From: Clostridium tyrobutyricum DSM 2637 = ATCC 25755 = JCM 11008
GTDB lineage: Bacteria; Bacillota; Clostridia; Clostridiales; Clostridiaceae
Direction of reading: 5' to 3'
NCBI RefSeq assembly: GCF_000359585.1
Contig: NZ_APMH01000034.1
Location: 1 to 45,441 of the forward strand
Length of the DNA: 45,441 nucleotides
The translations under genes were made by a program, and so were the position numbers. The notes beneath the pieces were generated by a model. The model was not told the origin of the DNA. It did not search any database and was given only the letters and a program-made list of their open reading frames with translations. Below, piece after piece: positions 1 through 45,441 of the stretch. The first letter of the stretch is position 1. The number at the start of each line of letters is the position of its first letter.

Positions 1-27
1 TTGTACAGCTTATTTGAATACTATATA

Positions 28-726
28 TCATAAGGGGTCAGATTGAGTACTACTTAATTTTTGTCTAAGTTGATTGTTCTCTTGAATTAGTTGAGTATTA
101 ACTTTATTGAATTGAGAAAGTTTAGTCTGTAAATTGGTGACTTGTTGTTGTAAAATATTCTGATCTTGAATATCCAGTTTTCCTTTTGTCTTAAGATTAA
201 ATACAGCTTCTTCTATTTTATCATCTATAGTATTTTTTAATTTAGATGTTACAGGAAAACTAAGGTACTTTAAGGCTGTTAGTATATTTTCAAATGCATC
301 TTTTTTTCTGTCATTACTTTGTATTTCACCAGTTAGGTATTTTTGTTGTGTTTTTGTTACTCCTGCAGCAACAGTATTATTTAATAAATCATATAAACTA
401 TGTTGTATATAAATTATAGATGATGATATGATTGCTTTTATTTCACCTTCCGTAAGATATGTAGTGCCAAATTTATTTTCTATAGCAGTAATACCTTTGG
501 CAATTATATCTTCTATAGTAGATTCTGGATATTTAGATAATAAATATTTGATATTATCTAATGCATAAGTTTTGGCTCGATTATATATAGTTTGTCCCAA
601 AACTTGTTTCGATTTACATTCTATAGATTGTAAGGTACTTTGTATATACGGCTTTAATATATATATAATAACTAAAAATACTATTCCAATGATATAAGGC
701 AATCCGATTATTAATAGTTGTTTCAT
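28..726 (-). CDS. Membrane-anchored coiled-coil protein, LLH-holin-like
   Basis: A 232-aa protein with one N-terminal membrane segment (about residues 4-25, rich in I/L/V), then a soluble helical body and a C-terminal glutamine-rich coiled coil (about 180-225). The middle part, with a motif close to YLTEGEIKAIISSSIIYIQ, resembles the phage LL-H holin family, where a single N-terminal helix precedes a domain ending in 'lt..eI..aIe.AV'. That family is normally about 100-130 aa, so this protein is roughly twice as long. It is last in a minus-strand run sigma factor - XhlA-like - endolysin - this gene, which supports a role in membrane permeabilisation or enzyme release. The start ATG has an AGGAGAG ribosome site. 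The holin assignment is inference; it could also be a phage-derived membrane anchor of another kind. Confidence 0.5.
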   Translation of the reverse strand: MKQLLIIGLPYIIGIVFLVIIYILKPYIQSTLQSIECKSKQVLGQTIYNRAKTYALDNIKYLLSKYPESTIEDIIAKGITAIENKFGTTYLTEGEIKAIISSSIIYIQHSLYDLLNNTVAAGVTKTQQKYLTGEIQSNDRKKDAFENILTALKYLSFPVTSKLKNTIDDKIEEAVFNLKTKGKLDIQDQNILQQQVTNLQTKLSQFNKVNTQLIQENNQLRQKLSSTQSDPL

Positions 727-793
727 AATAAATACACTCTCCTAAAAAAGTTATTTTATAAAATTATATTGGTAATGTTTATATTGCTTGTTT

Positions 794-1726
794 CTAACAA
801 TTTTTATTTAGAAGCTTATCCCATGTCAGAGGCCCACATTTACCATCTGCAGATAGTGAATATTTACTTTGCCAGATTGATAAACATTTTGCTGTACCAG
901 TACTAAATATTCCTAAATTATCTTTACCACGGCCAACTCTAAACTGTATATATCTAGTTGCAAATTCGTGGTGAGGAGCTTTTATACAATCGAGAGGTTG
1001 TAAATATATTTCTGTAATAGCTTGTATTGATTTATTATCCCATATACCATCTTGTACCAGCCCCATAATACTTTTAAATTTATTTATTGCTTTAATAGTT
1101 AGATTTCCTTTGATTCCATCAATCAGTAAATTAGATTTTAAAACTAAGTTCAACTCTTGCTGAATTACTTTGATTGTAGAAACTGGAGTATTATCTTTTA
1201 GTAAAAAACTATCTGAGAATAAATCCATATCGACATTTCCTTGTATTCCACTTACATTTCCATTCCAGTTATATTGTATTCCTGCATAATTTTTAGTATC
1301 CTTTGGATTGGTATTAGGTTCTGCCATCCATATCCTGCTAGCTGCTATTCCTGAATTATCTCCTATATTATGTGTTGTATATAGTATCAGATTGGAATTT
1401 ATAGACATAAATTGATTAATAAAATTAAAATCTGGATTATTTCCAATTTCGTAATCCAAAGCAGGACGCAGTTCCTGTGTATAATTGTTAATAATATCTA
1501 TAAAATGCGTGTATTCCTCCAATGGATTATTTTTTCTTGCGAAATGATAGAAACCGATTTTTAGTTTTAAATTTTTCGCATTTTTATATTGTTTATTTAT
1601 TAAGGGATTTACATAATTAATACCTTCAGTAGCTTTAATCATAACAGCCTCATAACCTGAATTTTTAACAGAAGTCCAATCTGTAATAACAGTTTCTGAA
1701 TAAATATCTATTCCTTTCATTATCAA
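794..1726 (-). CDS. GH25 lysozyme (endolysin) with C-terminal wall-binding domains
   Basis: A peptidoglycan muramidase of glycoside hydrolase family 25. The first ~190 residues carry the family hallmarks: KGIDIYS at the N-terminus (catalytic-region Asp), GFYHFAR, and the DxE pair in ALDYEIG. Two peptidoglycan-binding-1-like repeats follow (about 195-245 and 255-310), each with a 'DG..G..T..A' or 'DGKCGPLTW' pattern. No signal peptide is visible, so release would depend on a holin, and candidates flank it on both sides. The start is probably the TTG at 1726, nine bases after GGAGG; the ATG six bases further on is possible. It belongs to the minus-strand lysis cassette downstream of the sigma-factor gene. 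Confidence 0.88.
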   Translation of the reverse strand: MIMKGIDIYSETVITDWTSVKNSGYEAVMIKATEGINYVNPLINKQYKNAKNLKLKIGFYHFARKNNPLEEYTHFIDIINNYTQELRPALDYEIGNNPDFNFINQFMSINSNLILYTTHNIGDNSGIAASRIWMAEPNTNPKDTKNYAGIQYNWNGNVSGIQGNVDMDLFSDSFLLKDNTPVSTIKVIQQELNLVLKSNLLIDGIKGNLTIKAINKFKSIMGLVQDGIWDNKSIQAITEIYLQPLDCIKAPHHEFATRYIQFRVGRGKDNLGIFSTGTAKCLSIWQSKYSLSADGKCGPLTWDKLLNKNC

Positions 1727-1743
1727 AATAAGTGTCCTCCATT

Positions 1744-2079
1744 CTATATTCTAAAAATCGCTTTTATAGTATTTAAATCCAGTCCTTGCGACATTGATAA
1801 TAACATTATTAAAATTAATAATATTATTAATATTAAAGTAGTTTGCCTGACAGTTAATTTGAATTGATAATTGTCTGCACTTTTCTCAATAAATTCTGTA
1901 GTATGTTCTATTTTCTTTAATGATTCGAATATTGTTACCATCTGTTGTTTTCTTTCAGCAGAAATTATTTCAATTTTATTAACTTTTTTTTCAAATTCTT
2001 TTACATCAATTTTGAGCTCTTCTAAATCGTCTTTTAAATCTAATACATATATACAATCCTTACAGTTTTTATTTGTCAT
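1744..2079 (-). CDS. XhlA-like coiled-coil membrane protein
   Basis: A 111-aa protein with a Cys pair at the N-terminus (NKNCKDC), a long charged coiled coil (about residues 15-75) and one C-terminal membrane helix (about 82-100). This is the architecture of the XhlA/haemolysin-associated family, which works with holins and endolysins in Bacillus PBSX-type lysis cassettes. I place the start at 2079 because the upstream in-frame ATG lies directly on the GAGGAG ribosome site, whereas this one has normal spacing. It sits between the sigma-factor gene and the GH25 endolysin on the same strand, so it is probably co-expressed. A TcdE/UviB-like release role is possible, but the topology (TM at the C-terminus) fits XhlA better. 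Confidence 0.6.
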   Translation of the reverse strand: MTNKNCKDCIYVLDLKDDLEELKIDVKEFEKKVNKIEIISAERKQQMVTIFESLKKIEHTTEFIEKSADNYQFKLTVRQTTLILIILLILIMLLSMSQGLDLNTIKAIFRI

Positions 2080-2139
2080 AAACATCTCCTCATATCAAAA
2101 AATTACAAATATAATTAGAAATAATATTTAAATTTCTAA

Positions 2140-2679
2140 TTATTCAACTGCATATTTTCTCAAATTATTTAATGCCCTGTTCTTAGCTCTATTTACAGAT
2201 TGTTTAGAAATATTTAGTTCATTAGCTAAATCAGATACTGAAAAATCATATAAAAAAATTTTTTTAATAATATATTTTTGATATTGAGACAGCTTGTTCA
2301 TTAAACTTAAGATAAATATACGACTATCTATTAAGTTCCAGCTTTCATCTAAATAATAGTCAGAAATAACATTTAAATTTAATTCTGTCTCTCTGCTAAT
2401 TATATTTAGATGTTCTTTATATAATTGAACATATTTACGCTTAATAGATGTGTAAATATATCCAACTATATATTTATCTTCTTTAAATTTCGGATTTTTA
2501 GCTATAGGCATATCCCTTATAACCTCTATCAGACATATTATTAAGTCACTATTAGCACCAGAATAATTTAACTTTTTACTGTATTTATTAATTAAAGGTC
2601 TAAATTTTTCAATAATAATTAGCGTACAGTTTTTATTACCGTCTTGTGCTCTTTCTACTATAATTTTTAATTCGCCCAA
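2140..2679 (-). CDS. Sigma-70 family factor of the TcdR/UviA type
   Basis: A 179-aa small sigma factor. The C-terminal third (about 125-175) is a region-4-type helix-turn-helix: LSQYQKYIIKKIFLYDFSVS, then LANELNISKQSVNRAKNRAL. The N-terminal part looks like region 2, with GANSDLIICLIEVIRD and a WxxxIxxxI-like segment. Size and layout match the group V clostridial sigma factors TcdR, BotR, TetR and UviA, which drive toxin or bacteriocin genes. In C. perfringens pIP404, UviA is DNA-damage inducible and activates the bacteriocin gene. The genes directly downstream are lysis genes, so it probably controls production or release of a protein encoded outside this window. No clear target promoter was found here. 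An ordinary phage-type sigma factor is the alternative. Confidence 0.72.
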   Translation of the reverse strand: MGELKIIVERAQDGNKNCTLIIIEKFRPLINKYSKKLNYSGANSDLIICLIEVIRDMPIAKNPKFKEDKYIVGYIYTSIKRKYVQLYKEHLNIISRETELNLNVISDYYLDESWNLIDSRIFILSLMNKLSQYQKYIIKKIFLYDFSVSDLANELNISKQSVNRAKNRALNNLRKYAVE

Positions 2680-2689
2680 AACTATATCC

Positions 2690-2719
2690 CCCTTTTTACC
2701 TATTAACCTATAAAAAGGG
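2690..2719. promoter_or_regulatory. Dyad over the sigma-factor ribosome site
   Basis: Nine-base inverted repeat, CCCTTTTTA (2690-2698) and TAAAAAGGG (2711-2719), with a 12-base spacer. It ends 11 bases before the sigma-factor start and covers its AAAAAGGGG ribosome site on the minus strand. It could be an operator or an RNA hairpin that masks translation initiation. Confidence 0.4.
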
Positions 2720-2803
2720 TAAATTAGCTGTATATGTAACCTATATTCACATAATTATTACATTTAGTTGATTCTTTAACATAAAATACTAAATATAAAC
2801 TTA

Positions 2804-2815
2804 GAACAACTGTTA
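2804..2815. promoter_or_regulatory. LexA/DinR-like box upstream of the sigma-factor gene
   Basis: GAACAACTGTTA differs at one position from the Gram-positive SOS box GAAC-N4-GTTC. On the minus strand it overlaps TTGTTC, which lies 17 bases from a TTTTAT hexamer, giving a plausible promoter about 125 bases before the sigma-factor start. SOS control would match the known behaviour of UviA, but one near-match in AT-rich DNA is weak evidence. Confidence 0.3.
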
Positions 2816-2876
2816 AATTAATAAAAAATAGATAAGATTATGGGATTGTATATATTGATTTGTAAAAAGTTAAATC

Positions 2877-3038
2877 GAAGTACTACCTTTAGATAAGAAT
2901 AAAATTGTTACAACAACTGAGTATCAAACCTTAATCAAGAAAATGACAAAGTTAGAAGAGGAGAATGAGATATTAAAGAAAGCTATGGCCATAGTGTATC
3001 CAGAAAAAACAAATTGTTTCGAGCTGTATAAAAGATGA
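2877..3038 (+). pseudogene. IS3-family OrfA fragment
   Basis: A 53-codon open fragment without a usable start encodes the leucine-zipper end typical of IS3/IS150 OrfA, including KMTKLEEENEILKKAMAIV. The OrfB part is missing or unrecognisable downstream, and no terminal repeats were identified. It is a relic of an insertion sequence. Confidence 0.6.
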
Positions 3039-3039
3039 G

Positions 3040-3540
3040 GACAGGTTACTCGAAACTGCTGTGTAGGTAGAAGTTTCAAATCATTGAAACCAAGGTGTTG
3101 TTGTCAAAAGCAGTGGTATTGAACGTTGGGGAAAAGGCAAAACAGACAATTTCGTTAGATGTGTGTTATGGAGATGAACGAAAGTGAACCACTGATGGCG
3201 TTTGGAAAAGCTCAGATGCTGTCAAAAACCAAAACAAATGTATGGTTATTTTGGGATGAGTTTGAAAGAAACCTACTTACTGATAAACGGCAGCCGTAAT
3301 AAAGATGGCATGAACATAATACAGGCTTTTATATGGAACTGGAGAACCTACGATTTTGATGTCAAGGGAAAAATTACGAGCAAAGACTTTGTGAGGATGA
3401 AAGTACTAATGCAAAATATAGGGGCGGAACAGCTTGTAGTAGTGAAGAAACTTCTGCAATGGAAATGGAGCAAAGAAGCTGTATTATTCTGTCTTATATT
3501 TTAGTCAACCATATTAAAAAATAATGGGAGGAACTAAATG
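3040..3540 (+). other. Degenerate coding relic, origin not recognised
   Basis: The base composition here is visibly richer in G+C than the surroundings and all three frames show short protein-like stretches. One frame is open for 100 codons (3202-3504, with MYGYFGMSLKETYLLING), while another reads like KTKTNVWLFWDEFERNLLTD before stops. No ribosome site precedes the long frame. I read this as a decayed mobile-element gene with frameshifts, possibly from the same insertion as the OrfA relic just upstream. I do not recognise the family. Confidence 0.3.
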
Positions 3541-3641
3541 AATGAGATAATATAGAATTTACGTTTTCAGGCTATATTTTTAGGCTAAGAAAAGCTAAAG
3601 GAAATAATGATATTCTTGTTAAAACTATGATTATAACTTTG

Positions 3642-3675
3642 CAGGATTCTATATATTCGAATATATAGAATCCTG
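3642..3675. repeat. 34-bp perfect palindrome
   Basis: The sequence from 3642 to 3675 is a perfect 17+17 palindrome. Each arm is CAGGATTCTATATATTC read inward. There is no T-run after it, so it is not a good terminator. The half-site GGATTCTATA recurs at 3864-3873, close to the 202-aa gene. It may be a protein-binding, recombination or replication site. Confidence 0.7.
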
Positions 3676-3705
3676 AGGATATATTACCCTTCAACATGTG
3701 AGGAT

Positions 3706-3775
3706 AATTGCAAAAAATCCACTTAAATATTTGATGTTTTGTGTCTAATTTATTGACTTAGATTCAAATTGAATA
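3706..3775 (+). repeat. Diverged direct repeat, copy 1
   Basis: This stretch starting AATTGCAAAAAATCC matches 40752-40818 over about 65 bases at roughly 80% identity, in the same orientation. In both places it is preceded by ATTACCC. It is probably the end of a decayed insertion element or the footprint of a segmental duplication. Confidence 0.55.
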
Positions 3776-3920
3776 TACATAAATTATTGTAAATTATGAT
3801 AATTACTAATATGAGTTAGCATACATAATTAATTATTTTTTATCTTATTTAGAGGGAATTTATGGATTCTATAGAATATAAACTATAGTAAATTATTATA
3901 ATTTATAGGAGTGATAGTGT
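3776..3920. promoter_or_regulatory. AT-rich leader with palindromic half-site before the 202-aa gene
   Basis: Very AT-rich DNA with several TAAATTATNATAATT-like motifs and one copy of GGATTCTATAGAAT (3864-3877), whose core ATTCTATAGAAT is a 12-bp palindrome related to the arms of the 34-bp palindrome upstream. A ribosome site (ATAGGAGTG) precedes the ATG at 3921. It may be an operator or origin region for the downstream gene. Confidence 0.35.
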
Positions 3921-4529
3921 ATGGAGGGTGATATAAATATTAATGATCTTGTTAATATAGCAGAGAGTATAAATCATAATACCATTGAAAATAAAAAAAG
4001 AAACAAAGAAGAAAAAATAAATACAGATACTTTTATAATGACAAAATTTAAGATTAGTAGAAAAAAATTTTCAAGGCTAATAAAAGGTACTTTTATTAGC
4101 TATAATCCAAGAACACATATGTATGATATTCCTAAAAAAGTAGACAATAATAGCTCTATAGTAAATCAAAATAAATTATCATCATCTATTAATAATTATA
4201 AAAAAAATTTTAACAAAGGTAATCAAAGTAATCATGATAATTTATCAGAATTTACTACACAAAGAGTTAAAAAAATTATTGAAAATGAATATCCTGAAAT
4301 ATTAAAAATTATTAGTTTATATAAAAAAAATGAAATAAATTTTATTGAAAAATCAAATAAAAAAATAGATATACATAGACCAGAATTGCAGGGGGAACTA
4401 TTCAGTAAGTCTTTTAAAACGTATAAAAAAGTTTTAGATGATTTTGTAGAGTTTTGTTCTAATAGAATAGAAAAACAAAGAGATTTAGTAGCAATAGCCT
4501 TACTGGAATTTATGGAAAAGTACAGTTAA
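3921..4529 (+). CDS. Plasmid protein with C-terminal RHH-like domain
   Basis: A 202-aa, highly charged protein. The N-terminal third has a compact segment (TKFKISRKKFSRLIKGTF, about 45-62) that could be a DNA-binding helix pair. The middle is Asn/Ser/Lys-rich and probably disordered. The C-terminus (about 150-200), with FSKSFKTYKKVLDDFVEFC then QRDLVAIALLEFMEKY, has the strand-helix-helix pattern of ribbon-helix-helix DNA-binding proteins. It lies just upstream of the partition centromere and ParM, the place where some clostridial plasmids (for example pCW3) carry their replication gene. A partition accessory, copy-control or unrecognised replication role are all open. Nothing enzymatic is visible. 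Confidence 0.6.
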   Translation: MEGDININDLVNIAESINHNTIENKKRNKEEKINTDTFIMTKFKISRKKFSRLIKGTFISYNPRTHMYDIPKKVDNNSSIVNQNKLSSSINNYKKNFNKGNQSNHDNLSEFTTQRVKKIIENEYPEILKIISLYKKNEINFIEKSNKKIDIHRPELQGELFSKSFKTYKKVLDDFVEFCSNRIEKQRDLVAIALLEFMEKYS

Positions 4530-4534
4530 ATCAC

Positions 4535-4680
4535 AAAGTGCTTTTAAGTACACTTACAATGTTTAAAATATGAAATAAAGTGCTTTTAAATACACTTTAT
4601 TTCATGAGATCTATTGATTTTTTAAAATTATATGGTAAAATATAGTTAAAGTGTATTACAGTATACTTTAACTATATTTT
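4535..4680 (+). promoter_or_regulatory. parC-like centromere/operator region with three repeats
   Basis: Three related dyads: AAAGTGCTTTTAAGTACACTT (4535-4555, 21 bp), a second copy at 4577-4598 and a third at 4650-4669, all with the shape AAAGTG-N8-10-(G/A)TA(C)ACTTT. The second lies inside a 12-bp-arm inverted repeat (4571-4582/4593-4604). The third lies inside a 16-bp-arm repeat (4637-4652/4665-4680) that ends 17 bases before the ParM start. In ParMRC loci the ParR adaptor binds such repeats upstream of parM and also represses the operon. Confidence 0.6.
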
Positions 4681-4697
4681 AAAGGGAGTAATGCAAG

Positions 4698-5927
4698 ATG
4701 GATATAAAAAGATTTAATGCTGATTTTGGAAATAGTACAAATAATTTTATGATTGATGGATATTATTTTGAAATACCAACTAATGTAGTTGAAATCTCAG
4801 AAAAAGAAGCTTCTGAAACATTTGTTTCACCTATAACAGAATCAAAAGAGTTATTGGACAGGCTTGTTATTTCAACTAATTATGAAGGAAAGGAAAGGTT
4901 TTATTTAGTAGGTGAGTTTGCTGAAAAGAGTAAACTGTCTAATATTCATGTAAATACTATGCATGATAAGATAAAAAGTGTAATACCGTATGCTTCTTTT
5001 TTAGCAGCAGTTGCCTATTATAATAACTTAAAATCTTCTAGAGATGATAATATAGTAAATATAGATTATATGAGTATGATGTTACCTATATGGTTATTAA
5101 AAAGGGCAGAAAAATTTAGTATAGCAGAGAATCAAATGGAAAAGAGATTTTTAGGTGAACATCAAGTAAAAATTATTACATTAGGTATGGAAAGAGATAT
5201 TAAAATCAATGTTGAAAAATCAAGCTGCAGAATAGAAAGTGAAGTTGCTAGATATGCTATAAAATACAAAATGACATCTAATGATGATAATGTAATCACA
5301 ATAGATAAAAGACAAGAATTAGTAAATAAATTTAGTGATTATGAAGTTGTATTAAGTGATATAGGCGGTGGATCTACTGATGCAGTTCTATTAGGAAAAG
5401 GACTAACAGCACCAAAAGGAAGAGATAGTTTTAAAGTTATAGATATAGAACCATTTTTAGGTAGACTTGAAACATTAAGAAAGGAAAAATTACTTGAATA
5501 TTTTCATGATTTAGGTGCATTGGAAAAATTCATTGTTGCTAATTATAAAGATCAAAAATATGTGCTTAAAGATGAAAATACAGGAGAAAATTTTGATTTT
5601 ACAAATATAATAAAAGAGATGTTACAAGAGTATTCAGATTTATTAATATTTCAGATTTTTAATACATTTAAAACTAAAGATAAAGTAATTAAATTCATAT
5701 ATCTTGGCGGAGAAACGCCGGTATTAGAGCCTTATATGAAAGTTTCATTACTTAAAAATATGACAGATCAAGCATCAGAAAATAATCATTTTTTCCTTGA
5801 TGAAATATTAGAAGATGATAAAAAAGAGATCTTTAAACCAACTTCAAGAACTATTAACTTAACAGCACTTGAAATATTATCTATAAATGAAATGAAAAAA
5901 ATCAAAGATAATACAAAAGGAGAGTAA
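4698..5927 (+). CDS. parM: ParM-like actin-type plasmid segregation ATPase
   Basis: A 409-aa actin-fold ATPase expected to polymerise into filaments that push plasmid copies apart. Actin-family nucleotide motifs are visible: phosphate-1 NADFGNSTN near residue 8, phosphate-2 LSDIGGGSTDAVLL near 220, and the adenosine motif FIYLGGETPVLEPY near 338. The length is normal for clostridial ParM/Alp relatives. Upstream is a repeat-rich centromere-like region and downstream, three bases after the stop, a small RHH protein, which is the standard parC-parM-parR layout. Expression is probably autoregulated by the adaptor binding the upstream dyads. Which Alp subgroup it belongs to cannot be decided by eye. 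Confidence 0.9.
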   Translation: MDIKRFNADFGNSTNNFMIDGYYFEIPTNVVEISEKEASETFVSPITESKELLDRLVISTNYEGKERFYLVGEFAEKSKLSNIHVNTMHDKIKSVIPYASFLAAVAYYNNLKSSRDDNIVNIDYMSMMLPIWLLKRAEKFSIAENQMEKRFLGEHQVKIITLGMERDIKINVEKSSCRIESEVARYAIKYKMTSNDDNVITIDKRQELVNKFSDYEVVLSDIGGGSTDAVLLGKGLTAPKGRDSFKVIDIEPFLGRLETLRKEKLLEYFHDLGALEKFIVANYKDQKYVLKDENTGENFDFTNIIKEMLQEYSDLLIFQIFNTFKTKDKVIKFIYLGGETPVLEPYMKVSLLKNMTDQASENNHFFLDEILEDDKKEIFKPTSRTINLTALEILSINEMKKIKDNTKGE

Positions 5928-5929
5928 CA

Positions 5930-6268
5930 TTGAGTGGTGATAAGAAAAAGAATAGAATGGTTTTAAATGTTAGAGAAATTCCAGAAGATGTTTATAATAT
6001 ATTGAACAAAAAAGCTTTAAGAAGAAATCTAACACCATATATTGTAGAATTGGTTAAAAAAGATCTAAGTAATAAATTAATTCTTGAAAAATTAGATCAA
6101 ATTTTAAATAAATTAGATAATGTTGTAATTAAGAAAAGTAGTAATGATAGTGAAATTGAAATATCATTAAGTCAAAAATCTGATCTTGAGGAAGGTTCTA
6201 TTATAAGTAATATAACAGATGTGAAAGGTGAAATAAATGATGAAGATCTAGACGAACAGGATTATTAA
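5930..6268 (+). CDS. parR: ParR-like ribbon-helix-helix adaptor
   Basis: A 112-aa protein starting at a TTG seven bases after AGGAGAG, immediately behind parM. Residues 8-50 (RMVLNVREIPEDVYNILNKK then LTPYIVELVKKDL) have the strand-helix-helix pattern of RHH domains. A coiled-coil segment and an acidic, probably flexible C-terminus follow. In type II partition systems such adaptors bind the centromere repeats through the RHH domain and contact ParM filaments through the C-terminal tail, and the acidic tail here fits that. Position supports the assignment more than sequence does. Confidence 0.75.
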   Translation: MSGDKKKNRMVLNVREIPEDVYNILNKKALRRNLTPYIVELVKKDLSNKLILEKLDQILNKLDNVVIKKSSNDSEIEISLSQKSDLEEGSIISNITDVKGEINDEDLDEQDY

Positions 6269-6289
6269 ATCTTGTTCGTCTATTTTTTT
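6251..6289. terminator. Bidirectional terminator after parR
   Basis: Stem GACGAACAGGATT (6251-6263) with AATCTTGTTCGTC (6268-6280), one G:U pair, followed by TATTTTTTTA. It overlaps the last parR codons and lies between two converging genes. Confidence 0.8.
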
Positions 6290-6525
6290 AGAGCATACTT
6301 TTTAGGAGCATTAGTTTTTATATATTCCGCAAACATAGAAAATATAGCTTCTCTATCTTCTATAGATAGGTGTTCTATATTAAAATACTTTTCTGCTAAT
6401 GCACCAGTCTGTATTAGACGTCTTGTCCTTTTTTTACGTTCTTCATAGCTTACTGATTTACTTAGGGCTTTCTTTTTATCCTCTAAATATCTAATTTTTA
6501 AATCTAATTTTTCAATGTTATTCAT
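6280..6525 (-). CDS. TraD-like small mobilisation accessory protein
   Basis: An 81-aa basic protein beginning with a coiled coil (LDLKIRYLEDKKKALSKS) followed by ERKKRTRRLIQTGALAEKYF. The 'R..RTRRLIQ.GAL.E' signature is seen in the small TraD/DUF3847-type proteins encoded beside MobA/MobL relaxases. They are thought to be part of, or accessory to, the relaxosome at oriT. It is transcribed away from oriT together with the 73-aa gene upstream (one base between them), divergently from the relaxase. Function is inferred from family and position. Confidence 0.65.
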   Translation of the reverse strand: MNNIEKLDLKIRYLEDKKKALSKSVSYEERKKRTRRLIQTGALAEKYFNIEHLSIEDREAIFSMFAEYIKTNAPKKYALKK

Positions 6526-6526
6526 A

Positions 6527-6748
6527 TTAAACTGATGAATTAGAATTTACATTATTAGATTTATTATCTTTATTAGGATTATACTCATCTATTAATCCTA
6601 AAATATCCTTAGTAGAATAATCAGATAGCCCCCAAGATTTTATGAGATATGCTCCTACTTCCTTTTCAATTTTTGCAATTAAGTCAGCCTTTTTCTTTTT
6701 CAATTTTTCAATTTGTGCTTCTATATCATCTATCTTATTTTTAGCCAT
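6527..6748 (-). CDS. Small coiled-coil mobilisation protein
   Basis: A 73-aa protein, start at 6748 with a GGAGG site 8 bases upstream; the longer reading from 6814 has no ribosome site. The N-terminal half (IDDIEAQIEKLKKKKADLIA) is a coiled coil of the type found in MobC/TraC-like relaxosome helpers. The C-terminus is Asn/Ser-rich and probably unstructured. It is the first gene leftwards from oriT and forms a two-gene unit with the TraD-like gene. No enzymatic motif is seen. It may help bind or melt oriT, which is inference. Confidence 0.55.
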   Translation of the reverse strand: MAKNKIDDIEAQIEKLKKKKADLIAKIEKEVGAYLIKSWGLSDYSTKDILGLIDEYNPNKDNKSNNVNSNSSV

Positions 6749-6882
6749 AATAAAACCTCCAATATTATATCTATTGTAATTAATTATAGCATTTATGACA
6801 AAAAAATCAAACATTCATATTGAATGGTAAATATGGTAGTGATATAATTAATTTGTAAGGTTTTAGTTATCCCGAGTTTATG

Positions 6883-6917
6883 AAGGGCGCACTTATACAC
6901 CATAAATGGTGTGTGCG
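6883..6917 (-). other. oriT with RSF1010-like nic site
   Basis: The minus strand reads TAAGTGCGCCCTT at 6895-6883. This contains the classic MOBQ nick core TAAGTGCG/CCCT of RSF1010-type plasmids, so the expected cut is on the minus strand between 6888 and 6887. Immediately 5' of it on that strand is an imperfect hairpin, CGCACACACCAT (6917-6906) paired with ATGGTGT (6903-6897) and GTGCG (6892-6888), as in known MOBQ origins. It lies 90 bases upstream of the relaxase. Transfer would lead through the partition genes and end with the relaxase. Confidence 0.85.
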
Positions 6918-6951
6918 AAATTTTTTAAGAAAAAATTTATTAAAATAAAAG

Positions 6952-6971
6952 CAAAACGCTTTTGCGTTTTG
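6952..6971. repeat. Hairpin upstream of the relaxase gene
   Basis: Perfect 8-bp stem CAAAACGC/GCGTTTTG with a TTTT loop, between oriT and the relaxase ribosome site. It could be a relaxosome binding site or a transcription attenuator. Confidence 0.5.
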
Positions 6972-7008
6972 AGCATTAATAAATTAATGTGATGAAAGGA
7001 GGGGCGTT

Positions 7009-9033
7009 ATGGCGATATATCATTTTTCAGGTCAAATAATAAGTAGGTCAAATAAACAAGGTAGACAACGTTCAGCTGTTGCCTGTGCTGCCTATAGAAG
7101 TGGAGAAAAATTACACGATGAAAGAAGTCAAAGTGATAAATTTTATAGAAGAAAAGTTCAACCTGTAACAATGATATTAGTACCTAAAGACGCTCCTTCA
7201 TGGGCTAGTAGTAGGGAAAGATTATGGAATGAAGTTGAGAAAAAAGAAAAACAATATAATTCACAATTAGCAAGAGAGTTTAATATTGCACTTCCTAAAG
7301 AATTAAGTAATGAAGAACAGGAAAAGCTTACTTATGATTTCTGTAAGAAGAATTTTTCAGATGAAGGAATGGTTGCTGATATTGCTATTCATAGAGATAA
7401 CAAAGATAATCCACATTTTCATGTCATGCTTACAGTAAGACCATTTGACGAAAATGGAAAATGGGGAGCTAAATGTAGAAAGAAAATAGTTACAGATAAA
7501 AAGACAGGTAGAAAAAAATCTATGAGAATAAATACTGTAGATTGGAACGATAAAAATAAAATGAAACAATGGCGTAAGTCATGGGAAGATTTTTCAAATC
7601 GTGCCTTGCAGGACAAAGGTATTTCTATAAGCTGTAAGAGTAATAAAGAGTTAGGAAAAGAAACTAGACCTACAATACATGAAGGATATGCAGCAAGAAA
7701 TATGGTTAAAAGAGGTAAAATATCAGATAGGGTAAATAGCAATAAAAGAGTGAGAGAGTATAACAGAACCATAATAGAGTTGAATAAGTATAAGCAGGAA
7801 AGAGAAAGAAATTTAAATAATAAAAAAGTCTATTCTTGCCTGACTAAAGATGAAGTTAGAAATCTAAGTAAAATAGCAAAATATTTAAAGACATATGTAA
7901 ATATTGATACTATCAATAAAAGGAAAGAACAACTTAAAAATTGGAATAAATCTTTGAAATTTAAAGATGATACTGTAGATAAAATTAAGGCTTTAAATAG
8001 GATAGAAAAGGAAGAAGCCATTCTTTCTACTGCTGAAAATATTCTTGAAAATAGAGCAGATAAATTTATAAATAAGTATTACAAAGATTTAGAAATAGAT
8101 AAATTAAATAAGCATGAAAAGATATATTTAGTTGATACAAGTTTAAGAGAAAATAAAATACTTGATGAAAAGGAAATCCAACAAGTTAGAAGATATGCTG
8201 AAAATGATATGCTTGAAAATAATTTGAAGGATATTTTGAATAATAAGATTAGATTTTCTATTTCTATAAAAAATAATATAAATCATTTAGAAAATTTATT
8301 TAATGAAGTAGAACAAAAATATAATATTTCTTTTAAAGATATAGAAAGTGTAAAAAATGCTCCTGATGGTGCAATAAAGTCATTGAATAAAATTACTATA
8401 GCAAGAGAAAAATTAAAAAAGTCATTAGAAATTATGAATAAAATTTATGATAATCAATTAAAAGAAATGTACCCTACATGGGAAGGTAGAACTGGAATGA
8501 CTATTGAAGAAAAAGAAATTTTTATAATGGCTAAAGACTATTATTGTAAAACATTAAGACCAGAAGATTTTCAAAGTCCACCAAGAAAATATAGCCAAGA
8601 ACAACAGATTGAAATACTCTATTTACTTAAAAATGATAAAAATATTTTAAGACAAAAATATACTGATTTTAAATTAAGTAATAAGGGATTTGTATATATG
8701 TTCTATGCTGAATGTGCCTCTCATACTGATGAACTGGATAGTAACAGTAAAAAGATGATAGATGAATATTTTAGCAAGGATAATTATTTGAGAGATTTCA
8801 AAGTTTATAGAACTAATGATAAAAATAATTATAGTGATGAATTTGATAAATTTGATAAATCTATACAAGAATATGAGGAAAATACCAATAGACCTAAACA
8901 TGGTAATTTATTATTTGATAGTTTAAGAACTCTAATAAATCAAGTTGCAATCAGAAATAAAGATGAATTAGAGAGGGAAAAAGAATTGAAGCTAAAGCGA
9001 AAAAGGAAGAGAAGAAGGAATATAGGCTTATAA
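7009..9033 (+). CDS. mobA: MobA/MobL-family (MOBQ) relaxase
   Basis: A 674-aa conjugative relaxase that nicks oriT and stays covalently attached to the transferred strand. The N-terminal ~200 residues are a MobA/MobL domain: a candidate catalytic Tyr29 in CAAYRSGEKLHDER and the HUH metal-binding motif HRDNKDNPHFHVML (His128, His136, His138). The rest is a long Lys/Glu-rich helical region with several coiled coils and no recognisable primase or helicase motif. It ends in a very basic tail. GAAAGGAGGGG precedes the ATG. The adjacent nick site is of the MOBQ type, which agrees with the protein family. Confidence 0.93.
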   Translation: MAIYHFSGQIISRSNKQGRQRSAVACAAYRSGEKLHDERSQSDKFYRRKVQPVTMILVPKDAPSWASSRERLWNEVEKKEKQYNSQLAREFNIALPKELSNEEQEKLTYDFCKKNFSDEGMVADIAIHRDNKDNPHFHVMLTVRPFDENGKWGAKCRKKIVTDKKTGRKKSMRINTVDWNDKNKMKQWRKSWEDFSNRALQDKGISISCKSNKELGKETRPTIHEGYAARNMVKRGKISDRVNSNKRVREYNRTIIELNKYKQERERNLNNKKVYSCLTKDEVRNLSKIAKYLKTYVNIDTINKRKEQLKNWNKSLKFKDDTVDKIKALNRIEKEEAILSTAENILENRADKFINKYYKDLEIDKLNKHEKIYLVDTSLRENKILDEKEIQQVRRYAENDMLENNLKDILNNKIRFSISIKNNINHLENLFNEVEQKYNISFKDIESVKNAPDGAIKSLNKITIAREKLKKSLEIMNKIYDNQLKEMYPTWEGRTGMTIEEKEIFIMAKDYYCKTLRPEDFQSPPRKYSQEQQIEILYLLKNDKNILRQKYTDFKLSNKGFVYMFYAECASHTDELDSNSKKMIDEYFSKDNYLRDFKVYRTNDKNNYSDEFDKFDKSIQEYEENTNRPKHGNLLFDSLRTLINQVAIRNKDELEREKELKLKRKRKRRRNIGL

Positions 9034-9042
9034 AAACAAAGA

Positions 9043-9062
9043 AACCTTATTATAATAAGGTT
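9043..9062. terminator. Convergent terminator between relaxase and RHH gene
   Basis: Perfect 20-bp palindrome made of AACCTTATTA and its complement, 10 bases after the relaxase stop and 7 bases before the end of the minus-strand gene. It could serve both, though the T-tract is short. Confidence 0.6.
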
Positions 9063-9068
9063 CCTGAC

Positions 9069-9260
9069 TTAAAAATTTTTCAAATATCCTTTTTCATGTA
9101 GAGCAAATCTGATTAAGGTTTTTATAGCTCCGACACGTTCAGGTTCTAAACTATCTATTTGATATTGCTTTATGGCTTCCAATAATTGATTTTCAAATTT
9201 AATTTGAATTTGTGTTTTATCTTTTGAAAGTTCATCATTACTATTTATTTCATTATCCAT
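9069..9260 (-). CDS. Small RHH-like protein
   Basis: A 63-aa protein with an acidic N-terminus and then TQIQIKFENQLLEAIKQYQ, a strand followed by two helices ending in AIKTLIRFALHEKGYL. This fits a small ribbon-helix-helix regulator. An AGCTCCT sequence on the plus strand gives it an AGGAGCT ribosome site. It sits alone on the minus strand between the relaxase and the next gene, so it may control transfer genes or copy number. The short intergenic region upstream contains ATTGAATATTCAAT (9312-9325), a perfect 14-bp palindrome that could be its operator. Confidence 0.5.
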   Translation of the reverse strand: MDNEINSNDELSKDKTQIQIKFENQLLEAIKQYQIDSLEPERVGAIKTLIRFALHEKGYLKNF

Positions 9261-9311
9261 AATAGTAGCTCCTTTATCTATTTTGAAATATAAAAAGTAT
9301 TTAATTAGTAT

Positions 9312-9325
9312 TCATTGAATATTCA
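9312..9325. promoter_or_regulatory. Palindrome between divergent genes
   Basis: ATTGAATATTCAAT is a perfect 14-bp palindrome between the minus-strand RHH gene and the plus-strand gene at 9422. It is a candidate operator. Confidence 0.35.
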
Positions 9326-9421
9326 ATGAATATGCAGTATAATATATATTATAAGATAACTAACACTTATATCATATCAACTATACAGAAAAATATCAAA
9401 TTTTATAAAGGGGGATTTAAA

Positions 9422-10492
9422 TTGAAAGATAAAGATGATAAAGATAAAAATGATGAGGATAATTTTTATCTTGTTATGGAAAAAAATCTTAAAAAAATAA
9501 GACTATATCAGGAAAGACAAAAATATCTAAAAAGTTATGAAGATGAAAAAAGAAGATTAGATAATTTGGAGAGAGATTTAAGAGAAAGTAAAAAAATAGA
9601 ACAACGAGAAAAGAAAAGTATTAAGTTAAAGTTGATTGAGTATGAAGTGATTTATGAATTAATGAAGTTTGAAAAGAAAGAGTTATTTAATAAAAGAGGT
9701 AAGGTGCTAAAAAAATTTAATATTGATGATAAATCATCAGTTAGTTTAAAAAAAGAAGATGAAAATAAATATTTTTTAGAGTACCAAGAGGAAGGTAAAG
9801 AACCTTACACAATTACCAAAGATTTTAAAACTAAAGATGAAGCACTTAAAAGTTTATTTCAATCTGGACAATATGAGATTATTAGGGACAGAACAATTTT
9901 TAAATTAGATAAAGATACTTGTATCTATTTGAAAGATAACAAAGATAAAATTAGATTAAATTCATTCAATATTAATAGCTTAAAGCTTGACACTACAACA
10001 TTAAACAATGCTAGAAAAAAGATTTTATTAGAGAGCCTTGAAGATAAACCTTCTGTAAGAAAACAGTTAATAGATAAGACATTAAAACATTTCAATATAG
10101 AATCTAAAGGAATTGATTTTAAAATTACAGATAATTTAAATAAAGCAAAGGAAACTATTACCAATAATTTACAGAATAATAAGAAAATAAATAATATTAA
10201 GACAGAGATAAAAAATGACAGTCATGCCTTTTTAGAGGGATTTTTAGGATTTTATGGAATCGAGCTTAATAAAAAGCTTGATGAAACTAAACAGCCTTTT
10301 GAAATTGTAAATAATAGAAAAGGCTATTCTATTAATAAATGCAATAGAAAAGGTGAATTATCAAGGGTTTCACCTTATTTTAAAAAAGATGAAGCTATAA
10401 AAAATTTAGATGAATTAAATAACTACTTAAAATTAGAAAAGAAAAGAAAAGTTGATAAAAGTTTGAGCTTAAAGAATAGAAGTATAAGCTAA
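9422..10492 (+). CDS. Hypothetical coiled-coil protein of the transfer region
   Basis: A 356-aa Lys/Glu/Asp-rich protein of unknown function. I place the start at the TTG at 9422, six to eight bases after AAAGGGGGA; an in-frame ATG at 9326 has no ribosome site. Residues about 20-90 form a coiled coil. A central segment (KYFLEYQEEGKEPYTITKDF) and a C-terminal one (PFEIVNNRKGYSINKCNRKG) look like two related beta-rich modules, each followed by 'F..KDEA...L', so the protein may contain an internal duplication. No signal peptide or membrane segment. It lies between the relaxase and the T4SS operon, so a transfer-linked role is possible but unproven. Confidence 0.55.
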   Translation: MKDKDDKDKNDEDNFYLVMEKNLKKIRLYQERQKYLKSYEDEKRRLDNLERDLRESKKIEQREKKSIKLKLIEYEVIYELMKFEKKELFNKRGKVLKKFNIDDKSSVSLKKEDENKYFLEYQEEGKEPYTITKDFKTKDEALKSLFQSGQYEIIRDRTIFKLDKDTCIYLKDNKDKIRLNSFNINSLKLDTTTLNNARKKILLESLEDKPSVRKQLIDKTLKHFNIESKGIDFKITDNLNKAKETITNNLQNNKKINNIKTEIKNDSHAFLEGFLGFYGIELNKKLDETKQPFEIVNNRKGYSINKCNRKGELSRVSPYFKKDEAIKNLDELNNYLKLEKKRKVDKSLSLKNRSIS

Positions 10493-10493
10493 A

Positions 10494-10664
10494 TTATTTT
10501 TTATCATATTCATCTAGTAATAAAGTTATAGCTTTATCTAAAAGTTTTGAAATAGGTATCATTGTTTCTTTTGATAATTCAGTTAGTTTTTCATACAATT
10601 TTGTATCTACAGCATTGGAAATTCTTGTCCTATTTACAAGACCATATTTTTTAGCATTAGTCAT
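10494..10664 (-). CDS. Small ribbon-helix-helix protein (56 aa)
   Basis: A 56-codon gene, start ATG at 10664 with an AGGTGA site. The protein reads NRTRISNAVDTKLYEKLTEL, then SKETMIPISKLLDKAITLLL, a textbook RHH pattern (strand, helix, turn, helix). It lies between the 9422-10492 gene (two bases from its stop) and the start of the T4SS operon, which diverges from it. It is a good candidate for the transcriptional regulator of the transfer operon, acting on the dyad in the shared upstream region. Confidence 0.7.
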   Translation of the reverse strand: MTNAKKYGLVNRTRISNAVDTKLYEKLTELSKETMIPISKLLDKAITLLLDEYDKK

Positions 10665-10694
10665 AATAAAATCACCTCAAAAAAATTGTATCAT

Positions 10695-10771
10695 TGATGG
10701 CAACTAATTGCAATTACATCATTTTGAATTGATTTAAACTACTTGTAATTAAAATTAATTGATGGTAGTAT
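10695..10771 (+). promoter_or_regulatory. Candidate T4SS operon promoter and operator
   Basis: TTGTAA (10743-10748) and TAGTAT (10766-10771) are 17 bases apart, about 33 bases before the pilin start. Upstream is a nested dyad, TGATG...CATCA (10695-10699/10717-10721) around AATTGCAATT (10706-10715). The divergent RHH gene is an obvious candidate to bind it. Confidence 0.45.
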
Positions 10772-10803
10772 AAATATATAGTATAAATTTGGGAGGAAAA
10801 AAG

Positions 10804-11142
10804 ATGAAAATTAAAAATAAAATAACAAAATGCTTAGTTTCAGCCTACACAGCAATTTTAGTATTGGACAGTACAGGAATAGTAAGTGCTGCATCAGACG
10901 CAGGGGAGGTACAAAGTAAGTTAAATCAAGGACTTACAACTATAAAAGTAGTTATAACATCTATAATTGCAATAGTTGGAGTTATAGCAGCCGCAAAGAT
11001 AGTAATATCTAAATTACCTAGTTTAGATGACCCTAACATGAAAAATGAAATGTGGAGAGGTGTTGGAATGGTAGGGGCAGCAGTAGCAGCAGGAGGAGCT
11101 TTGACATGGCTTATACCTTGGATATACGCATTATTTCAATAA
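10804..11142 (+). CDS. VirB2/TrbC-like pilin subunit
   Basis: A 112-aa small membrane protein, first gene of the mating-channel operon. GGGAGG precedes the ATG at 10804; the upstream in-frame TTG lies on the ribosome site itself. A signal peptide (cleavage probably after STGIVSA) is followed by two hydrophobic helices separated by a short polar stretch (SKLPSLDDPNMKNEMWRG), the hallmark of VirB2/TrbC-type pilins and their Gram-positive counterparts. It probably forms the channel or surface component in the membrane. Sequence similarity in this family is weak, so the call rests on topology, size and operon position. Confidence 0.7.
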   Translation: MKIKNKITKCLVSAYTAILVLDSTGIVSAASDAGEVQSKLNQGLTTIKVVITSIIAIVGVIAAAKIVISKLPSLDDPNMKNEMWRGVGMVGAAVAAGGALTWLIPWIYALFQ

Positions 11143-11156
11143 GGAAGTGAGCAATT

Positions 11157-11561
11157 ATGAACATCAGTAAAGATGATATAAAAAAGGCTCTTTTAGAAAT
11201 GCTTGATGATGATGGAGAAAAGAGAGAAGGAAAGAAATTTATTTTTCCTAGAAATGTAGAGAGTAGTTACAACTTAATACCAGGGCTTACAGGTATAGAC
11301 GCAATTAAGTATGTTTCTATACCTTTACTTATTTCAGTTGTTATACTTGCAATACCTCCTTACAGTATACTAGGACTTTGGATTGTAAAGGCATTATTAG
11401 CAGTTGCACTTTTGGCAGGAGGATTTATTTTAGCTATTGCAAGACCAGTAAAGTATAGAAATAACATAAGGTGCGTTGAATATTTGAAGAATATTTTAAG
11501 CTTCTACAGCAGACAAAAGATGTTTTTCTTAAAGCCTAAAAAAAGAGGTGAGGTTAAATAA
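11157..11561 (+). CDS. VirB3/PrgI-like inner membrane protein
   Basis: A 134-aa protein with a soluble N-terminus, FIFPRNVESSYNLIPGLTG, and two adjacent membrane helices (about 57-75 and 79-100), then a basic C-terminal tail. This is the architecture of VirB3/PrgI/TrsC-like proteins that sit next to the VirB4 ATPase in T4SS operons. The stop codon overlaps the next gene's ATG by one base (TAATG), indicating translational coupling. Confidence 0.68.
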   Translation: MNISKDDIKKALLEMLDDDGEKREGKKFIFPRNVESSYNLIPGLTGIDAIKYVSIPLLISVVILAIPPYSILGLWIVKALLAVALLAGGFILAIARPVKYRNNIRCVEYLKNILSFYSRQKMFFLKPKKRGEVK

Positions 11562-12169
11562 TGCAGAAAAATAAAAAACAAACTCAAACAGCAGAGAAAT
11601 TCATACAGGATATAAGCCCGATAGAGGGCGTATACGAGGATTTTGTGTATCTAAAGGATAATAGCCTTATTTCTATGATTAAAGTTGAAGGAATTAACTT
11701 AGACCTACTTGCACAGTATGAACAAAATGTACTCTTTGAAGATTATGCTTCTTTTTTAGGACAAAACAAAGAAGATAATCCTGAAATAGTTTCTATGACA
11801 ATACCACTTGATATGAAGAACTATAATCTCTACTGGAAAAAGAGGTATTTAGAAGCTAAAGCAAACAATGCTAACAAGCATTTATTACAGCTTATCGCTT
11901 CATATTGTTTGGAATATCAGGATATGGAGCTTTCAAGTGACTTAACTACTAAACAGCACTTAATAATTTTAAGTGAAAAGCTTAAAAAAAGGACTATTGA
12001 GGAATTAAAACTTGCTGAAAAAACTCTTAATCAAAAGGTTAAAAATGTACAGAACTCTTTAAATACGCTTTTAGAATCCTATGACGCAGAAACTACTATA
12101 TTAAATGCAAAAGATATTATAATTGCACTTCACAGGTTTATAGATTTTAAAAATTCGATTTATGTATAG
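11561..12169 (+). CDS. TrsD-like conjugation protein
   Basis: A 202-aa soluble protein. The N-terminal part (TAEKFIQDISPIEGVYEDFV) resembles the start of VirB4-type ATPases and of TrsD/TraD, a short protein encoded before the VirB4 homologue TrsE in staphylococcal pGO1/pSK41. The C-terminal half is coiled coil. No Walker motifs are present, so it is not an ATPase itself. It looks like the N-terminal domain of VirB4 made as a separate subunit. Ten bases separate it from the VirB4 gene. Confidence 0.68.
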   Translation: MQKNKKQTQTAEKFIQDISPIEGVYEDFVYLKDNSLISMIKVEGINLDLLAQYEQNVLFEDYASFLGQNKEDNPEIVSMTIPLDMKNYNLYWKKRYLEAKANNANKHLLQLIASYCLEYQDMELSSDLTTKQHLIILSEKLKKRTIEELKLAEKTLNQKVKNVQNSLNTLLESYDAETTILNAKDIIIALHRFIDFKNSIYV

Positions 12170-12179
12170 GAGTGGTTGA

Positions 12180-14192
12180 ATGTTTAAGTTAAAAATTAAC
12201 AGCAAAAAGAGTGATAGTAAAAAAGTAAGTAATGAAAAGCTGGAACTTAAAGAAATTGAGAAGGTAGAAGAAGTTAAAAAAGATGAATTAAAAGGAATTA
12301 TTGATAATACTCCAATAGAAGCCATTTATCCTTTTGTATATAAAGAAAATAAAGACAATGTAGAATTAGGTGGGAACTATGTAAGGGTTATTGCAATAGC
12401 CCAATATCCCACCCAAGCAAGAGGGAACTGGCTATCAGACCTTAAAAGATTAAAGGGTAATATCACCATTACACAATATGCTGAAAAGGCTAATGATAGC
12501 ACAATGTTGGACTATTACAATAAAAGTATAAAGAATAAACAAGCCGAATTGCTCAAAACCAAAGACCCAAGGCTTACTATGAACCTTGAGGAACAAATTA
12601 AGAGTGCAAAAAACCAATTAAGGGAATCTCTTAATAATAAATTCGGGTTCTTGTATATTTATACTTATATATTAATTCAAGCAGAAAGTCTTGAATTAAT
12701 CAATAGGTTAGAAGAAAATGTCAATAGAATTTTAATGAAAGTTCATATGAGGGGTATAATTCCATACTATCGTATGGGTGACGCCTACTGGTCAGCCTTA
12801 CCACTTCAACAGAATAAACTTAAAGCTTACACATATCAGATGTCAAATACAACAGCAGCAAGTTCATTTTTCTTATTTGATGATAGTGAAATATGTGACC
12901 TTTCCCCAAATTCAATTATTGAAGGAACAAATAAGATTACAAATTCCATAGTATCAATCAATTATTTAAATGATAGAAAGACACTTAATCAAAATATGGT
13001 TGTTGTCGGAACGTCAGGAGTTGGAAAAACTACTTACCTGAAAAGAAAGATACTCAATCTTATAGCAAGAGGTTTTAATGTCTATATTATAGACCCTGAA
13101 AATGAATATACAGATATTATTGAATATTTTGGGGGTACTGTAGTACATCTATCAAGTATATCTGATACTAAAATAAACCCACTTGAAATATTTTCAGAAG
13201 AAATTACAGAAAATGAATCAATTAAAAATATGAGTGAAAGTGCTAGAGTTGAAAATCTTATAAAGCAGAAATGTCAGAGGTTAAGGGGACTATTTAAAGC
13301 AATAAAAAGTAATATGACACAGGTTGAAATGTCTATAATAGAAAGTCTTGTAATGAGCCTTTATGACAGGTTCAGGGAAATTAAAGATATAAACAAAATG
13401 ACACATGAGGATTTTCCTATATTCGAGGATTTATATAAAAAAATCGGAGATTTAAAAAAGGAAAGTGAAGAAGAATTTAATAAGATTAAAGACTTCTACT
13501 TTATACTTAAAAGTTATGTATATGGCTCAAATTCGTTGTTTAATGGCTATACAAATATAGCCCTGAACAACAACATTATTTCTTTTGATTTAAAGGCTCT
13601 ACAGAGTGAAGCTGATATTCAAGGAGCTTGTTATTTAAATACTTTTAGTTATCTTTGGGATATTATAACAAAGTCAAATAAAGATGATAAATACACTTAT
13701 TTATTTATAGATGAATTTCATTTTTTAATAAAAAACAAGGAGAGTGCAGACTTCTTTGTTCAGGCATATAAGAGGTTCAGAAAGTATCATGCAGGGGCTA
13801 TAGCAGTAACACAGCAGATACAAGATGTATTGAAAGCCGAAGGCGGTCTTGGAACAGCAGTAATTGAAAATAGTTTTACAAAGCTATTCTTCGGGCTTGA
13901 TAACAGGGGAGTTGATGAAGTTATAGAGAAATTACAATTGAATTTCTCTAAACCTGAAATATCCCTACTTAGGGCAAAAAGACAGGGTGAAGCTTTACTT
14001 TTATATGGAACAAAAAGGGTTTTTATGAAAATACAGCTTAGTAAGGAAGAATTAAGGTTAGAAAACAAAGGAAGGTATAAGGAAAAATATGAGAAAGACC
14101 CACAGGAACAGCCAGATTATGAAAATGAGCTTTATATAAGTCCTATGGAAATGGAAGAAATAAAGAATAGTTTAGGAGGGTGGAGAGCTTGA
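12180..14192 (+). CDS. virB4: VirB4/TrsE-family T4SS ATPase
   Basis: A 670-aa ATPase that powers substrate or pilin movement at the cytoplasmic face of the mating channel. Walker A VVVGTSGVGKTTYLKRK is near residue 275-291, Walker B YTYLFIDEFHFL near 505, and a further conserved VTQQIQDVLKAEG segment near 540 matches VirB4/HerA-type ATPases. The N-terminal ~250 residues are the usual VirB4 N-domain. Length and motifs are complete. It overlaps or nearly abuts its neighbours in the operon (the next start lies within its last codons). Confidence 0.92.
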   Translation: MFKLKINSKKSDSKKVSNEKLELKEIEKVEEVKKDELKGIIDNTPIEAIYPFVYKENKDNVELGGNYVRVIAIAQYPTQARGNWLSDLKRLKGNITITQYAEKANDSTMLDYYNKSIKNKQAELLKTKDPRLTMNLEEQIKSAKNQLRESLNNKFGFLYIYTYILIQAESLELINRLEENVNRILMKVHMRGIIPYYRMGDAYWSALPLQQNKLKAYTYQMSNTTAASSFFLFDDSEICDLSPNSIIEGTNKITNSIVSINYLNDRKTLNQNMVVVGTSGVGKTTYLKRKILNLIARGFNVYIIDPENEYTDIIEYFGGTVVHLSSISDTKINPLEIFSEEITENESIKNMSESARVENLIKQKCQRLRGLFKAIKSNMTQVEMSIIESLVMSLYDRFREIKDINKMTHEDFPIFEDLYKKIGDLKKESEEEFNKIKDFYFILKSYVYGSNSLFNGYTNIALNNNIISFDLKALQSEADIQGACYLNTFSYLWDIITKSNKDDKYTYLFIDEFHFLIKNKESADFFVQAYKRFRKYHAGAIAVTQQIQDVLKAEGGLGTAVIENSFTKLFFGLDNRGVDEVIEKLQLNFSKPEISLLRAKRQGEALLLYGTKRVFMKIQLSKEELRLENKGRYKEKYEKDPQEQPDYENELYISPMEMEEIKNSLGGWRA

Positions 14193-15502
14193 AAATACTA
14201 TTGATAGATGATTTAACAGTATATACAAAAAAGAATGAATACACCGTACACATAAATGATAGTAAGGTTTTAGCTGAAAATGTAAGTGAGCTTGAAGTGT
14301 TAAAAAAAGAAAATAAATACTGTTTTCCTCTTGTATCTGTAAAGCATGAAGGACAAAAATATATTTTAAAATACAGCATAGAAGAAGGATATAAACTTAT
14401 AATAAGGGCTAAAACTTATTCAAATGTATTAAGGTTATCAATCCTTGAAAGAATACTTGCTATAAATCCACTTGAAGCCTTTGAAGATAAGGTCATACTG
14501 CACCCACAGAATATATTTTTTAAGGATTTAAAGAGTATAAAGTTCATGTATAGAAGTAATAAACTTATTCCATATATTCATAATTATACGGACTTAGAAC
14601 AATATAAATTACTTGTAATGTCAATGATTTCACAGTATTCACTTGAAAAATTTAAGATAAATAAAAATTCACTTCTAAATAAGATAAAGGACAATTTCTT
14701 ATTTAAAGTTGATAAGGCTCAATCTATAGAAGAACTTCATTCAATAGTAAATGAAAAATTAAATACTGATGAAACACAGCATTTTAAAGATATTGAAACT
14801 ACTAAAAAGTTGAACACACAAAAAAAGACCATGTCAAGGATATTAACTGGTGCTGTTATATTAATTATTTTGATTGTGGTTATTGGCGTAAGTAAGGTTT
14901 CTAACAATAAAGTAAAAGATGTTTACTTAAACAAAATTGAAATGGCAGATAATAAGGCAAATGCTTATAAGTATTTAAGCTTAGGAGAATATAAAAGAGG
15001 AACTAATTTATTGAAAAAGAGTGGGTACACAAAATCACAGATAGCTGATACTTACATGGAATTTGGACAATATGATAGTGCAATAAAAGCAGACTCAAAC
15101 TCAACAAGTAAAGTGATTAAGAGAATGTATGAAACAGGTAATCAGAAAAAAATATTAGACCTTAAAACTAATAATAGTTATATAAATACTGAAAAACAGA
15201 TAGTTTCATATAATTACAACTATTTATTGGCAGGAAAACAGCTTATTTCAGATAATGACCAGTTAGAAAGATTAGCACTGGCGTTTATAGCACATGGAAA
15301 TATAGTTGACGCCGAAGATGTAAATTCTAAATTACAAGATAAAAATATTACAGCAGCAATAAATGAAAAAAATGCTACAAATAAAATAAATTCTTTAAAG
15401 GGCAGTATGTCTAAAGAAACAGACAGTAAAAAGAAAGCTGCCATAAAAAAACAAATAGATGATTTAACCCAACAATATTTACAAAAGGATAGTAAGAAAT
15501 GA
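14189..15502 (+). CDS. TrsF-like membrane protein with EssB/YukC-like architecture
   Basis: A 437-aa single-pass membrane protein. I prefer the TTG at 14189 (nine bases after AGGAGG) over the GTG at 14180, which sits on the ribosome site. The cytoplasmic N-terminus (about 1-210) has a kinase-like layout ending in 'HPQNIFFKDLKSIKFMYRS', like the pseudokinase domain of EssB/YukC from type VII secretion. A membrane helix lies at about 215-235 (LTGAVILIILIVVIGVSKV). The external part contains helical repeats (YKYLSLGEYKRGTNLLKKSG, YMEFGQYDSAIK) like the TPR-like C-terminus of EssB. Its position after VirB4 matches TrsF of pGO1. It probably acts as a channel scaffold. Confidence 0.7.
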   Translation: MKILLIDDLTVYTKKNEYTVHINDSKVLAENVSELEVLKKENKYCFPLVSVKHEGQKYILKYSIEEGYKLIIRAKTYSNVLRLSILERILAINPLEAFEDKVILHPQNIFFKDLKSIKFMYRSNKLIPYIHNYTDLEQYKLLVMSMISQYSLEKFKINKNSLLNKIKDNFLFKVDKAQSIEELHSIVNEKLNTDETQHFKDIETTKKLNTQKKTMSRILTGAVILIILIVVIGVSKVSNNKVKDVYLNKIEMADNKANAYKYLSLGEYKRGTNLLKKSGYTKSQIADTYMEFGQYDSAIKADSNSTSKVIKRMYETGNQKKILDLKTNNSYINTEKQIVSYNYNYLLAGKQLISDNDQLERLALAFIAHGNIVDAEDVNSKLQDKNITAAINEKNATNKINSLKGSMSKETDSKKKAAIKKQIDDLTQQYLQKDSKK

Positions 15503-16455
15503 AAAAAATAATAATTGCTGTTGTTGCAATATTTTTTATAATTATCGTTGCTGTTTTCGGATATAAACAGCAACAGGAGGACAACAATAATTTCGGTAAA
15601 GCAAATATACCTGCTGCTGTTCAGAAATGGCGACCTTTAGTATCAGAAGTTGCTAATAAATACAAAGTTGGAAATTATACAGAGGTATTACTTGCTATTG
15701 TTTATCAGGAATCAGGAGATACAGGGACAAATGATATAATGCAAAGCTCGGAGAGCGAAGGGCTTCCACCTAACTCAATTGTAGACCCTGAAACATCTTT
15801 AAATGTTGGAATAAAGTATTTTAGCTCAATAGTTCAGTATGCAGATAAGAAAAAATGTGATTTGGCTACAATTATTCAAAGTTATAACTTTGGTCAGGGA
15901 TATGTAGATTATGTAGCTTCAAATGGTGGTAAAAGCACAAAAGAACTTGCAGAATCTTTTTCAGCTTCACATGGGGGCGGATATGGTGACCCCAGTTACT
16001 ATGACCATGTTATGAGATATGTGAGTATGACAGATACAGAAGGGGAAGAGGGAGCTTCTCAATCGGCTCTAGGAAGTGATTTATATAAAAAAATAATGGG
16101 TACAGCAGGAAAGTTTCAGGGAGAAGCTTATGTATTCGGAGGTTCTAATCCTTCTACTGGTTTTGATTGTTCAGGACTTACACAGTATGTATATGGTCAG
16201 GCAGGAATAAATCTTCCACGTACAGCACAAGCACAGTATGACGCAACAAGCAAAGTTGCTCCAAGTGATGTAAAGCCAGGTGATTTAGTGTTTTTTCAAG
16301 GCACATATCAATGTGGTGATTATATAACTCATGTTGGTATATATGTTGGTGGAAATAAAATGTATCAAAGTGGTGGTCATGGAATTGGATATACAAGTTT
16401 AGATAATAGCTTTTGGAAAGCACATCTAGCAGGGTATGGAAGAGTTAGAAAATAG
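15499..16455 (+). CDS. CwlT/TrsG-like bifunctional peptidoglycan hydrolase
   Basis: A 318-aa exported enzyme that locally opens the cell wall for the mating channel. An N-terminal membrane anchor (3-20) is followed by a lysozyme-like domain (about 40-160; catalytic Glu71 in YQESG, and SYNFGQGYV). A C-terminal NlpC/P60 endopeptidase follows, with catalytic Cys224 in FDCSGLTQ, His278 in THVGIYVGG and a third polar residue near SGGHGIGY. This is the CwlT-type pairing found in Gram-positive conjugative systems. The start overlaps the previous stop (ATGA), so the two genes are translationally coupled. Confidence 0.9.
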   Translation: MKKIIIAVVAIFFIIIVAVFGYKQQQEDNNNFGKANIPAAVQKWRPLVSEVANKYKVGNYTEVLLAIVYQESGDTGTNDIMQSSESEGLPPNSIVDPETSLNVGIKYFSSIVQYADKKKCDLATIIQSYNFGQGYVDYVASNGGKSTKELAESFSASHGGGYGDPSYYDHVMRYVSMTDTEGEEGASQSALGSDLYKKIMGTAGKFQGEAYVFGGSNPSTGFDCSGLTQYVYGQAGINLPRTAQAQYDATSKVAPSDVKPGDLVFFQGTYQCGDYITHVGIYVGGNKMYQSGGHGIGYTSLDNSFWKAHLAGYGRVRK

Positions 16456-16470
16456 AAAAGAGGTAGGGAC

Positions 16471-17052
16471 ATGAAAAAGATTTTTATAGGTTTTGCAGTA
16501 TCTATTGTACTGAACATTATTTTAATTATAGGTATTGTAGGTCAGGGAGTAATATCAAGCAGACAAAAAAGTCAAGTACAGAGTTTAACTACCGAAAATC
16601 AACAGTTAAATCAAAAGTTATCTTGGCTATCCAGTGAGGGGAGTAACCAAGATAACTATGACATAAAAAATGTAGTACACAATTTATTTTATGCTCAATT
16701 TAACTATAATAATCAAACTTATGTATCAAGACTTAACGAAATTAAAAAATATGCAACTGATGGGGTGTATCAATCTTTGCAGGGAGCAGGAGGGGCGGAA
16801 GCCCCTAAAACCCAAATACAAAACAAGGTTAACAGCTTAAATATTTATTTAACTGATACAAATACAGATACAGCAAAGGCACTTGTAAGTATTAGTACAA
16901 CTTATAGTGTAAATGGTTCTAATGCTTCACCAGTAAGCCAAATTTACGAAGCAGAGGTAATAAAACAGGGCAGTAAGTACCTTGTAAATAAAATAACTTT
17001 AATGGGTAGTTTTGCTCCATATAACAGTGGCAGCAGTAAAGGGGGAAAATAA
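16471..17052 (+). CDS. VirB8-like bitopic membrane protein
   Basis: A 193-aa protein with one N-terminal membrane helix (4-24), a coiled-coil linker (QSLTTENQQLNQKLSWL) and an extracellular alpha+beta domain of about 125 residues with the NTF2-like spacing of VirB8/TcpC-type channel proteins (DIKNVVHNLFYAQFNYNNQT; YEAEVIKQGSKYLVNKITLM). It ends in a Gly/Ser-rich tail. It follows the wall hydrolase by 15 bases. The assignment is by topology and position; sequence signatures in this group are weak. Confidence 0.62.
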   Translation: MKKIFIGFAVSIVLNIILIIGIVGQGVISSRQKSQVQSLTTENQQLNQKLSWLSSEGSNQDNYDIKNVVHNLFYAQFNYNNQTYVSRLNEIKKYATDGVYQSLQGAGGAEAPKTQIQNKVNSLNIYLTDTNTDTAKALVSISTTYSVNGSNASPVSQIYEAEVIKQGSKYLVNKITLMGSFAPYNSGSSKGGK

Positions 17053-17054
17053 AA

Positions 17055-17519
17055 ATGCCTAAAGGAATATCTAAAGGTAAAGTAATTGGAAGTGTTGTAA
17101 TATCAGGAGTTTTGGAAGTTGGAGTTGTATGTTTAAGTGATATAGCTTCTTTAGCACAGAGATATAAAATCCCCAATGTAAATAAAGGTATGATTGTTTC
17201 AAGTCTTAAAGCTTTGGGACATCACCCTATTAGTGTAATTTCAACTTTAGCGAAGAGTAAAAATCCTATATTTATTTTAGGAAGTTTAGTAGTTTTAATT
17301 ATATTTTTAAGGATTCTATTAGGTTCTAATGGAAGAAAGTCAAAATATGAAATTGAATCTAATTATGCAATACATGGTTCAAGTAGATATTCTGACAATG
17401 ACGAAATTTTTGTTGAAGGTCAAACTGTTGGAATACCTACAAAACAGTTAATTAAGGATTTAATTGAAAGTGTTCAGCAAAATAGTAAAAAGAATGAAGG
17501 GAATGAGGAAAATGAGTAA
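17055..17519 (+). CDS. TrsJ-like membrane subunit of the coupling protein
   Basis: A 154-aa protein with a hydrophobic N-terminal segment (about 10-30), a second membrane helix (about 74-92), and then YAIHGSSRYSDNDEIFVEG. That last motif corresponds to the 'G(S/T)ARWA' element which in most VirD4 coupling proteins follows the membrane helices within one polypeptide. Here it ends just before the separate ATPase subunit, which starts inside this gene's last codons (8-base overlap). It therefore looks like the membrane half of a split VirD4, equivalent to TrsJ upstream of TrsK in pGO1. Confidence 0.68.
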   Translation: MPKGISKGKVIGSVVISGVLEVGVVCLSDIASLAQRYKIPNVNKGMIVSSLKALGHHPISVISTLAKSKNPIFILGSLVVLIIFLRILLGSNGRKSKYEIESNYAIHGSSRYSDNDEIFVEGQTVGIPTKQLIKDLIESVQQNSKKNEGNEENE

Positions 17520-19143
17520 TAAGGTAAATTCTAATGGTATAGTTCTAGGGATAAAAGATGGTTTAGCTTTAATTCAGCCTACAAAGTCGAAATTACCTAA
17601 CAGAAATTGCTTTGTTGTAGGTGGGCCAGGTAGTTTTAAGACACAAAGTTTTGTTGTAACTAATGTTCTAAATGAAAGAGAATGTTCTATTGTGGCTACA
17701 GACCCTAAAGGTGAACTTTACGAAATGACAGCAAAAGTTAAGGAAGCACAGGGATATGAGGTACACGTGATAAATTTTATGGATATGGTTAATAGTGACC
17801 ACTACAACCCTTTTGATTATGTAAGAAAGGATAGAGAAGCAACAACAGTTGCAAATACAATGGTTGCAGCCAAAAATGACCCTAAACATAAGGACATATG
17901 GTACAATGCTCAACTTTCATTATTGAAAGCCTTGATATTGTATTCAATATATGAAATGCCAATAGTTAAAAGGAATATGAGTGGAATACTTGATTTTCTT
18001 CAAGAGTTTGACCCTGAACAAGACGAAAGTGGAGTTTCAGGACTTGATGAACAGTTCTTAAAGTTAAGCAAGAGCCACCCTGCAAGGAGAGCCTACGAGT
18101 TAGGATTTAAAAAATCCCAAGAAGCAACAAGAGCAAGTATTATAATCTCACTTTTAACTACTATAGGTGACTATGTAGACCAAGAGGTAGCAGACTTTAC
18201 ATCTAATTCAGATTTTTTCTTAAATGATGTTGGAAGAAGAAAGATAGCCTTATATGTAATCATTCCAGTTATGGACGATACATGGGAGGGACTTATAAAT
18301 CTATTCTTTAGTCAGATGTTTCAGGAATTATACAGTTTAGGAGCTGAAAATAATTCAAAACTTCCACAGCCAGTAATTTTTTTGCTTGATGAGTTTCCAA
18401 ATCTAGGACGTTTTGATAATTATGAGAAATTTTTAGCAACTTGCAGGGGCTATGGAATAGCTTGTTGCACTATAATTCAGAATATCACTCAATTACAGGA
18501 GAAGTATGGCAGAGAACAGGCGGAAAGTATTCTAGGTAACTGTGGTGTAAAGCTGTGTTTAGGCAATGTCAACGATACTACAGCAAAATATTTTTCAGAA
18601 CTGGCAGGAAAGACAACGGTAAAAGTTCAAACCTCTTCAAAGTCTACTTCAAAGAGTAGTAAAAATGACAGTTCTTCAAGTTCTCAAAATTTCAGTTATA
18701 CAGGCAGGAACCTTATAAATGCAGATGAAATTTTAACTATGGACGAAAATGAATCCATTTTAATAATTACAGGTAAATATCCTATAAGATTAAAAAAGGC
18801 GAAGCAGTTTGAATTGTTCCCTGATATAACAGATACCTATAGGTGTAATCAATCTTGTTATGAAAGAGAGATAGCAAGAGAGGTCTTAGAGTTTAGAGAA
18901 GAAAAAAAGGCTGAATATGAGGAATATATACATTCTGATGAAAAGCAAAAGGAACAAAAAGAGAATGAGGAAAAATTGCATGAAGCAAAAACTAAGAAGT
19001 TAGATAAGAGTGAAAATCAAGATATTGATGTTTTAAAGGATATCATTAAAGAAAAAAGTATGGAGCAAGAGGATAAAGATGAAGATTTTGAGGATATAGG
19101 TGATTTTGATGAATTGGAGGATAGAGAAAAGGAGCTTAAATAA
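17512..19143 (+). CDS. virD4: VirD4/TrsK-type coupling ATPase
   Basis: A 543-aa ATPase that brings the relaxase-DNA complex to the channel. Start at ATG 17512, overlapping the previous gene. Walker A VVGGPGSFKTQSFVV near 30-45 and Walker B PVIFLLDEFPNLGRF near 300 are intact, and the Gln-rich follow-on TIIQNITQLQEKYG is typical of TraG/VirD4. No membrane helix is present, consistent with a separate membrane subunit encoded upstream. The C-terminal ~90 residues are a highly charged Glu/Lys tail that may bind the relaxase. The TAA stop is directly followed by the ATG of the next gene. Confidence 0.92.
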   Translation: MSNKVNSNGIVLGIKDGLALIQPTKSKLPNRNCFVVGGPGSFKTQSFVVTNVLNERECSIVATDPKGELYEMTAKVKEAQGYEVHVINFMDMVNSDHYNPFDYVRKDREATTVANTMVAAKNDPKHKDIWYNAQLSLLKALILYSIYEMPIVKRNMSGILDFLQEFDPEQDESGVSGLDEQFLKLSKSHPARRAYELGFKKSQEATRASIIISLLTTIGDYVDQEVADFTSNSDFFLNDVGRRKIALYVIIPVMDDTWEGLINLFFSQMFQELYSLGAENNSKLPQPVIFLLDEFPNLGRFDNYEKFLATCRGYGIACCTIIQNITQLQEKYGREQAESILGNCGVKLCLGNVNDTTAKYFSELAGKTTVKVQTSSKSTSKSSKNDSSSSSQNFSYTGRNLINADEILTMDENESILIITGKYPIRLKKAKQFELFPDITDTYRCNQSCYEREIAREVLEFREEKKAEYEEYIHSDEKQKEQKENEEKLHEAKTKKLDKSENQDIDVLKDIIKEKSMEQEDKDEDFEDIGDFDELEDREKELK

Positions 19144-19458
19144 ATGTTAAAAAATATAGGAGGCATTTTGCTTGTTATAGGCACTATAGGCTTCTGGATT
19201 ACCTTTAACATGAGAATTGATAGACTGGGTCTTATTGATGAGCTAAAGGAAGAAGGCTTGTATGACCGTAAATATAAAAAAAGCATAAAGAAAAGGATAA
19301 GACAGGAGTTTAAGAAAGATAAAATGATATATTTTATGTATTTTCTAAAACTACCTTTTCAATCAACCATAGACTTAATTAAGCTGTATAGAGGTGTTTT
19401 TGGAGAAGAAAAACTATTTAATTTATTGGAGGAGATTAAAAGTGAAAGTAAAAAGTAA
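19144..19458 (+). CDS. Small membrane protein of the transfer operon
   Basis: A 104-aa protein with one N-terminal membrane helix (4-22) and a basic cytoplasmic region rich in Lys/Arg (KYKKSIKKRIRQEFKKDKM). It begins immediately after the coupling ATPase stop, using an AAGGAG site within the upstream coding sequence, and its end overlaps the start of the lipoprotein gene by 17 bases. I do not recognise the family. Tight packing argues for a role in the transfer machine. Confidence 0.6.
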   Translation: MLKNIGGILLVIGTIGFWITFNMRIDRLGLIDELKEEGLYDRKYKKSIKKRIRQEFKKDKMIYFMYFLKLPFQSTIDLIKLYRGVFGEEKLFNLLEEIKSESKK

Positions 19459-19933
19459 ATTTATATGTATGGGATTAATTTTAACTTTAATTATTGCTTT
19501 TACAGGTTGTGGATTTAATGAAGATAAAGCTAAAACAGATAGTAAGCAGCAGTTAGAAAGTTTTTTAAAGTTATATAAAAATCAACAAGTTATTGTAAAA
19601 GCCACCGATACAGGAGATATGAATAAAGAAAAAGTAAAAGAATTTGTAAATAAAAAGTTTAAAGACTACTTTACTAATGATTTTATAAATGATACTAACA
19701 ATCAGATTGAAACAGGAAGTTTAACAAATGGAAAAACTTTTTATATTTTTGAAGATTCACCTATTGCAAATGTGTTATTTACAAATAAATATTCAATTGA
19801 TAGTCCAAAAGTTAATAAAGATAATAAAACGGTTGAATATAAGTTAAAAGGTAATGATGGATTTGCAGAATATGCTGTAGATGTAATTATGAAACAAGAA
19901 GATGGAAAATGGAAAATAGATAAAGCAAATTAG
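19442..19933 (+). CDS. Conjugation lipoprotein
   Basis: A 163-aa lipoprotein starting at GTG 19442 after GGAGGA. The signal peptide is short and ends in the lipobox FTGC (Cys about residue 23), so the mature protein is attached to the outer face of the membrane. The rest has the alternating strand pattern of NTF2-like or DUF4878-like domains (FLKLYKNQQVIVKATDTGDM; FAEYAVDVIMKQEDGKWKID). It could be a VirB7-like or VirB8-like accessory of the channel. The longer reading from 19394 is out of register with the ribosome site. Confidence 0.7.
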   Translation: MKVKSKFICMGLILTLIIAFTGCGFNEDKAKTDSKQQLESFLKLYKNQQVIVKATDTGDMNKEKVKEFVNKKFKDYFTNDFINDTNNQIETGSLTNGKTFYIFEDSPIANVLFTNKYSIDSPKVNKDNKTVEYKLKGNDGFAEYAVDVIMKQEDGKWKIDKAN

Positions 19934-19947
19934 GGGGGAGAAGATAA

Positions 19948-20769
19948 ATGTTTGATATAGGTGATAGTGTAAACAAATATTTAAGTGATAGTATAAAAGA
20001 TTTTTTAAATAGTACATTTCAAGCTATTTCAAAAATACTTTTTAAGCAAGGTGCTATGCCGGATTTCTTTAATACACTTTATAGTATATTTATAGGAATG
20101 GGTGCTACAGTTATAACTATAATTGTACTTTATAGAATAGTTGAATACATGCTTCAAACTTCAACTGGCACAAATGATACTCCACTTTCAGAAATACTTT
20201 TAAAAACGGTAAAAGCTTCTGCAATGATTGTCATAGCACCAGTTTTATTGAAAATTCTAGTTGGAGAAATAGCTTATCCATTGGGAAATTGGATGTTTAG
20301 TCAAGTTGCTAAAAATGCTTCTAGCTCGGCAATTAATTTTTTATCAACTGGTACTCTAGGCGGAATACTTGGTAAGGGAGTTGTACTTTTGGCTGTACTT
20401 GCTTTTGTAGCGATTGCAGTAGTTGTATTCTTTGTAAAGATGTGTATTTATCATGCTGAATTAATAGTATATCAAGTATCTTCAATATGGGCTGCTATTT
20501 CTATGGTCTCAAATAATATGGATATTATGATGGAATGGTGGAAAGGTCTACTTATGATGATAATATCTATTTTAATGCAGACAGCTTTAATAGTAGGCGT
20601 AACAGAAATTTTCACACATACTGCAACATGGTACAATTTTATGCTTTTAATTGGATTTTGTTATCTGATTATAAAAGGACCTGACCTTCTTAAAAGAATG
20701 TGGTATGGTACAGGTACAAGCAGAGGGTTCATGCGTTTATTAGCAGAAAGGTTTATAATGAAAAAATAA
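19948..20769 (+). CDS. VirB6/TrbL-like polytopic membrane protein (TrsL-like)
   Basis: A 273-aa integral membrane protein with about five to six hydrophobic helices (around 45-65, 85-110, 135-165, 175-195, 200-225, 230-250). It begins with an amphipathic segment (SVNKYLSDSIKDFLNSTF) as in TrsL/VirB6 homologues. It is the last gene of the operon, where TrsL lies in related elements, and is followed by a terminator. It probably forms the inner-membrane core of the channel. Confidence 0.78.
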   Translation: MFDIGDSVNKYLSDSIKDFLNSTFQAISKILFKQGAMPDFFNTLYSIFIGMGATVITIIVLYRIVEYMLQTSTGTNDTPLSEILLKTVKASAMIVIAPVLLKILVGEIAYPLGNWMFSQVAKNASSSAINFLSTGTLGGILGKGVVLLAVLAFVAIAVVVFFVKMCIYHAELIVYQVSSIWAAISMVSNNMDIMMEWWKGLLMMIISILMQTALIVGVTEIFTHTATWYNFMLLIGFCYLIIKGPDLLKRMWYGTGTSRGFMRLLAERFIMKK

Positions 20770-20773
20770 TTTC

Positions 20774-20808
20774 AATAGGGATTGAATTTATAATCCCTAT
20801 TTTTTATA
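20774..20808 (+). terminator. Terminator of the T4SS operon
   Basis: Stem AATAGGGATT (20774-20783) and AATCCCTATT (20792-20801), then a T-rich run TTTTTATAT. It lies five bases after the last stop codon. Confidence 0.85.
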
Positions 20809-20847
20809 TATTATGATGGAAAAATATTCATTATAGTGTAAATATGG

Positions 20848-20853
20848 TATAAT
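20848..20853 (+). promoter_or_regulatory. Extended -10 promoter of the 85-aa gene
   Basis: TGGTATAAT gives a consensus extended -10 about 34 bases before the ATG at 20887. No good -35 is visible. Confidence 0.45.
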
Positions 20854-20886
20854 AAAAGTATTAAAAGTGTAAAAGAGGCATAAAAT

Positions 20887-21144
20887 ATGTTAGATATTAA
20901 TATTATAAGGAATCCTAAAACGATAAAGGGTTTAGCTAGAGAGATAATAAATGTATGTGACGGATATTGGTCAAGAAGAATAAAGGAAGATGAAGCTAAA
21001 GAGTATATTAGATACTGGTCAAAATATGAAAGCATTAAACTATTTAAAGGGGACAAGCTTAATTCTACAGTAACAAAAATAATAGGGAAAAGACGTACAG
21101 AGCTTGTAAATACATGGCTTATAGGCACTCAAATTTCTATATAA
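20887..21144 (+). CDS. Small conserved protein, TIGR04540-like
   Basis: An 85-aa basic protein with the pattern 'IRNPKTIKGLAREIINVCDG YW..RI.E.EA..YI.YW.KYE', then KLFKGDKLNSTVTKIIGKRR. From memory this matches a small clostridial family (TIGR04540) seen on plasmids and integrative elements; its function is unknown. It has its own promoter after the T4SS terminator and a GAGGCA ribosome site. No DNA-binding or membrane signature is obvious. Confidence in it being a gene is good, in the family moderate. Confidence 0.6.
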   Translation: MLDINIIRNPKTIKGLAREIINVCDGYWSRRIKEDEAKEYIRYWSKYESIKLFKGDKLNSTVTKIIGKRRTELVNTWLIGTQISI

Positions 21145-21160
21145 TAAGTATTTTATATGA

Positions 21161-21166
21161 TATAAT
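21161..21166 (+). promoter_or_regulatory. Promoter of the 61-aa membrane peptide gene
   Basis: TGATATAAT is an extended -10 that would start RNA near 21173, giving a leader of about 95 bases before the ATG at 21268. That is unusually long for such a small gene. Confidence 0.5.
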
Positions 21167-21267
21167 ATATACGAGAGAATAAAGTATTTTGGATTAGTCA
21201 CTCCCTAGTTTTTTATCTCTTGCAAAGAGGTCATTGTGGTTAATTTGACAGCATTGGGGGTGACAAA

Positions 21268-21453
21268 ATGAGTTCTGATATTGTTATTACATCTATAGTG
21301 TGTGTTACGATAGTTGGTATAGTATGTATTTTTGCTATACTTGCATACTTTAAAGATAATGCTATTTTTAGATATAAGAATAGTTCAAAAGATAAGAGTA
21401 ATGAAATTTCAATTACTGTTGATAATGATAAAGATAAAAGCTCAAAAAACTAA
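21268..21453 (+). CDS. 61-aa single-pass membrane peptide, possible type I toxin
   Basis: Starts at ATG 21268 after GGGGGTGA. Residues 4-27 are a strongly hydrophobic helix (IVITSIVCVTIVGIVCIFAI) followed by a short polar, charged tail ending DNDKDKSSKN. Hydrophobic helix plus charged tail, a long structured leader and complementary 5' and 3' untranslated parts are the features of type I toxin loci. It is longer than typical toxins of this class (30-50 aa), and a simple small membrane protein of the plasmid backbone is the alternative. No antisense promoter is certain, although a TATAAT occurs on the minus strand downstream near 21540. Confidence 0.5.
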   Translation: MSSDIVITSIVCVTIVGIVCIFAILAYFKDNAIFRYKNSSKDKSNEISITVDNDKDKSSKN

Positions 21454-21482
21454 AAATGCACCCACGCTAATAAGTGCATTTT
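21453..21482 (+). terminator. Hairpin after the 61-aa gene
   Basis: AAAATGCAC (21453-21461) pairs with GTGCATTTT (21474-21482). It begins at the stop codon and the 3' arm ends in T's, so it can act as a weak terminator. The complementary arm at 21508-21525 lies beyond it and would need read-through. Confidence 0.55.
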
Positions 21483-21580
21483 AGTTAATCCAAACATATA
21501 AACCTGAAACCACAATGGCTTCTTTTATATATATTATAACATATTTTTTGAAAATTAAACTTGAAATTATAAGTAAATTT

Positions 21581-21640
21581 AATCCCATACTATAGTTAAG
21601 TATATATATTTATACTTATATATAACTGTAGTATGGGATT
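21581..21640 (+). repeat. Long hairpin with a G:U pair
   Basis: A 17-base arm (21581-21597) starting AATCCCATAC pairs with 21624-21640 ending GTATGGGATT, with one U:G wobble valid only in plus-strand RNA. An inner AAGTATA/TATACTT stem continues it. No gene abuts it. It could be a terminator, an RNA element or a single-stranded DNA structure. Confidence 0.55.
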
Positions 21641-21780
21641 TATATATTACAAATTAAAATATGAAATAAATATTATTATATAGTATGTAGAATTATATGT
21701 ATATATAGATATTATAAATATAAATGTAGTATATATACTAGATGATATTATAAAAGTATAAAATTAAGAATAAATATAAT
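21641..21780. other. Extremely AT-rich, gene-free stretch
   Basis: About 140 bases almost entirely of A and T with many TATATA and ATAAAT steps. It carries no ORF and no clear repeat unit. It lies between a long hairpin and the first A-type stem-loop element. It may be an easily melted DNA segment such as part of an origin, but nothing proves this. Confidence 0.3.
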
Positions 21781-21900
21781 AGGGAGCTACACTCCCTAAA
21801 ACCCTAGTCTACCGCCTTACATGATAGAAGGTGTCAACTTCATACCTATGTTGATACCTTCTATCATTCCAGTTGGTGCCCATATAAAAACCCTTTCTAT
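21781..21900. ncRNA. Structured element A1
   Basis: Order of parts: hairpin AGGGAG-CTACA-CTCCCT (21781-21797), the invariant stretch CCCTAGTCTACCGCCTT (21802-21818), a variable stem ATGATAGAAGGT/ACCTTCTATCAT with inner TCAAC/GTTGA (21821-21867), loop TTCATACCTAT (21839-21849), and an invariant tail CAGTTGGTG. It shares these constants with element A2 at 22639, while the stem sequences are unrelated yet still pair. Compensatory change of this kind indicates selection on a folded RNA or folded single-stranded DNA. The orientation is not known. Read on the minus strand, the short hairpin would end the element like a terminator. Confidence 0.7.
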
Positions 21901-21996
21901 TTTTCTATACATATAATATATAAATTAATTATTAAAATATAAATAAATATGTTATAATATTGGTATAGTAATTAATTAATATACGGGGTGATTAAG

Positions 21997-22524
21997 TTGG
22001 CACGAAAGACAATTAAAAGGCTTGAAACTGACTTAAAAAACATGGAATTTCTATATAAACAGGAACTTGAAGAAAATAAAAGATTAAGAAATTTGTTAGA
22101 AGGTAAAAACGTTATAGCACAATCTGAATATGATTTATTACTAAAAGATTATGAACATATGAAGGATATGAGGGATAACTATAAAATACTTTATGATAAT
22201 TTAAGAATTAGATATGATGGACTTAAAGATAGTACAGTAATTAATAACCAAACTATTAAAAATTCACGTGGTGCAGGGAGAAAAGCATTTGATAGTTCAG
22301 ATGTAATAAAAAGGATATATGAGTTATATATACAGGGCAATAGTCTTAAAGAAATTGCAAATACATTAAATGGTTCAGAAATTAAAACTAAACGTGGGGG
22401 TACTTGGTCAAAAAGTTCTGTAAGATTTATTTTATTAAATTATAAAAATGTTGAAAATGAATTTATAGATGAAGATACTTACAATATTACAGTAAAGTTG
22501 CTGAACGATAGAAAAAAGAAATGA
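21997..22524 (+). CDS. Coiled-coil protein with serine-recombinase-type DNA-binding domain, no catalytic domain
   Basis: A 175-aa protein starting at TTG 21997 (six bases after GGGGTG). Residues 1-85 are a long coiled coil (TIKRLETDLKNMEFLYKQEL onward). Residues about 105-160 match the DNA-contacting 'Recombinase' module of large serine recombinases: VIKRIYELYIQGNSLKEIAN, then LNGSEIKTKRGGTWSKSSVR. The catalytic serine domain is absent, so it cannot recombine DNA itself but may bind it. It is flanked by structured elements A1 upstream and B1/A2 downstream, and a broken paralogue with the same upstream sequence lies at 34505. A regulator or binding factor of those elements is a reasonable guess, nothing more. 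Confidence 0.65.
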   Translation: MARKTIKRLETDLKNMEFLYKQELEENKRLRNLLEGKNVIAQSEYDLLLKDYEHMKDMRDNYKILYDNLRIRYDGLKDSTVINNQTIKNSRGAGRKAFDSSDVIKRIYELYIQGNSLKEIANTLNGSEIKTKRGGTWSKSSVRFILLNYKNVENEFIDEDTYNITVKLLNDRKKK

Positions 22525-22538
22525 GATTTATATTTTTA

Positions 22539-22621
22539 GAAGATTAGATAGTGGCACTCCGCCTGTAAAAATCTAACGCTCTACTATCTTTTTACAGACT
22601 ACACGCCACTATCTAATCTTC
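22539..22621. ncRNA. Structured element B1
   Basis: An outer 17-bp perfect stem (22539-22555 with 22605-22621, arms GAAGATTAGATAGTGGC and complement), internal loops, then an inner 8-bp stem TGTAAAAA/TTTTTACA (22564-22571/22589-22596) closing a 17-base loop TCTAACGCTCTACTATC. The inner stem and loop are identical, 33 bases, to those in element B2, while the outer stems are unrelated in sequence. It begins 14 bases after the stop of the upstream gene but has no T-run, so it is not an ordinary terminator. Confidence 0.72.
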
Positions 22622-22638
22622 CCAAAATAAAATATAAT

Positions 22639-22760
22639 GGGGAGCTACACTCCCCAAACCCCTAGTCTACCGCCTTCAATAACTACTTTTTAATTCCGTA
22701 CCTACATTAAAAAGTAGTTATTTCAGTTGGTGTCTACAAAAAAGCCCCTCTAGTTCGTTT
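22639..22760. ncRNA. Structured element A2
   Basis: Second copy of the A family. The short hairpin is GGGGAG-CTACA-CTCCCC (22639-22655), a compensated variant of the A1 hairpin. CCCTAGTCTACCGCCTT follows, then a 17-bp variable stem (22678-22694/22706-22722) with no sequence similarity to that of A1. The loop is TCCGTACCTAC and the tail CAGTTGGTG, with further similarity to about 22755. No ORF overlaps it. Confidence 0.7.
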
Positions 22761-22845
22761 CTATTCTAGGTTTAATAATAACTAAAATATTTTATATTGA
22801 TAGAAGTCTTTAAGAAAATGTCATTAGGATAAAAGTGTTACTTTG

Positions 22846-22876
22846 GAATAAGTTGTATCAAAGACACAACTTATTC
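22846..22876 (-). terminator. Hairpin after the 117-aa minus-strand gene
   Basis: GAATAAGTTGT (22846-22856) pairs with ACAACTTATTC (22866-22876), six bases beyond the stop at 22882. The T-tract on the minus strand is weak. Confidence 0.55.
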
Positions 22877-22881
22877 TTCTT

Positions 22882-23235
22882 TTAATACCAGGAAGTTTTC
22901 TTTAAAAATACAATCCTATTTGTATATAATATTTTTAAAATATAAAATACTTCCTTTTTTTCACTTTGCTCTCTCTCAGGATAATATGCTTCATTTTCTT
23001 CATTAAAAATTATATCATCTTCTTTGTTTTCAAAAGTAAGTTTCAATATTTCTTCAAATGTTTTATCTTCTACAATAGTGTATTTTGTTCCAAATACATC
23101 TTCATTATTAAGCTTTTTAATTTCATTTAAAGTATTTTCTAATATTGTATAAGCTTTTAATCCAAAGAAATTAGTTGTAATTCCTTCCTTTAATAAATCT
23201 TCAATTTTGTTTATATTAGCACTAAGTTTTTCCAT
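22882..23235 (-). CDS. Hypothetical acidic protein
   Basis: A 117-aa, Glu/Lys-rich soluble protein, ATG at 23235 with AGGAGG ten bases upstream. I do not recognise a family. Helices are predicted at the N-terminus (MEKLSANINKIEDLLKEGIT) and centre, and the C-terminus is more hydrophobic (VFYILKILYTNRIVFLKK). It has a near-consensus promoter of its own, in which the spacer carries two GGAGTA boxes also seen before the small peptide gene at 23983. It may therefore belong to the same regulon. No toxin, phage or enzyme signature is visible. Confidence 0.6.
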   Translation of the reverse strand: MEKLSANINKIEDLLKEGITTNFFGLKAYTILENTLNEIKKLNNEDVFGTKYTIVEDKTFEEILKLTFENKEDDIIFNEENEAYYPEREQSEKKEVFYILKILYTNRIVFLKKTSWY

Positions 23236-23282
23236 TTTCTAAAGACCTCCTAAAATTCTTTTTATATCTTAACTATACTTAT

Positions 23283-23311
23283 ATTATACTCCATTTGTAC
23301 TCCATTGTCAA
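23283..23311 (-). promoter_or_regulatory. Consensus sigma-A promoter with tandem GGAGTA boxes
   Basis: On the minus strand TTGACA (23311-23306) and TATAAT (23288-23283) are exactly 17 bases apart. The spacer contains TGGAGTACAAATGGAG, two direct GGAGTA-type boxes. A very similar block precedes the gene at 23983, suggesting a shared repressor. Confidence 0.75.
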
Positions 23312-23359
23312 TAGCATTTATATATTTTTGATGAAAAACTTAAAAAATAAGCTAATACC

Positions 23360-23416
23360 AAGGAGGAATTTATTGGGATAACTTCGTACCTTCGCTATCC
23401 CAATAAATTCCTCCTT
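23360..23416. ncRNA. Structured element A3 (21-bp hairpin with A-type loop)
   Basis: A perfect 21-bp stem (23360-23380/23396-23416; AAGGAGGAATTTATTGGGATA is the left arm) closes the loop ACTTCGTACCTTCGC. The loop core TTCGTACCTTC matches the loops of A1 and A2 (consensus TYCRTACCTWY), but the flanking A-family constants are absent. It lies 11 bases before B2. Confidence 0.65.
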
Positions 23417-23427
23417 ATAAAAGTTTC

Positions 23428-23502
23428 GGGCAGGGGCGACGTGCAGCTTGTAAAAATCTAACGCTCTACTATCTTTTTACAAACTGCACACCGCCCCTGC
23501 CC
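23428..23502. ncRNA. Structured element B2
   Basis: Three stacked stems: GGGCAGGGGCG/CGCCCCTGCCC (23428-23438/23492-23502), GTGCAG/CTGCAC (23441-23446/23484-23489) and TTGTAAAAA/TTTTTACAA (23448-23456/23474-23482). They close the same 17-base loop TCTAACGCTCTACTATC as in B1. The outer stem is GC-rich here and AT-rich in B1, with pairing kept. No coding sequence overlaps it. Confidence 0.72.
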
Positions 23503-23571
23503 TTATTCTTTTTTATCCAATAAGTAATATACACACATTTCAAAATAACTTTTTCCCTAATTACAAATTTT

Positions 23572-23682
23572 ATCAAAGCAGGAAAATAGTCAAGGGTACG
23601 CTTCGCCGAATAAAAAATTTTTTAAGAAAGAACACTTAAAAAGTTTTTTATTCGCTCTTGACAATTTTCCTTTAACTTTGAT
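23572..23682 (+). ncRNA. Structured element C (111-base interrupted hairpin)
   Basis: Stems in order: ATCAAAG/CTTTGAT, AGGAAAAT/ATTTTCCT, GTCAAG/CTTGAC, and a 20-bp apical stem (23607-23626/23635-23654) with one U:G pair valid on the plus strand. The left side carries an asymmetric bulge GGTACGCTTCGC that recalls the A-type loop. It lies in gene-free DNA after B2. Confidence 0.6.
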
Positions 23683-23935
23683 TTTTAGTATTTAAGGGGA
23701 AAAGGTATAAATATATATAGATATATGATTTTTTTATTTTCATAAGAAAGGTAAGGCTTAAATCAAGGCTGTAATGGTATTTAAAAATCAAATAAATATA
23801 ATTACACCTTTAATATTAAAAGTTGCTGTAATAGGCTCATACTGCCTATAAAATGTAAGGACAATACGAAAAAAGAGCTTTACAAAATTGAGTTTGAATT
23901 TTGTACAAATTTTTCATAAAAATAGGTAAATACTA

Positions 23936-23964
23936 TTGACAACGGAGTACAATATAAGTGTAGT
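23936..23964 (+). promoter_or_regulatory. Promoter of the 43-aa peptide gene with GGAGTAC box
   Basis: TTGACA (23936-23941) is followed by ACGGAGTACAATATAAG and TGTAGT. The block aligns with the minus-strand promoter at 23283-23311 except for an 11-base gap that removes its TATAAT, so the -10 here (TATAAG or TGTAGT) is weak or repressed. Confidence 0.5.
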
Positions 23965-23982
23965 AAGAAAGGAGGTGCAAAA

Positions 23983-24114
23983 GTGATAATCATAGGAGTG
24001 ATTAAAGACATAATTACAATTGCAGTTGGGATATTAAGCTCCTATAAGATTTTGTTAGAAATTAAAAAACTAAAAAGCTCCAAGAAAAAATCTCGGAGCC
24101 ACCGCAAAAAATAG
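23983..24114 (+). CDS. 43-aa hydrophobic/basic peptide, type I toxin-like
   Basis: Starts at GTG 23983 after a strong AAAGGAGGTG. The peptide is one hydrophobic helix (IIIGVIKDIITIAVGILSS) followed by a very basic tail (KKLKSSKKKSRSHRKK), the classic layout of clostridial and bacillary type I toxins and holin-like toxins. Within the tail codons GCTCC and GGAGC form a short hairpin, a feature often seen where an antisense antitoxin RNA terminates. The next 70 bases hold another hairpin (24145-24184). No antisense promoter is certain. It is too short for most gene finders. Alternative: a small holin-like peptide without an antitoxin. Confidence 0.6.
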   Translation: MIIIGVIKDIITIAVGILSSYKILLEIKKLKSSKKKSRSHRKK

Positions 24115-24144
24115 TTTTTAATTTTAAATCAAAGTCTTAAAACT

Positions 24145-24184
24145 GTAGTGGGTACGAAGTATTGACGTACTTTGTACCTTCTAC
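24145..24184 (+). repeat. Hairpin after the 43-aa gene
   Basis: GTAG..GGTACGAAGTA pairs with GTACTTTGTACC..CTAC with one G:U pair, closing a very small loop. The right arm contains ACTTTGTACCTTCT, similar to the A3 loop ACTTCGTACCTTCG. It could end the toxin message or belong to an antisense RNA. Confidence 0.45.
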
Positions 24185-24205
24185 ATAAATTTTATCACAA
24201 TCCAT

Positions 24206-24358
24206 ATGAAAATAAAAGATACATTTTTTCTAACTTTTATAATTTGGATTTTAACATTAAATAAAAATGACAGACTTAAATATTTAGTTTTTATGGTGTT
24301 TTTGGTTTGGCTGATACTTAAAATTATTAAATTTAGAATTTCAAAAAAAGAAAATTAG
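24206..24358 (+). CDS. 50-aa membrane peptide
   Basis: An open frame of 50 codons from ATG 24206 with two hydrophobic stretches (FFLTFIIWILTL and YLVFMVFLVWLILKIIKF) separated by NKNDR, and a basic end. Its stop overlaps the ribosome site of the J-domain gene. No convincing ribosome site precedes it, so expression is uncertain. It could be a small hairpin membrane protein. Confidence 0.4.
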   Translation: MKIKDTFFLTFIIWILTLNKNDRLKYLVFMVFLVWLILKIIKFRISKKEN

Positions 24359-24371
24359 GAGGTATTTGAAA

Positions 24372-24818
24372 ATGAAAAAATATTTTGAAAACATAAAAAC
24401 AATTGAGGAATTAAAGGAAAAATACAGAAAGTTAGCTTTAAAATATCACCCTGATATGGGCGGAACTAATGAAGAAATGTCAGAAATAAATAATCAATAT
24501 GATGTTTTATTTAAAAAATTAAAAGAAGGAAATCAGGAAAGCCCTGTTGATGATGGTTTTAAGGAAGTAATAAATAAAATAATAAATTTAAATGTAAAAA
24601 TTGAAATATGTGGTAGTTGGATATGGGTATCGGGTGATACTAAACCATACAGGAAGGAATTAAAATCAGCAGGTCTTTGGTGGGCTAATAAAAAAAAGAT
24701 GTGGTATTGGCACAGTAAAGAGGACAGGAAGAAAAGAAGAAGTAATATGAGTATGCAGGAGATAAGAGAAAAATATGGCACTAAGACAGTTAATAATACA
24801 ATGAAGGTTATAGCATAA
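24372..24818 (+). CDS. J-domain protein
   Basis: A 148-aa protein with an N-terminal DnaJ J-domain (about 1-55): helix LKEKYRKLALKYHPDMGGTN contains the essential HPD loop, followed by MSEINNQYDVLFKKL. This part should stimulate an Hsp70 (DnaK). The C-terminal half (VKIEICGSWIWVSGDTKPYR, then LKSAGLWWANKKKMWYWH) is a small Trp-rich domain seen in J-proteins of plasmids and integrative elements. There is no zinc-finger region, so it is not a full DnaJ. It may help a plasmid protein fold or disassemble, for example in replication or transfer. The start at 24372 has normal spacing from AGGAGG. Confidence 0.85.
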   Translation: MKKYFENIKTIEELKEKYRKLALKYHPDMGGTNEEMSEINNQYDVLFKKLKEGNQESPVDDGFKEVINKIINLNVKIEICGSWIWVSGDTKPYRKELKSAGLWWANKKKMWYWHSKEDRKKRRSNMSMQEIREKYGTKTVNNTMKVIA

Positions 24819-24825
24819 AAATTAA

Positions 24826-24857
24826 ATTAGCATAGAGCTTATAAGCTCTATGCTAAT
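24826..24857. repeat. 32-bp perfect palindrome
   Basis: A perfect 16+16 palindrome whose left arm is ATTAGCATAGAGCTTA. It lies between the J-domain gene and the next gene, 12 bases before the latter's AGGAGG. It has no T-run. It could attenuate transcription or be a protein-binding site. Confidence 0.65.
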
Positions 24858-24874
24858 AAATAGGAGGTTTTAAA

Positions 24875-25363
24875 GTGCGTGAGTATGAAATTAATATAAA
24901 TGAGTATAACAGTTTGATTTTACACGTAGAAAAAACTTTTAAATCAGATATAGAAAAAATGAGTATATATAAAACCTTGATAAATGGACTAAAATCTTAT
25001 GAAAATAAGGTCATAAATAAGAAAATAGAAAAAATAGTCCAGAAACTATTTAAAGATTATGGTGTAAGTTATTATAAAAATTATGGGTGGTATGAGTTAT
25101 ATATATCAAAACAGAATCCATATAAACACTTTGAGATAACTCTAGCACCTAGAGAAGAAGGAAGTAAATACACTAGATTTAAAATTGATTATTTAAAGGA
25201 AAATTTAAAAAAACTTCAAGAAAAACATAAAAAAGATGTTTTAAATTCTAAAAATATAGCTGAAATAGTAGGTCAGTATAATACAGCTTTAAAATATTTT
25301 AAGTCAGCAGTAGAGAAATTGAGAGACATTCCATCATGGTATTCATTTAATAGATTTGATTAG
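24875..25363 (+). CDS. Hypothetical protein
   Basis: A 162-aa soluble protein, GTG start at 24875 after AGGAGG. The N-terminal half is helical with a coiled-coil tendency, the middle has a short beta-like segment (YYKNYGWYELYISKQNPYKH, then FEITLAPRE), and the C-terminus is helical again. I do not recognise the family. It overlaps the next gene's ribosome site and probably forms an operon with it and the J-domain gene. Confidence 0.6.
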   Translation: MREYEININEYNSLILHVEKTFKSDIEKMSIYKTLINGLKSYENKVINKKIEKIVQKLFKDYGVSYYKNYGWYELYISKQNPYKHFEITLAPREEGSKYTRFKIDYLKENLKKLQEKHKKDVLNSKNIAEIVGQYNTALKYFKSAVEKLRDIPSWYSFNRFD

Positions 25364-25376
25364 GGGAGGAAATAAA

Positions 25377-25631
25377 ATGGTAGAAAATATTATAGATATT
25401 GAAAAATTAAAAAAGAATTTATTGGAAAGAAATATTGATAATAAAGATGGGCTGTATAATTCTAACTTAAAAATTGGAAGTTTAATAAAAATAGTTCAAA
25501 AGGAAGATGAAAGCCTTGCTTTAGATATGGAAAATACCATAGTAGATTATATTTATAAAATAGCAGTTGAGTTTTATAATACTGGTTTTGATGACGCAAG
25601 ACTATTTTTAAAGCAGTTAGTTGACTTATAA
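25377..25631 (+). CDS. Hypothetical small helical protein
   Basis: An 84-aa acidic protein starting at ATG 25377 (GGGGAGGAAATAAA upstream; the in-frame ATG at 25356 lies inside the previous gene and lacks a ribosome site). Helices such as VENIIDIEKLKKNLLERNID and DYIYKIAVEFYNTGFDDARL suggest an all-alpha fold. Function unknown. It ends 45 bases before a good terminator. Confidence 0.6.
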   Translation: MVENIIDIEKLKKNLLERNIDNKDGLYNSNLKIGSLIKIVQKEDESLALDMENTIVDYIYKIAVEFYNTGFDDARLFLKQLVDL

Positions 25632-25676
25632 TATTATTTTAGTTCAGTAATTAAATATTAAACTAAAAGTTAAAGT

Positions 25677-25722
25677 TATAGCTCAAATATAGAATAAAAT
25701 TTATGTTTGAGCTATAAAAAAA
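25677..25722 (+). terminator. Terminator after the J-domain operon
   Basis: TATAGCTCAAA (25677-25687) pairs with TTTGAGCTATA (25706-25716). An A-run follows on the plus strand, so the T-tract favours the minus strand, but the stem is strong in both directions. Confidence 0.6.
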
Positions 25723-25784
25723 TATTGATAAAAACGTACATATGGGGTACATTGTAATTATAATAATATGTTAGGAGGGATTAT

Positions 25785-25931
25785 ATGATAAAAAATCCAA
25801 GATTTCAAGTAAGAGATACTGAAGAAGAATTGAAAAAACTTGACGAAGCTATTAAAAAATTAGGATATAAAGATAGAGCTGATTGGTATAGAGATATGAA
25901 AAGAAAAACAATTCAGGAATCTCAAAAATAG
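25785..25931 (+). CDS. 48-aa small basic protein, RHH-like
   Basis: ATG at 25785 with a strong TAGGAGGG site. The peptide (PRFQVRDTEEELKKLDEAIK, then LGYKDRADWYRDMKRKTI) resembles the 'F.v.dteeEl..l..aI..lG..nRs.Wyr.....' pattern of very small CopG/RHH-type proteins that recur on clostridial mobile elements. A TATAATAAT -10 lies about 26 bases upstream. Function is probably regulatory. Confidence 0.6.
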   Translation: MIKNPRFQVRDTEEELKKLDEAIKKLGYKDRADWYRDMKRKTIQESQK

Positions 25932-25933
25932 AT

Positions 25934-25952
25934 TAAAAAACTGGATATTATA
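25934..25952 (+). repeat. Direct repeat, left copy flanking the propeller-nuclease gene
   Basis: TAAAAAACTGGATATTATA; the right copy at 27944-27962 is TAAAAAACTGGACATTATA, one mismatch over 19 bases. The pair brackets a single gene. Confidence 0.55.
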
Positions 25953-26086
25953 TAGTTATCATTAATATTTCTGATAAAAACCACACTAAGATAAAAAATG
26001 AGTAATTGCAATTAGATAATGATATTATCTATCTATAAAGTAGTTCGTAAATGTAAATAAAAGCGAATTAAGTGGAGGTAAAAAAA

Positions 26087-26128
26087 TTGAAAAAGGTTGA
26101 GAATAAATATGTTAAATATAAAATATGA
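26087..26128 (+). other. Possible 13-codon leader peptide
   Basis: The only good ribosome site here (GGAGGT, 26074-26079) serves TTG 26087, which opens a 13-codon frame ending in TGA at 26128, out of frame with the main gene whose ATG (26109) lies inside it. Either translation couples through this mini-frame, or the start of the large gene was altered by a frameshift. Confidence 0.3.
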
Positions 26129-27878
26129 TAAAGGAAAATTATTTTATTATGAAGAAAATAAAGAATATTTATTAGGAGATCGTGTTAGTAATAAGTATTA
26201 TTTATCGGAGAATAAAGAAAAAGTTTATTTTCTAGATAATAGTATTATTTATGATAGAGGCGATTTATATGTAAAGGAATTTAATAAAGACAAAAAATTA
26301 GTAGCAAAAGATATAAGGATTTTTTATGTGAATTCTGATATGAGCGTATTTGTTTATCTTAAAAATTATGATAATAATCAAAAAAGTAAAAGGTTTCTAT
26401 TAGGAGATTTATGTCTTATAGATAGTTATAAACAAGAAAAAATAATAGATTATGATGTATATTCAGAAATAGCTTTTATAGAGGACTTAAATAATACTTA
26501 TAAAATACTTTATATAAAAAGACATGATTACTTAAAAAAAGATTTATTTGTCTATTATAAAAATAAAATACATTTAATTGATAAAGAAGTTAATGATTAT
26601 AAAATTTTTAGGGTGAAAAATGATGGTGTGCGAATAGTTTACAGTAAGGATTATGATGATGGATTTTGTAATATATTTACATTTGAATATGGTAAAGATA
26701 CTATTAAAATAGGCGACATTCCTTCATACAATTATTTTGTTAAGAATACGGGGGATGAAGTAAGATTCATAGAGAGACAACCTAATAATTTATATAATTA
26801 TTATAGTGTTAGCTTTGATGATATTAAAGCTAAAAAACTAATTGATTATAATGTGAATAAATTAGTTTTCGATTTAGCTAGACGTAATAATGATACTAGA
26901 AAACCTCAAGCTACACCTGTATATAGCTCATTTGCTAATAAGATATCTTCACAGGATACATTTAAAGTATATTTCAATAAAAATTCTAGTAAAAATTCAT
27001 ATATTGCGTGTGAATTATCACAGAAAGCTGATTCATACAGAATAATTGAATCAAAATATCCAGATGATGATAGTGAAAATTGTGAAGTTGTCTATTCTAG
27101 AGAAAAAAAAGATGATATGTTATTAATGTTATATACTCTAGGATTGTATAGTAGTTTTTATATATTGCAGAAAAAGAAATTATTAGGATATAGTATTTAT
27201 GGTATAGATATAGAAGATATAATACAATCATGTAATTATATTCACACAGGACAAAATGGAACATATTATGAAGCATTACCACCAATATCAGGAGATTTAA
27301 AGTATATAAGTTATGTTGAAAATATAAGAGATAAATTAATGTTATTTTATAAAGTTAAATATAGAAATGAATTAAAAAATATTCTTTTAAATGAATATAA
27401 AGATGAACTATTTAGTAAAGAAATTTGCTTTGCTGTAAGTAGCACATATTTAACAGATAAAAAAACAAAGCAAAAGTTTAAAGATATTTATAAAGGTGTA
27501 GAAAAAGATTTAATACTTAACAATAAAATTCCATCTAAATGGAAAAGTGAGCAAGATTTATATAAACTAGTATTAAAGTATTTTAAAAATGCTGAGATTC
27601 ATTGCTCACCTAAATGGTTATCACCACAGCATCTTGATATTTATATTGAAGAATTAAATTTAGCATTTGAGTATCAAGGTATTCAACATTATCAACCTGT
27701 AAGTGTATTTGGATGGCAAAAAGCATTTACACATAGGTTACAATTAGATGAAAGAAAAAGAAAATTATGCTTGGAAAATGACGTAATACTTATTGAGTGG
27801 CAATTTGATGAAATCATATCAAAAACGACACTAAAGAATAAATTAATTAATAGTGGTGCTAATATATGTTTATATTAA
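26109..27878 (+). CDS. Beta-propeller-like protein with C-terminal PD-(D/E)XK-like nuclease
   Basis: A 589-aa protein. Residues about 20-260 repeat a strand-rich pattern, such as KIHLIDKEVNDYKIFRVKND then VRIVYSKDYDDGFCNIFTFE, typical of TolB/WD-type propeller blades. A middle helical region follows. The last ~110 residues form a restriction-nuclease-like domain: SEQDLYKLVLKYF (Glu), SPKWLSPQHLDIYIEE (Asp) and LNLAFEYQGIQHYQPV (Glu-x-Gln). This domain occurs in defence and repair proteins. No signal peptide. The gene stands alone and is bracketed by a 19-base direct repeat. I infer a sensor-plus-nuclease effector, perhaps antiphage; no match to a named system is known to me. The ATG has only a weak ribosome site. 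Confidence 0.6.
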   Translation: MLNIKYDKGKLFYYEENKEYLLGDRVSNKYYLSENKEKVYFLDNSIIYDRGDLYVKEFNKDKKLVAKDIRIFYVNSDMSVFVYLKNYDNNQKSKRFLLGDLCLIDSYKQEKIIDYDVYSEIAFIEDLNNTYKILYIKRHDYLKKDLFVYYKNKIHLIDKEVNDYKIFRVKNDGVRIVYSKDYDDGFCNIFTFEYGKDTIKIGDIPSYNYFVKNTGDEVRFIERQPNNLYNYYSVSFDDIKAKKLIDYNVNKLVFDLARRNNDTRKPQATPVYSSFANKISSQDTFKVYFNKNSSKNSYIACELSQKADSYRIIESKYPDDDSENCEVVYSREKKDDMLLMLYTLGLYSSFYILQKKKLLGYSIYGIDIEDIIQSCNYIHTGQNGTYYEALPPISGDLKYISYVENIRDKLMLFYKVKYRNELKNILLNEYKDELFSKEICFAVSSTYLTDKKTKQKFKDIYKGVEKDLILNNKIPSKWKSEQDLYKLVLKYFKNAEIHCSPKWLSPQHLDIYIEELNLAFEYQGIQHYQPVSVFGWQKAFTHRLQLDERKRKLCLENDVILIEWQFDEIISKTTLKNKLINSGANICLY

Positions 27879-27943
27879 TGCTGTGGTAAATAATGTAATG
27901 TTATGCACAGTTAATGCGGAATCTTCTTATGTTGTGCATCAAC

Positions 27944-27962
27944 TAAAAAACTGGACATTATA
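27944..27962 (+). repeat. Direct repeat, right copy
   Basis: TAAAAAACTGGACATTATA, partner of 25934-25952. It also forms one arm of the inverted repeat 27951-27966/28062-28077. Confidence 0.55.
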
Positions 27963-28077
27963 ATACGTATTTTTAATTTTTAGATAGGTTATTTTGCTGT
28001 TAATATAGTATTTTCAATGGTTATACGGTATTATAAAACTAGACAAAATAATTATTATGTCCAGTTATGTGATGTTC
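27951..28077. repeat. Inverted repeat downstream of the propeller-nuclease gene
   Basis: CTGGACATTATAATAC-type arm at about 27949-27966 pairs with AATTATTATGTCCAGTT at 28061-28077 with one mismatch, enclosing about 95 gene-free AT-rich bases. It could be a small non-autonomous element or a remnant of the insertion that delivered the gene. Confidence 0.45.
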
Positions 28078-28102
28078 TAAATGTGAACAAAGATATATAC
28101 TT

Positions 28103-28135
28103 TAGAATAAAAAATAAGCAGCCAATAAGCTGCTT
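28103..28135 (-). terminator. Terminator of the 46-aa peptide gene
   Basis: AAGCAGC (28116-28122) pairs with GCTGCTT (28129-28135). On the minus strand TATTTTTTATT follows, giving a good terminator about 30 bases after the peptide gene stop. Confidence 0.65.
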
Positions 28136-28165
28136 TAAATATTAATATGGGGAGAATTTCATCTA

Positions 28166-28306
28166 TTATAAATCTTTATTATAAGAGAAGTTGCAAGGTT
28201 GACCTTCACAATTTAGTACTACTTCATCTTCTTCAGAGGCAAATATTTCTTTCTTATCTATAACATCTTCATATACGTTTTCTTTTAAATTTCTTTCATC
28301 TTTCAT
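28166..28306 (-). CDS. 46-aa acidic peptide with two cysteines
   Basis: ATG at 28306 with a clear GGAGGA site and its own terminator, so a real small gene is likely. The first ~30 residues are acidic and helical (NLKENVYEDVIDKKEIFASE), then NCEGQPCNFSYNKDL at the C-terminus holds two Cys four residues apart. A leader-plus-Cys-core layout recalls ribosomally made, modified peptides, but no maturation enzyme is nearby. Being divergent from the arsenic operon, it could instead be a small thiol protein linked to metalloid stress. Function unknown. Confidence 0.55.
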   Translation of the reverse strand: MKDERNLKENVYEDVIDKKEIFASEEDEVVLNCEGQPCNFSYNKDL

Positions 28307-28580
28307 AATTAATTCCTCCATTCATTAAATTCAACGAATAATTTATGTAAATAAAATTTATAATTTAATTAATAATTATTATCTAGTAACTATTTTTATT
28401 ATAACATATAAATACAATTAATCAATACTATTTTGGTATATTTTATTAAAAATGGATTCTACAAAAGTATAGTTCTGCGTAATTCATTAAATGTATAAAT
28501 TTTAATTAACAAATAATATTATAATACATAGACTATTATAAATATAATAGTCTATTAATGTGTTTATTTATATGATTATA
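28307..28580. promoter_or_regulatory. Gene-free region upstream of the arsenic operon
   Basis: AT-rich, no ORF. The only clear structure is a 28-bp dyad at 28528-28555 (13-base arms around AA, inner arm TAGACTATTATA). It could be a terminator of upstream transcription or a second regulator site. Confidence 0.4.
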
Positions 28581-28637
28581 TTGACATAAGATAGACAATC
28601 ATATATCTTATATATAGATAGCTATCTATATATAAGA
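28581..28637 (+). promoter_or_regulatory. ars promoter and palindromic operator
   Basis: TTGACA (28581-28586) is 17 bases from TATCTT (28604-28609). A perfect 32-bp palindrome (28606-28637, inner half TATATAGATAGCTATCTATA) overlaps the -10 and start point and reaches the arsR ribosome site. ArsR-family repressors bind such dyads and release them when arsenite binds. Confidence 0.75.
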
Positions 28638-28646
28638 GGTGATTTT

Positions 28647-28988
28647 TTGAAATTAGATTATGAGTTATATGCAAAAATATTTAAAGCTTTATCTGATCAG
28701 AACAGATTAAAAATTATTGATATATTATCTTGTGGCGAAAAATGTGCCTGTAATATACTGGAAAATTTTAATTTTACACAACCAACTTTGTCGCACCATA
28801 TGAAGGTGTTGATAGATTGTAAAATTGTTAAATGCAGAAAAGATGGATTATGGAGCTATTATTCATTGGATAAAAATAATACGAATAAAATAGCACTATT
28901 TTTAATGAATATTATAACGGATACAGAAGATTGTATTTGTAAAATCAATAGTAGCATTAATAAATGTGAAATACAGAATAAAAAATAA
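28647..28988 (+). CDS. arsR: ArsR-family arsenite-responsive repressor
   Basis: A 113-aa winged-helix repressor starting at TTG 28647 after GAGGTG. It shows the family core: FKALSDQNRLKIIDILSCGE, the metal-binding EKCACNILE (equivalent to ELCVCDL; two Cys two residues apart) in helix 3, recognition helix TQPTLSHHMKVLIDCKIVKC and wing RKDGLWSYYSL. Extra Cys residues near the C-terminus (DCICKI) may join metal binding. It is the first gene of the ars operon and presumably autoregulated through the 32-bp palindrome. Confidence 0.92.
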   Translation: MKLDYELYAKIFKALSDQNRLKIIDILSCGEKCACNILENFNFTQPTLSHHMKVLIDCKIVKCRKDGLWSYYSLDKNNTNKIALFLMNIITDTEDCICKINSSINKCEIQNKK

Positions 28989-29013
28989 ATTAATTATAAA
29001 GGGAGAGATTTAT

Positions 29014-29385
29014 ATGAAAAAAATGATAATTTTTGATCCAGCAATGTGCTGTTCTACAGGTGTATGTGGACCTTCTATAGAACCAGAATTGTTAAGGGTT
29101 TCCACTGTTATTAACACATTTCAAAAGAAAGGAATATTGGTTGAAAGGTATAATTTGACCAGTAATCCCCAGATATTTGTTGACAATAAGACCATTAATG
29201 AAATATTGAATAAAGAAGGTACAGAAATACTTCCAGTAACTATGGTAGATGGTGTAATAGTAAAGACAAAAACGTATCCGACAAATAAGGAATTTTGTGA
29301 ATTACTAGGTATATCAGAAGATTATTTAAAAACTGGACTTAAGATAAAGTCTAAAGGTTGTGATTGTGGAGGAGGATGTTGTTAA
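29014..29385 (+). CDS. arsD: ArsD arsenite metallochaperone
   Basis: A 123-aa thioredoxin-like protein that hands As(III) to ArsA. Start at ATG 29014 (GGGAGAG upstream). The three conserved metal ligands Cys11, Cys12 and Cys17 are in FDPAMCCSTGVCGPS, and the C-terminus has the additional vicinal Cys cluster CDCGGGCC seen in many ArsD proteins. The stop overlaps the arsA start by one base (TAATG), so the chaperone and its ATPase are translationally coupled. Confidence 0.93.
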   Translation: MKKMIIFDPAMCCSTGVCGPSIEPELLRVSTVINTFQKKGILVERYNLTSNPQIFVDNKTINEILNKEGTEILPVTMVDGVIVKTKTYPTNKEFCELLGISEDYLKTGLKIKSKGCDCGGGCC

Positions 29386-31130
29386 TGTTTAAAAAATTTA
29401 ATCCTGACAGCATAAACTTAACTAAATATTTGTTTTTTACAGGTAAAGGCGGCGTAGGCAAGACTTCTACTGCTTGCGCCACTGCTGTTACCCTTGCAGA
29501 TCAGGGTAAAAAAATCATGCTCATTAGTACAGATCCAGCTTCCAATTTACAGGATGTGTTTGGTACAGATCTCGATAATAAGGGAGTTGAAATTAAAGAG
29601 GTACCAAATTTGACAGTAGCAAACCTCAATCCTGAAAAGGCTGCGGAAGAGTACAGGGAAAGTGTAATAGCTCCATATCGAGGTAAGCTTCCAGAAGCAG
29701 CCGTCAAGAATATGGAAGAACAACTTTCAGGTTCTTGTACTGTGGAAATAGCAGCTTTTAATGAATTTTCAACTTTTATTACTGATGAAAAAATTGAAGA
29801 AAAATTTGATCACATAATTTTTGATACAGCACCTACAGGGCATACTTTGAGGATGCTTCAACTTCCTTCGGCTTGGAGTAATTTTATAGGAGAAAGTACT
29901 CATGGAGCTTCATGTTTAGGACAGTTATCAGGACTTGAAGATAAGAGATCATTATATAAAAACGCAGTTGAAACTTTATCGGATGGAACAACGACTACCC
30001 TTGTTCTTGTTTCAAGGCCTGAAATTACACCTCTTAAAGAAGCAGAAAGAGCATCTAAAGAATTGAGAGATATAGGTATAAATAATCAGTCAATGATTAT
30101 AAATGGTGTACTTGAAATTCATGATGACAATATTTCAAACGCAATTTATTTAAAGCAGAAAAATGCTTTAGAAAATATGCCTAAAAGCTTAAAAGATCTT
30201 GAAATTTATGAAATACCACTTAGGCCATATAATGTAACAGGAATTAAAAATATAAGAGCATTTTTAAAAAAAGATAACGTTGAATATAAAGTTGCAGAAT
30301 TAAATGTAAATAAAATAAATAAGCTGAAAGATATAGTTGATGATCTATACAATAATGATAAAAAGGTGATATTTACTATGGGAAAAGGTGGAGTAGGTAA
30401 AACAACAGTTGCAGCAGCTATTGCTCTCGGACTTTCAAAAAAAGGTAAAAAGGTTCATCTAACTACTACAGATCCTGCAGCACATTTAAAATTTGTCTTA
30501 GACAAAAATTATGGCATTACATTAAGTCATATTGATGAAAAAAAAGAACTTGAAAAATATAAAACAGAAGTATTAAATAATGCCAGAAAAACTATGGATG
30601 AAAGCGATATAGCATATATTGAAGAGGATTTAAGATCTCCGTGCACACAGGAAATAGCTGTATTCAGAGCTTTTGCAGATATAGTTGAGAAATCAAAGGA
30701 TGAAGTTGTGGTAATAGATACAGCACCTACAGGTCATACATTATTACTATTAGATTCCACAGAAAGCTATAATAGAGAAATACAGCGTTCAGAAGGCAAT
30801 ATACCTCAATCTGTCAAAGATCTTTTACCTGAACTCAAAAATGCCAATGATACAGAAGTTATTATCGTAACTTTAGCTGAGGATACTCCAGTTTACGAAT
30901 CCATGCGTCTCGAAGCGGATCTAGAACGTGCGGGAATTGCAAGTAAGTGGTGGGTTATAAATTCTAGTATGTATATGGCTGACGCTACAAATAGTGTACT
31001 CAAGGCTAAAGCAAGCAATGAAATACCATGGATAAACAAAGTTAATAAAATTTCCAATGGAAATTTTGCATTAATAGAATGGAAAGCAGAAGAAATTAAA
31101 GATGAAAAATTATTTGAGTTATTAGATTAA
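29385..31130 (+). CDS. arsA: ArsA arsenite-stimulated ATPase
   Basis: A 581-aa pump ATPase made of two homologous halves. Each has a deviant Walker A loop ([14 protein letters not shown] near 20 and [14 protein letters not shown] near 330) and the switch/signature DTAPTGHT (one per half). ArsA energises the membrane carrier to expel arsenite. I start it at ATG 29385, coupled to arsD, rather than at the earlier in-frame codon. Both halves look intact, with Cys residues near SCTVE and CTQE that are expected to bind As(III). Confidence 0.95.
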
Positions 31131-31150
31131 AGAAAACAGGAGGAATGTAT

Positions 31151-32200
31151 ATGAAAAGTAAATCATCTAGATTGTCATTACTTGATCGTTATTTGACGCT
31201 TTGGATATTTCTTGCTATGTTTGCAGGAATTTTGCTTGGGTGGGGTGTACCGGGTATATCAAGAGGACTATCCAGTTTGTCCGTTGGGACTACATCCATT
31301 CCAATTGCAATAGGACTTATTGTAATGATGTATCCGCCCCTTGCCAAAGTGAACTATAAAGAACTTGGAAAGGTATTTAGAAATCCTAGGGTATTATCTC
31401 TATCACTTATTCAGAACTGGATAATAGGACCTATACTTATGTTTGCACTTGCAGTAATATTTTTACATGCTTATCCTGCATATATGACAGGTCTTATCCT
31501 CATTGGAATTGCAAGATGTATTGCAATGGTCATCATATGGAACAGCCTTGCAGATGGCGATACGGAATATGCAGCTGCACTTGTAGCATTTAACTCTATA
31601 TTCCAGGTTATATTTTATTCCATATATGCCTATATATTTATAACTGTACTTCCAACCTGGTTTGGACTTACCGGTTATAGTGTAGATATTTCAATGGGGA
31701 AAATAGCTTCTTCTGTTGCAGTTTACCTTGGTATTCCCTTTGCACTTGGAATGTTAACGAGATTACTGCTGGAACCTAAGATGGGTACTGAATGGTATAC
31801 AAAAAAATTTATTCCTAAAATAAGTCCATTGGCCTTGATAGCATTATTGTTTACTATTGTTGTAATGTTTACTTTCAAAGGAAAGTATATTATAGAATTG
31901 CCTTTAGACGTAGTTAGAATTGCCATACCACTTGTAGTTTATTTTGCAGTTATGTTTTCAGTTTCATTTTTTATAAGTTATAAATTACGCATAGATTATA
32001 AAAAAACGGCTACACTTTCATTTACTGCTGCAAGTAATAATTTTGAGCTTGCCATAGCTGTGGCAGTTGCCGTATTTGGTATAGAGTCCAAGGAAGCTTT
32101 TACGGCAGTAATAGGGCCTTTGATTGAAGTGCCTGTAATGATAGGACTTGTAAATGTAGCATTGCACTGGGGAAAAAAGTATTTTGCATTAGAAAAGTAA
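31151..32200 (+). CDS. acr3: ACR3-family arsenite efflux carrier
   Basis: A 349-aa polytopic membrane protein with about ten hydrophobic helices. It has the ACR3 signatures [20 protein letters not shown], the conserved Cys in [19 protein letters not shown] and a C-terminal [18 protein letters not shown] segment. It exports arsenite, alone or with ArsA. ATG 31151 is preferred because it lies eight bases after AGGAGG, whereas the ATG at 31145 is too close. It is named arsB in some annotations, but it belongs to the ACR3 type rather than the ArsB type. Confidence 0.93.
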
Positions 32201-32225
32201 GAAGCTTTAAGGGGGTATTGTTAAT

Positions 32226-32430
32226 ATGGAGTGGAAATATAAAGTATTTACGGTTGATAATTTTTTAAGTTGACAGAAGAATTTAAGTATAGAAGAATCA
32301 TTAAATGAATATGGAAAAGATGGATGGGAGCTAGTAGGAATTTTACAAAATTCTTATAAAACATTAGGGAAACCATTTAAAGTTAGATAGTAATTTAATA
32401 GTGTTTAAAAAATTAGAACATAACTCATAA
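32226..32430 (+). pseudogene. Broken DUF4177-type gene in the ars operon
   Basis: From ATG 32226 the frame reads MEWKYKVFTVDNFLS, a TGA stop at 32271, then resumes with SIEESLNEYGKDGWELVGIL, the core of small DUF4177 proteins. The usual C-terminal end (LIVFKKLEH) is found in another frame before a stop at 32430. So there is one nonsense codon and one frameshift. It sits between acr3 and arsC with a GGGGG ribosome site. It was probably a real small gene that has decayed. Confidence 0.7.
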
Positions 32431-32458
32431 TATAAAAATTTATCATAGGAGGAAAAAG

Positions 32459-32869
32459 ATGAAACCAAAAGTGGCTTTTATATGTGTCCATAACTCATGT
32501 AGATCACAAATGGCTGAGGCAATAGGAAGATTATATGGAAGTGAGATATTTGATTCATACTCAGCTGGTACTGAAATCAAATCTGAAATAAATAAAGATG
32601 CAGTTAGAGTAATTAAAAAATTATATAACATTGATATAAGTGAAATTCAACATGTTAAGCTGATTGATGATTTACCTGAAATTGATATAGTAGTAAAAAT
32701 GGGCTGTAATGTTGTATGTCCATTTTTACCATCTAAATATGAAGAAGACTGGGGGCTTGAAGATCCTACAGGAAAAAGCGACGAGGAATTTATTAAAACA
32801 GCTAAAATAATTGAAGAAAAGGTGAAGAGTTTAGCAAATAAAATAAGAAATAAAGAAATTAAACTATAA
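32459..32869 (+). CDS. arsC: Arsenate reductase, thioredoxin-coupled type
   Basis: A 136-aa enzyme of the low-molecular-weight phosphatase fold that reduces arsenate to arsenite for export. The active-site loop is CVHNSCRSQ (nucleophile Cys9, Arg15), and the redox relay cysteines are Cys83 and Cys88 in MGCNVVCP, equivalent to Cys82/Cys89 of pI258 ArsC. The general acid Asp is in EDPTGKSDEEF. AGGAGGAAAAAG precedes the ATG. It is the last gene of the operon and separated from acr3 by the broken DUF4177 gene. Confidence 0.94.
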   Translation: MKPKVAFICVHNSCRSQMAEAIGRLYGSEIFDSYSAGTEIKSEINKDAVRVIKKLYNIDISEIQHVKLIDDLPEIDIVVKMGCNVVCPFLPSKYEEDWGLEDPTGKSDEEFIKTAKIIEEKVKSLANKIRNKEIKL

Positions 32870-32903
32870 TTATCCTACTAAATATTATAATTTTAATATT
32901 TTT

Positions 32904-32933
32904 AGTTCCACACAATATGTATTGTGTGGAACT
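32904..32933. terminator. Hairpin after arsC
   Basis: 13-base arms (AGTTCCACACAAT and complement, 32904-32916/32921-32933) around ATGT. It is flanked by a T-run on the 5' side, so it also works for minus-strand transcripts. Confidence 0.6.
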
Positions 32934-32941
32934 CATAAAAT

Positions 32942-32984
32942 AGACGTAAAGTCTTGATATATAAGGCTTTACGTCTGCTTTTTA
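32942..32984 (+). terminator. Second terminator after arsC
   Basis: AGACGTAAAG (32942-32951) pairs with CTTTACGTCT (32967-32976), followed by GCTTTTTAT. This is a good rho-independent terminator for the arsenic operon. Confidence 0.75.
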
Positions 32985-33068
32985 TATTTCAAAATACAAA
33001 ATTGTATTTTTTAGTTACACATAATATAATAAATATAGATAATAAGTGTAATTTATTTGGAGGTAAAA

Positions 33069-33647
33069 ATGGAGAGAGTAGAACCTATAAGATCGGTCAA
33101 AAAAATTAATGATTTGAAAAAGTATTTACTTGGATCAGGGAACATGAGAAATTATACTCTTGTAGTTTTAGGACTAAATTCAGCTTTAAGAGTTTCAGAT
33201 ATACTTAACCTAAAATGGGGGGATGTATTTGACTTTGAAGAAAATAGGTTTAAAACTCATGTCTATGTTAAAGAGAAAAAAACAGGCAAAAATAAGAAAT
33301 TCCTTCTTAATCAAAACGCTACAGGAGCTATTTTAAAGTTAAAAAGAAAGCTTGGACATATAAATATATTAGATTATATTTTTAAGAGCCGAGAAGGGCA
33401 AAATAAGCCAATAACAAGATATATGGCCATTAAAATTATAAAATCATCCTGCGAAGCAGTTGGAATTAAAGAACATATTGGCTGCCATAGTCTTAGAAAA
33501 ACCTTTGGATATCATTCCTGGAAAAAAGGAGTACCTATTCCAATTTTAATGGAACTCTATAACCACAGCAATCAGTCCATAACCAAATTGTATCTTGGTA
33601 TAAGTCAAGATGATATAGACGATGTCTATCGTCTCATTGAATTATGA
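33069..33647 (+). CDS. Small tyrosine recombinase
   Basis: A 192-aa integrase-family protein consisting mainly of the catalytic domain. The full set of active residues can be placed: Arg41 in NSALRVSDIL, a Lys near 70, His140 and Arg143 in CHSLRKTFGYH, His166 in YNHSNQS, and the nucleophile Tyr175 in KLYLGIS. The start at ATG 33069 follows GGAGGT. The lack of a long N-terminal arm-binding domain resembles plasmid-borne Xer-like or resolvase-type enzymes used for multimer resolution or gene capture. No target site is recognised. Confidence 0.88.
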   Translation: MERVEPIRSVKKINDLKKYLLGSGNMRNYTLVVLGLNSALRVSDILNLKWGDVFDFEENRFKTHVYVKEKKTGKNKKFLLNQNATGAILKLKRKLGHINILDYIFKSREGQNKPITRYMAIKIIKSSCEAVGIKEHIGCHSLRKTFGYHSWKKGVPIPILMELYNHSNQSITKLYLGISQDDIDDVYRLIEL

Positions 33648-33684
33648 GCCATTTATAAAAGGATTATAAATGGCTCTCTGTTTA
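33646..33684 (+). terminator. Terminator after the tyrosine recombinase gene
   Basis: GAGCCATTTATAA (33646-33658) pairs with TTATAAATGGCTC (33664-33676), then TCTGTTTAT. It overlaps the stop codon and also separates the gene from the converging higA. Confidence 0.7.
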
Positions 33685-33697
33685 TTAATATAAATTA

Positions 33698-33982
33698 TTA
33701 AGCTTTAGTTTTACGAAATTCTATATGAAGTTCTTTACCTAGAGCTTTTGCAATTTTTTGTAAAAAATCTATACTTGGATTATAATTACCATTTTCTAGT
33801 CTAGAGATATTACTTTGTTTTATGCCAATTTTAGCTGCAAATTGTTTTTGGGTTAAATTTTGTTCATTTCGTTCCTTTATTATTTCTTTTATTATTTCAT
33901 ATTTAGGAGTTAGTCTATTATATTCTTTGCGAAATTCTTCATTTTGCATTTGTTTTTCAAAAAATTTGTTTAGATCACTCAT
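33698..33982 (-). CDS. higA: HigA-like antitoxin (Xre-family HTH)
   Basis: A 94-aa protein with a helical N-terminus and a C-terminal helix-turn-helix of the Cro/CI type: LTQKQFAAKIGIKQSNISRL, then ENGNYNPSIDFLQKIAKAL. It follows higB on the minus strand with overlapping ends, the toxin-first order typical of HigBA. The start at 33982 is best spaced from the AGGAG site; ATG 33988 is the alternative. It should neutralise HigB and repress the operon by binding the upstream repeats. Confidence 0.85.
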   Translation of the reverse strand: MSDLNKFFEKQMQNEEFRKEYNRLTPKYEIIKEIIKERNEQNLTQKQFAAKIGIKQSNISRLENGNYNPSIDFLQKIAKALGKELHIEFRKTKA

Positions 33983-34325
33983 TTTCATATCTCCTCTCAT
34001 AGTCAGCTTTATATTTTAGAGCCTTCTGAATTTCACTCTTAGGAGTTTTATTGGCTTTTTTTATAAAACCATTTGTTAGAATTATTTTATTACCAACACG
34101 AAAAAAGTAAAATATTCTAGATATATCACTTCCCAGTTTAATTCTTAATTCAAATATTCCATCTTTAATAGGTTTTGAATGAGGTTCTCTTAAAGTTATA
34201 CCAAATTGTTGTAGTATATTTAATTCGTGAAGTGCTTTTGCTCGCATTTTAATATTTAAACCTTCTAAAAATTCTTCAACTGGAGCAATACCGTCATTTG
34301 TTCTGTAAAAATCTACATTCCACAT
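33975..34325 (-). CDS. higB: HigB-like toxin (RelE/Gp49 type)
   Basis: A 116-aa protein of the phage-derived Gp49/HigB toxin family within the RelE superfamily, predicted to cut mRNA on the ribosome. Signatures are DGIAPVEEFLEGL, HSKPIKDGIFELRIKLG, DISRIFYFFRVGNKIILTNG and FIKKANKTPKSEIQKAL, the last being typical of HigB. It lies directly upstream of higA with a short overlap. Two identical operator-like repeats lie 45 bases upstream. Confidence 0.87.
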   Translation of the reverse strand: MWNVDFYRTNDGIAPVEEFLEGLNIKMRAKALHELNILQQFGITLREPHSKPIKDGIFELRIKLGSDISRIFYFFRVGNKIILTNGFIKKANKTPKSEIQKALKYKADYERRYENE

Positions 34326-34370
34326 TAGTAAGCCTTTCTTGTATTTTATTGTGTCTATTTCTTAATATAA

Positions 34371-34412
34371 ATATACCATATATGATATAAAAAATATACC
34401 ATATATGATATA
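34371..34412 (-). promoter_or_regulatory. Tandem operator repeats of higBA
   Basis: ATATACCATATATGATATA occurs twice, at 34371-34389 and 34394-34412, 23 bases apart, each with dyad symmetry (ATATCATATATGGTAT on the minus strand). Two helical turns apart and just upstream of higB, they fit HigA or HigBA binding sites. Confidence 0.65.
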
Positions 34413-34504
34413 TTTTTTAATCTTGATAAACTCACAGTAGTGTATAACCTTCATATATGGTTCAATAATAGTATAGTAATTAATTAATAGACGAGGTGAT
34501 TAAG

Positions 34505-34697
34505 TTGGCACGAAAAACAATCAGACAGCTTGAACTTCAAGTCAAAAATGCTGAATTTATGTATAAACAAGAGCATGAAGAAAATGAACTTCTAAAGAAA
34601 GAATGGAAGGTAAAAATGTAATTTCTAAACATGAATATGACCTGTTATTGAAGGAGTATGACAACTTAAAAAACATTAAAAACAACTATGAAATGGG
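34505..34697 (+). pseudogene. Broken paralogue of the 21997-22524 gene
   Basis: From the TTG at 34505 the frame gives MARKTIRQLELQVKNAEFMY and on, closely matching the start of the 21997 gene. A one-base shift near 34600 then moves the match to another frame (EGKNVISKHEYDLLLKEYDN). The match stops near 34697, so the DNA-binding half is gone. The upstream 35 bases (TATAGTAATTAATTAATA and the ribosome site) are also nearly identical, pointing to duplication followed by decay. Confidence 0.75.
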
Positions 34698-34802
34698 TTG
34701 CTTTCACACGTAATTATTATTGGTAGTTGGGCCGAATATATATATGAGAATTATTTTGATGGCTTTAGATCTAATCTAAAAACCATGGATATGGATATAT
34801 AA
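34698..34802 (+). pseudogene. Fragment of a nucleotidyltransferase-like gene
   Basis: Directly fused to the previous remnant is a frame reading VIIIGSWAEYIYENYFDGFR then SNLKTMDMDI before a stop. 'GSWAEYLYE...F....SN.KT.D.D' is the start of a family of nucleotidyltransferase-fold proteins. Only about 35 codons remain. The join looks like an illegitimate recombination point. Confidence 0.45.
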
Positions 34803-35081
34803 ATAAAGTATGCGAAAATAATTTTATTAATTTATTTTAAATTTTACCGTGATCTAGTGACAGCTATACTAGTAATGGGCTGTCTCAATTAACTATAATT
34901 TTATAAGACACATTAATAATATAAAAAATCATAGAAAAACGTATGTAAATCATTAAAAAAGTGTCTCACGTAATTTAATATATTTTATAATCCTTAAATG
35001 TCTATATTTTAAAGGAAATTAAGTTTATTTGTAGAATAATGTAAATAAATTAATAATATTTTAATTAAAGGATGATAAATA
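34803..35081. other. Gene-free region with IS-end-like motif
   Basis: No ORF. GGGCTGTCTCA at 34878-34888 resembles the terminal repeat of several IS families, and GTGTCTCACG at 34961 is a partial second copy. This may be what is left of an excised or deleted insertion sequence upstream of the SIR2 gene. Confidence 0.3.
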
Positions 35082-38000
35082 ATGTACGATGATGTAATAA
35101 AAGAAATACCAGCAGAGTTAATGCTTTATTTAAATGAAATAGCTGAACGGCTTTGGTCTGGTCATGCGGCAGTAATGGTTGGAGCTGGATTCAGTAAGAA
35201 TGCCAAAAAAGGTGATATAACAAAGAAAAAATTTTTAGATTGGACTCAATTAGGTAACGTTTTTTATGAAAAAATATATGGAACAAGGCCAAATGGAGAA
35301 CAACATTATCTGAATGTTTTGAAATTAGCTAATGAGGTACAAGCTGCTTTTGGTAGATCAGTATTAGATCAAATCCTTCGTTCACAACTTCCTGATAAAG
35401 AATATAAACCATCAGAATTACATATAAAACTAATGGAATTACCCTGGACTGATGTATTTACAACGAATTATGATACATTACTTGAACGTTCTTGTGTTAA
35501 TGTTACTTCACAAAAATTTGATACTGTTATTTGTAAGGAGGATTTGGTTTATTCAGAAAAACCAAGGATAATAAAGTTACATGGTAGTTTTCCATCGAAA
35601 CGCCCTTTCATTATAACTGAAGAAGATTATCGCAAATATCCAAAAGACTTTGCACCATTTGTTAATACTGTCCAACAATCTCTTTTAGAAAATACATTAT
35701 GTTTAATAGGTTTTTCAGGTAATGATCCTAATTTTCTTCAATGGATAGGCTGGATACAGGATAACTTAGGAAAAGAGAACTCTCCTAAGTTATATTTGAT
35801 TGGTAATTTTTCACTATCGGATGCTCAAAAGAAACTTCTCGAGCAGCGAAATATTATTTTACTTGACTTTTCAGTTTGTCATGGAGTAAACAGTAGCCAT
35901 GAAAAAGCATTAGAGCTTTTTTTTGACTTCTTATATTCTAAAAAGAAGATTGGAAATAATCTTGAATGGCCTAAAGAAGAGCAATTATCTCATAAAACAA
36001 TAGAAAATAATCCAATTAATGAAATTAAGTTAGTCATACGAGAGTGGGAAGTAACCCGAGAAAATTATCCTAATTGGGTAATTCTACCAGAAGATCGGAG
36101 AGGAGTGTTGTGGGAAAATACCAACAGTAGTAGCTATTTAATTTATAGTCTTAGTAAGTTAGATGCACCTGATGATTTGAAATTTTTGTTCGAATTCAAC
36201 TGGCGTATGGAGAGATGTTTATATCCAATTAATAATCTCTTGGGGATATACGAAAAGGTTATTGATCGCTATAATCCTTTTCCTAATGTATTAAGTATAG
36301 ACAATTCAATAACTCCCCAAGATGCAGAATACAAGACTTTGCCATGGCCTGAAATTGAACAAAAATGGCTTGAACTCCTTAGTTCACTCATGCGCTCTTA
36401 TAGAGAAGAAGGATTAATTGATAAGTGGAATTCGATAGATGGAAAGTTTAAAATACTTTATAAATTTTTATCAACAGAATTGGTTGCAAAACTTAGCTAT
36501 GAGCGATGTCTTTGTGCTTTGTTTTTGCTAAAGATAACGGAGGTTAAAGATAGAATTAAGGAGTGGCCTGTAAATAGTTCACTTCCGTTATGGGAAGCAA
36601 AACGTGCTGGTATATTAGCTGAAATTGGAGATATTAATGCTGCTGCAAAATTGCTTGAACAATCTTTAAGTAATATTCGAAAACAGTTAAACCTGTCACC
36701 TGTATCAAATAATTATTTATTAGTATCTCAAGAATCTTATGTGATGCAATTACTGGATTATGTAAATTGTTCAATAGAGTTAAGAAATTATAATTTTGAA
36801 GGACAAAATGAGAATAGAAAAAGATTTAATGAACGTTGGAATAATCTTAAACAATACAAGTGTGATCCATGGAACGAACAAAATCTATTTGAAATTAAAT
36901 TAGGACATAAGCCAGTTCCAAGTTCAAATAATAACAAAAAAAATGATTTTGATATTGGACGTGTTACGACCATCTATAATTTTAATAACATTGATGATGA
37001 AGCTTTAACAGCATATTCTTTCTTACGATATTGTGAAGAATTAGGTACTCCATTTAGGATTCAAAATACATTTTATAGTAAAAAAGCAGTTAAAGGTACA
37101 CTAAAGCGAATTGTAAATAAGTTACCTTTCTGGGCTTTTGCAACGTTAATAAGATTAGGAGATGTAAAAGTTGTTAGTAATGTATTAGATCGTGAATATA
37201 TCTATAAAATGGATATATCAGGTATTGACTTGTTAATTGATAATTATTTATCAGCAATAGAAAATGCTTTTCCAGATATAGCATTAGGTAATAGGTTTAA
37301 GAAAGATAATTTTGCGATTGTATTAGCTTCGGTAATACCAGAGATTTTGTCTCGACTTTGTGTTAAATGCTCAGATAATGCTAGATTTAAATTATTAGAT
37401 TTTCTTAATAGAATTTATTTATCTGAAAATAAGCATAAATTTAAAAAAATTTTTAATCTTACTAAAAGATTAATATCTTCATTATCGGATAAAAAACAAT
37501 ATGAATTATTGCCACGATTACTTAAATTTCCCATAGTCTATGGTGATAAATTTATTGAAAAAGATTTTCCAGATCCTTTTTATTTTATATCAATTAATAA
37601 TGAATTCAAAGGTAATTTTGCGAAAATAAAAATTGATAATAGTGTTGTTGGAGAATTAATTGAAAAGATTAAATCTAATAATTCAGAAAGAAAGATAGCA
37701 ACAATGCGTATAGAAAAGTTATATAAGCTTGATCTTCTTAATAAAGAACAAATAGAAGCATTTTCGTGTACTTTATGGAGTCAAATAGATCAGAACTCTC
37801 ATTTTCCAAAGAATACTGATTTCTATAAATTTGCATTCCTCGATTTACCTCATTCTGAAACAATTAAACCAGAGAAACTATTTAAAGAATATATATTAAA
37901 AGAGCCCTTTCCTATACAGGACTTAAGCAAAAATAAAGGTATATCAATAACAAATGGAAATATACCTTTATTTGATGAAATTATACAGGGAACAAAAAAA

Positions 38001-38822
38001 CTATCATTAAATAATAATTATATCAAGTGGTCAGAAGATGAAGTATTAATAATTTTGGACAAATTAATTAAGTGGTGGGATTCTGACAAACACTACTTAA
38101 AAGATGATACTCCAAGAATGCTTGTTTCGCTTTCAGATGAATTCCATAATAGGTTTATGTACTTGGTAGATATTCTTTCAAATGTAATAGCACCAGTGTT
38201 ATCTATTAATATTAATGAAGAAATCAAAAAAAATATTCAAAGGTTGTTTAAGGAACTTAATGAATATGAAATACCATGTTTACAAGCAAAAGCAGCATGT
38301 TTACAATTTATTGATGATAACAAGAAAAATATATATTTTGATATAGTAAATGCTATTACTTCTAAAAATCATTCCCGTATCGTTGATGCCTCATACGCTA
38401 TTATAAAACTATGTGGAATTACAAATATATCCGATATATTGAAAGTAAATATCAATGATATTCTTTATCTTTTAAGTCAACAGGTTAAATGGAGAAGACG
38501 AGAGGCACTAGTTTCTACATTAAATGCAATTGATATAATTATATCCGAGTATTCACATTATTTAGATGAAAAACTTTTGTCAGATTTGCTAATAGGTTTG
38601 AAATATCTTTGTGACGAGAGCAATCCAGTATATATAGAAGTTGATGTGGATATTCTAGATATATTATCATATAGAAAGAGTAGCGCTCATCTTGCTTTTA
38701 CACTATTTCAATACTTTTCTAATAAAAAAGAAGATATACCTCATATTATTATTGATTGGAAAAATATTTGTTTTGATAAAAATGAATTTGCAGAAATACG
38801 CAATCAATGGATTAAGCAATAA
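35082..38822 (+). CDS. SIR2-domain antiphage NADase (DSR-like)
   Basis: A 1246-aa protein. Residues about 25-280 are a SIR2-type domain: NAD-binding GAGFS (34-38), TTNYD (127-131, catalytic-region Asn129), LHGS (166-169, His167) and IGFSGNDPNF (209-218). The remaining ~950 residues are helical, without membrane segments, and look like the large alpha-solenoid C-terminus of defence-associated sirtuins. In DSR1/DSR2-type systems this part senses a phage protein and the SIR2 domain then depletes NAD. It is a single-gene unit with a strong terminator after it and mobile relics before it, as expected for defence cargo. The exact DSR class cannot be decided here. Confidence 0.82.
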   Translation: MYDDVIKEIPAELMLYLNEIAERLWSGHAAVMVGAGFSKNAKKGDITKKKFLDWTQLGNVFYEKIYGTRPNGEQHYLNVLKLANEVQAAFGRSVLDQILRSQLPDKEYKPSELHIKLMELPWTDVFTTNYDTLLERSCVNVTSQKFDTVICKEDLVYSEKPRIIKLHGSFPSKRPFIITEEDYRKYPKDFAPFVNTVQQSLLENTLCLIGFSGNDPNFLQWIGWIQDNLGKENSPKLYLIGNFSLSDAQKKLLEQRNIILLDFSVCHGVNSSHEKALELFFDFLYSKKKIGNNLEWPKEEQLSHKTIENNPINEIKLVIREWEVTRENYPNWVILPEDRRGVLWENTNSSSYLIYSLSKLDAPDDLKFLFEFNWRMERCLYPINNLLGIYEKVIDRYNPFPNVLSIDNSITPQDAEYKTLPWPEIEQKWLELLSSLMRSYREEGLIDKWNSIDGKFKILYKFLSTELVAKLSYERCLCALFLLKITEVKDRIKEWPVNSSLPLWEAKRAGILAEIGDINAAAKLLEQSLSNIRKQLNLSPVSNNYLLVSQESYVMQLLDYVNCSIELRNYNFEGQNENRKRFNERWNNLKQYKCDPWNEQNLFEIKLGHKPVPSSNNNKKNDFDIGRVTTIYNFNNIDDEALTAYSFLRYCEELGTPFRIQNTFYSKKAVKGTLKRIVNKLPFWAFATLIRLGDVKVVSNVLDREYIYKMDISGIDLLIDNYLSAIENAFPDIALGNRFKKDNFAIVLASVIPEILSRLCVKCSDNARFKLLDFLNRIYLSENKHKFKKIFNLTKRLISSLSDKKQYELLPRLLKFPIVYGDKFIEKDFPDPFYFISINNEFKGNFAKIKIDNSVVGELIEKIKSNNSERKIATMRIEKLYKLDLLNKEQIEAFSCTLWSQIDQNSHFPKNTDFYKFAFLDLPHSETIKPEKLFKEYILKEPFPIQDLSKNKGISITNGNIPLFDEIIQGTKKLSLNNNYIKWSEDEVLIILDKLIKWWDSDKHYLKDDTPRMLVSLSDEFHNRFMYLVDILSNVIAPVLSININEEIKKNIQRLFKELNEYEIPCLQAKAACLQFIDDNKKNIYFDIVNAITSKNHSRIVDASYAIIKLCGITNISDILKVNINDILYLLSQQVKWRRREALVSTLNAIDIIISEYSHYLDEKLLSDLLIGLKYLCDESNPVYIEVDVDILDILSYRKSSAHLAFTLFQYFSNKKEDIPHIIIDWKNICFDKNEFAEIRNQWIKQ

Positions 38823-38952
38823 TAATATAATTATATTAATAGGGATTAGAAATACTCTACAGTAATAAAGGTTTATAATTACATGCATTATTACCATGCT
38901 AATAATTTTAATGCAGCTAATAAGATGCCTATTTTTGTATAAATAAAATTTA

Positions 38953-38999
38953 AAAACCAGTAAAATAAACGACCATTTATTTTACTGGTTTTCTTTTTT
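38953..38999 (+). terminator. Strong terminator downstream of the SIR2 gene
   Basis: A 17-bp perfect stem (38953-38969/38976-38992; left arm AAAACCAGTAAAATAAA) followed by CTTTTTTT. It is 130 bases after the stop codon. Confidence 0.85.
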
Positions 39000-39039
39000 T
39001 ATAATAAAACAGAGAAAAGCCATTTATATAGTTAAAAAA

Positions 39040-39129
39040 CTCAGTAAATAAATTATAGTAAATATATTGACATGCCATACCGTTTGTTTTACTATATTTA
39101 GTATAAATTATACGGAAGGATGTTAAATA
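39040..39129. promoter_or_regulatory. Candidate res site and promoter of the resolvase
   Basis: The 90 bases before the resolvase contain a TTGACA (39068-39073), TATAGTAAATATA and TATTTAGTATAAATTATAC motifs, and the 13-bp dyad GTATAAATTATAC near the start. Resolvases usually bind three dyad subsites in this position. I cannot define the crossover subsite. Confidence 0.4.
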
Positions 39130-39702
39130 ATGGTATTCGGATATGCTAGAGTAAGTACTCAGGAGCAAAATTTAGATAGACAGATAGATTCTTTAAAAAT
39201 ATCAGGAGCAGAAGAAATAATACAAGAAAAAATTACTGGCACAAAAGCAGATAGACCTGAATTAAATAGATTACTGGACAAACTACGAAAGGGAGACATT
39301 ATATTAGTATCTGATCTCACTAGATTGAGCAGGAGTACAAAAGATCTCTTTAATCTTGTAGAGCAAATTGAGAAAAAAGGTGCTAATATTAAAAGTCTGA
39401 AGGAAAGTTGGTTAGATACTACAACACCCCAGGGAAAATTGATGTTTACCTTTATGGCTGGAATAAGTCAGTTTGAAAGGGATTTAATAAGCCAAAGAAC
39501 AAAAGAAGGACTTGCTGCAGCAAGAGCACGTGGTAGAAAAGGTGGAAGAAAACCAAAGCTTGATGATAATAAAAAGAAAGCAATATATGAATTGTATCAA
39601 CAGAAAAAAACAACAGTAAAAAATCTATGTGCTATGTTTAATATAAGTAAACCTACTCTCTACAAAGTCATAGAACAAATTAGTAAGATGAAAGTGTCAT
39701 AG
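39130..39702 (+). CDS. Serine resolvase/invertase
   Basis: A 190-aa small serine recombinase. The catalytic domain is complete: Ser9 in YARVSTQEQNLDRQ, the Arg-containing DLTRLSRSTKDLFNLV motif, and the QFERDLISQRTKEGLAAARA helix leading to GRKGGRKPKL. A C-terminal helix-turn-helix (TVKNLCAMFNISKPTLYKVI) binds DNA. On plasmids such enzymes resolve multimers at a res site next to the gene, which helps stable inheritance. Transposon-type resolvases are the alternative, but no Tn3 transposase is present. Confidence 0.9.
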   Translation: MVFGYARVSTQEQNLDRQIDSLKISGAEEIIQEKITGTKADRPELNRLLDKLRKGDIILVSDLTRLSRSTKDLFNLVEQIEKKGANIKSLKESWLDTTTPQGKLMFTFMAGISQFERDLISQRTKEGLAAARARGRKGGRKPKLDDNKKKAIYELYQQKKTTVKNLCAMFNISKPTLYKVIEQISKMKVS

Positions 39703-39844
39703 TAAGATCATTAACCCAGTAGTTCATTTATAAAAGTTGTTTATATATAATACTGATAAATATGAAGTATAATAAAGATTAAGTGCTATAATGGAAAATC
39801 AATTAAACACTGGATTAATCAGGTAAAAAGAGTGGAGTGATATA

Positions 39845-40564
39845 ATGGATAATTATATAGATGAGTATATACTTAAGAAAATTCAAGAAAGACATCATAA
39901 TAATAAGGAGATGATAGAAAAATCTATTTCAGATTATGAATTATATTTTTTGAATGAATACAAAAAGGAGTATCCCTTAAGGCTTTTGTCGATCTATTAC
40001 TTAATGAGGTTTAGAAACAAATTACGGCATTTGGTATTATTACCGGGTGAACATGAATACGAGAAAATTAATAGAGAAAATGAATTATTTGATGCAACTA
40101 TGTCTTTATTAATCCATATAGGTAAAAGGGATTTGAAATTACAATTTCCATTAACAATAAATGTAAGCAAATTGTCACGTTACATAGATAGCCAAAATTC
40201 AAATAAGGTATCTTTCAATGTAGATAACCTATTTAGTATTATACCAGAAGAATATAAGGATACTTATGAGATAGATAATAAGATTAGAATTGAGAAAAAT
40301 GACGTTCTTTATGAAGAAAAGAAGAGAAATCCCATTATAATAATGCGGGGAAGTAAAGCAACTAGACATACCATAATTAATGGCAATCATAGAATTATGC
40401 ATAATTCTATGATTGGACAAAGTGTAGTAGATGGATATTATATTACAAGTGAGGAATGTTGCAAATTTGCACTAACTAAAGATTATAAAACACTTTATAA
40501 ATTGATATTACATTTGATAGATAAAGTTACTGGTAGTATCAATGTTGAAAAGAATATACCTTAA
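39845..40564 (+). CDS. Hypothetical protein with ParB-like motif
   Basis: A 239-aa soluble protein. Its C-terminal part contains PIIIMRGSKATRHTIINGNH then RIMHNSMIGQSVVDGYYI, which resembles the 'v.DGnHRi.Aa...G...v.gy.i' element of the ParB/sulfiredoxin-like fold (phosphate-binding GNHR loop). The N-terminal two thirds are helical and unrecognised. ParB-like nucleotide-binding domains occur in partition, modification and defence proteins. It stands alone with GGAGTG upstream of the ATG. The function is not predicted. Confidence 0.55.
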   Translation: MDNYIDEYILKKIQERHHNNKEMIEKSISDYELYFLNEYKKEYPLRLLSIYYLMRFRNKLRHLVLLPGEHEYEKINRENELFDATMSLLIHIGKRDLKLQFPLTINVSKLSRYIDSQNSNKVSFNVDNLFSIIPEEYKDTYEIDNKIRIEKNDVLYEEKKRNPIIIMRGSKATRHTIINGNHRIMHNSMIGQSVVDGYYITSEECCKFALTKDYKTLYKLILHLIDKVTGSINVEKNIP

Positions 40565-40587
40565 ACGGCCTATCTGCCTAATTTTAA

Positions 40588-40621
40588 AAAGGAGTGTCAA
40601 CTGTTGATACTCCTTTGATTT
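40588..40621 (+). terminator. Terminator after the ParB-like gene
   Basis: AAAGGAGTGTCAAC pairs with GTTGATACTCCTTT through one G:U pair (40588-40616), with a weak T-tract after it. Confidence 0.6.
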
Positions 40622-40751
40622 ATATTAATTGCATTAGTTTTACTATTTTTACTTTGTCTCTGATCTTTTCTAATATATTTATTATATTTAAAAATTACCT
40701 TTATATGGTATGCAATCTTCAGTACATGACACAGTTGCTGGTATTACCCCT

Positions 40752-40818
40752 AATTGCAAAAAATCTGCTTAAATATTCGATATTTTGTGGCTGTTTTATT
40801 GATTTAGATCCAATATAT
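40752..40818 (+). repeat. Diverged direct repeat, copy 2
   Basis: AATTGCAAAAAATCTGCTTA and following bases match 3706-3775 at about 80% identity. It abuts the end of the signal peptidase gene, so one edge of the secretion cluster coincides with this repeat. Confidence 0.55.
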
Positions 40819-40820
40819 AT

Positions 40821-41363
40821 TTAGAAAAATTTAAATCTATTAAATGGAAAAAATTTAAATATAATATGTCCTTTAATTGATTTTATATTAATCGGACCTA
40901 AATATCTACTATCATTACTCAATGGTCTATTATCACCAAGTACAAAAATAAACCCTTTTTTTATTTTAATTATTTGATTTTCATGTAAGAAAGTACCTCC
41001 ATTTGTAGTAATATATTTTTTTATATAAGGTTCCTTTAATTTGTTACCATTTAGATAAATACTACCACCTCTAAGTTCTATTTTATCACCTTCAACTCCT
41101 ATAATTCTTTTTATATATATATCATGATTTTTATTATTAGAATTAAAGATGATAATTTGACCTCTCTTAAAATTTTTTGTGAATAATGAAATCTTTTCAA
41201 TTAGGACACTATCGTTATTATTAAGTGTAGGCATCATTGATTGGCCACTAATATGTACTGTTGAAAATATATAGATTTTAAATAGTAAAGATATAATTAT
41301 AGTTATAGTTATTATTTTTACTAATTTATTTTTTCCCATAAATATACCCTGAAATTTAGACAT
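40821..41363 (-). CDS. Type I signal peptidase, cluster-dedicated
   Basis: A 180-aa membrane-anchored serine protease that removes Sec signal peptides. One N-terminal helix (about 13-33) is followed by the catalytic serine motif ISGQSMMPTL (Ser42), the catalytic lysine in IYIKRIIGVEGD (Lys85) and the conserved box GFIFVLGDNRPLSNDSRYLG. All key residues are present. A second ATG eight codons in has a better spaced ribosome site (AGGGTATATTT) and may be the true start. It is the last gene of a minus-strand cluster that begins with a secreted protein having an AxA-type cleavage site, so it may process that product. Confidence 0.9.
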   Translation of the reverse strand: MSKFQGIFMGKNKLVKIITITIIISLLFKIYIFSTVHISGQSMMPTLNNNDSVLIEKISLFTKNFKRGQIIIFNSNNKNHDIYIKRIIGVEGDKIELRGGSIYLNGNKLKEPYIKKYITTNGGTFLHENQIIKIKKGFIFVLGDNRPLSNDSRYLGPINIKSIKGHIIFKFFPFNRFKFF

Positions 41364-41369
41364 AGTTAT

Positions 41370-42020
41370 TTATAGCTTTTGAGACAAACCACCATTGTCA
41401 AATTCATATATATAATCGCTTAACTCATTTATATCTTGTGAAATATGACTTGTTAAAAGTATTGTCTTTCCTTTCATTTTGAGTTCAAGTAGCTTTTGTT
41501 TTATTAATTTTACACCATTTTTATCTAAACCGTTCATTGGTTCATCAAGAATTAATATTTCAGGATCTTCCATAATTGCTTGAGCAATACCTAATCTTTG
41601 TTTCATTCCTAATGAATATTTTTTTACACTTTCATGATTATCTATATCTAAATTAACGCATTTTATTGCATTTTCAATTTCTGTCTTTCCTATTTTATTA
41701 TTTATACTAGCTAAAAATTTAAGATTTTCAAAGGCAGTATATTCAGGTAAAAAACCAGGATGCTCAATTAAAACACCAATATTTTCAGGGAAATCAGTAT
41801 CTATTCCAATCTTTTTTCCATTAACATTAATATATCCTGATGTAGGTCTTACAAATCCACATATAATTTTGAAAAGCAGACTTTTACCAGAGCCATTTAT
41901 TCCAATAAATCCATAAGACTTTCCTTTTTTTATATTTAGATTAATATTATTTAATACAATTTTGTTTTTATATTGCTTTGTTAAATTTACAATTTCTATT
42001 ATATTGTCAGTAGAATTCAT
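41370..42020 (-). CDS. ABC transporter ATPase
   Basis: A 216-aa ATPase with Walker A GINGSGKSLLFK, Q-loop region, signature YSLGMKQRLGIAQAI, Walker B ILILDEPMNGLD and the switch His in LLTSHIS. It resembles the ATPases of lantibiotic-immunity and ABC-2-type exporters (the LanF group) and is shorter than most at the C-terminus. AGGAGTG precedes the ATG. It serves the three permease genes directly upstream in the same operon. Confidence 0.9.
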   Translation of the reverse strand: MNSTDNIIEIVNLTKQYKNKIVLNNINLNIKKGKSYGFIGINGSGKSLLFKIICGFVRPTSGYINVNGKKIGIDTDFPENIGVLIEHPGFLPEYTAFENLKFLASINNKIGKTEIENAIKCVNLDIDNHESVKKYSLGMKQRLGIAQAIMEDPEILILDEPMNGLDKNGVKLIKQKLLELKMKGKTILLTSHISQDINELSDYIYEFDNGGLSQKL

Positions 42021-42037
42021 AAAAACACTCCTTTTTG

Positions 42038-42868
42038 TTATATATAATCAATATCTCTTTTTTTTATTATTAATATATTTAAAATGAAGTTTATAATTAG
42101 AAAAATGAATAGATATAAAATTGAAAATGATAAGCTAAAGCCTTCAAATCCACCTTTAAATAAATCGTGTCTTAACAGCATTTCTTGATTTATTAACATG
42201 AGCTTGTTTATTTTTTCAAATTGTGGTGTAATTACAGTAATGATGCAAATTAATATACCAATTATGGCTGCATGATTTGAATTAAAAAAAACATTATATA
42301 TATTATTTATAAAACTTATTAGGCATATCATCGTAAAAACATTTAATATGATTATATAAGTCATTATTAAGTATTGATTTATACCAATAGTCAATTGATT
42401 GTAATTATTTATTGAAATGTTAGTATTTATAAATGCATTAACTCCCATCTTAATAAAAAGTGCAATCAATGAAGATATAAATAATATTAAATAATACTTT
42501 ATAATAATAATCCAAATAGTAATATTACAAGATATAATCCAGTCCGACTTTTTTTTTATTCTAGGTAATATTAAAATAGTTGTTTTTTTTAGCTTATCTA
42601 TAATAGAACTGTTTATTAAATAAATAAGTAATATGTTTGGTAATATCCATATGGCAAATAATGAAAAATCCTTAACAATATCAAAATTTGAATTTAAGCC
42701 ACCAAATATTAATATTAATACATCACCCATTAAAAAATATCCTGGTTTTTGAAGTCCTACAATACTTAATTTTATATAAGTTATCATTATTGATGTAATT
42801 ACTAAAACTACCATATATTCCTTATTGATTGTACCTTTTAAATTTATTTTTATCAATCTTTTAATCAA
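42038..42868 (-). CDS. ABC transporter permease 3
   Basis: A 276-aa integral membrane protein with about six hydrophobic helices and no recognisable enzymatic motif. Its start overlaps the end of the previous permease gene by eight bases, indicating coupling. The overall layout (N-terminal helix, polar loop, five further helices) is that of ABC-2-type permeases. Probably one of three related but non-identical permeases working with the single ATPase. Confidence 0.75.
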   Translation of the reverse strand: MIKRLIKINLKGTINKEYMVVLVITSIMITYIKLSIVGLQKPGYFLMGDVLILIFGGLNSNFDIVKDFSLFAIWILPNILLIYLINSSIIDKLKKTTILILPRIKKKSDWIISCNITIWIIIIKYYLILFISSLIALFIKMGVNAFINTNISINNYNQLTIGINQYLIMTYIIILNVFTMICLISFINNIYNVFFNSNHAAIIGILICIITVITPQFEKINKLMLINQEMLLRHDLFKGGFEGFSLSFSILYLFIFLIINFILNILIIKKRDIDYI

Positions 42869-43721
42869 ATTTAATCACTGACCTTTTATTAATTATTACA
42901 TTAATTACTATTAACATAATTAAAAATATTAAACTAACTATAAATGACCGTGATAGTGTAATATTATAAGGAGTATTGTTGTCAAACTTGTGAAAGCTTA
43001 TAATAGCTATTGTATTCAATGTAATATAGTTTATTATTTTAAATATTCCTAATGTTAAGTTATACATATAATTAATTATACTCATAAAGATATATATAAT
43101 TATAATTAGATTGCAAACGTAAATATTATATATATAATTTGTTAGCATATCTTTAAAACTAATAATTATGGCTGTAGCTATATAAATCTCTAAAAATGAA
43201 ATTATAGTGGACTGCATGGGTGTTAGTGAAAATACAAAATTGCTTAAATATAATGGATTCACAGGATTTATATTCATAATTGTTGAGCTCCAATGTCCTT
43301 CAAAACCAAAAAAAGTATAACTCATTAGAAATGCTGACAAAAAAAATATAAATAAAAGTAATAGACCTATAAGTAAGCTTGAAAGTAGTTTACTTATTAT
43401 CAATATAATCTTTTTTTTGCTCCTTGCAATTAGATATTGATAGTGCCCAGTTTTACCATTGATAATTGAAGTTATAATTATTACTAATGGCAAATAAACA
43501 CATAATACTATCATAGGATAAGTTATAACCTTAAAAAAGCCATCCCAAATATTAATATCTAAATTATATTTTAAACTTAATTCATTTAAGGACTCTATAA
43601 TTTTATAAGAAATGAATAAAAAAAACATTGTACTAAAAAGTATTATTTTTTTTATTCTACATACTGTTAAATTTAATTTAATCAAATTTAATACAGTACA
43701 TTTTTTAAAAGTATTATTCAT
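42861..43721 (-). CDS. ABC transporter permease 2
   Basis: A 286-aa membrane protein with about six helices, including MIVLCVYLPLVIIITSIING followed by KTGHYQYLIARSKKKIILII, the cytoplasmic 'R.kKk' loop common in ABC-2-type permeases. ATG with a GAGGAAT ribosome site. It overlaps both neighbours by eight bases. Very AT-rich codons, like the rest of this cluster. Confidence 0.75.
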   Translation of the reverse strand: MNNTFKKCTVLNLIKLNLTVCRIKKIILFSTMFFLFISYKIIESLNELSLKYNLDINIWDGFFKVITYPMIVLCVYLPLVIIITSIINGKTGHYQYLIARSKKKIILIISKLLSSLLIGLLLLFIFFLSAFLMSYTFFGFEGHWSSTIMNINPVNPLYLSNFVFSLTPMQSTIISFLEIYIATAIIISFKDMLTNYIYNIYVCNLIIIIYIFMSIINYMYNLTLGIFKIINYITLNTIAIISFHKFDNNTPYNITLSRSFIVSLIFLIMLIVINVIINKRSVIKFD

Positions 43722-44535
43722 AAATATTCCTCTTTCGTGATTTTAAAATAAATATGGCAGATGAAAAGAATGTAATAAATATAAGTTCTACTAGAATTTC
43801 ATTAAGTGTTACATTAGGGGTTAAATAAAATTGGTTTATTGATGTAGGTAAATATGATTGTACATTAAAAAATTGTAATATTAAATCTGCGCCAATCCAA
43901 AATAAGAAAGGTGAAATCATTATTGCAATTGTGTTTTTTATAATTGAAGATATTGCTAATGCGATACTGGAATATGCAAAGCCAAATATAAAGTTAATAA
44001 TTATATGTACTAATGCATATAGATAGAAATTATATATAAGCAAATTTGCAAAAACACCACCATATGCACCCTTTCCAAAGAAATCATTTATACTTCCACT
44101 AAAGAATATACTCACAATTATCGTTAAAATAATCAGTGGAAATGAAACAGCTACACCACCTGCTAATCCATTAGCAAGTAATTTTGTAAATAAATATTTT
44201 TTATGATTAGTTCTTATATCAATATATTTAACCATCCCATTTTTTATATCTTCTAAATATGATAATGAATACGGTAGTGCAGCAATAATTGGCATTAAAG
44301 GTGTATATAAAGTTAATGACTTAAACCAAACTGAATACATATTAAGTCCGTCTTGAACTATTTTTCTAGCGCTAGCCTGAAGAGCTGGTGATTGAATATC
44401 AGGAGCGTTATAATCAAAAAAAAGAAACTTATGGATTGCATTATATCCACTTAGAAGTTCTATCAATAGTCCTATAAAAATAATGATTAAAAATTTTTTC
44501 CTTAAAAGTGCTCTTTTTAATTCGATTTTTAACAT
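43714..44535 (-). CDS. ABC transporter permease 1
   Basis: A 273-aa membrane protein with about six helices. After the first helix there is an extended external loop (HKFLFFDYNAPDIQSPALQA), and then SYLEDIKNGMVKYIDIRTNH, a cytoplasmic motif typical of ABC-2 permeases. AAGGAGCAATTT precedes the ATG. First gene of the permease-permease-permease-ATPase-signal peptidase unit and downstream of the secreted-protein gene. Confidence 0.78.
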   Translation of the reverse strand: MLKIELKRALLRKKFLIIIFIGLLIELLSGYNAIHKFLFFDYNAPDIQSPALQASARKIVQDGLNMYSVWFKSLTLYTPLMPIIAALPYSLSYLEDIKNGMVKYIDIRTNHKKYLFTKLLANGLAGGVAVSFPLIILTIIVSIFFSGSINDFFGKGAYGGVFANLLIYNFYLYALVHIIINFIFGFAYSSIALAISSIIKNTIAIMISPFLFWIGADLILQFFNVQSYLPTSINQFYLTPNVTLNEILVELIFITFFSSAIFILKSRKRNIYE

Positions 44536-44625
44536 AAATTGCTCCTTTTCTTAATAAAAATTTATATGTTTTTATATAAATGATTGCCTCATATATTTCT
44601 AACTATTTGGTTACTAATAACATAA

Positions 44626-44662
44626 GGTAAAAAGAATACCACTTATTGAGGTATCTTTTTAC
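44626..44662 (-). terminator. Hairpin between the secreted-protein gene and the ABC genes
   Basis: GGTAAAAAGAATACC (44626-44640) pairs with GGTATCTTTTTACC (44649-44662) with one bulged base. On the minus strand it would act as a partial terminator, allowing more secreted protein than transporter to be made. Confidence 0.6.
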
Positions 44663-44815
44663 CATATATTTATTTAGAATTTATGATTACAAAATTTGGG
44701 CAATTTTTTAAATGTTTATAATATTATAGTTTATATGTTTCTAATACAATATTTACATAATAATTATTTTTAAGCTTATAAAGCTTGTCTTAACATGTAC
44801 TATAAAAATTATCAA

Positions 44816-45262
44816 CTATTTTTTTGAATTTATATCTATATATCCATATGCTGATCTAGAAGTTGTTTCAAAATAATCATTTGATCCCATTAAAGTATAG
44901 TAATAGGAATAACTCATAGTGCTATTTACAAAATTTGTATAGCCAGTACCTTGACGAACCAATGTTTCACCGGTTCTTGGAGAAATATTTGAATTAAGCA
45001 TTTGAGCAACCATGTAATAAGATGGTCCATTTACTATACGAGTTAATGAAATTTTCCCAGAGTTGGAATTAGTGCAATAATAGCTTCTTCCCATGGTAGG
45101 ATTTTCAATAGCTGGCAATGTTAAAGACCAAGTATCTGCATGTACAGTTTTAGGACTAGAAAAAGCAGTAATGGCTACAAAAGTTAATACCATTATTAAC
45201 GACAAATAAATTTTTTGCATGTTGTTCTTTCTAAAGCATGTTGACAATTTAATCAAATTCAC
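44816..45262 (-). CDS. Secreted protein precursor, DUF2712-like
   Basis: A 148-aa exported protein. GTG 45262 follows AGGGGAGA; longer readings have no ribosome site. The signal peptide has a basic N-region, a hydrophobic core (YLSLIMVLTFVAITAF) and a likely cleavage after SPKTVHA. The mature ~105 residues are Ser/Thr/Tyr/Asn-rich (SYYCTNSNSGKISLTRI; STMSYSYYYTLMGSNDYFET), predicted beta-strand, with a single Cys. It resembles, from memory, the small DUF2712 secreted proteins of Firmicutes that are encoded with ABC transporters. A bacteriocin-like or lactococcin-972-like activity is possible but no hallmark confirms it. It is the first gene of the cluster with a good promoter. Confidence 0.7.
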   Translation of the reverse strand: MNLIKLSTCFRKNNMQKIYLSLIMVLTFVAITAFSSPKTVHADTWSLTLPAIENPTMGRSYYCTNSNSGKISLTRIVNGPSYYMVAQMLNSNISPRTGETLVRQGTGYTNFVNSTMSYSYYYTLMGSNDYFETTSRSAYGYIDINSKK

Positions 45263-45306
45263 TTTAATCTCCCCTTTTTTTACATTATTTGTAGAGTTAC
45301 ATATCA

Positions 45307-45335
45307 AACATACCATAAAATAGTAAATAAGGCAA
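45307..45335 (-). promoter_or_regulatory. Promoter of the secreted-protein gene
   Basis: On the minus strand TTGCCT (45335-45330) and TATGTT (45312-45307) are 17 bases apart, about 45 bases before the GTG start. Confidence 0.5.
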
Positions 45336-45441
45336 TAATTTTTTAATAATTTTTTAACAATTTATTAACTGATAAAATTGAAAATTTTTCGTATTAAGAA
45401 TTATATAATATATAGACAAATGTTACGTAATATATTATACT

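Follow-up and report, generated by a model that had tools for sequence, protein, structure and literature searches.

Our best reading of the two hairpins B1 and B2, which lie in the 45,441-nucleotide stretch of contig analysed here (the window), is that they serve a conjugative plasmid as a single-strand hairpin signal, acting either as folded single-stranded DNA (ssDNA) in an sso/ssi-like manner or as minus-strand RNA. The more specific reading, that they are two copies of an ssDNA hairpin signal on the minus strand which serves sso/ssi-like priming, is given a probability of roughly 0.35 and is ranked slightly above the RNA version. Both copies carry an exactly repeated core, their pairing is concentric around it, the stem pairs that differ between them are changed on both sides, and the G-U/G-T pairs are biased to the minus strand. 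A core that is kept while the stems change and yet remain paired is most naturally read as a folded single strand that is recognised at its tip, since an operator in double-stranded DNA would need no concentric outer arms and a terminator would need no fixed loop of 17 nt.

Fold predictions place B1 at 22539-22621 and B2 at 23428-23502, with the minus strand as the one inferred to fold. B1 is built of a 17-bp outer stem, an internal loop of 7x7 as seen on the plus strand, a 9-bp inner stem and a loop of 17 nt; B2 on the plus strand has a GC-rich outer stem of 11 bp, a middle stem of 6 bp and an inner stem of 9 bp. The 33-base core (22564-22596 in B1 and 23449-23481 in B2, on the minus strand, where the loop reads GATAGTAGAGCGTTAGA) is an exact match between the copies, TGTAAAAA-TCTAACGCTCTACTATC-TTTTTACA, and it is the longest exact direct repeat of the window, the corresponding length in 20 first-order Markov shuffles being 16-19. 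Identity between B1 and B2 is 33/33 within the core against 19 of 42 aligned columns outside it (Fisher 6e-8). The similarity extends beyond the core, reaching 91% over 47 bases (22561-22607 against 23446-23492), so that the sequence on its 3' side also shows relationship and the outer parts of the two copies are in some measure related. The coordinates, the identical core and the outer stems (17 bp in B1; 11 bp GC-rich plus 6 bp in B2) given by the first-pass annotation were all reproduced. Its inner stem is present as well, at 9 bp instead of the 8 bp it had been assigned, and its description of the outer stems as unrelated is too strong in view of the 47-base stretch. The same annotation had set each B element next to an A-type loop, and these neighbours were found: 11 bases separate the end of the A3 stem (23416) from B2, as it had stated, and the gap from B1 to A2 (22638, as modelled) is 16 bases where it had counted 17. 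Within their own genome, copies of B occur on this contig only.

When the two copies are aligned column by column, their inner and outer pairs share one register, in which eight pairs are changed on both sides and none on one side only; registers slid by 1-3 columns contain only 0-1 pairs with a double-sided change. Covariation of the outer stems had been proposed earlier as a check on this element, and the outcome agrees with it, although pair counts from two sequences are weak evidence of covariation. The inner stem has an extra closing pair, C-G in B1 and T-A in B2, and this compensated difference weakens the idea of a recent duplicate with random stems. The GTGCAG/CTGCAC 6-bp stem of B2 has no intact counterpart in B1, the corresponding positions making up the 7x7 internal loop on the plus strand; on the minus strand this loop is 3x3 when folded as RNA and 4x4 as DNA. 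All four B strands fold strongly with DNA parameters (z from -9.8 to -11.1 against shuffles), and so do the B regions together with their A neighbours as plus-strand RNA (z -11.2 and -12.7). The window contains 37 strong palindromes compared to 1-7 in 10 Markov shuffles, a count that includes B2, A1, A2 and A3; the internal loop of B1 hides it from the scan.

Such paired arms could also arise without any selection. According to PMC8794818, template switching can match the arms of a palindrome and give double-sided changes; it is the appropriate null hypothesis for the pairing, though not for the fixed core. An explanation along these lines, with replication keeping the palindromes perfect and the core being a functionless recent copy or mobile patch, would account for the fact that every counted change is double-sided and Watson-Crick, and it fits the richness of the window in palindromes and the lack of relatives elsewhere. 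However, homogenisation of the arms leaves the invariant 17-nt loop and the one-strand G-U bias unexplained, as well as the way similarity decays at the edges of the core, where a C-G/T-A pair is compensated, and the A and B families both behave in this way in the same orientation. We therefore consider this explanation rather improbable.

The A family comprises, on the minus strand of the window, A1 (21780-21895), A2 (22638-22749) and A3 (23360-23416). A1 has a covarying stem, a conserved loop and, at the 3' end on the minus strand, a hairpin resembling a terminator; A2, which adjoins B1, has the same architecture, and A3, which adjoins B2, has a 21-bp perfect stem and an A1/A2-like loop without the conserved 5' part. 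All five elements, in the order A1, B1, A2, A3 and B2, are found within 1.7 kb and in one orientation, whereas the local genes run both ways. Elsewhere in the genome, A is found on the small contigs C54 and C56 (L128 6966-7100 and L129 245-395), directly upstream of the start of a gene that we take to be topoisomerase-like from reading its sequence, and these two copies possess the same terminator-like hairpin sequence as A1 and A2. The two small contigs have 479 bp in common at 94.6%, reaching the contig ends. Among the four sequences A1, A2, C54 and C56, the pair counts leaving out A3, 10 pairs are changed on both sides and none on one side. The paired cells amount to 97.8%, and shuffles scored as high in 0 of 500 cases on four of five measures and in 4 of 500 on the fifth, for a structure that is an RNAalifold consensus omitting one badly pairing column pair and hence leaning towards pairing. 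Kissing of the A and B loops was not indicated: in 20 comparisons, the duplexes that the B loop forms with segments of A did not surpass those of shuffled sequences (lowest p 0.057).

The mismatches of B indicate which strand folds. There are six mismatched positions in B1 and three in B2 on the plus strand, seven of the nine being A-C and none G-T. An A-C mismatch on the plus strand corresponds to G-U or G-T on the minus strand, and with these pairs allowed B2 forms there an unbroken stem of 29 bp. Other palindromes in the window have 8 G-T and 6 A-C on the plus strand, and the difference gives a hypergeometric value of 0.015, which is post hoc and computed on mismatches that are not independent. 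Energies calculated for RNA are -41.5 against -32.7 and -52.3 against -43.4 kcal/mol (minus against plus; gains of 8.8 and 8.9), those for DNA -22.2 against -20.3 and -29.3 against -26.9 (gains of 1.9 and 2.4). The minus strand also folds better in four of the five A elements, the plus strand being better in A1 and in the two control palindromes at 23545-23708 and 21530-21682. Thus the folding strand of B, according to these models, is probably the minus strand. The view that the changes were strictly Watson-Crick and hence pointed to DNA was dropped once the A-C mismatches were seen to be G-U on the minus strand, and the same equivalence makes RNA about as likely as DNA.

Therefore, the possibility that B is a minus-strand RNA hairpin (a small RNA, a leader or a 3' element) whose apical core has a protein or a second RNA as binding partner has to be taken seriously, and we hold it as a tentative alternative placed just behind the ssDNA reading. 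It is favoured by the G-U gain, which RNA energies put much higher than DNA energies do, in combination with the terminator-like ends of A1 and A2. Moreover, a consensus promoter with 12 of 12 matches (23311-23283, minus strand) precedes the 117-aa gene located between B1 and B2 (22882-23235, minus strand) and would read through this gene into A2. However, from B2 to 24900, where the scan ends, no minus-strand promoter is listed, B1 sits behind the terminator of A2, and promoter-like sites in the scanned region are rarer than in shuffles (23 against 29.9). The RNA reading is further burdened by the result of the loop duplexes, by the absence of an Rfam match at gathering score and by the lack of a constant gene context. 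The A elements are found upstream of the start of the topoisomerase-like gene (C54 and C56), before the 178-aa gene, and after and, in the case of A3, upstream of the 117-aa gene; of the B elements, one follows the 178-aa gene and the other lies upstream of the 117-aa gene. With no constant gene neighbour for A or B, a role as cis-regulator of a single gene is disfavoured. This freedom of gene context, together with the plasmid location and the predicted transferred strand, favours ssDNA.

The contig encodes an Alp7A-like actin, a MobA/MobL relaxase (7009-9033) and a TrbL-type protein, from which it would be a conjugative plasmid or a part of one. Immediately upstream of the relaxase gene, a MOB_Q-type oriT is predicted at 6868-6920 (minus strand), consisting of a hairpin followed by AAGTGCGCCCTTC (6894-6882), which is one mismatch away from a MOB_Q nic consensus. 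The window has 4 oriT-like matches against 4.6 expected, a number not above chance, and the prediction is carried by the best match, by its hairpin and by its proximity to the relaxase gene, not by the match count. With an oriT at this place (near 6885), the minus strand is the predicted transferred strand, and the B region would come late in the order of transfer on the contig. A nic-like site at 23589-23604 had been regarded as an oriT candidate and was dropped, because 6868-6920 suits the relaxase better. The surrounding segment 23545-23708 (minus strand) and L128 6494-6610 both have a long hairpin followed by GAAGCGTACYCTTGA and are 76% identical over 82 bases; they may represent a further element of nic-like or origin-like type, and its 15-base motif was found in one of 194 family genomes, namely its own. 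A 27-bp perfect palindrome at L198 3179-3261, near a distant homolog of the 178-aa protein, carries GTCAAGGGTGCTACGC, which is reminiscent of the window's nic-like motif.

The 178-aa gene (21988-22524, plus strand) encodes a protein with a C-terminal Recombinase-type HTH (PF07508), and 14 bases separate its stop codon from B1. Its three best homologs outside its own genome stand at 51%, 45% and 32%, and the DNA fetched around the homologs contained neither the B core (up to 8 mismatches) nor the B loop (up to 3) nor the A consensus (up to 2), and a constant association of this protein with B is accordingly less likely. The protein had no match in plasmids and none in IMG/VR. A remnant second copy of the gene start is present at 34455-34695, of which 34455-34661 is 74% identical to 21947-22154. 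The search with the 117-aa protein returned no homolog. The neighbourhood also contains small hydrophobic ORFs at 21268-21453 and 23983-24114 that look type I toxin-like, and two inverted promoter-like copies with TTGACAAYGGAGTAC (23295-23341 and 23907-23952, 87% identical), perhaps under one shared regulator. A DSR2 defence protein is encoded at 35082-38822 (PADLOC, 1486 bits).

The position of B1 so close behind the 178-aa gene, and the T-rich sequence TTATTCTTTTTT that follows B2 on the plus strand, would suit a transcription terminator or mRNA 3' end. B1, however, has no T-tract on either strand and an invariant 17-nt loop is not needed for termination, so that this explanation appears very unlikely; our terminator scan was restricted to loops of 3-8, and B lies outside its reach. 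It could also be argued that B is a recombination or nicking site of folded ssDNA (attC or oriT/IS200-type) and that an 885-bp unit containing the 117-aa gene could be excised between B1 and B2, given that they are direct copies 885 bp apart with one ORF between them and that a tyrosine recombinase gene is located on the contig at 33057-33647 (the integrase evidence, Phage_integrase, covers the protein of this gene only). An attC site has the R'' box RYYYAAC and the R' box GTTRRRY at the base of its stem, which is kept as a structure. No such boxes were seen by inspection at the stem base of B, where the conserved part is the tip, and the attC-like site put forward in the first-pass annotation thus finds no support. 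In addition, upstream of the recombinase gene there are separate palindromes, which resemble those of a similar gene in L196, and we rate recombination as the least probable of the explanations considered.

The search of plasmids for the core that the first-pass annotation had recommended was performed with blastn against the 72,556 plasmid records of PLSDB, in which B had no match. A further blastn against plasmids gave weak matches, and none of the 40 matches listed, out of 43, touched an A or B element. A phage set contained no B relative (261-base query, E 1e-5 only). The 17-mer search of IMG/VR returned two stretches, neither with such a hairpin; for the 14-mer, 108 stretches were reported and the best hairpin in the 80 occurrences examined was 7 bp, none being judged B-like; the hairpin pattern gave 22 stretches (21 legible) with none judged B-like, and the A pattern gave none. 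The exact 15-mer of the B core was absent from 12 other genomes of the genus and occurred in at least 116 stretches of genome contigs; the arms pair in the tested register at 8/8 in the two own sites and at no more than 6/8 in the others (120 loci examined, among the matches listed). The model searches were run with stricter filters. Covariance model R1 (B) reached E <= 1 in eight of 200 family genomes, its own and seven others (best E 0.023 to 0.81); one stretch in each of five of the seven was judged not B-like, a judgement outside of which lie G088, G193 and further hits in G035, G034 and G047. Among 391 class genomes, partly the same as the family set, only the own genome was found by R1 at E <= 0.05. 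The A pattern was confined to the own genome among 206 family genomes, and model R2 (A) hit the own genome and five others out of 200 (best E 0.035 to 0.96), the hits in the two of the five that were inspected being not A-like. Two stretches fetched from a T4SS relative, G084, contained neither the B core nor the A consensus; its downstream genes look chromosomal, and two loop matches with 3 mismatches fall in a coding region and have no hairpin. Records very near the own genome may be missing from the collections, and absence therefore says little about sister strains.

It had also been considered earlier that the core might belong to a known terminator or intron; at gathering score, Rfam 15 assigns B to no family, and its sole match in the window is a group II intron D1-D4 piece (RF01999) at 3037-3159. 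Below threshold (E up to 10), mir-4861 scored 33.2 bits at B2 (E 2.3e-4) and 23.4 bits at B1 (E 0.12) against a gathering score of 100, and MIR408 scored 26.3 bits at B2 against 64; we read these as generic long-hairpin matches. No description of such a core was recognised in the accessible portions of the literature, for which the core sequence itself was not a query.

Several of these results count against the ssDNA signal that we prefer. There are two copies in one genome, and no similarity was found in PLSDB though known single-strand origins should be there. The late position in transfer, the absence of the CS-6 motif (discussed below) and the better folding of A1 and the two controls on the plus strand point in the same direction. 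Nevertheless, we infer that the loop is being read, that the setting is ssDNA and that the outcome is priming. The active form would be the folded minus strand, that is, the predicted transferred strand, in which the long stem would lift and present the fixed apical core, a 9-bp A/T-rich stem with the 17-nt loop. The outer stem would need only to pair, its letters being free, and a protein or the replication machinery would read the apical core on plasmid ssDNA during transfer or lagging-strand synthesis, with an sso/ssi-like recruitment of priming as the result. The earlier suggestion of a reader of the loop thus survives in its RNA and single-strand-origin versions and has lost its attC version. 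It could even be, though this is more speculative than either of the two main readings, that A and B together belong to a class of signals not yet described from Gram-positive plasmids. Such signals would be hairpins of the minus strand, several to a replicon, in which the apical core is fixed and the stems vary freely; read on the transferred ssDNA or its RNA, they would initiate second-strand synthesis or early gene expression once conjugation has taken place. The priming and expression of Gram-positive conjugative plasmid DNA while it is single-stranded are poorly known, and B, a short hairpin in which the 33-base core is constant and two stem versions occur naturally, offers a candidate signal open to experiment and a bait with which to capture the protein or RNA recognising the core.

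Comparison with known systems reveals partial likenesses. The attC site resembles B in having a structural stem with the letters conserved elsewhere, at the base in attC and at the tip in B. CS-6 (TAGCGW) in a hairpin loop marks some classes of sso only; the motif is absent from both B elements and is not enriched in the window (9 copies against 11 expected), one copy being found at A3 (23392-23397, minus strand). Accordingly, B shows neither of the two sso features accessible to a sequence test, namely similarity and CS-6. A long covarying stem with a highly conserved loop is a known type of RNA motif, as in the PBC-28-3 RNA (PMC8632094), which adds to the case for RNA; PBC-28-3, unlike B, immediately adjoins a start codon, and the likeness is one of description. 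The EGeRS1 regions of the pLS20 family are likewise repeated and rich in inverted repeats, belong to Gram-positive conjugative plasmids and act by an unknown mechanism (PMC8708921), but they are about 400-750 bp long, GC-rich and directly before ribosome binding sites, whereas B is 75-83 nt and placed otherwise. Frpo/ssi elements share with B a folded ssDNA on the transferred strand and several copies per element (PMC11541004). B differs from them in having no recognised anti-defence gene beside it and in lying far from the predicted oriT on the contig, and the promoter scan found no -35/-10-like site in 22539-22621 or 23428-23502, being a duplex scan that misses fold-only promoters. The sso elements, ICEBs1 sso1 and the pBAA1 sso, are strand-specific hairpin regions on mobile DNA like B; both have three stem-loops, unlike B, for which moreover no sequence similarity was found in plasmids. 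PMC4595007 reports that the pBAA1 sso, remade with other letters and the same fold, still worked, so that structure can stand in for primary sequence, and the lack of similarity is therefore compatible with an sso role for B.
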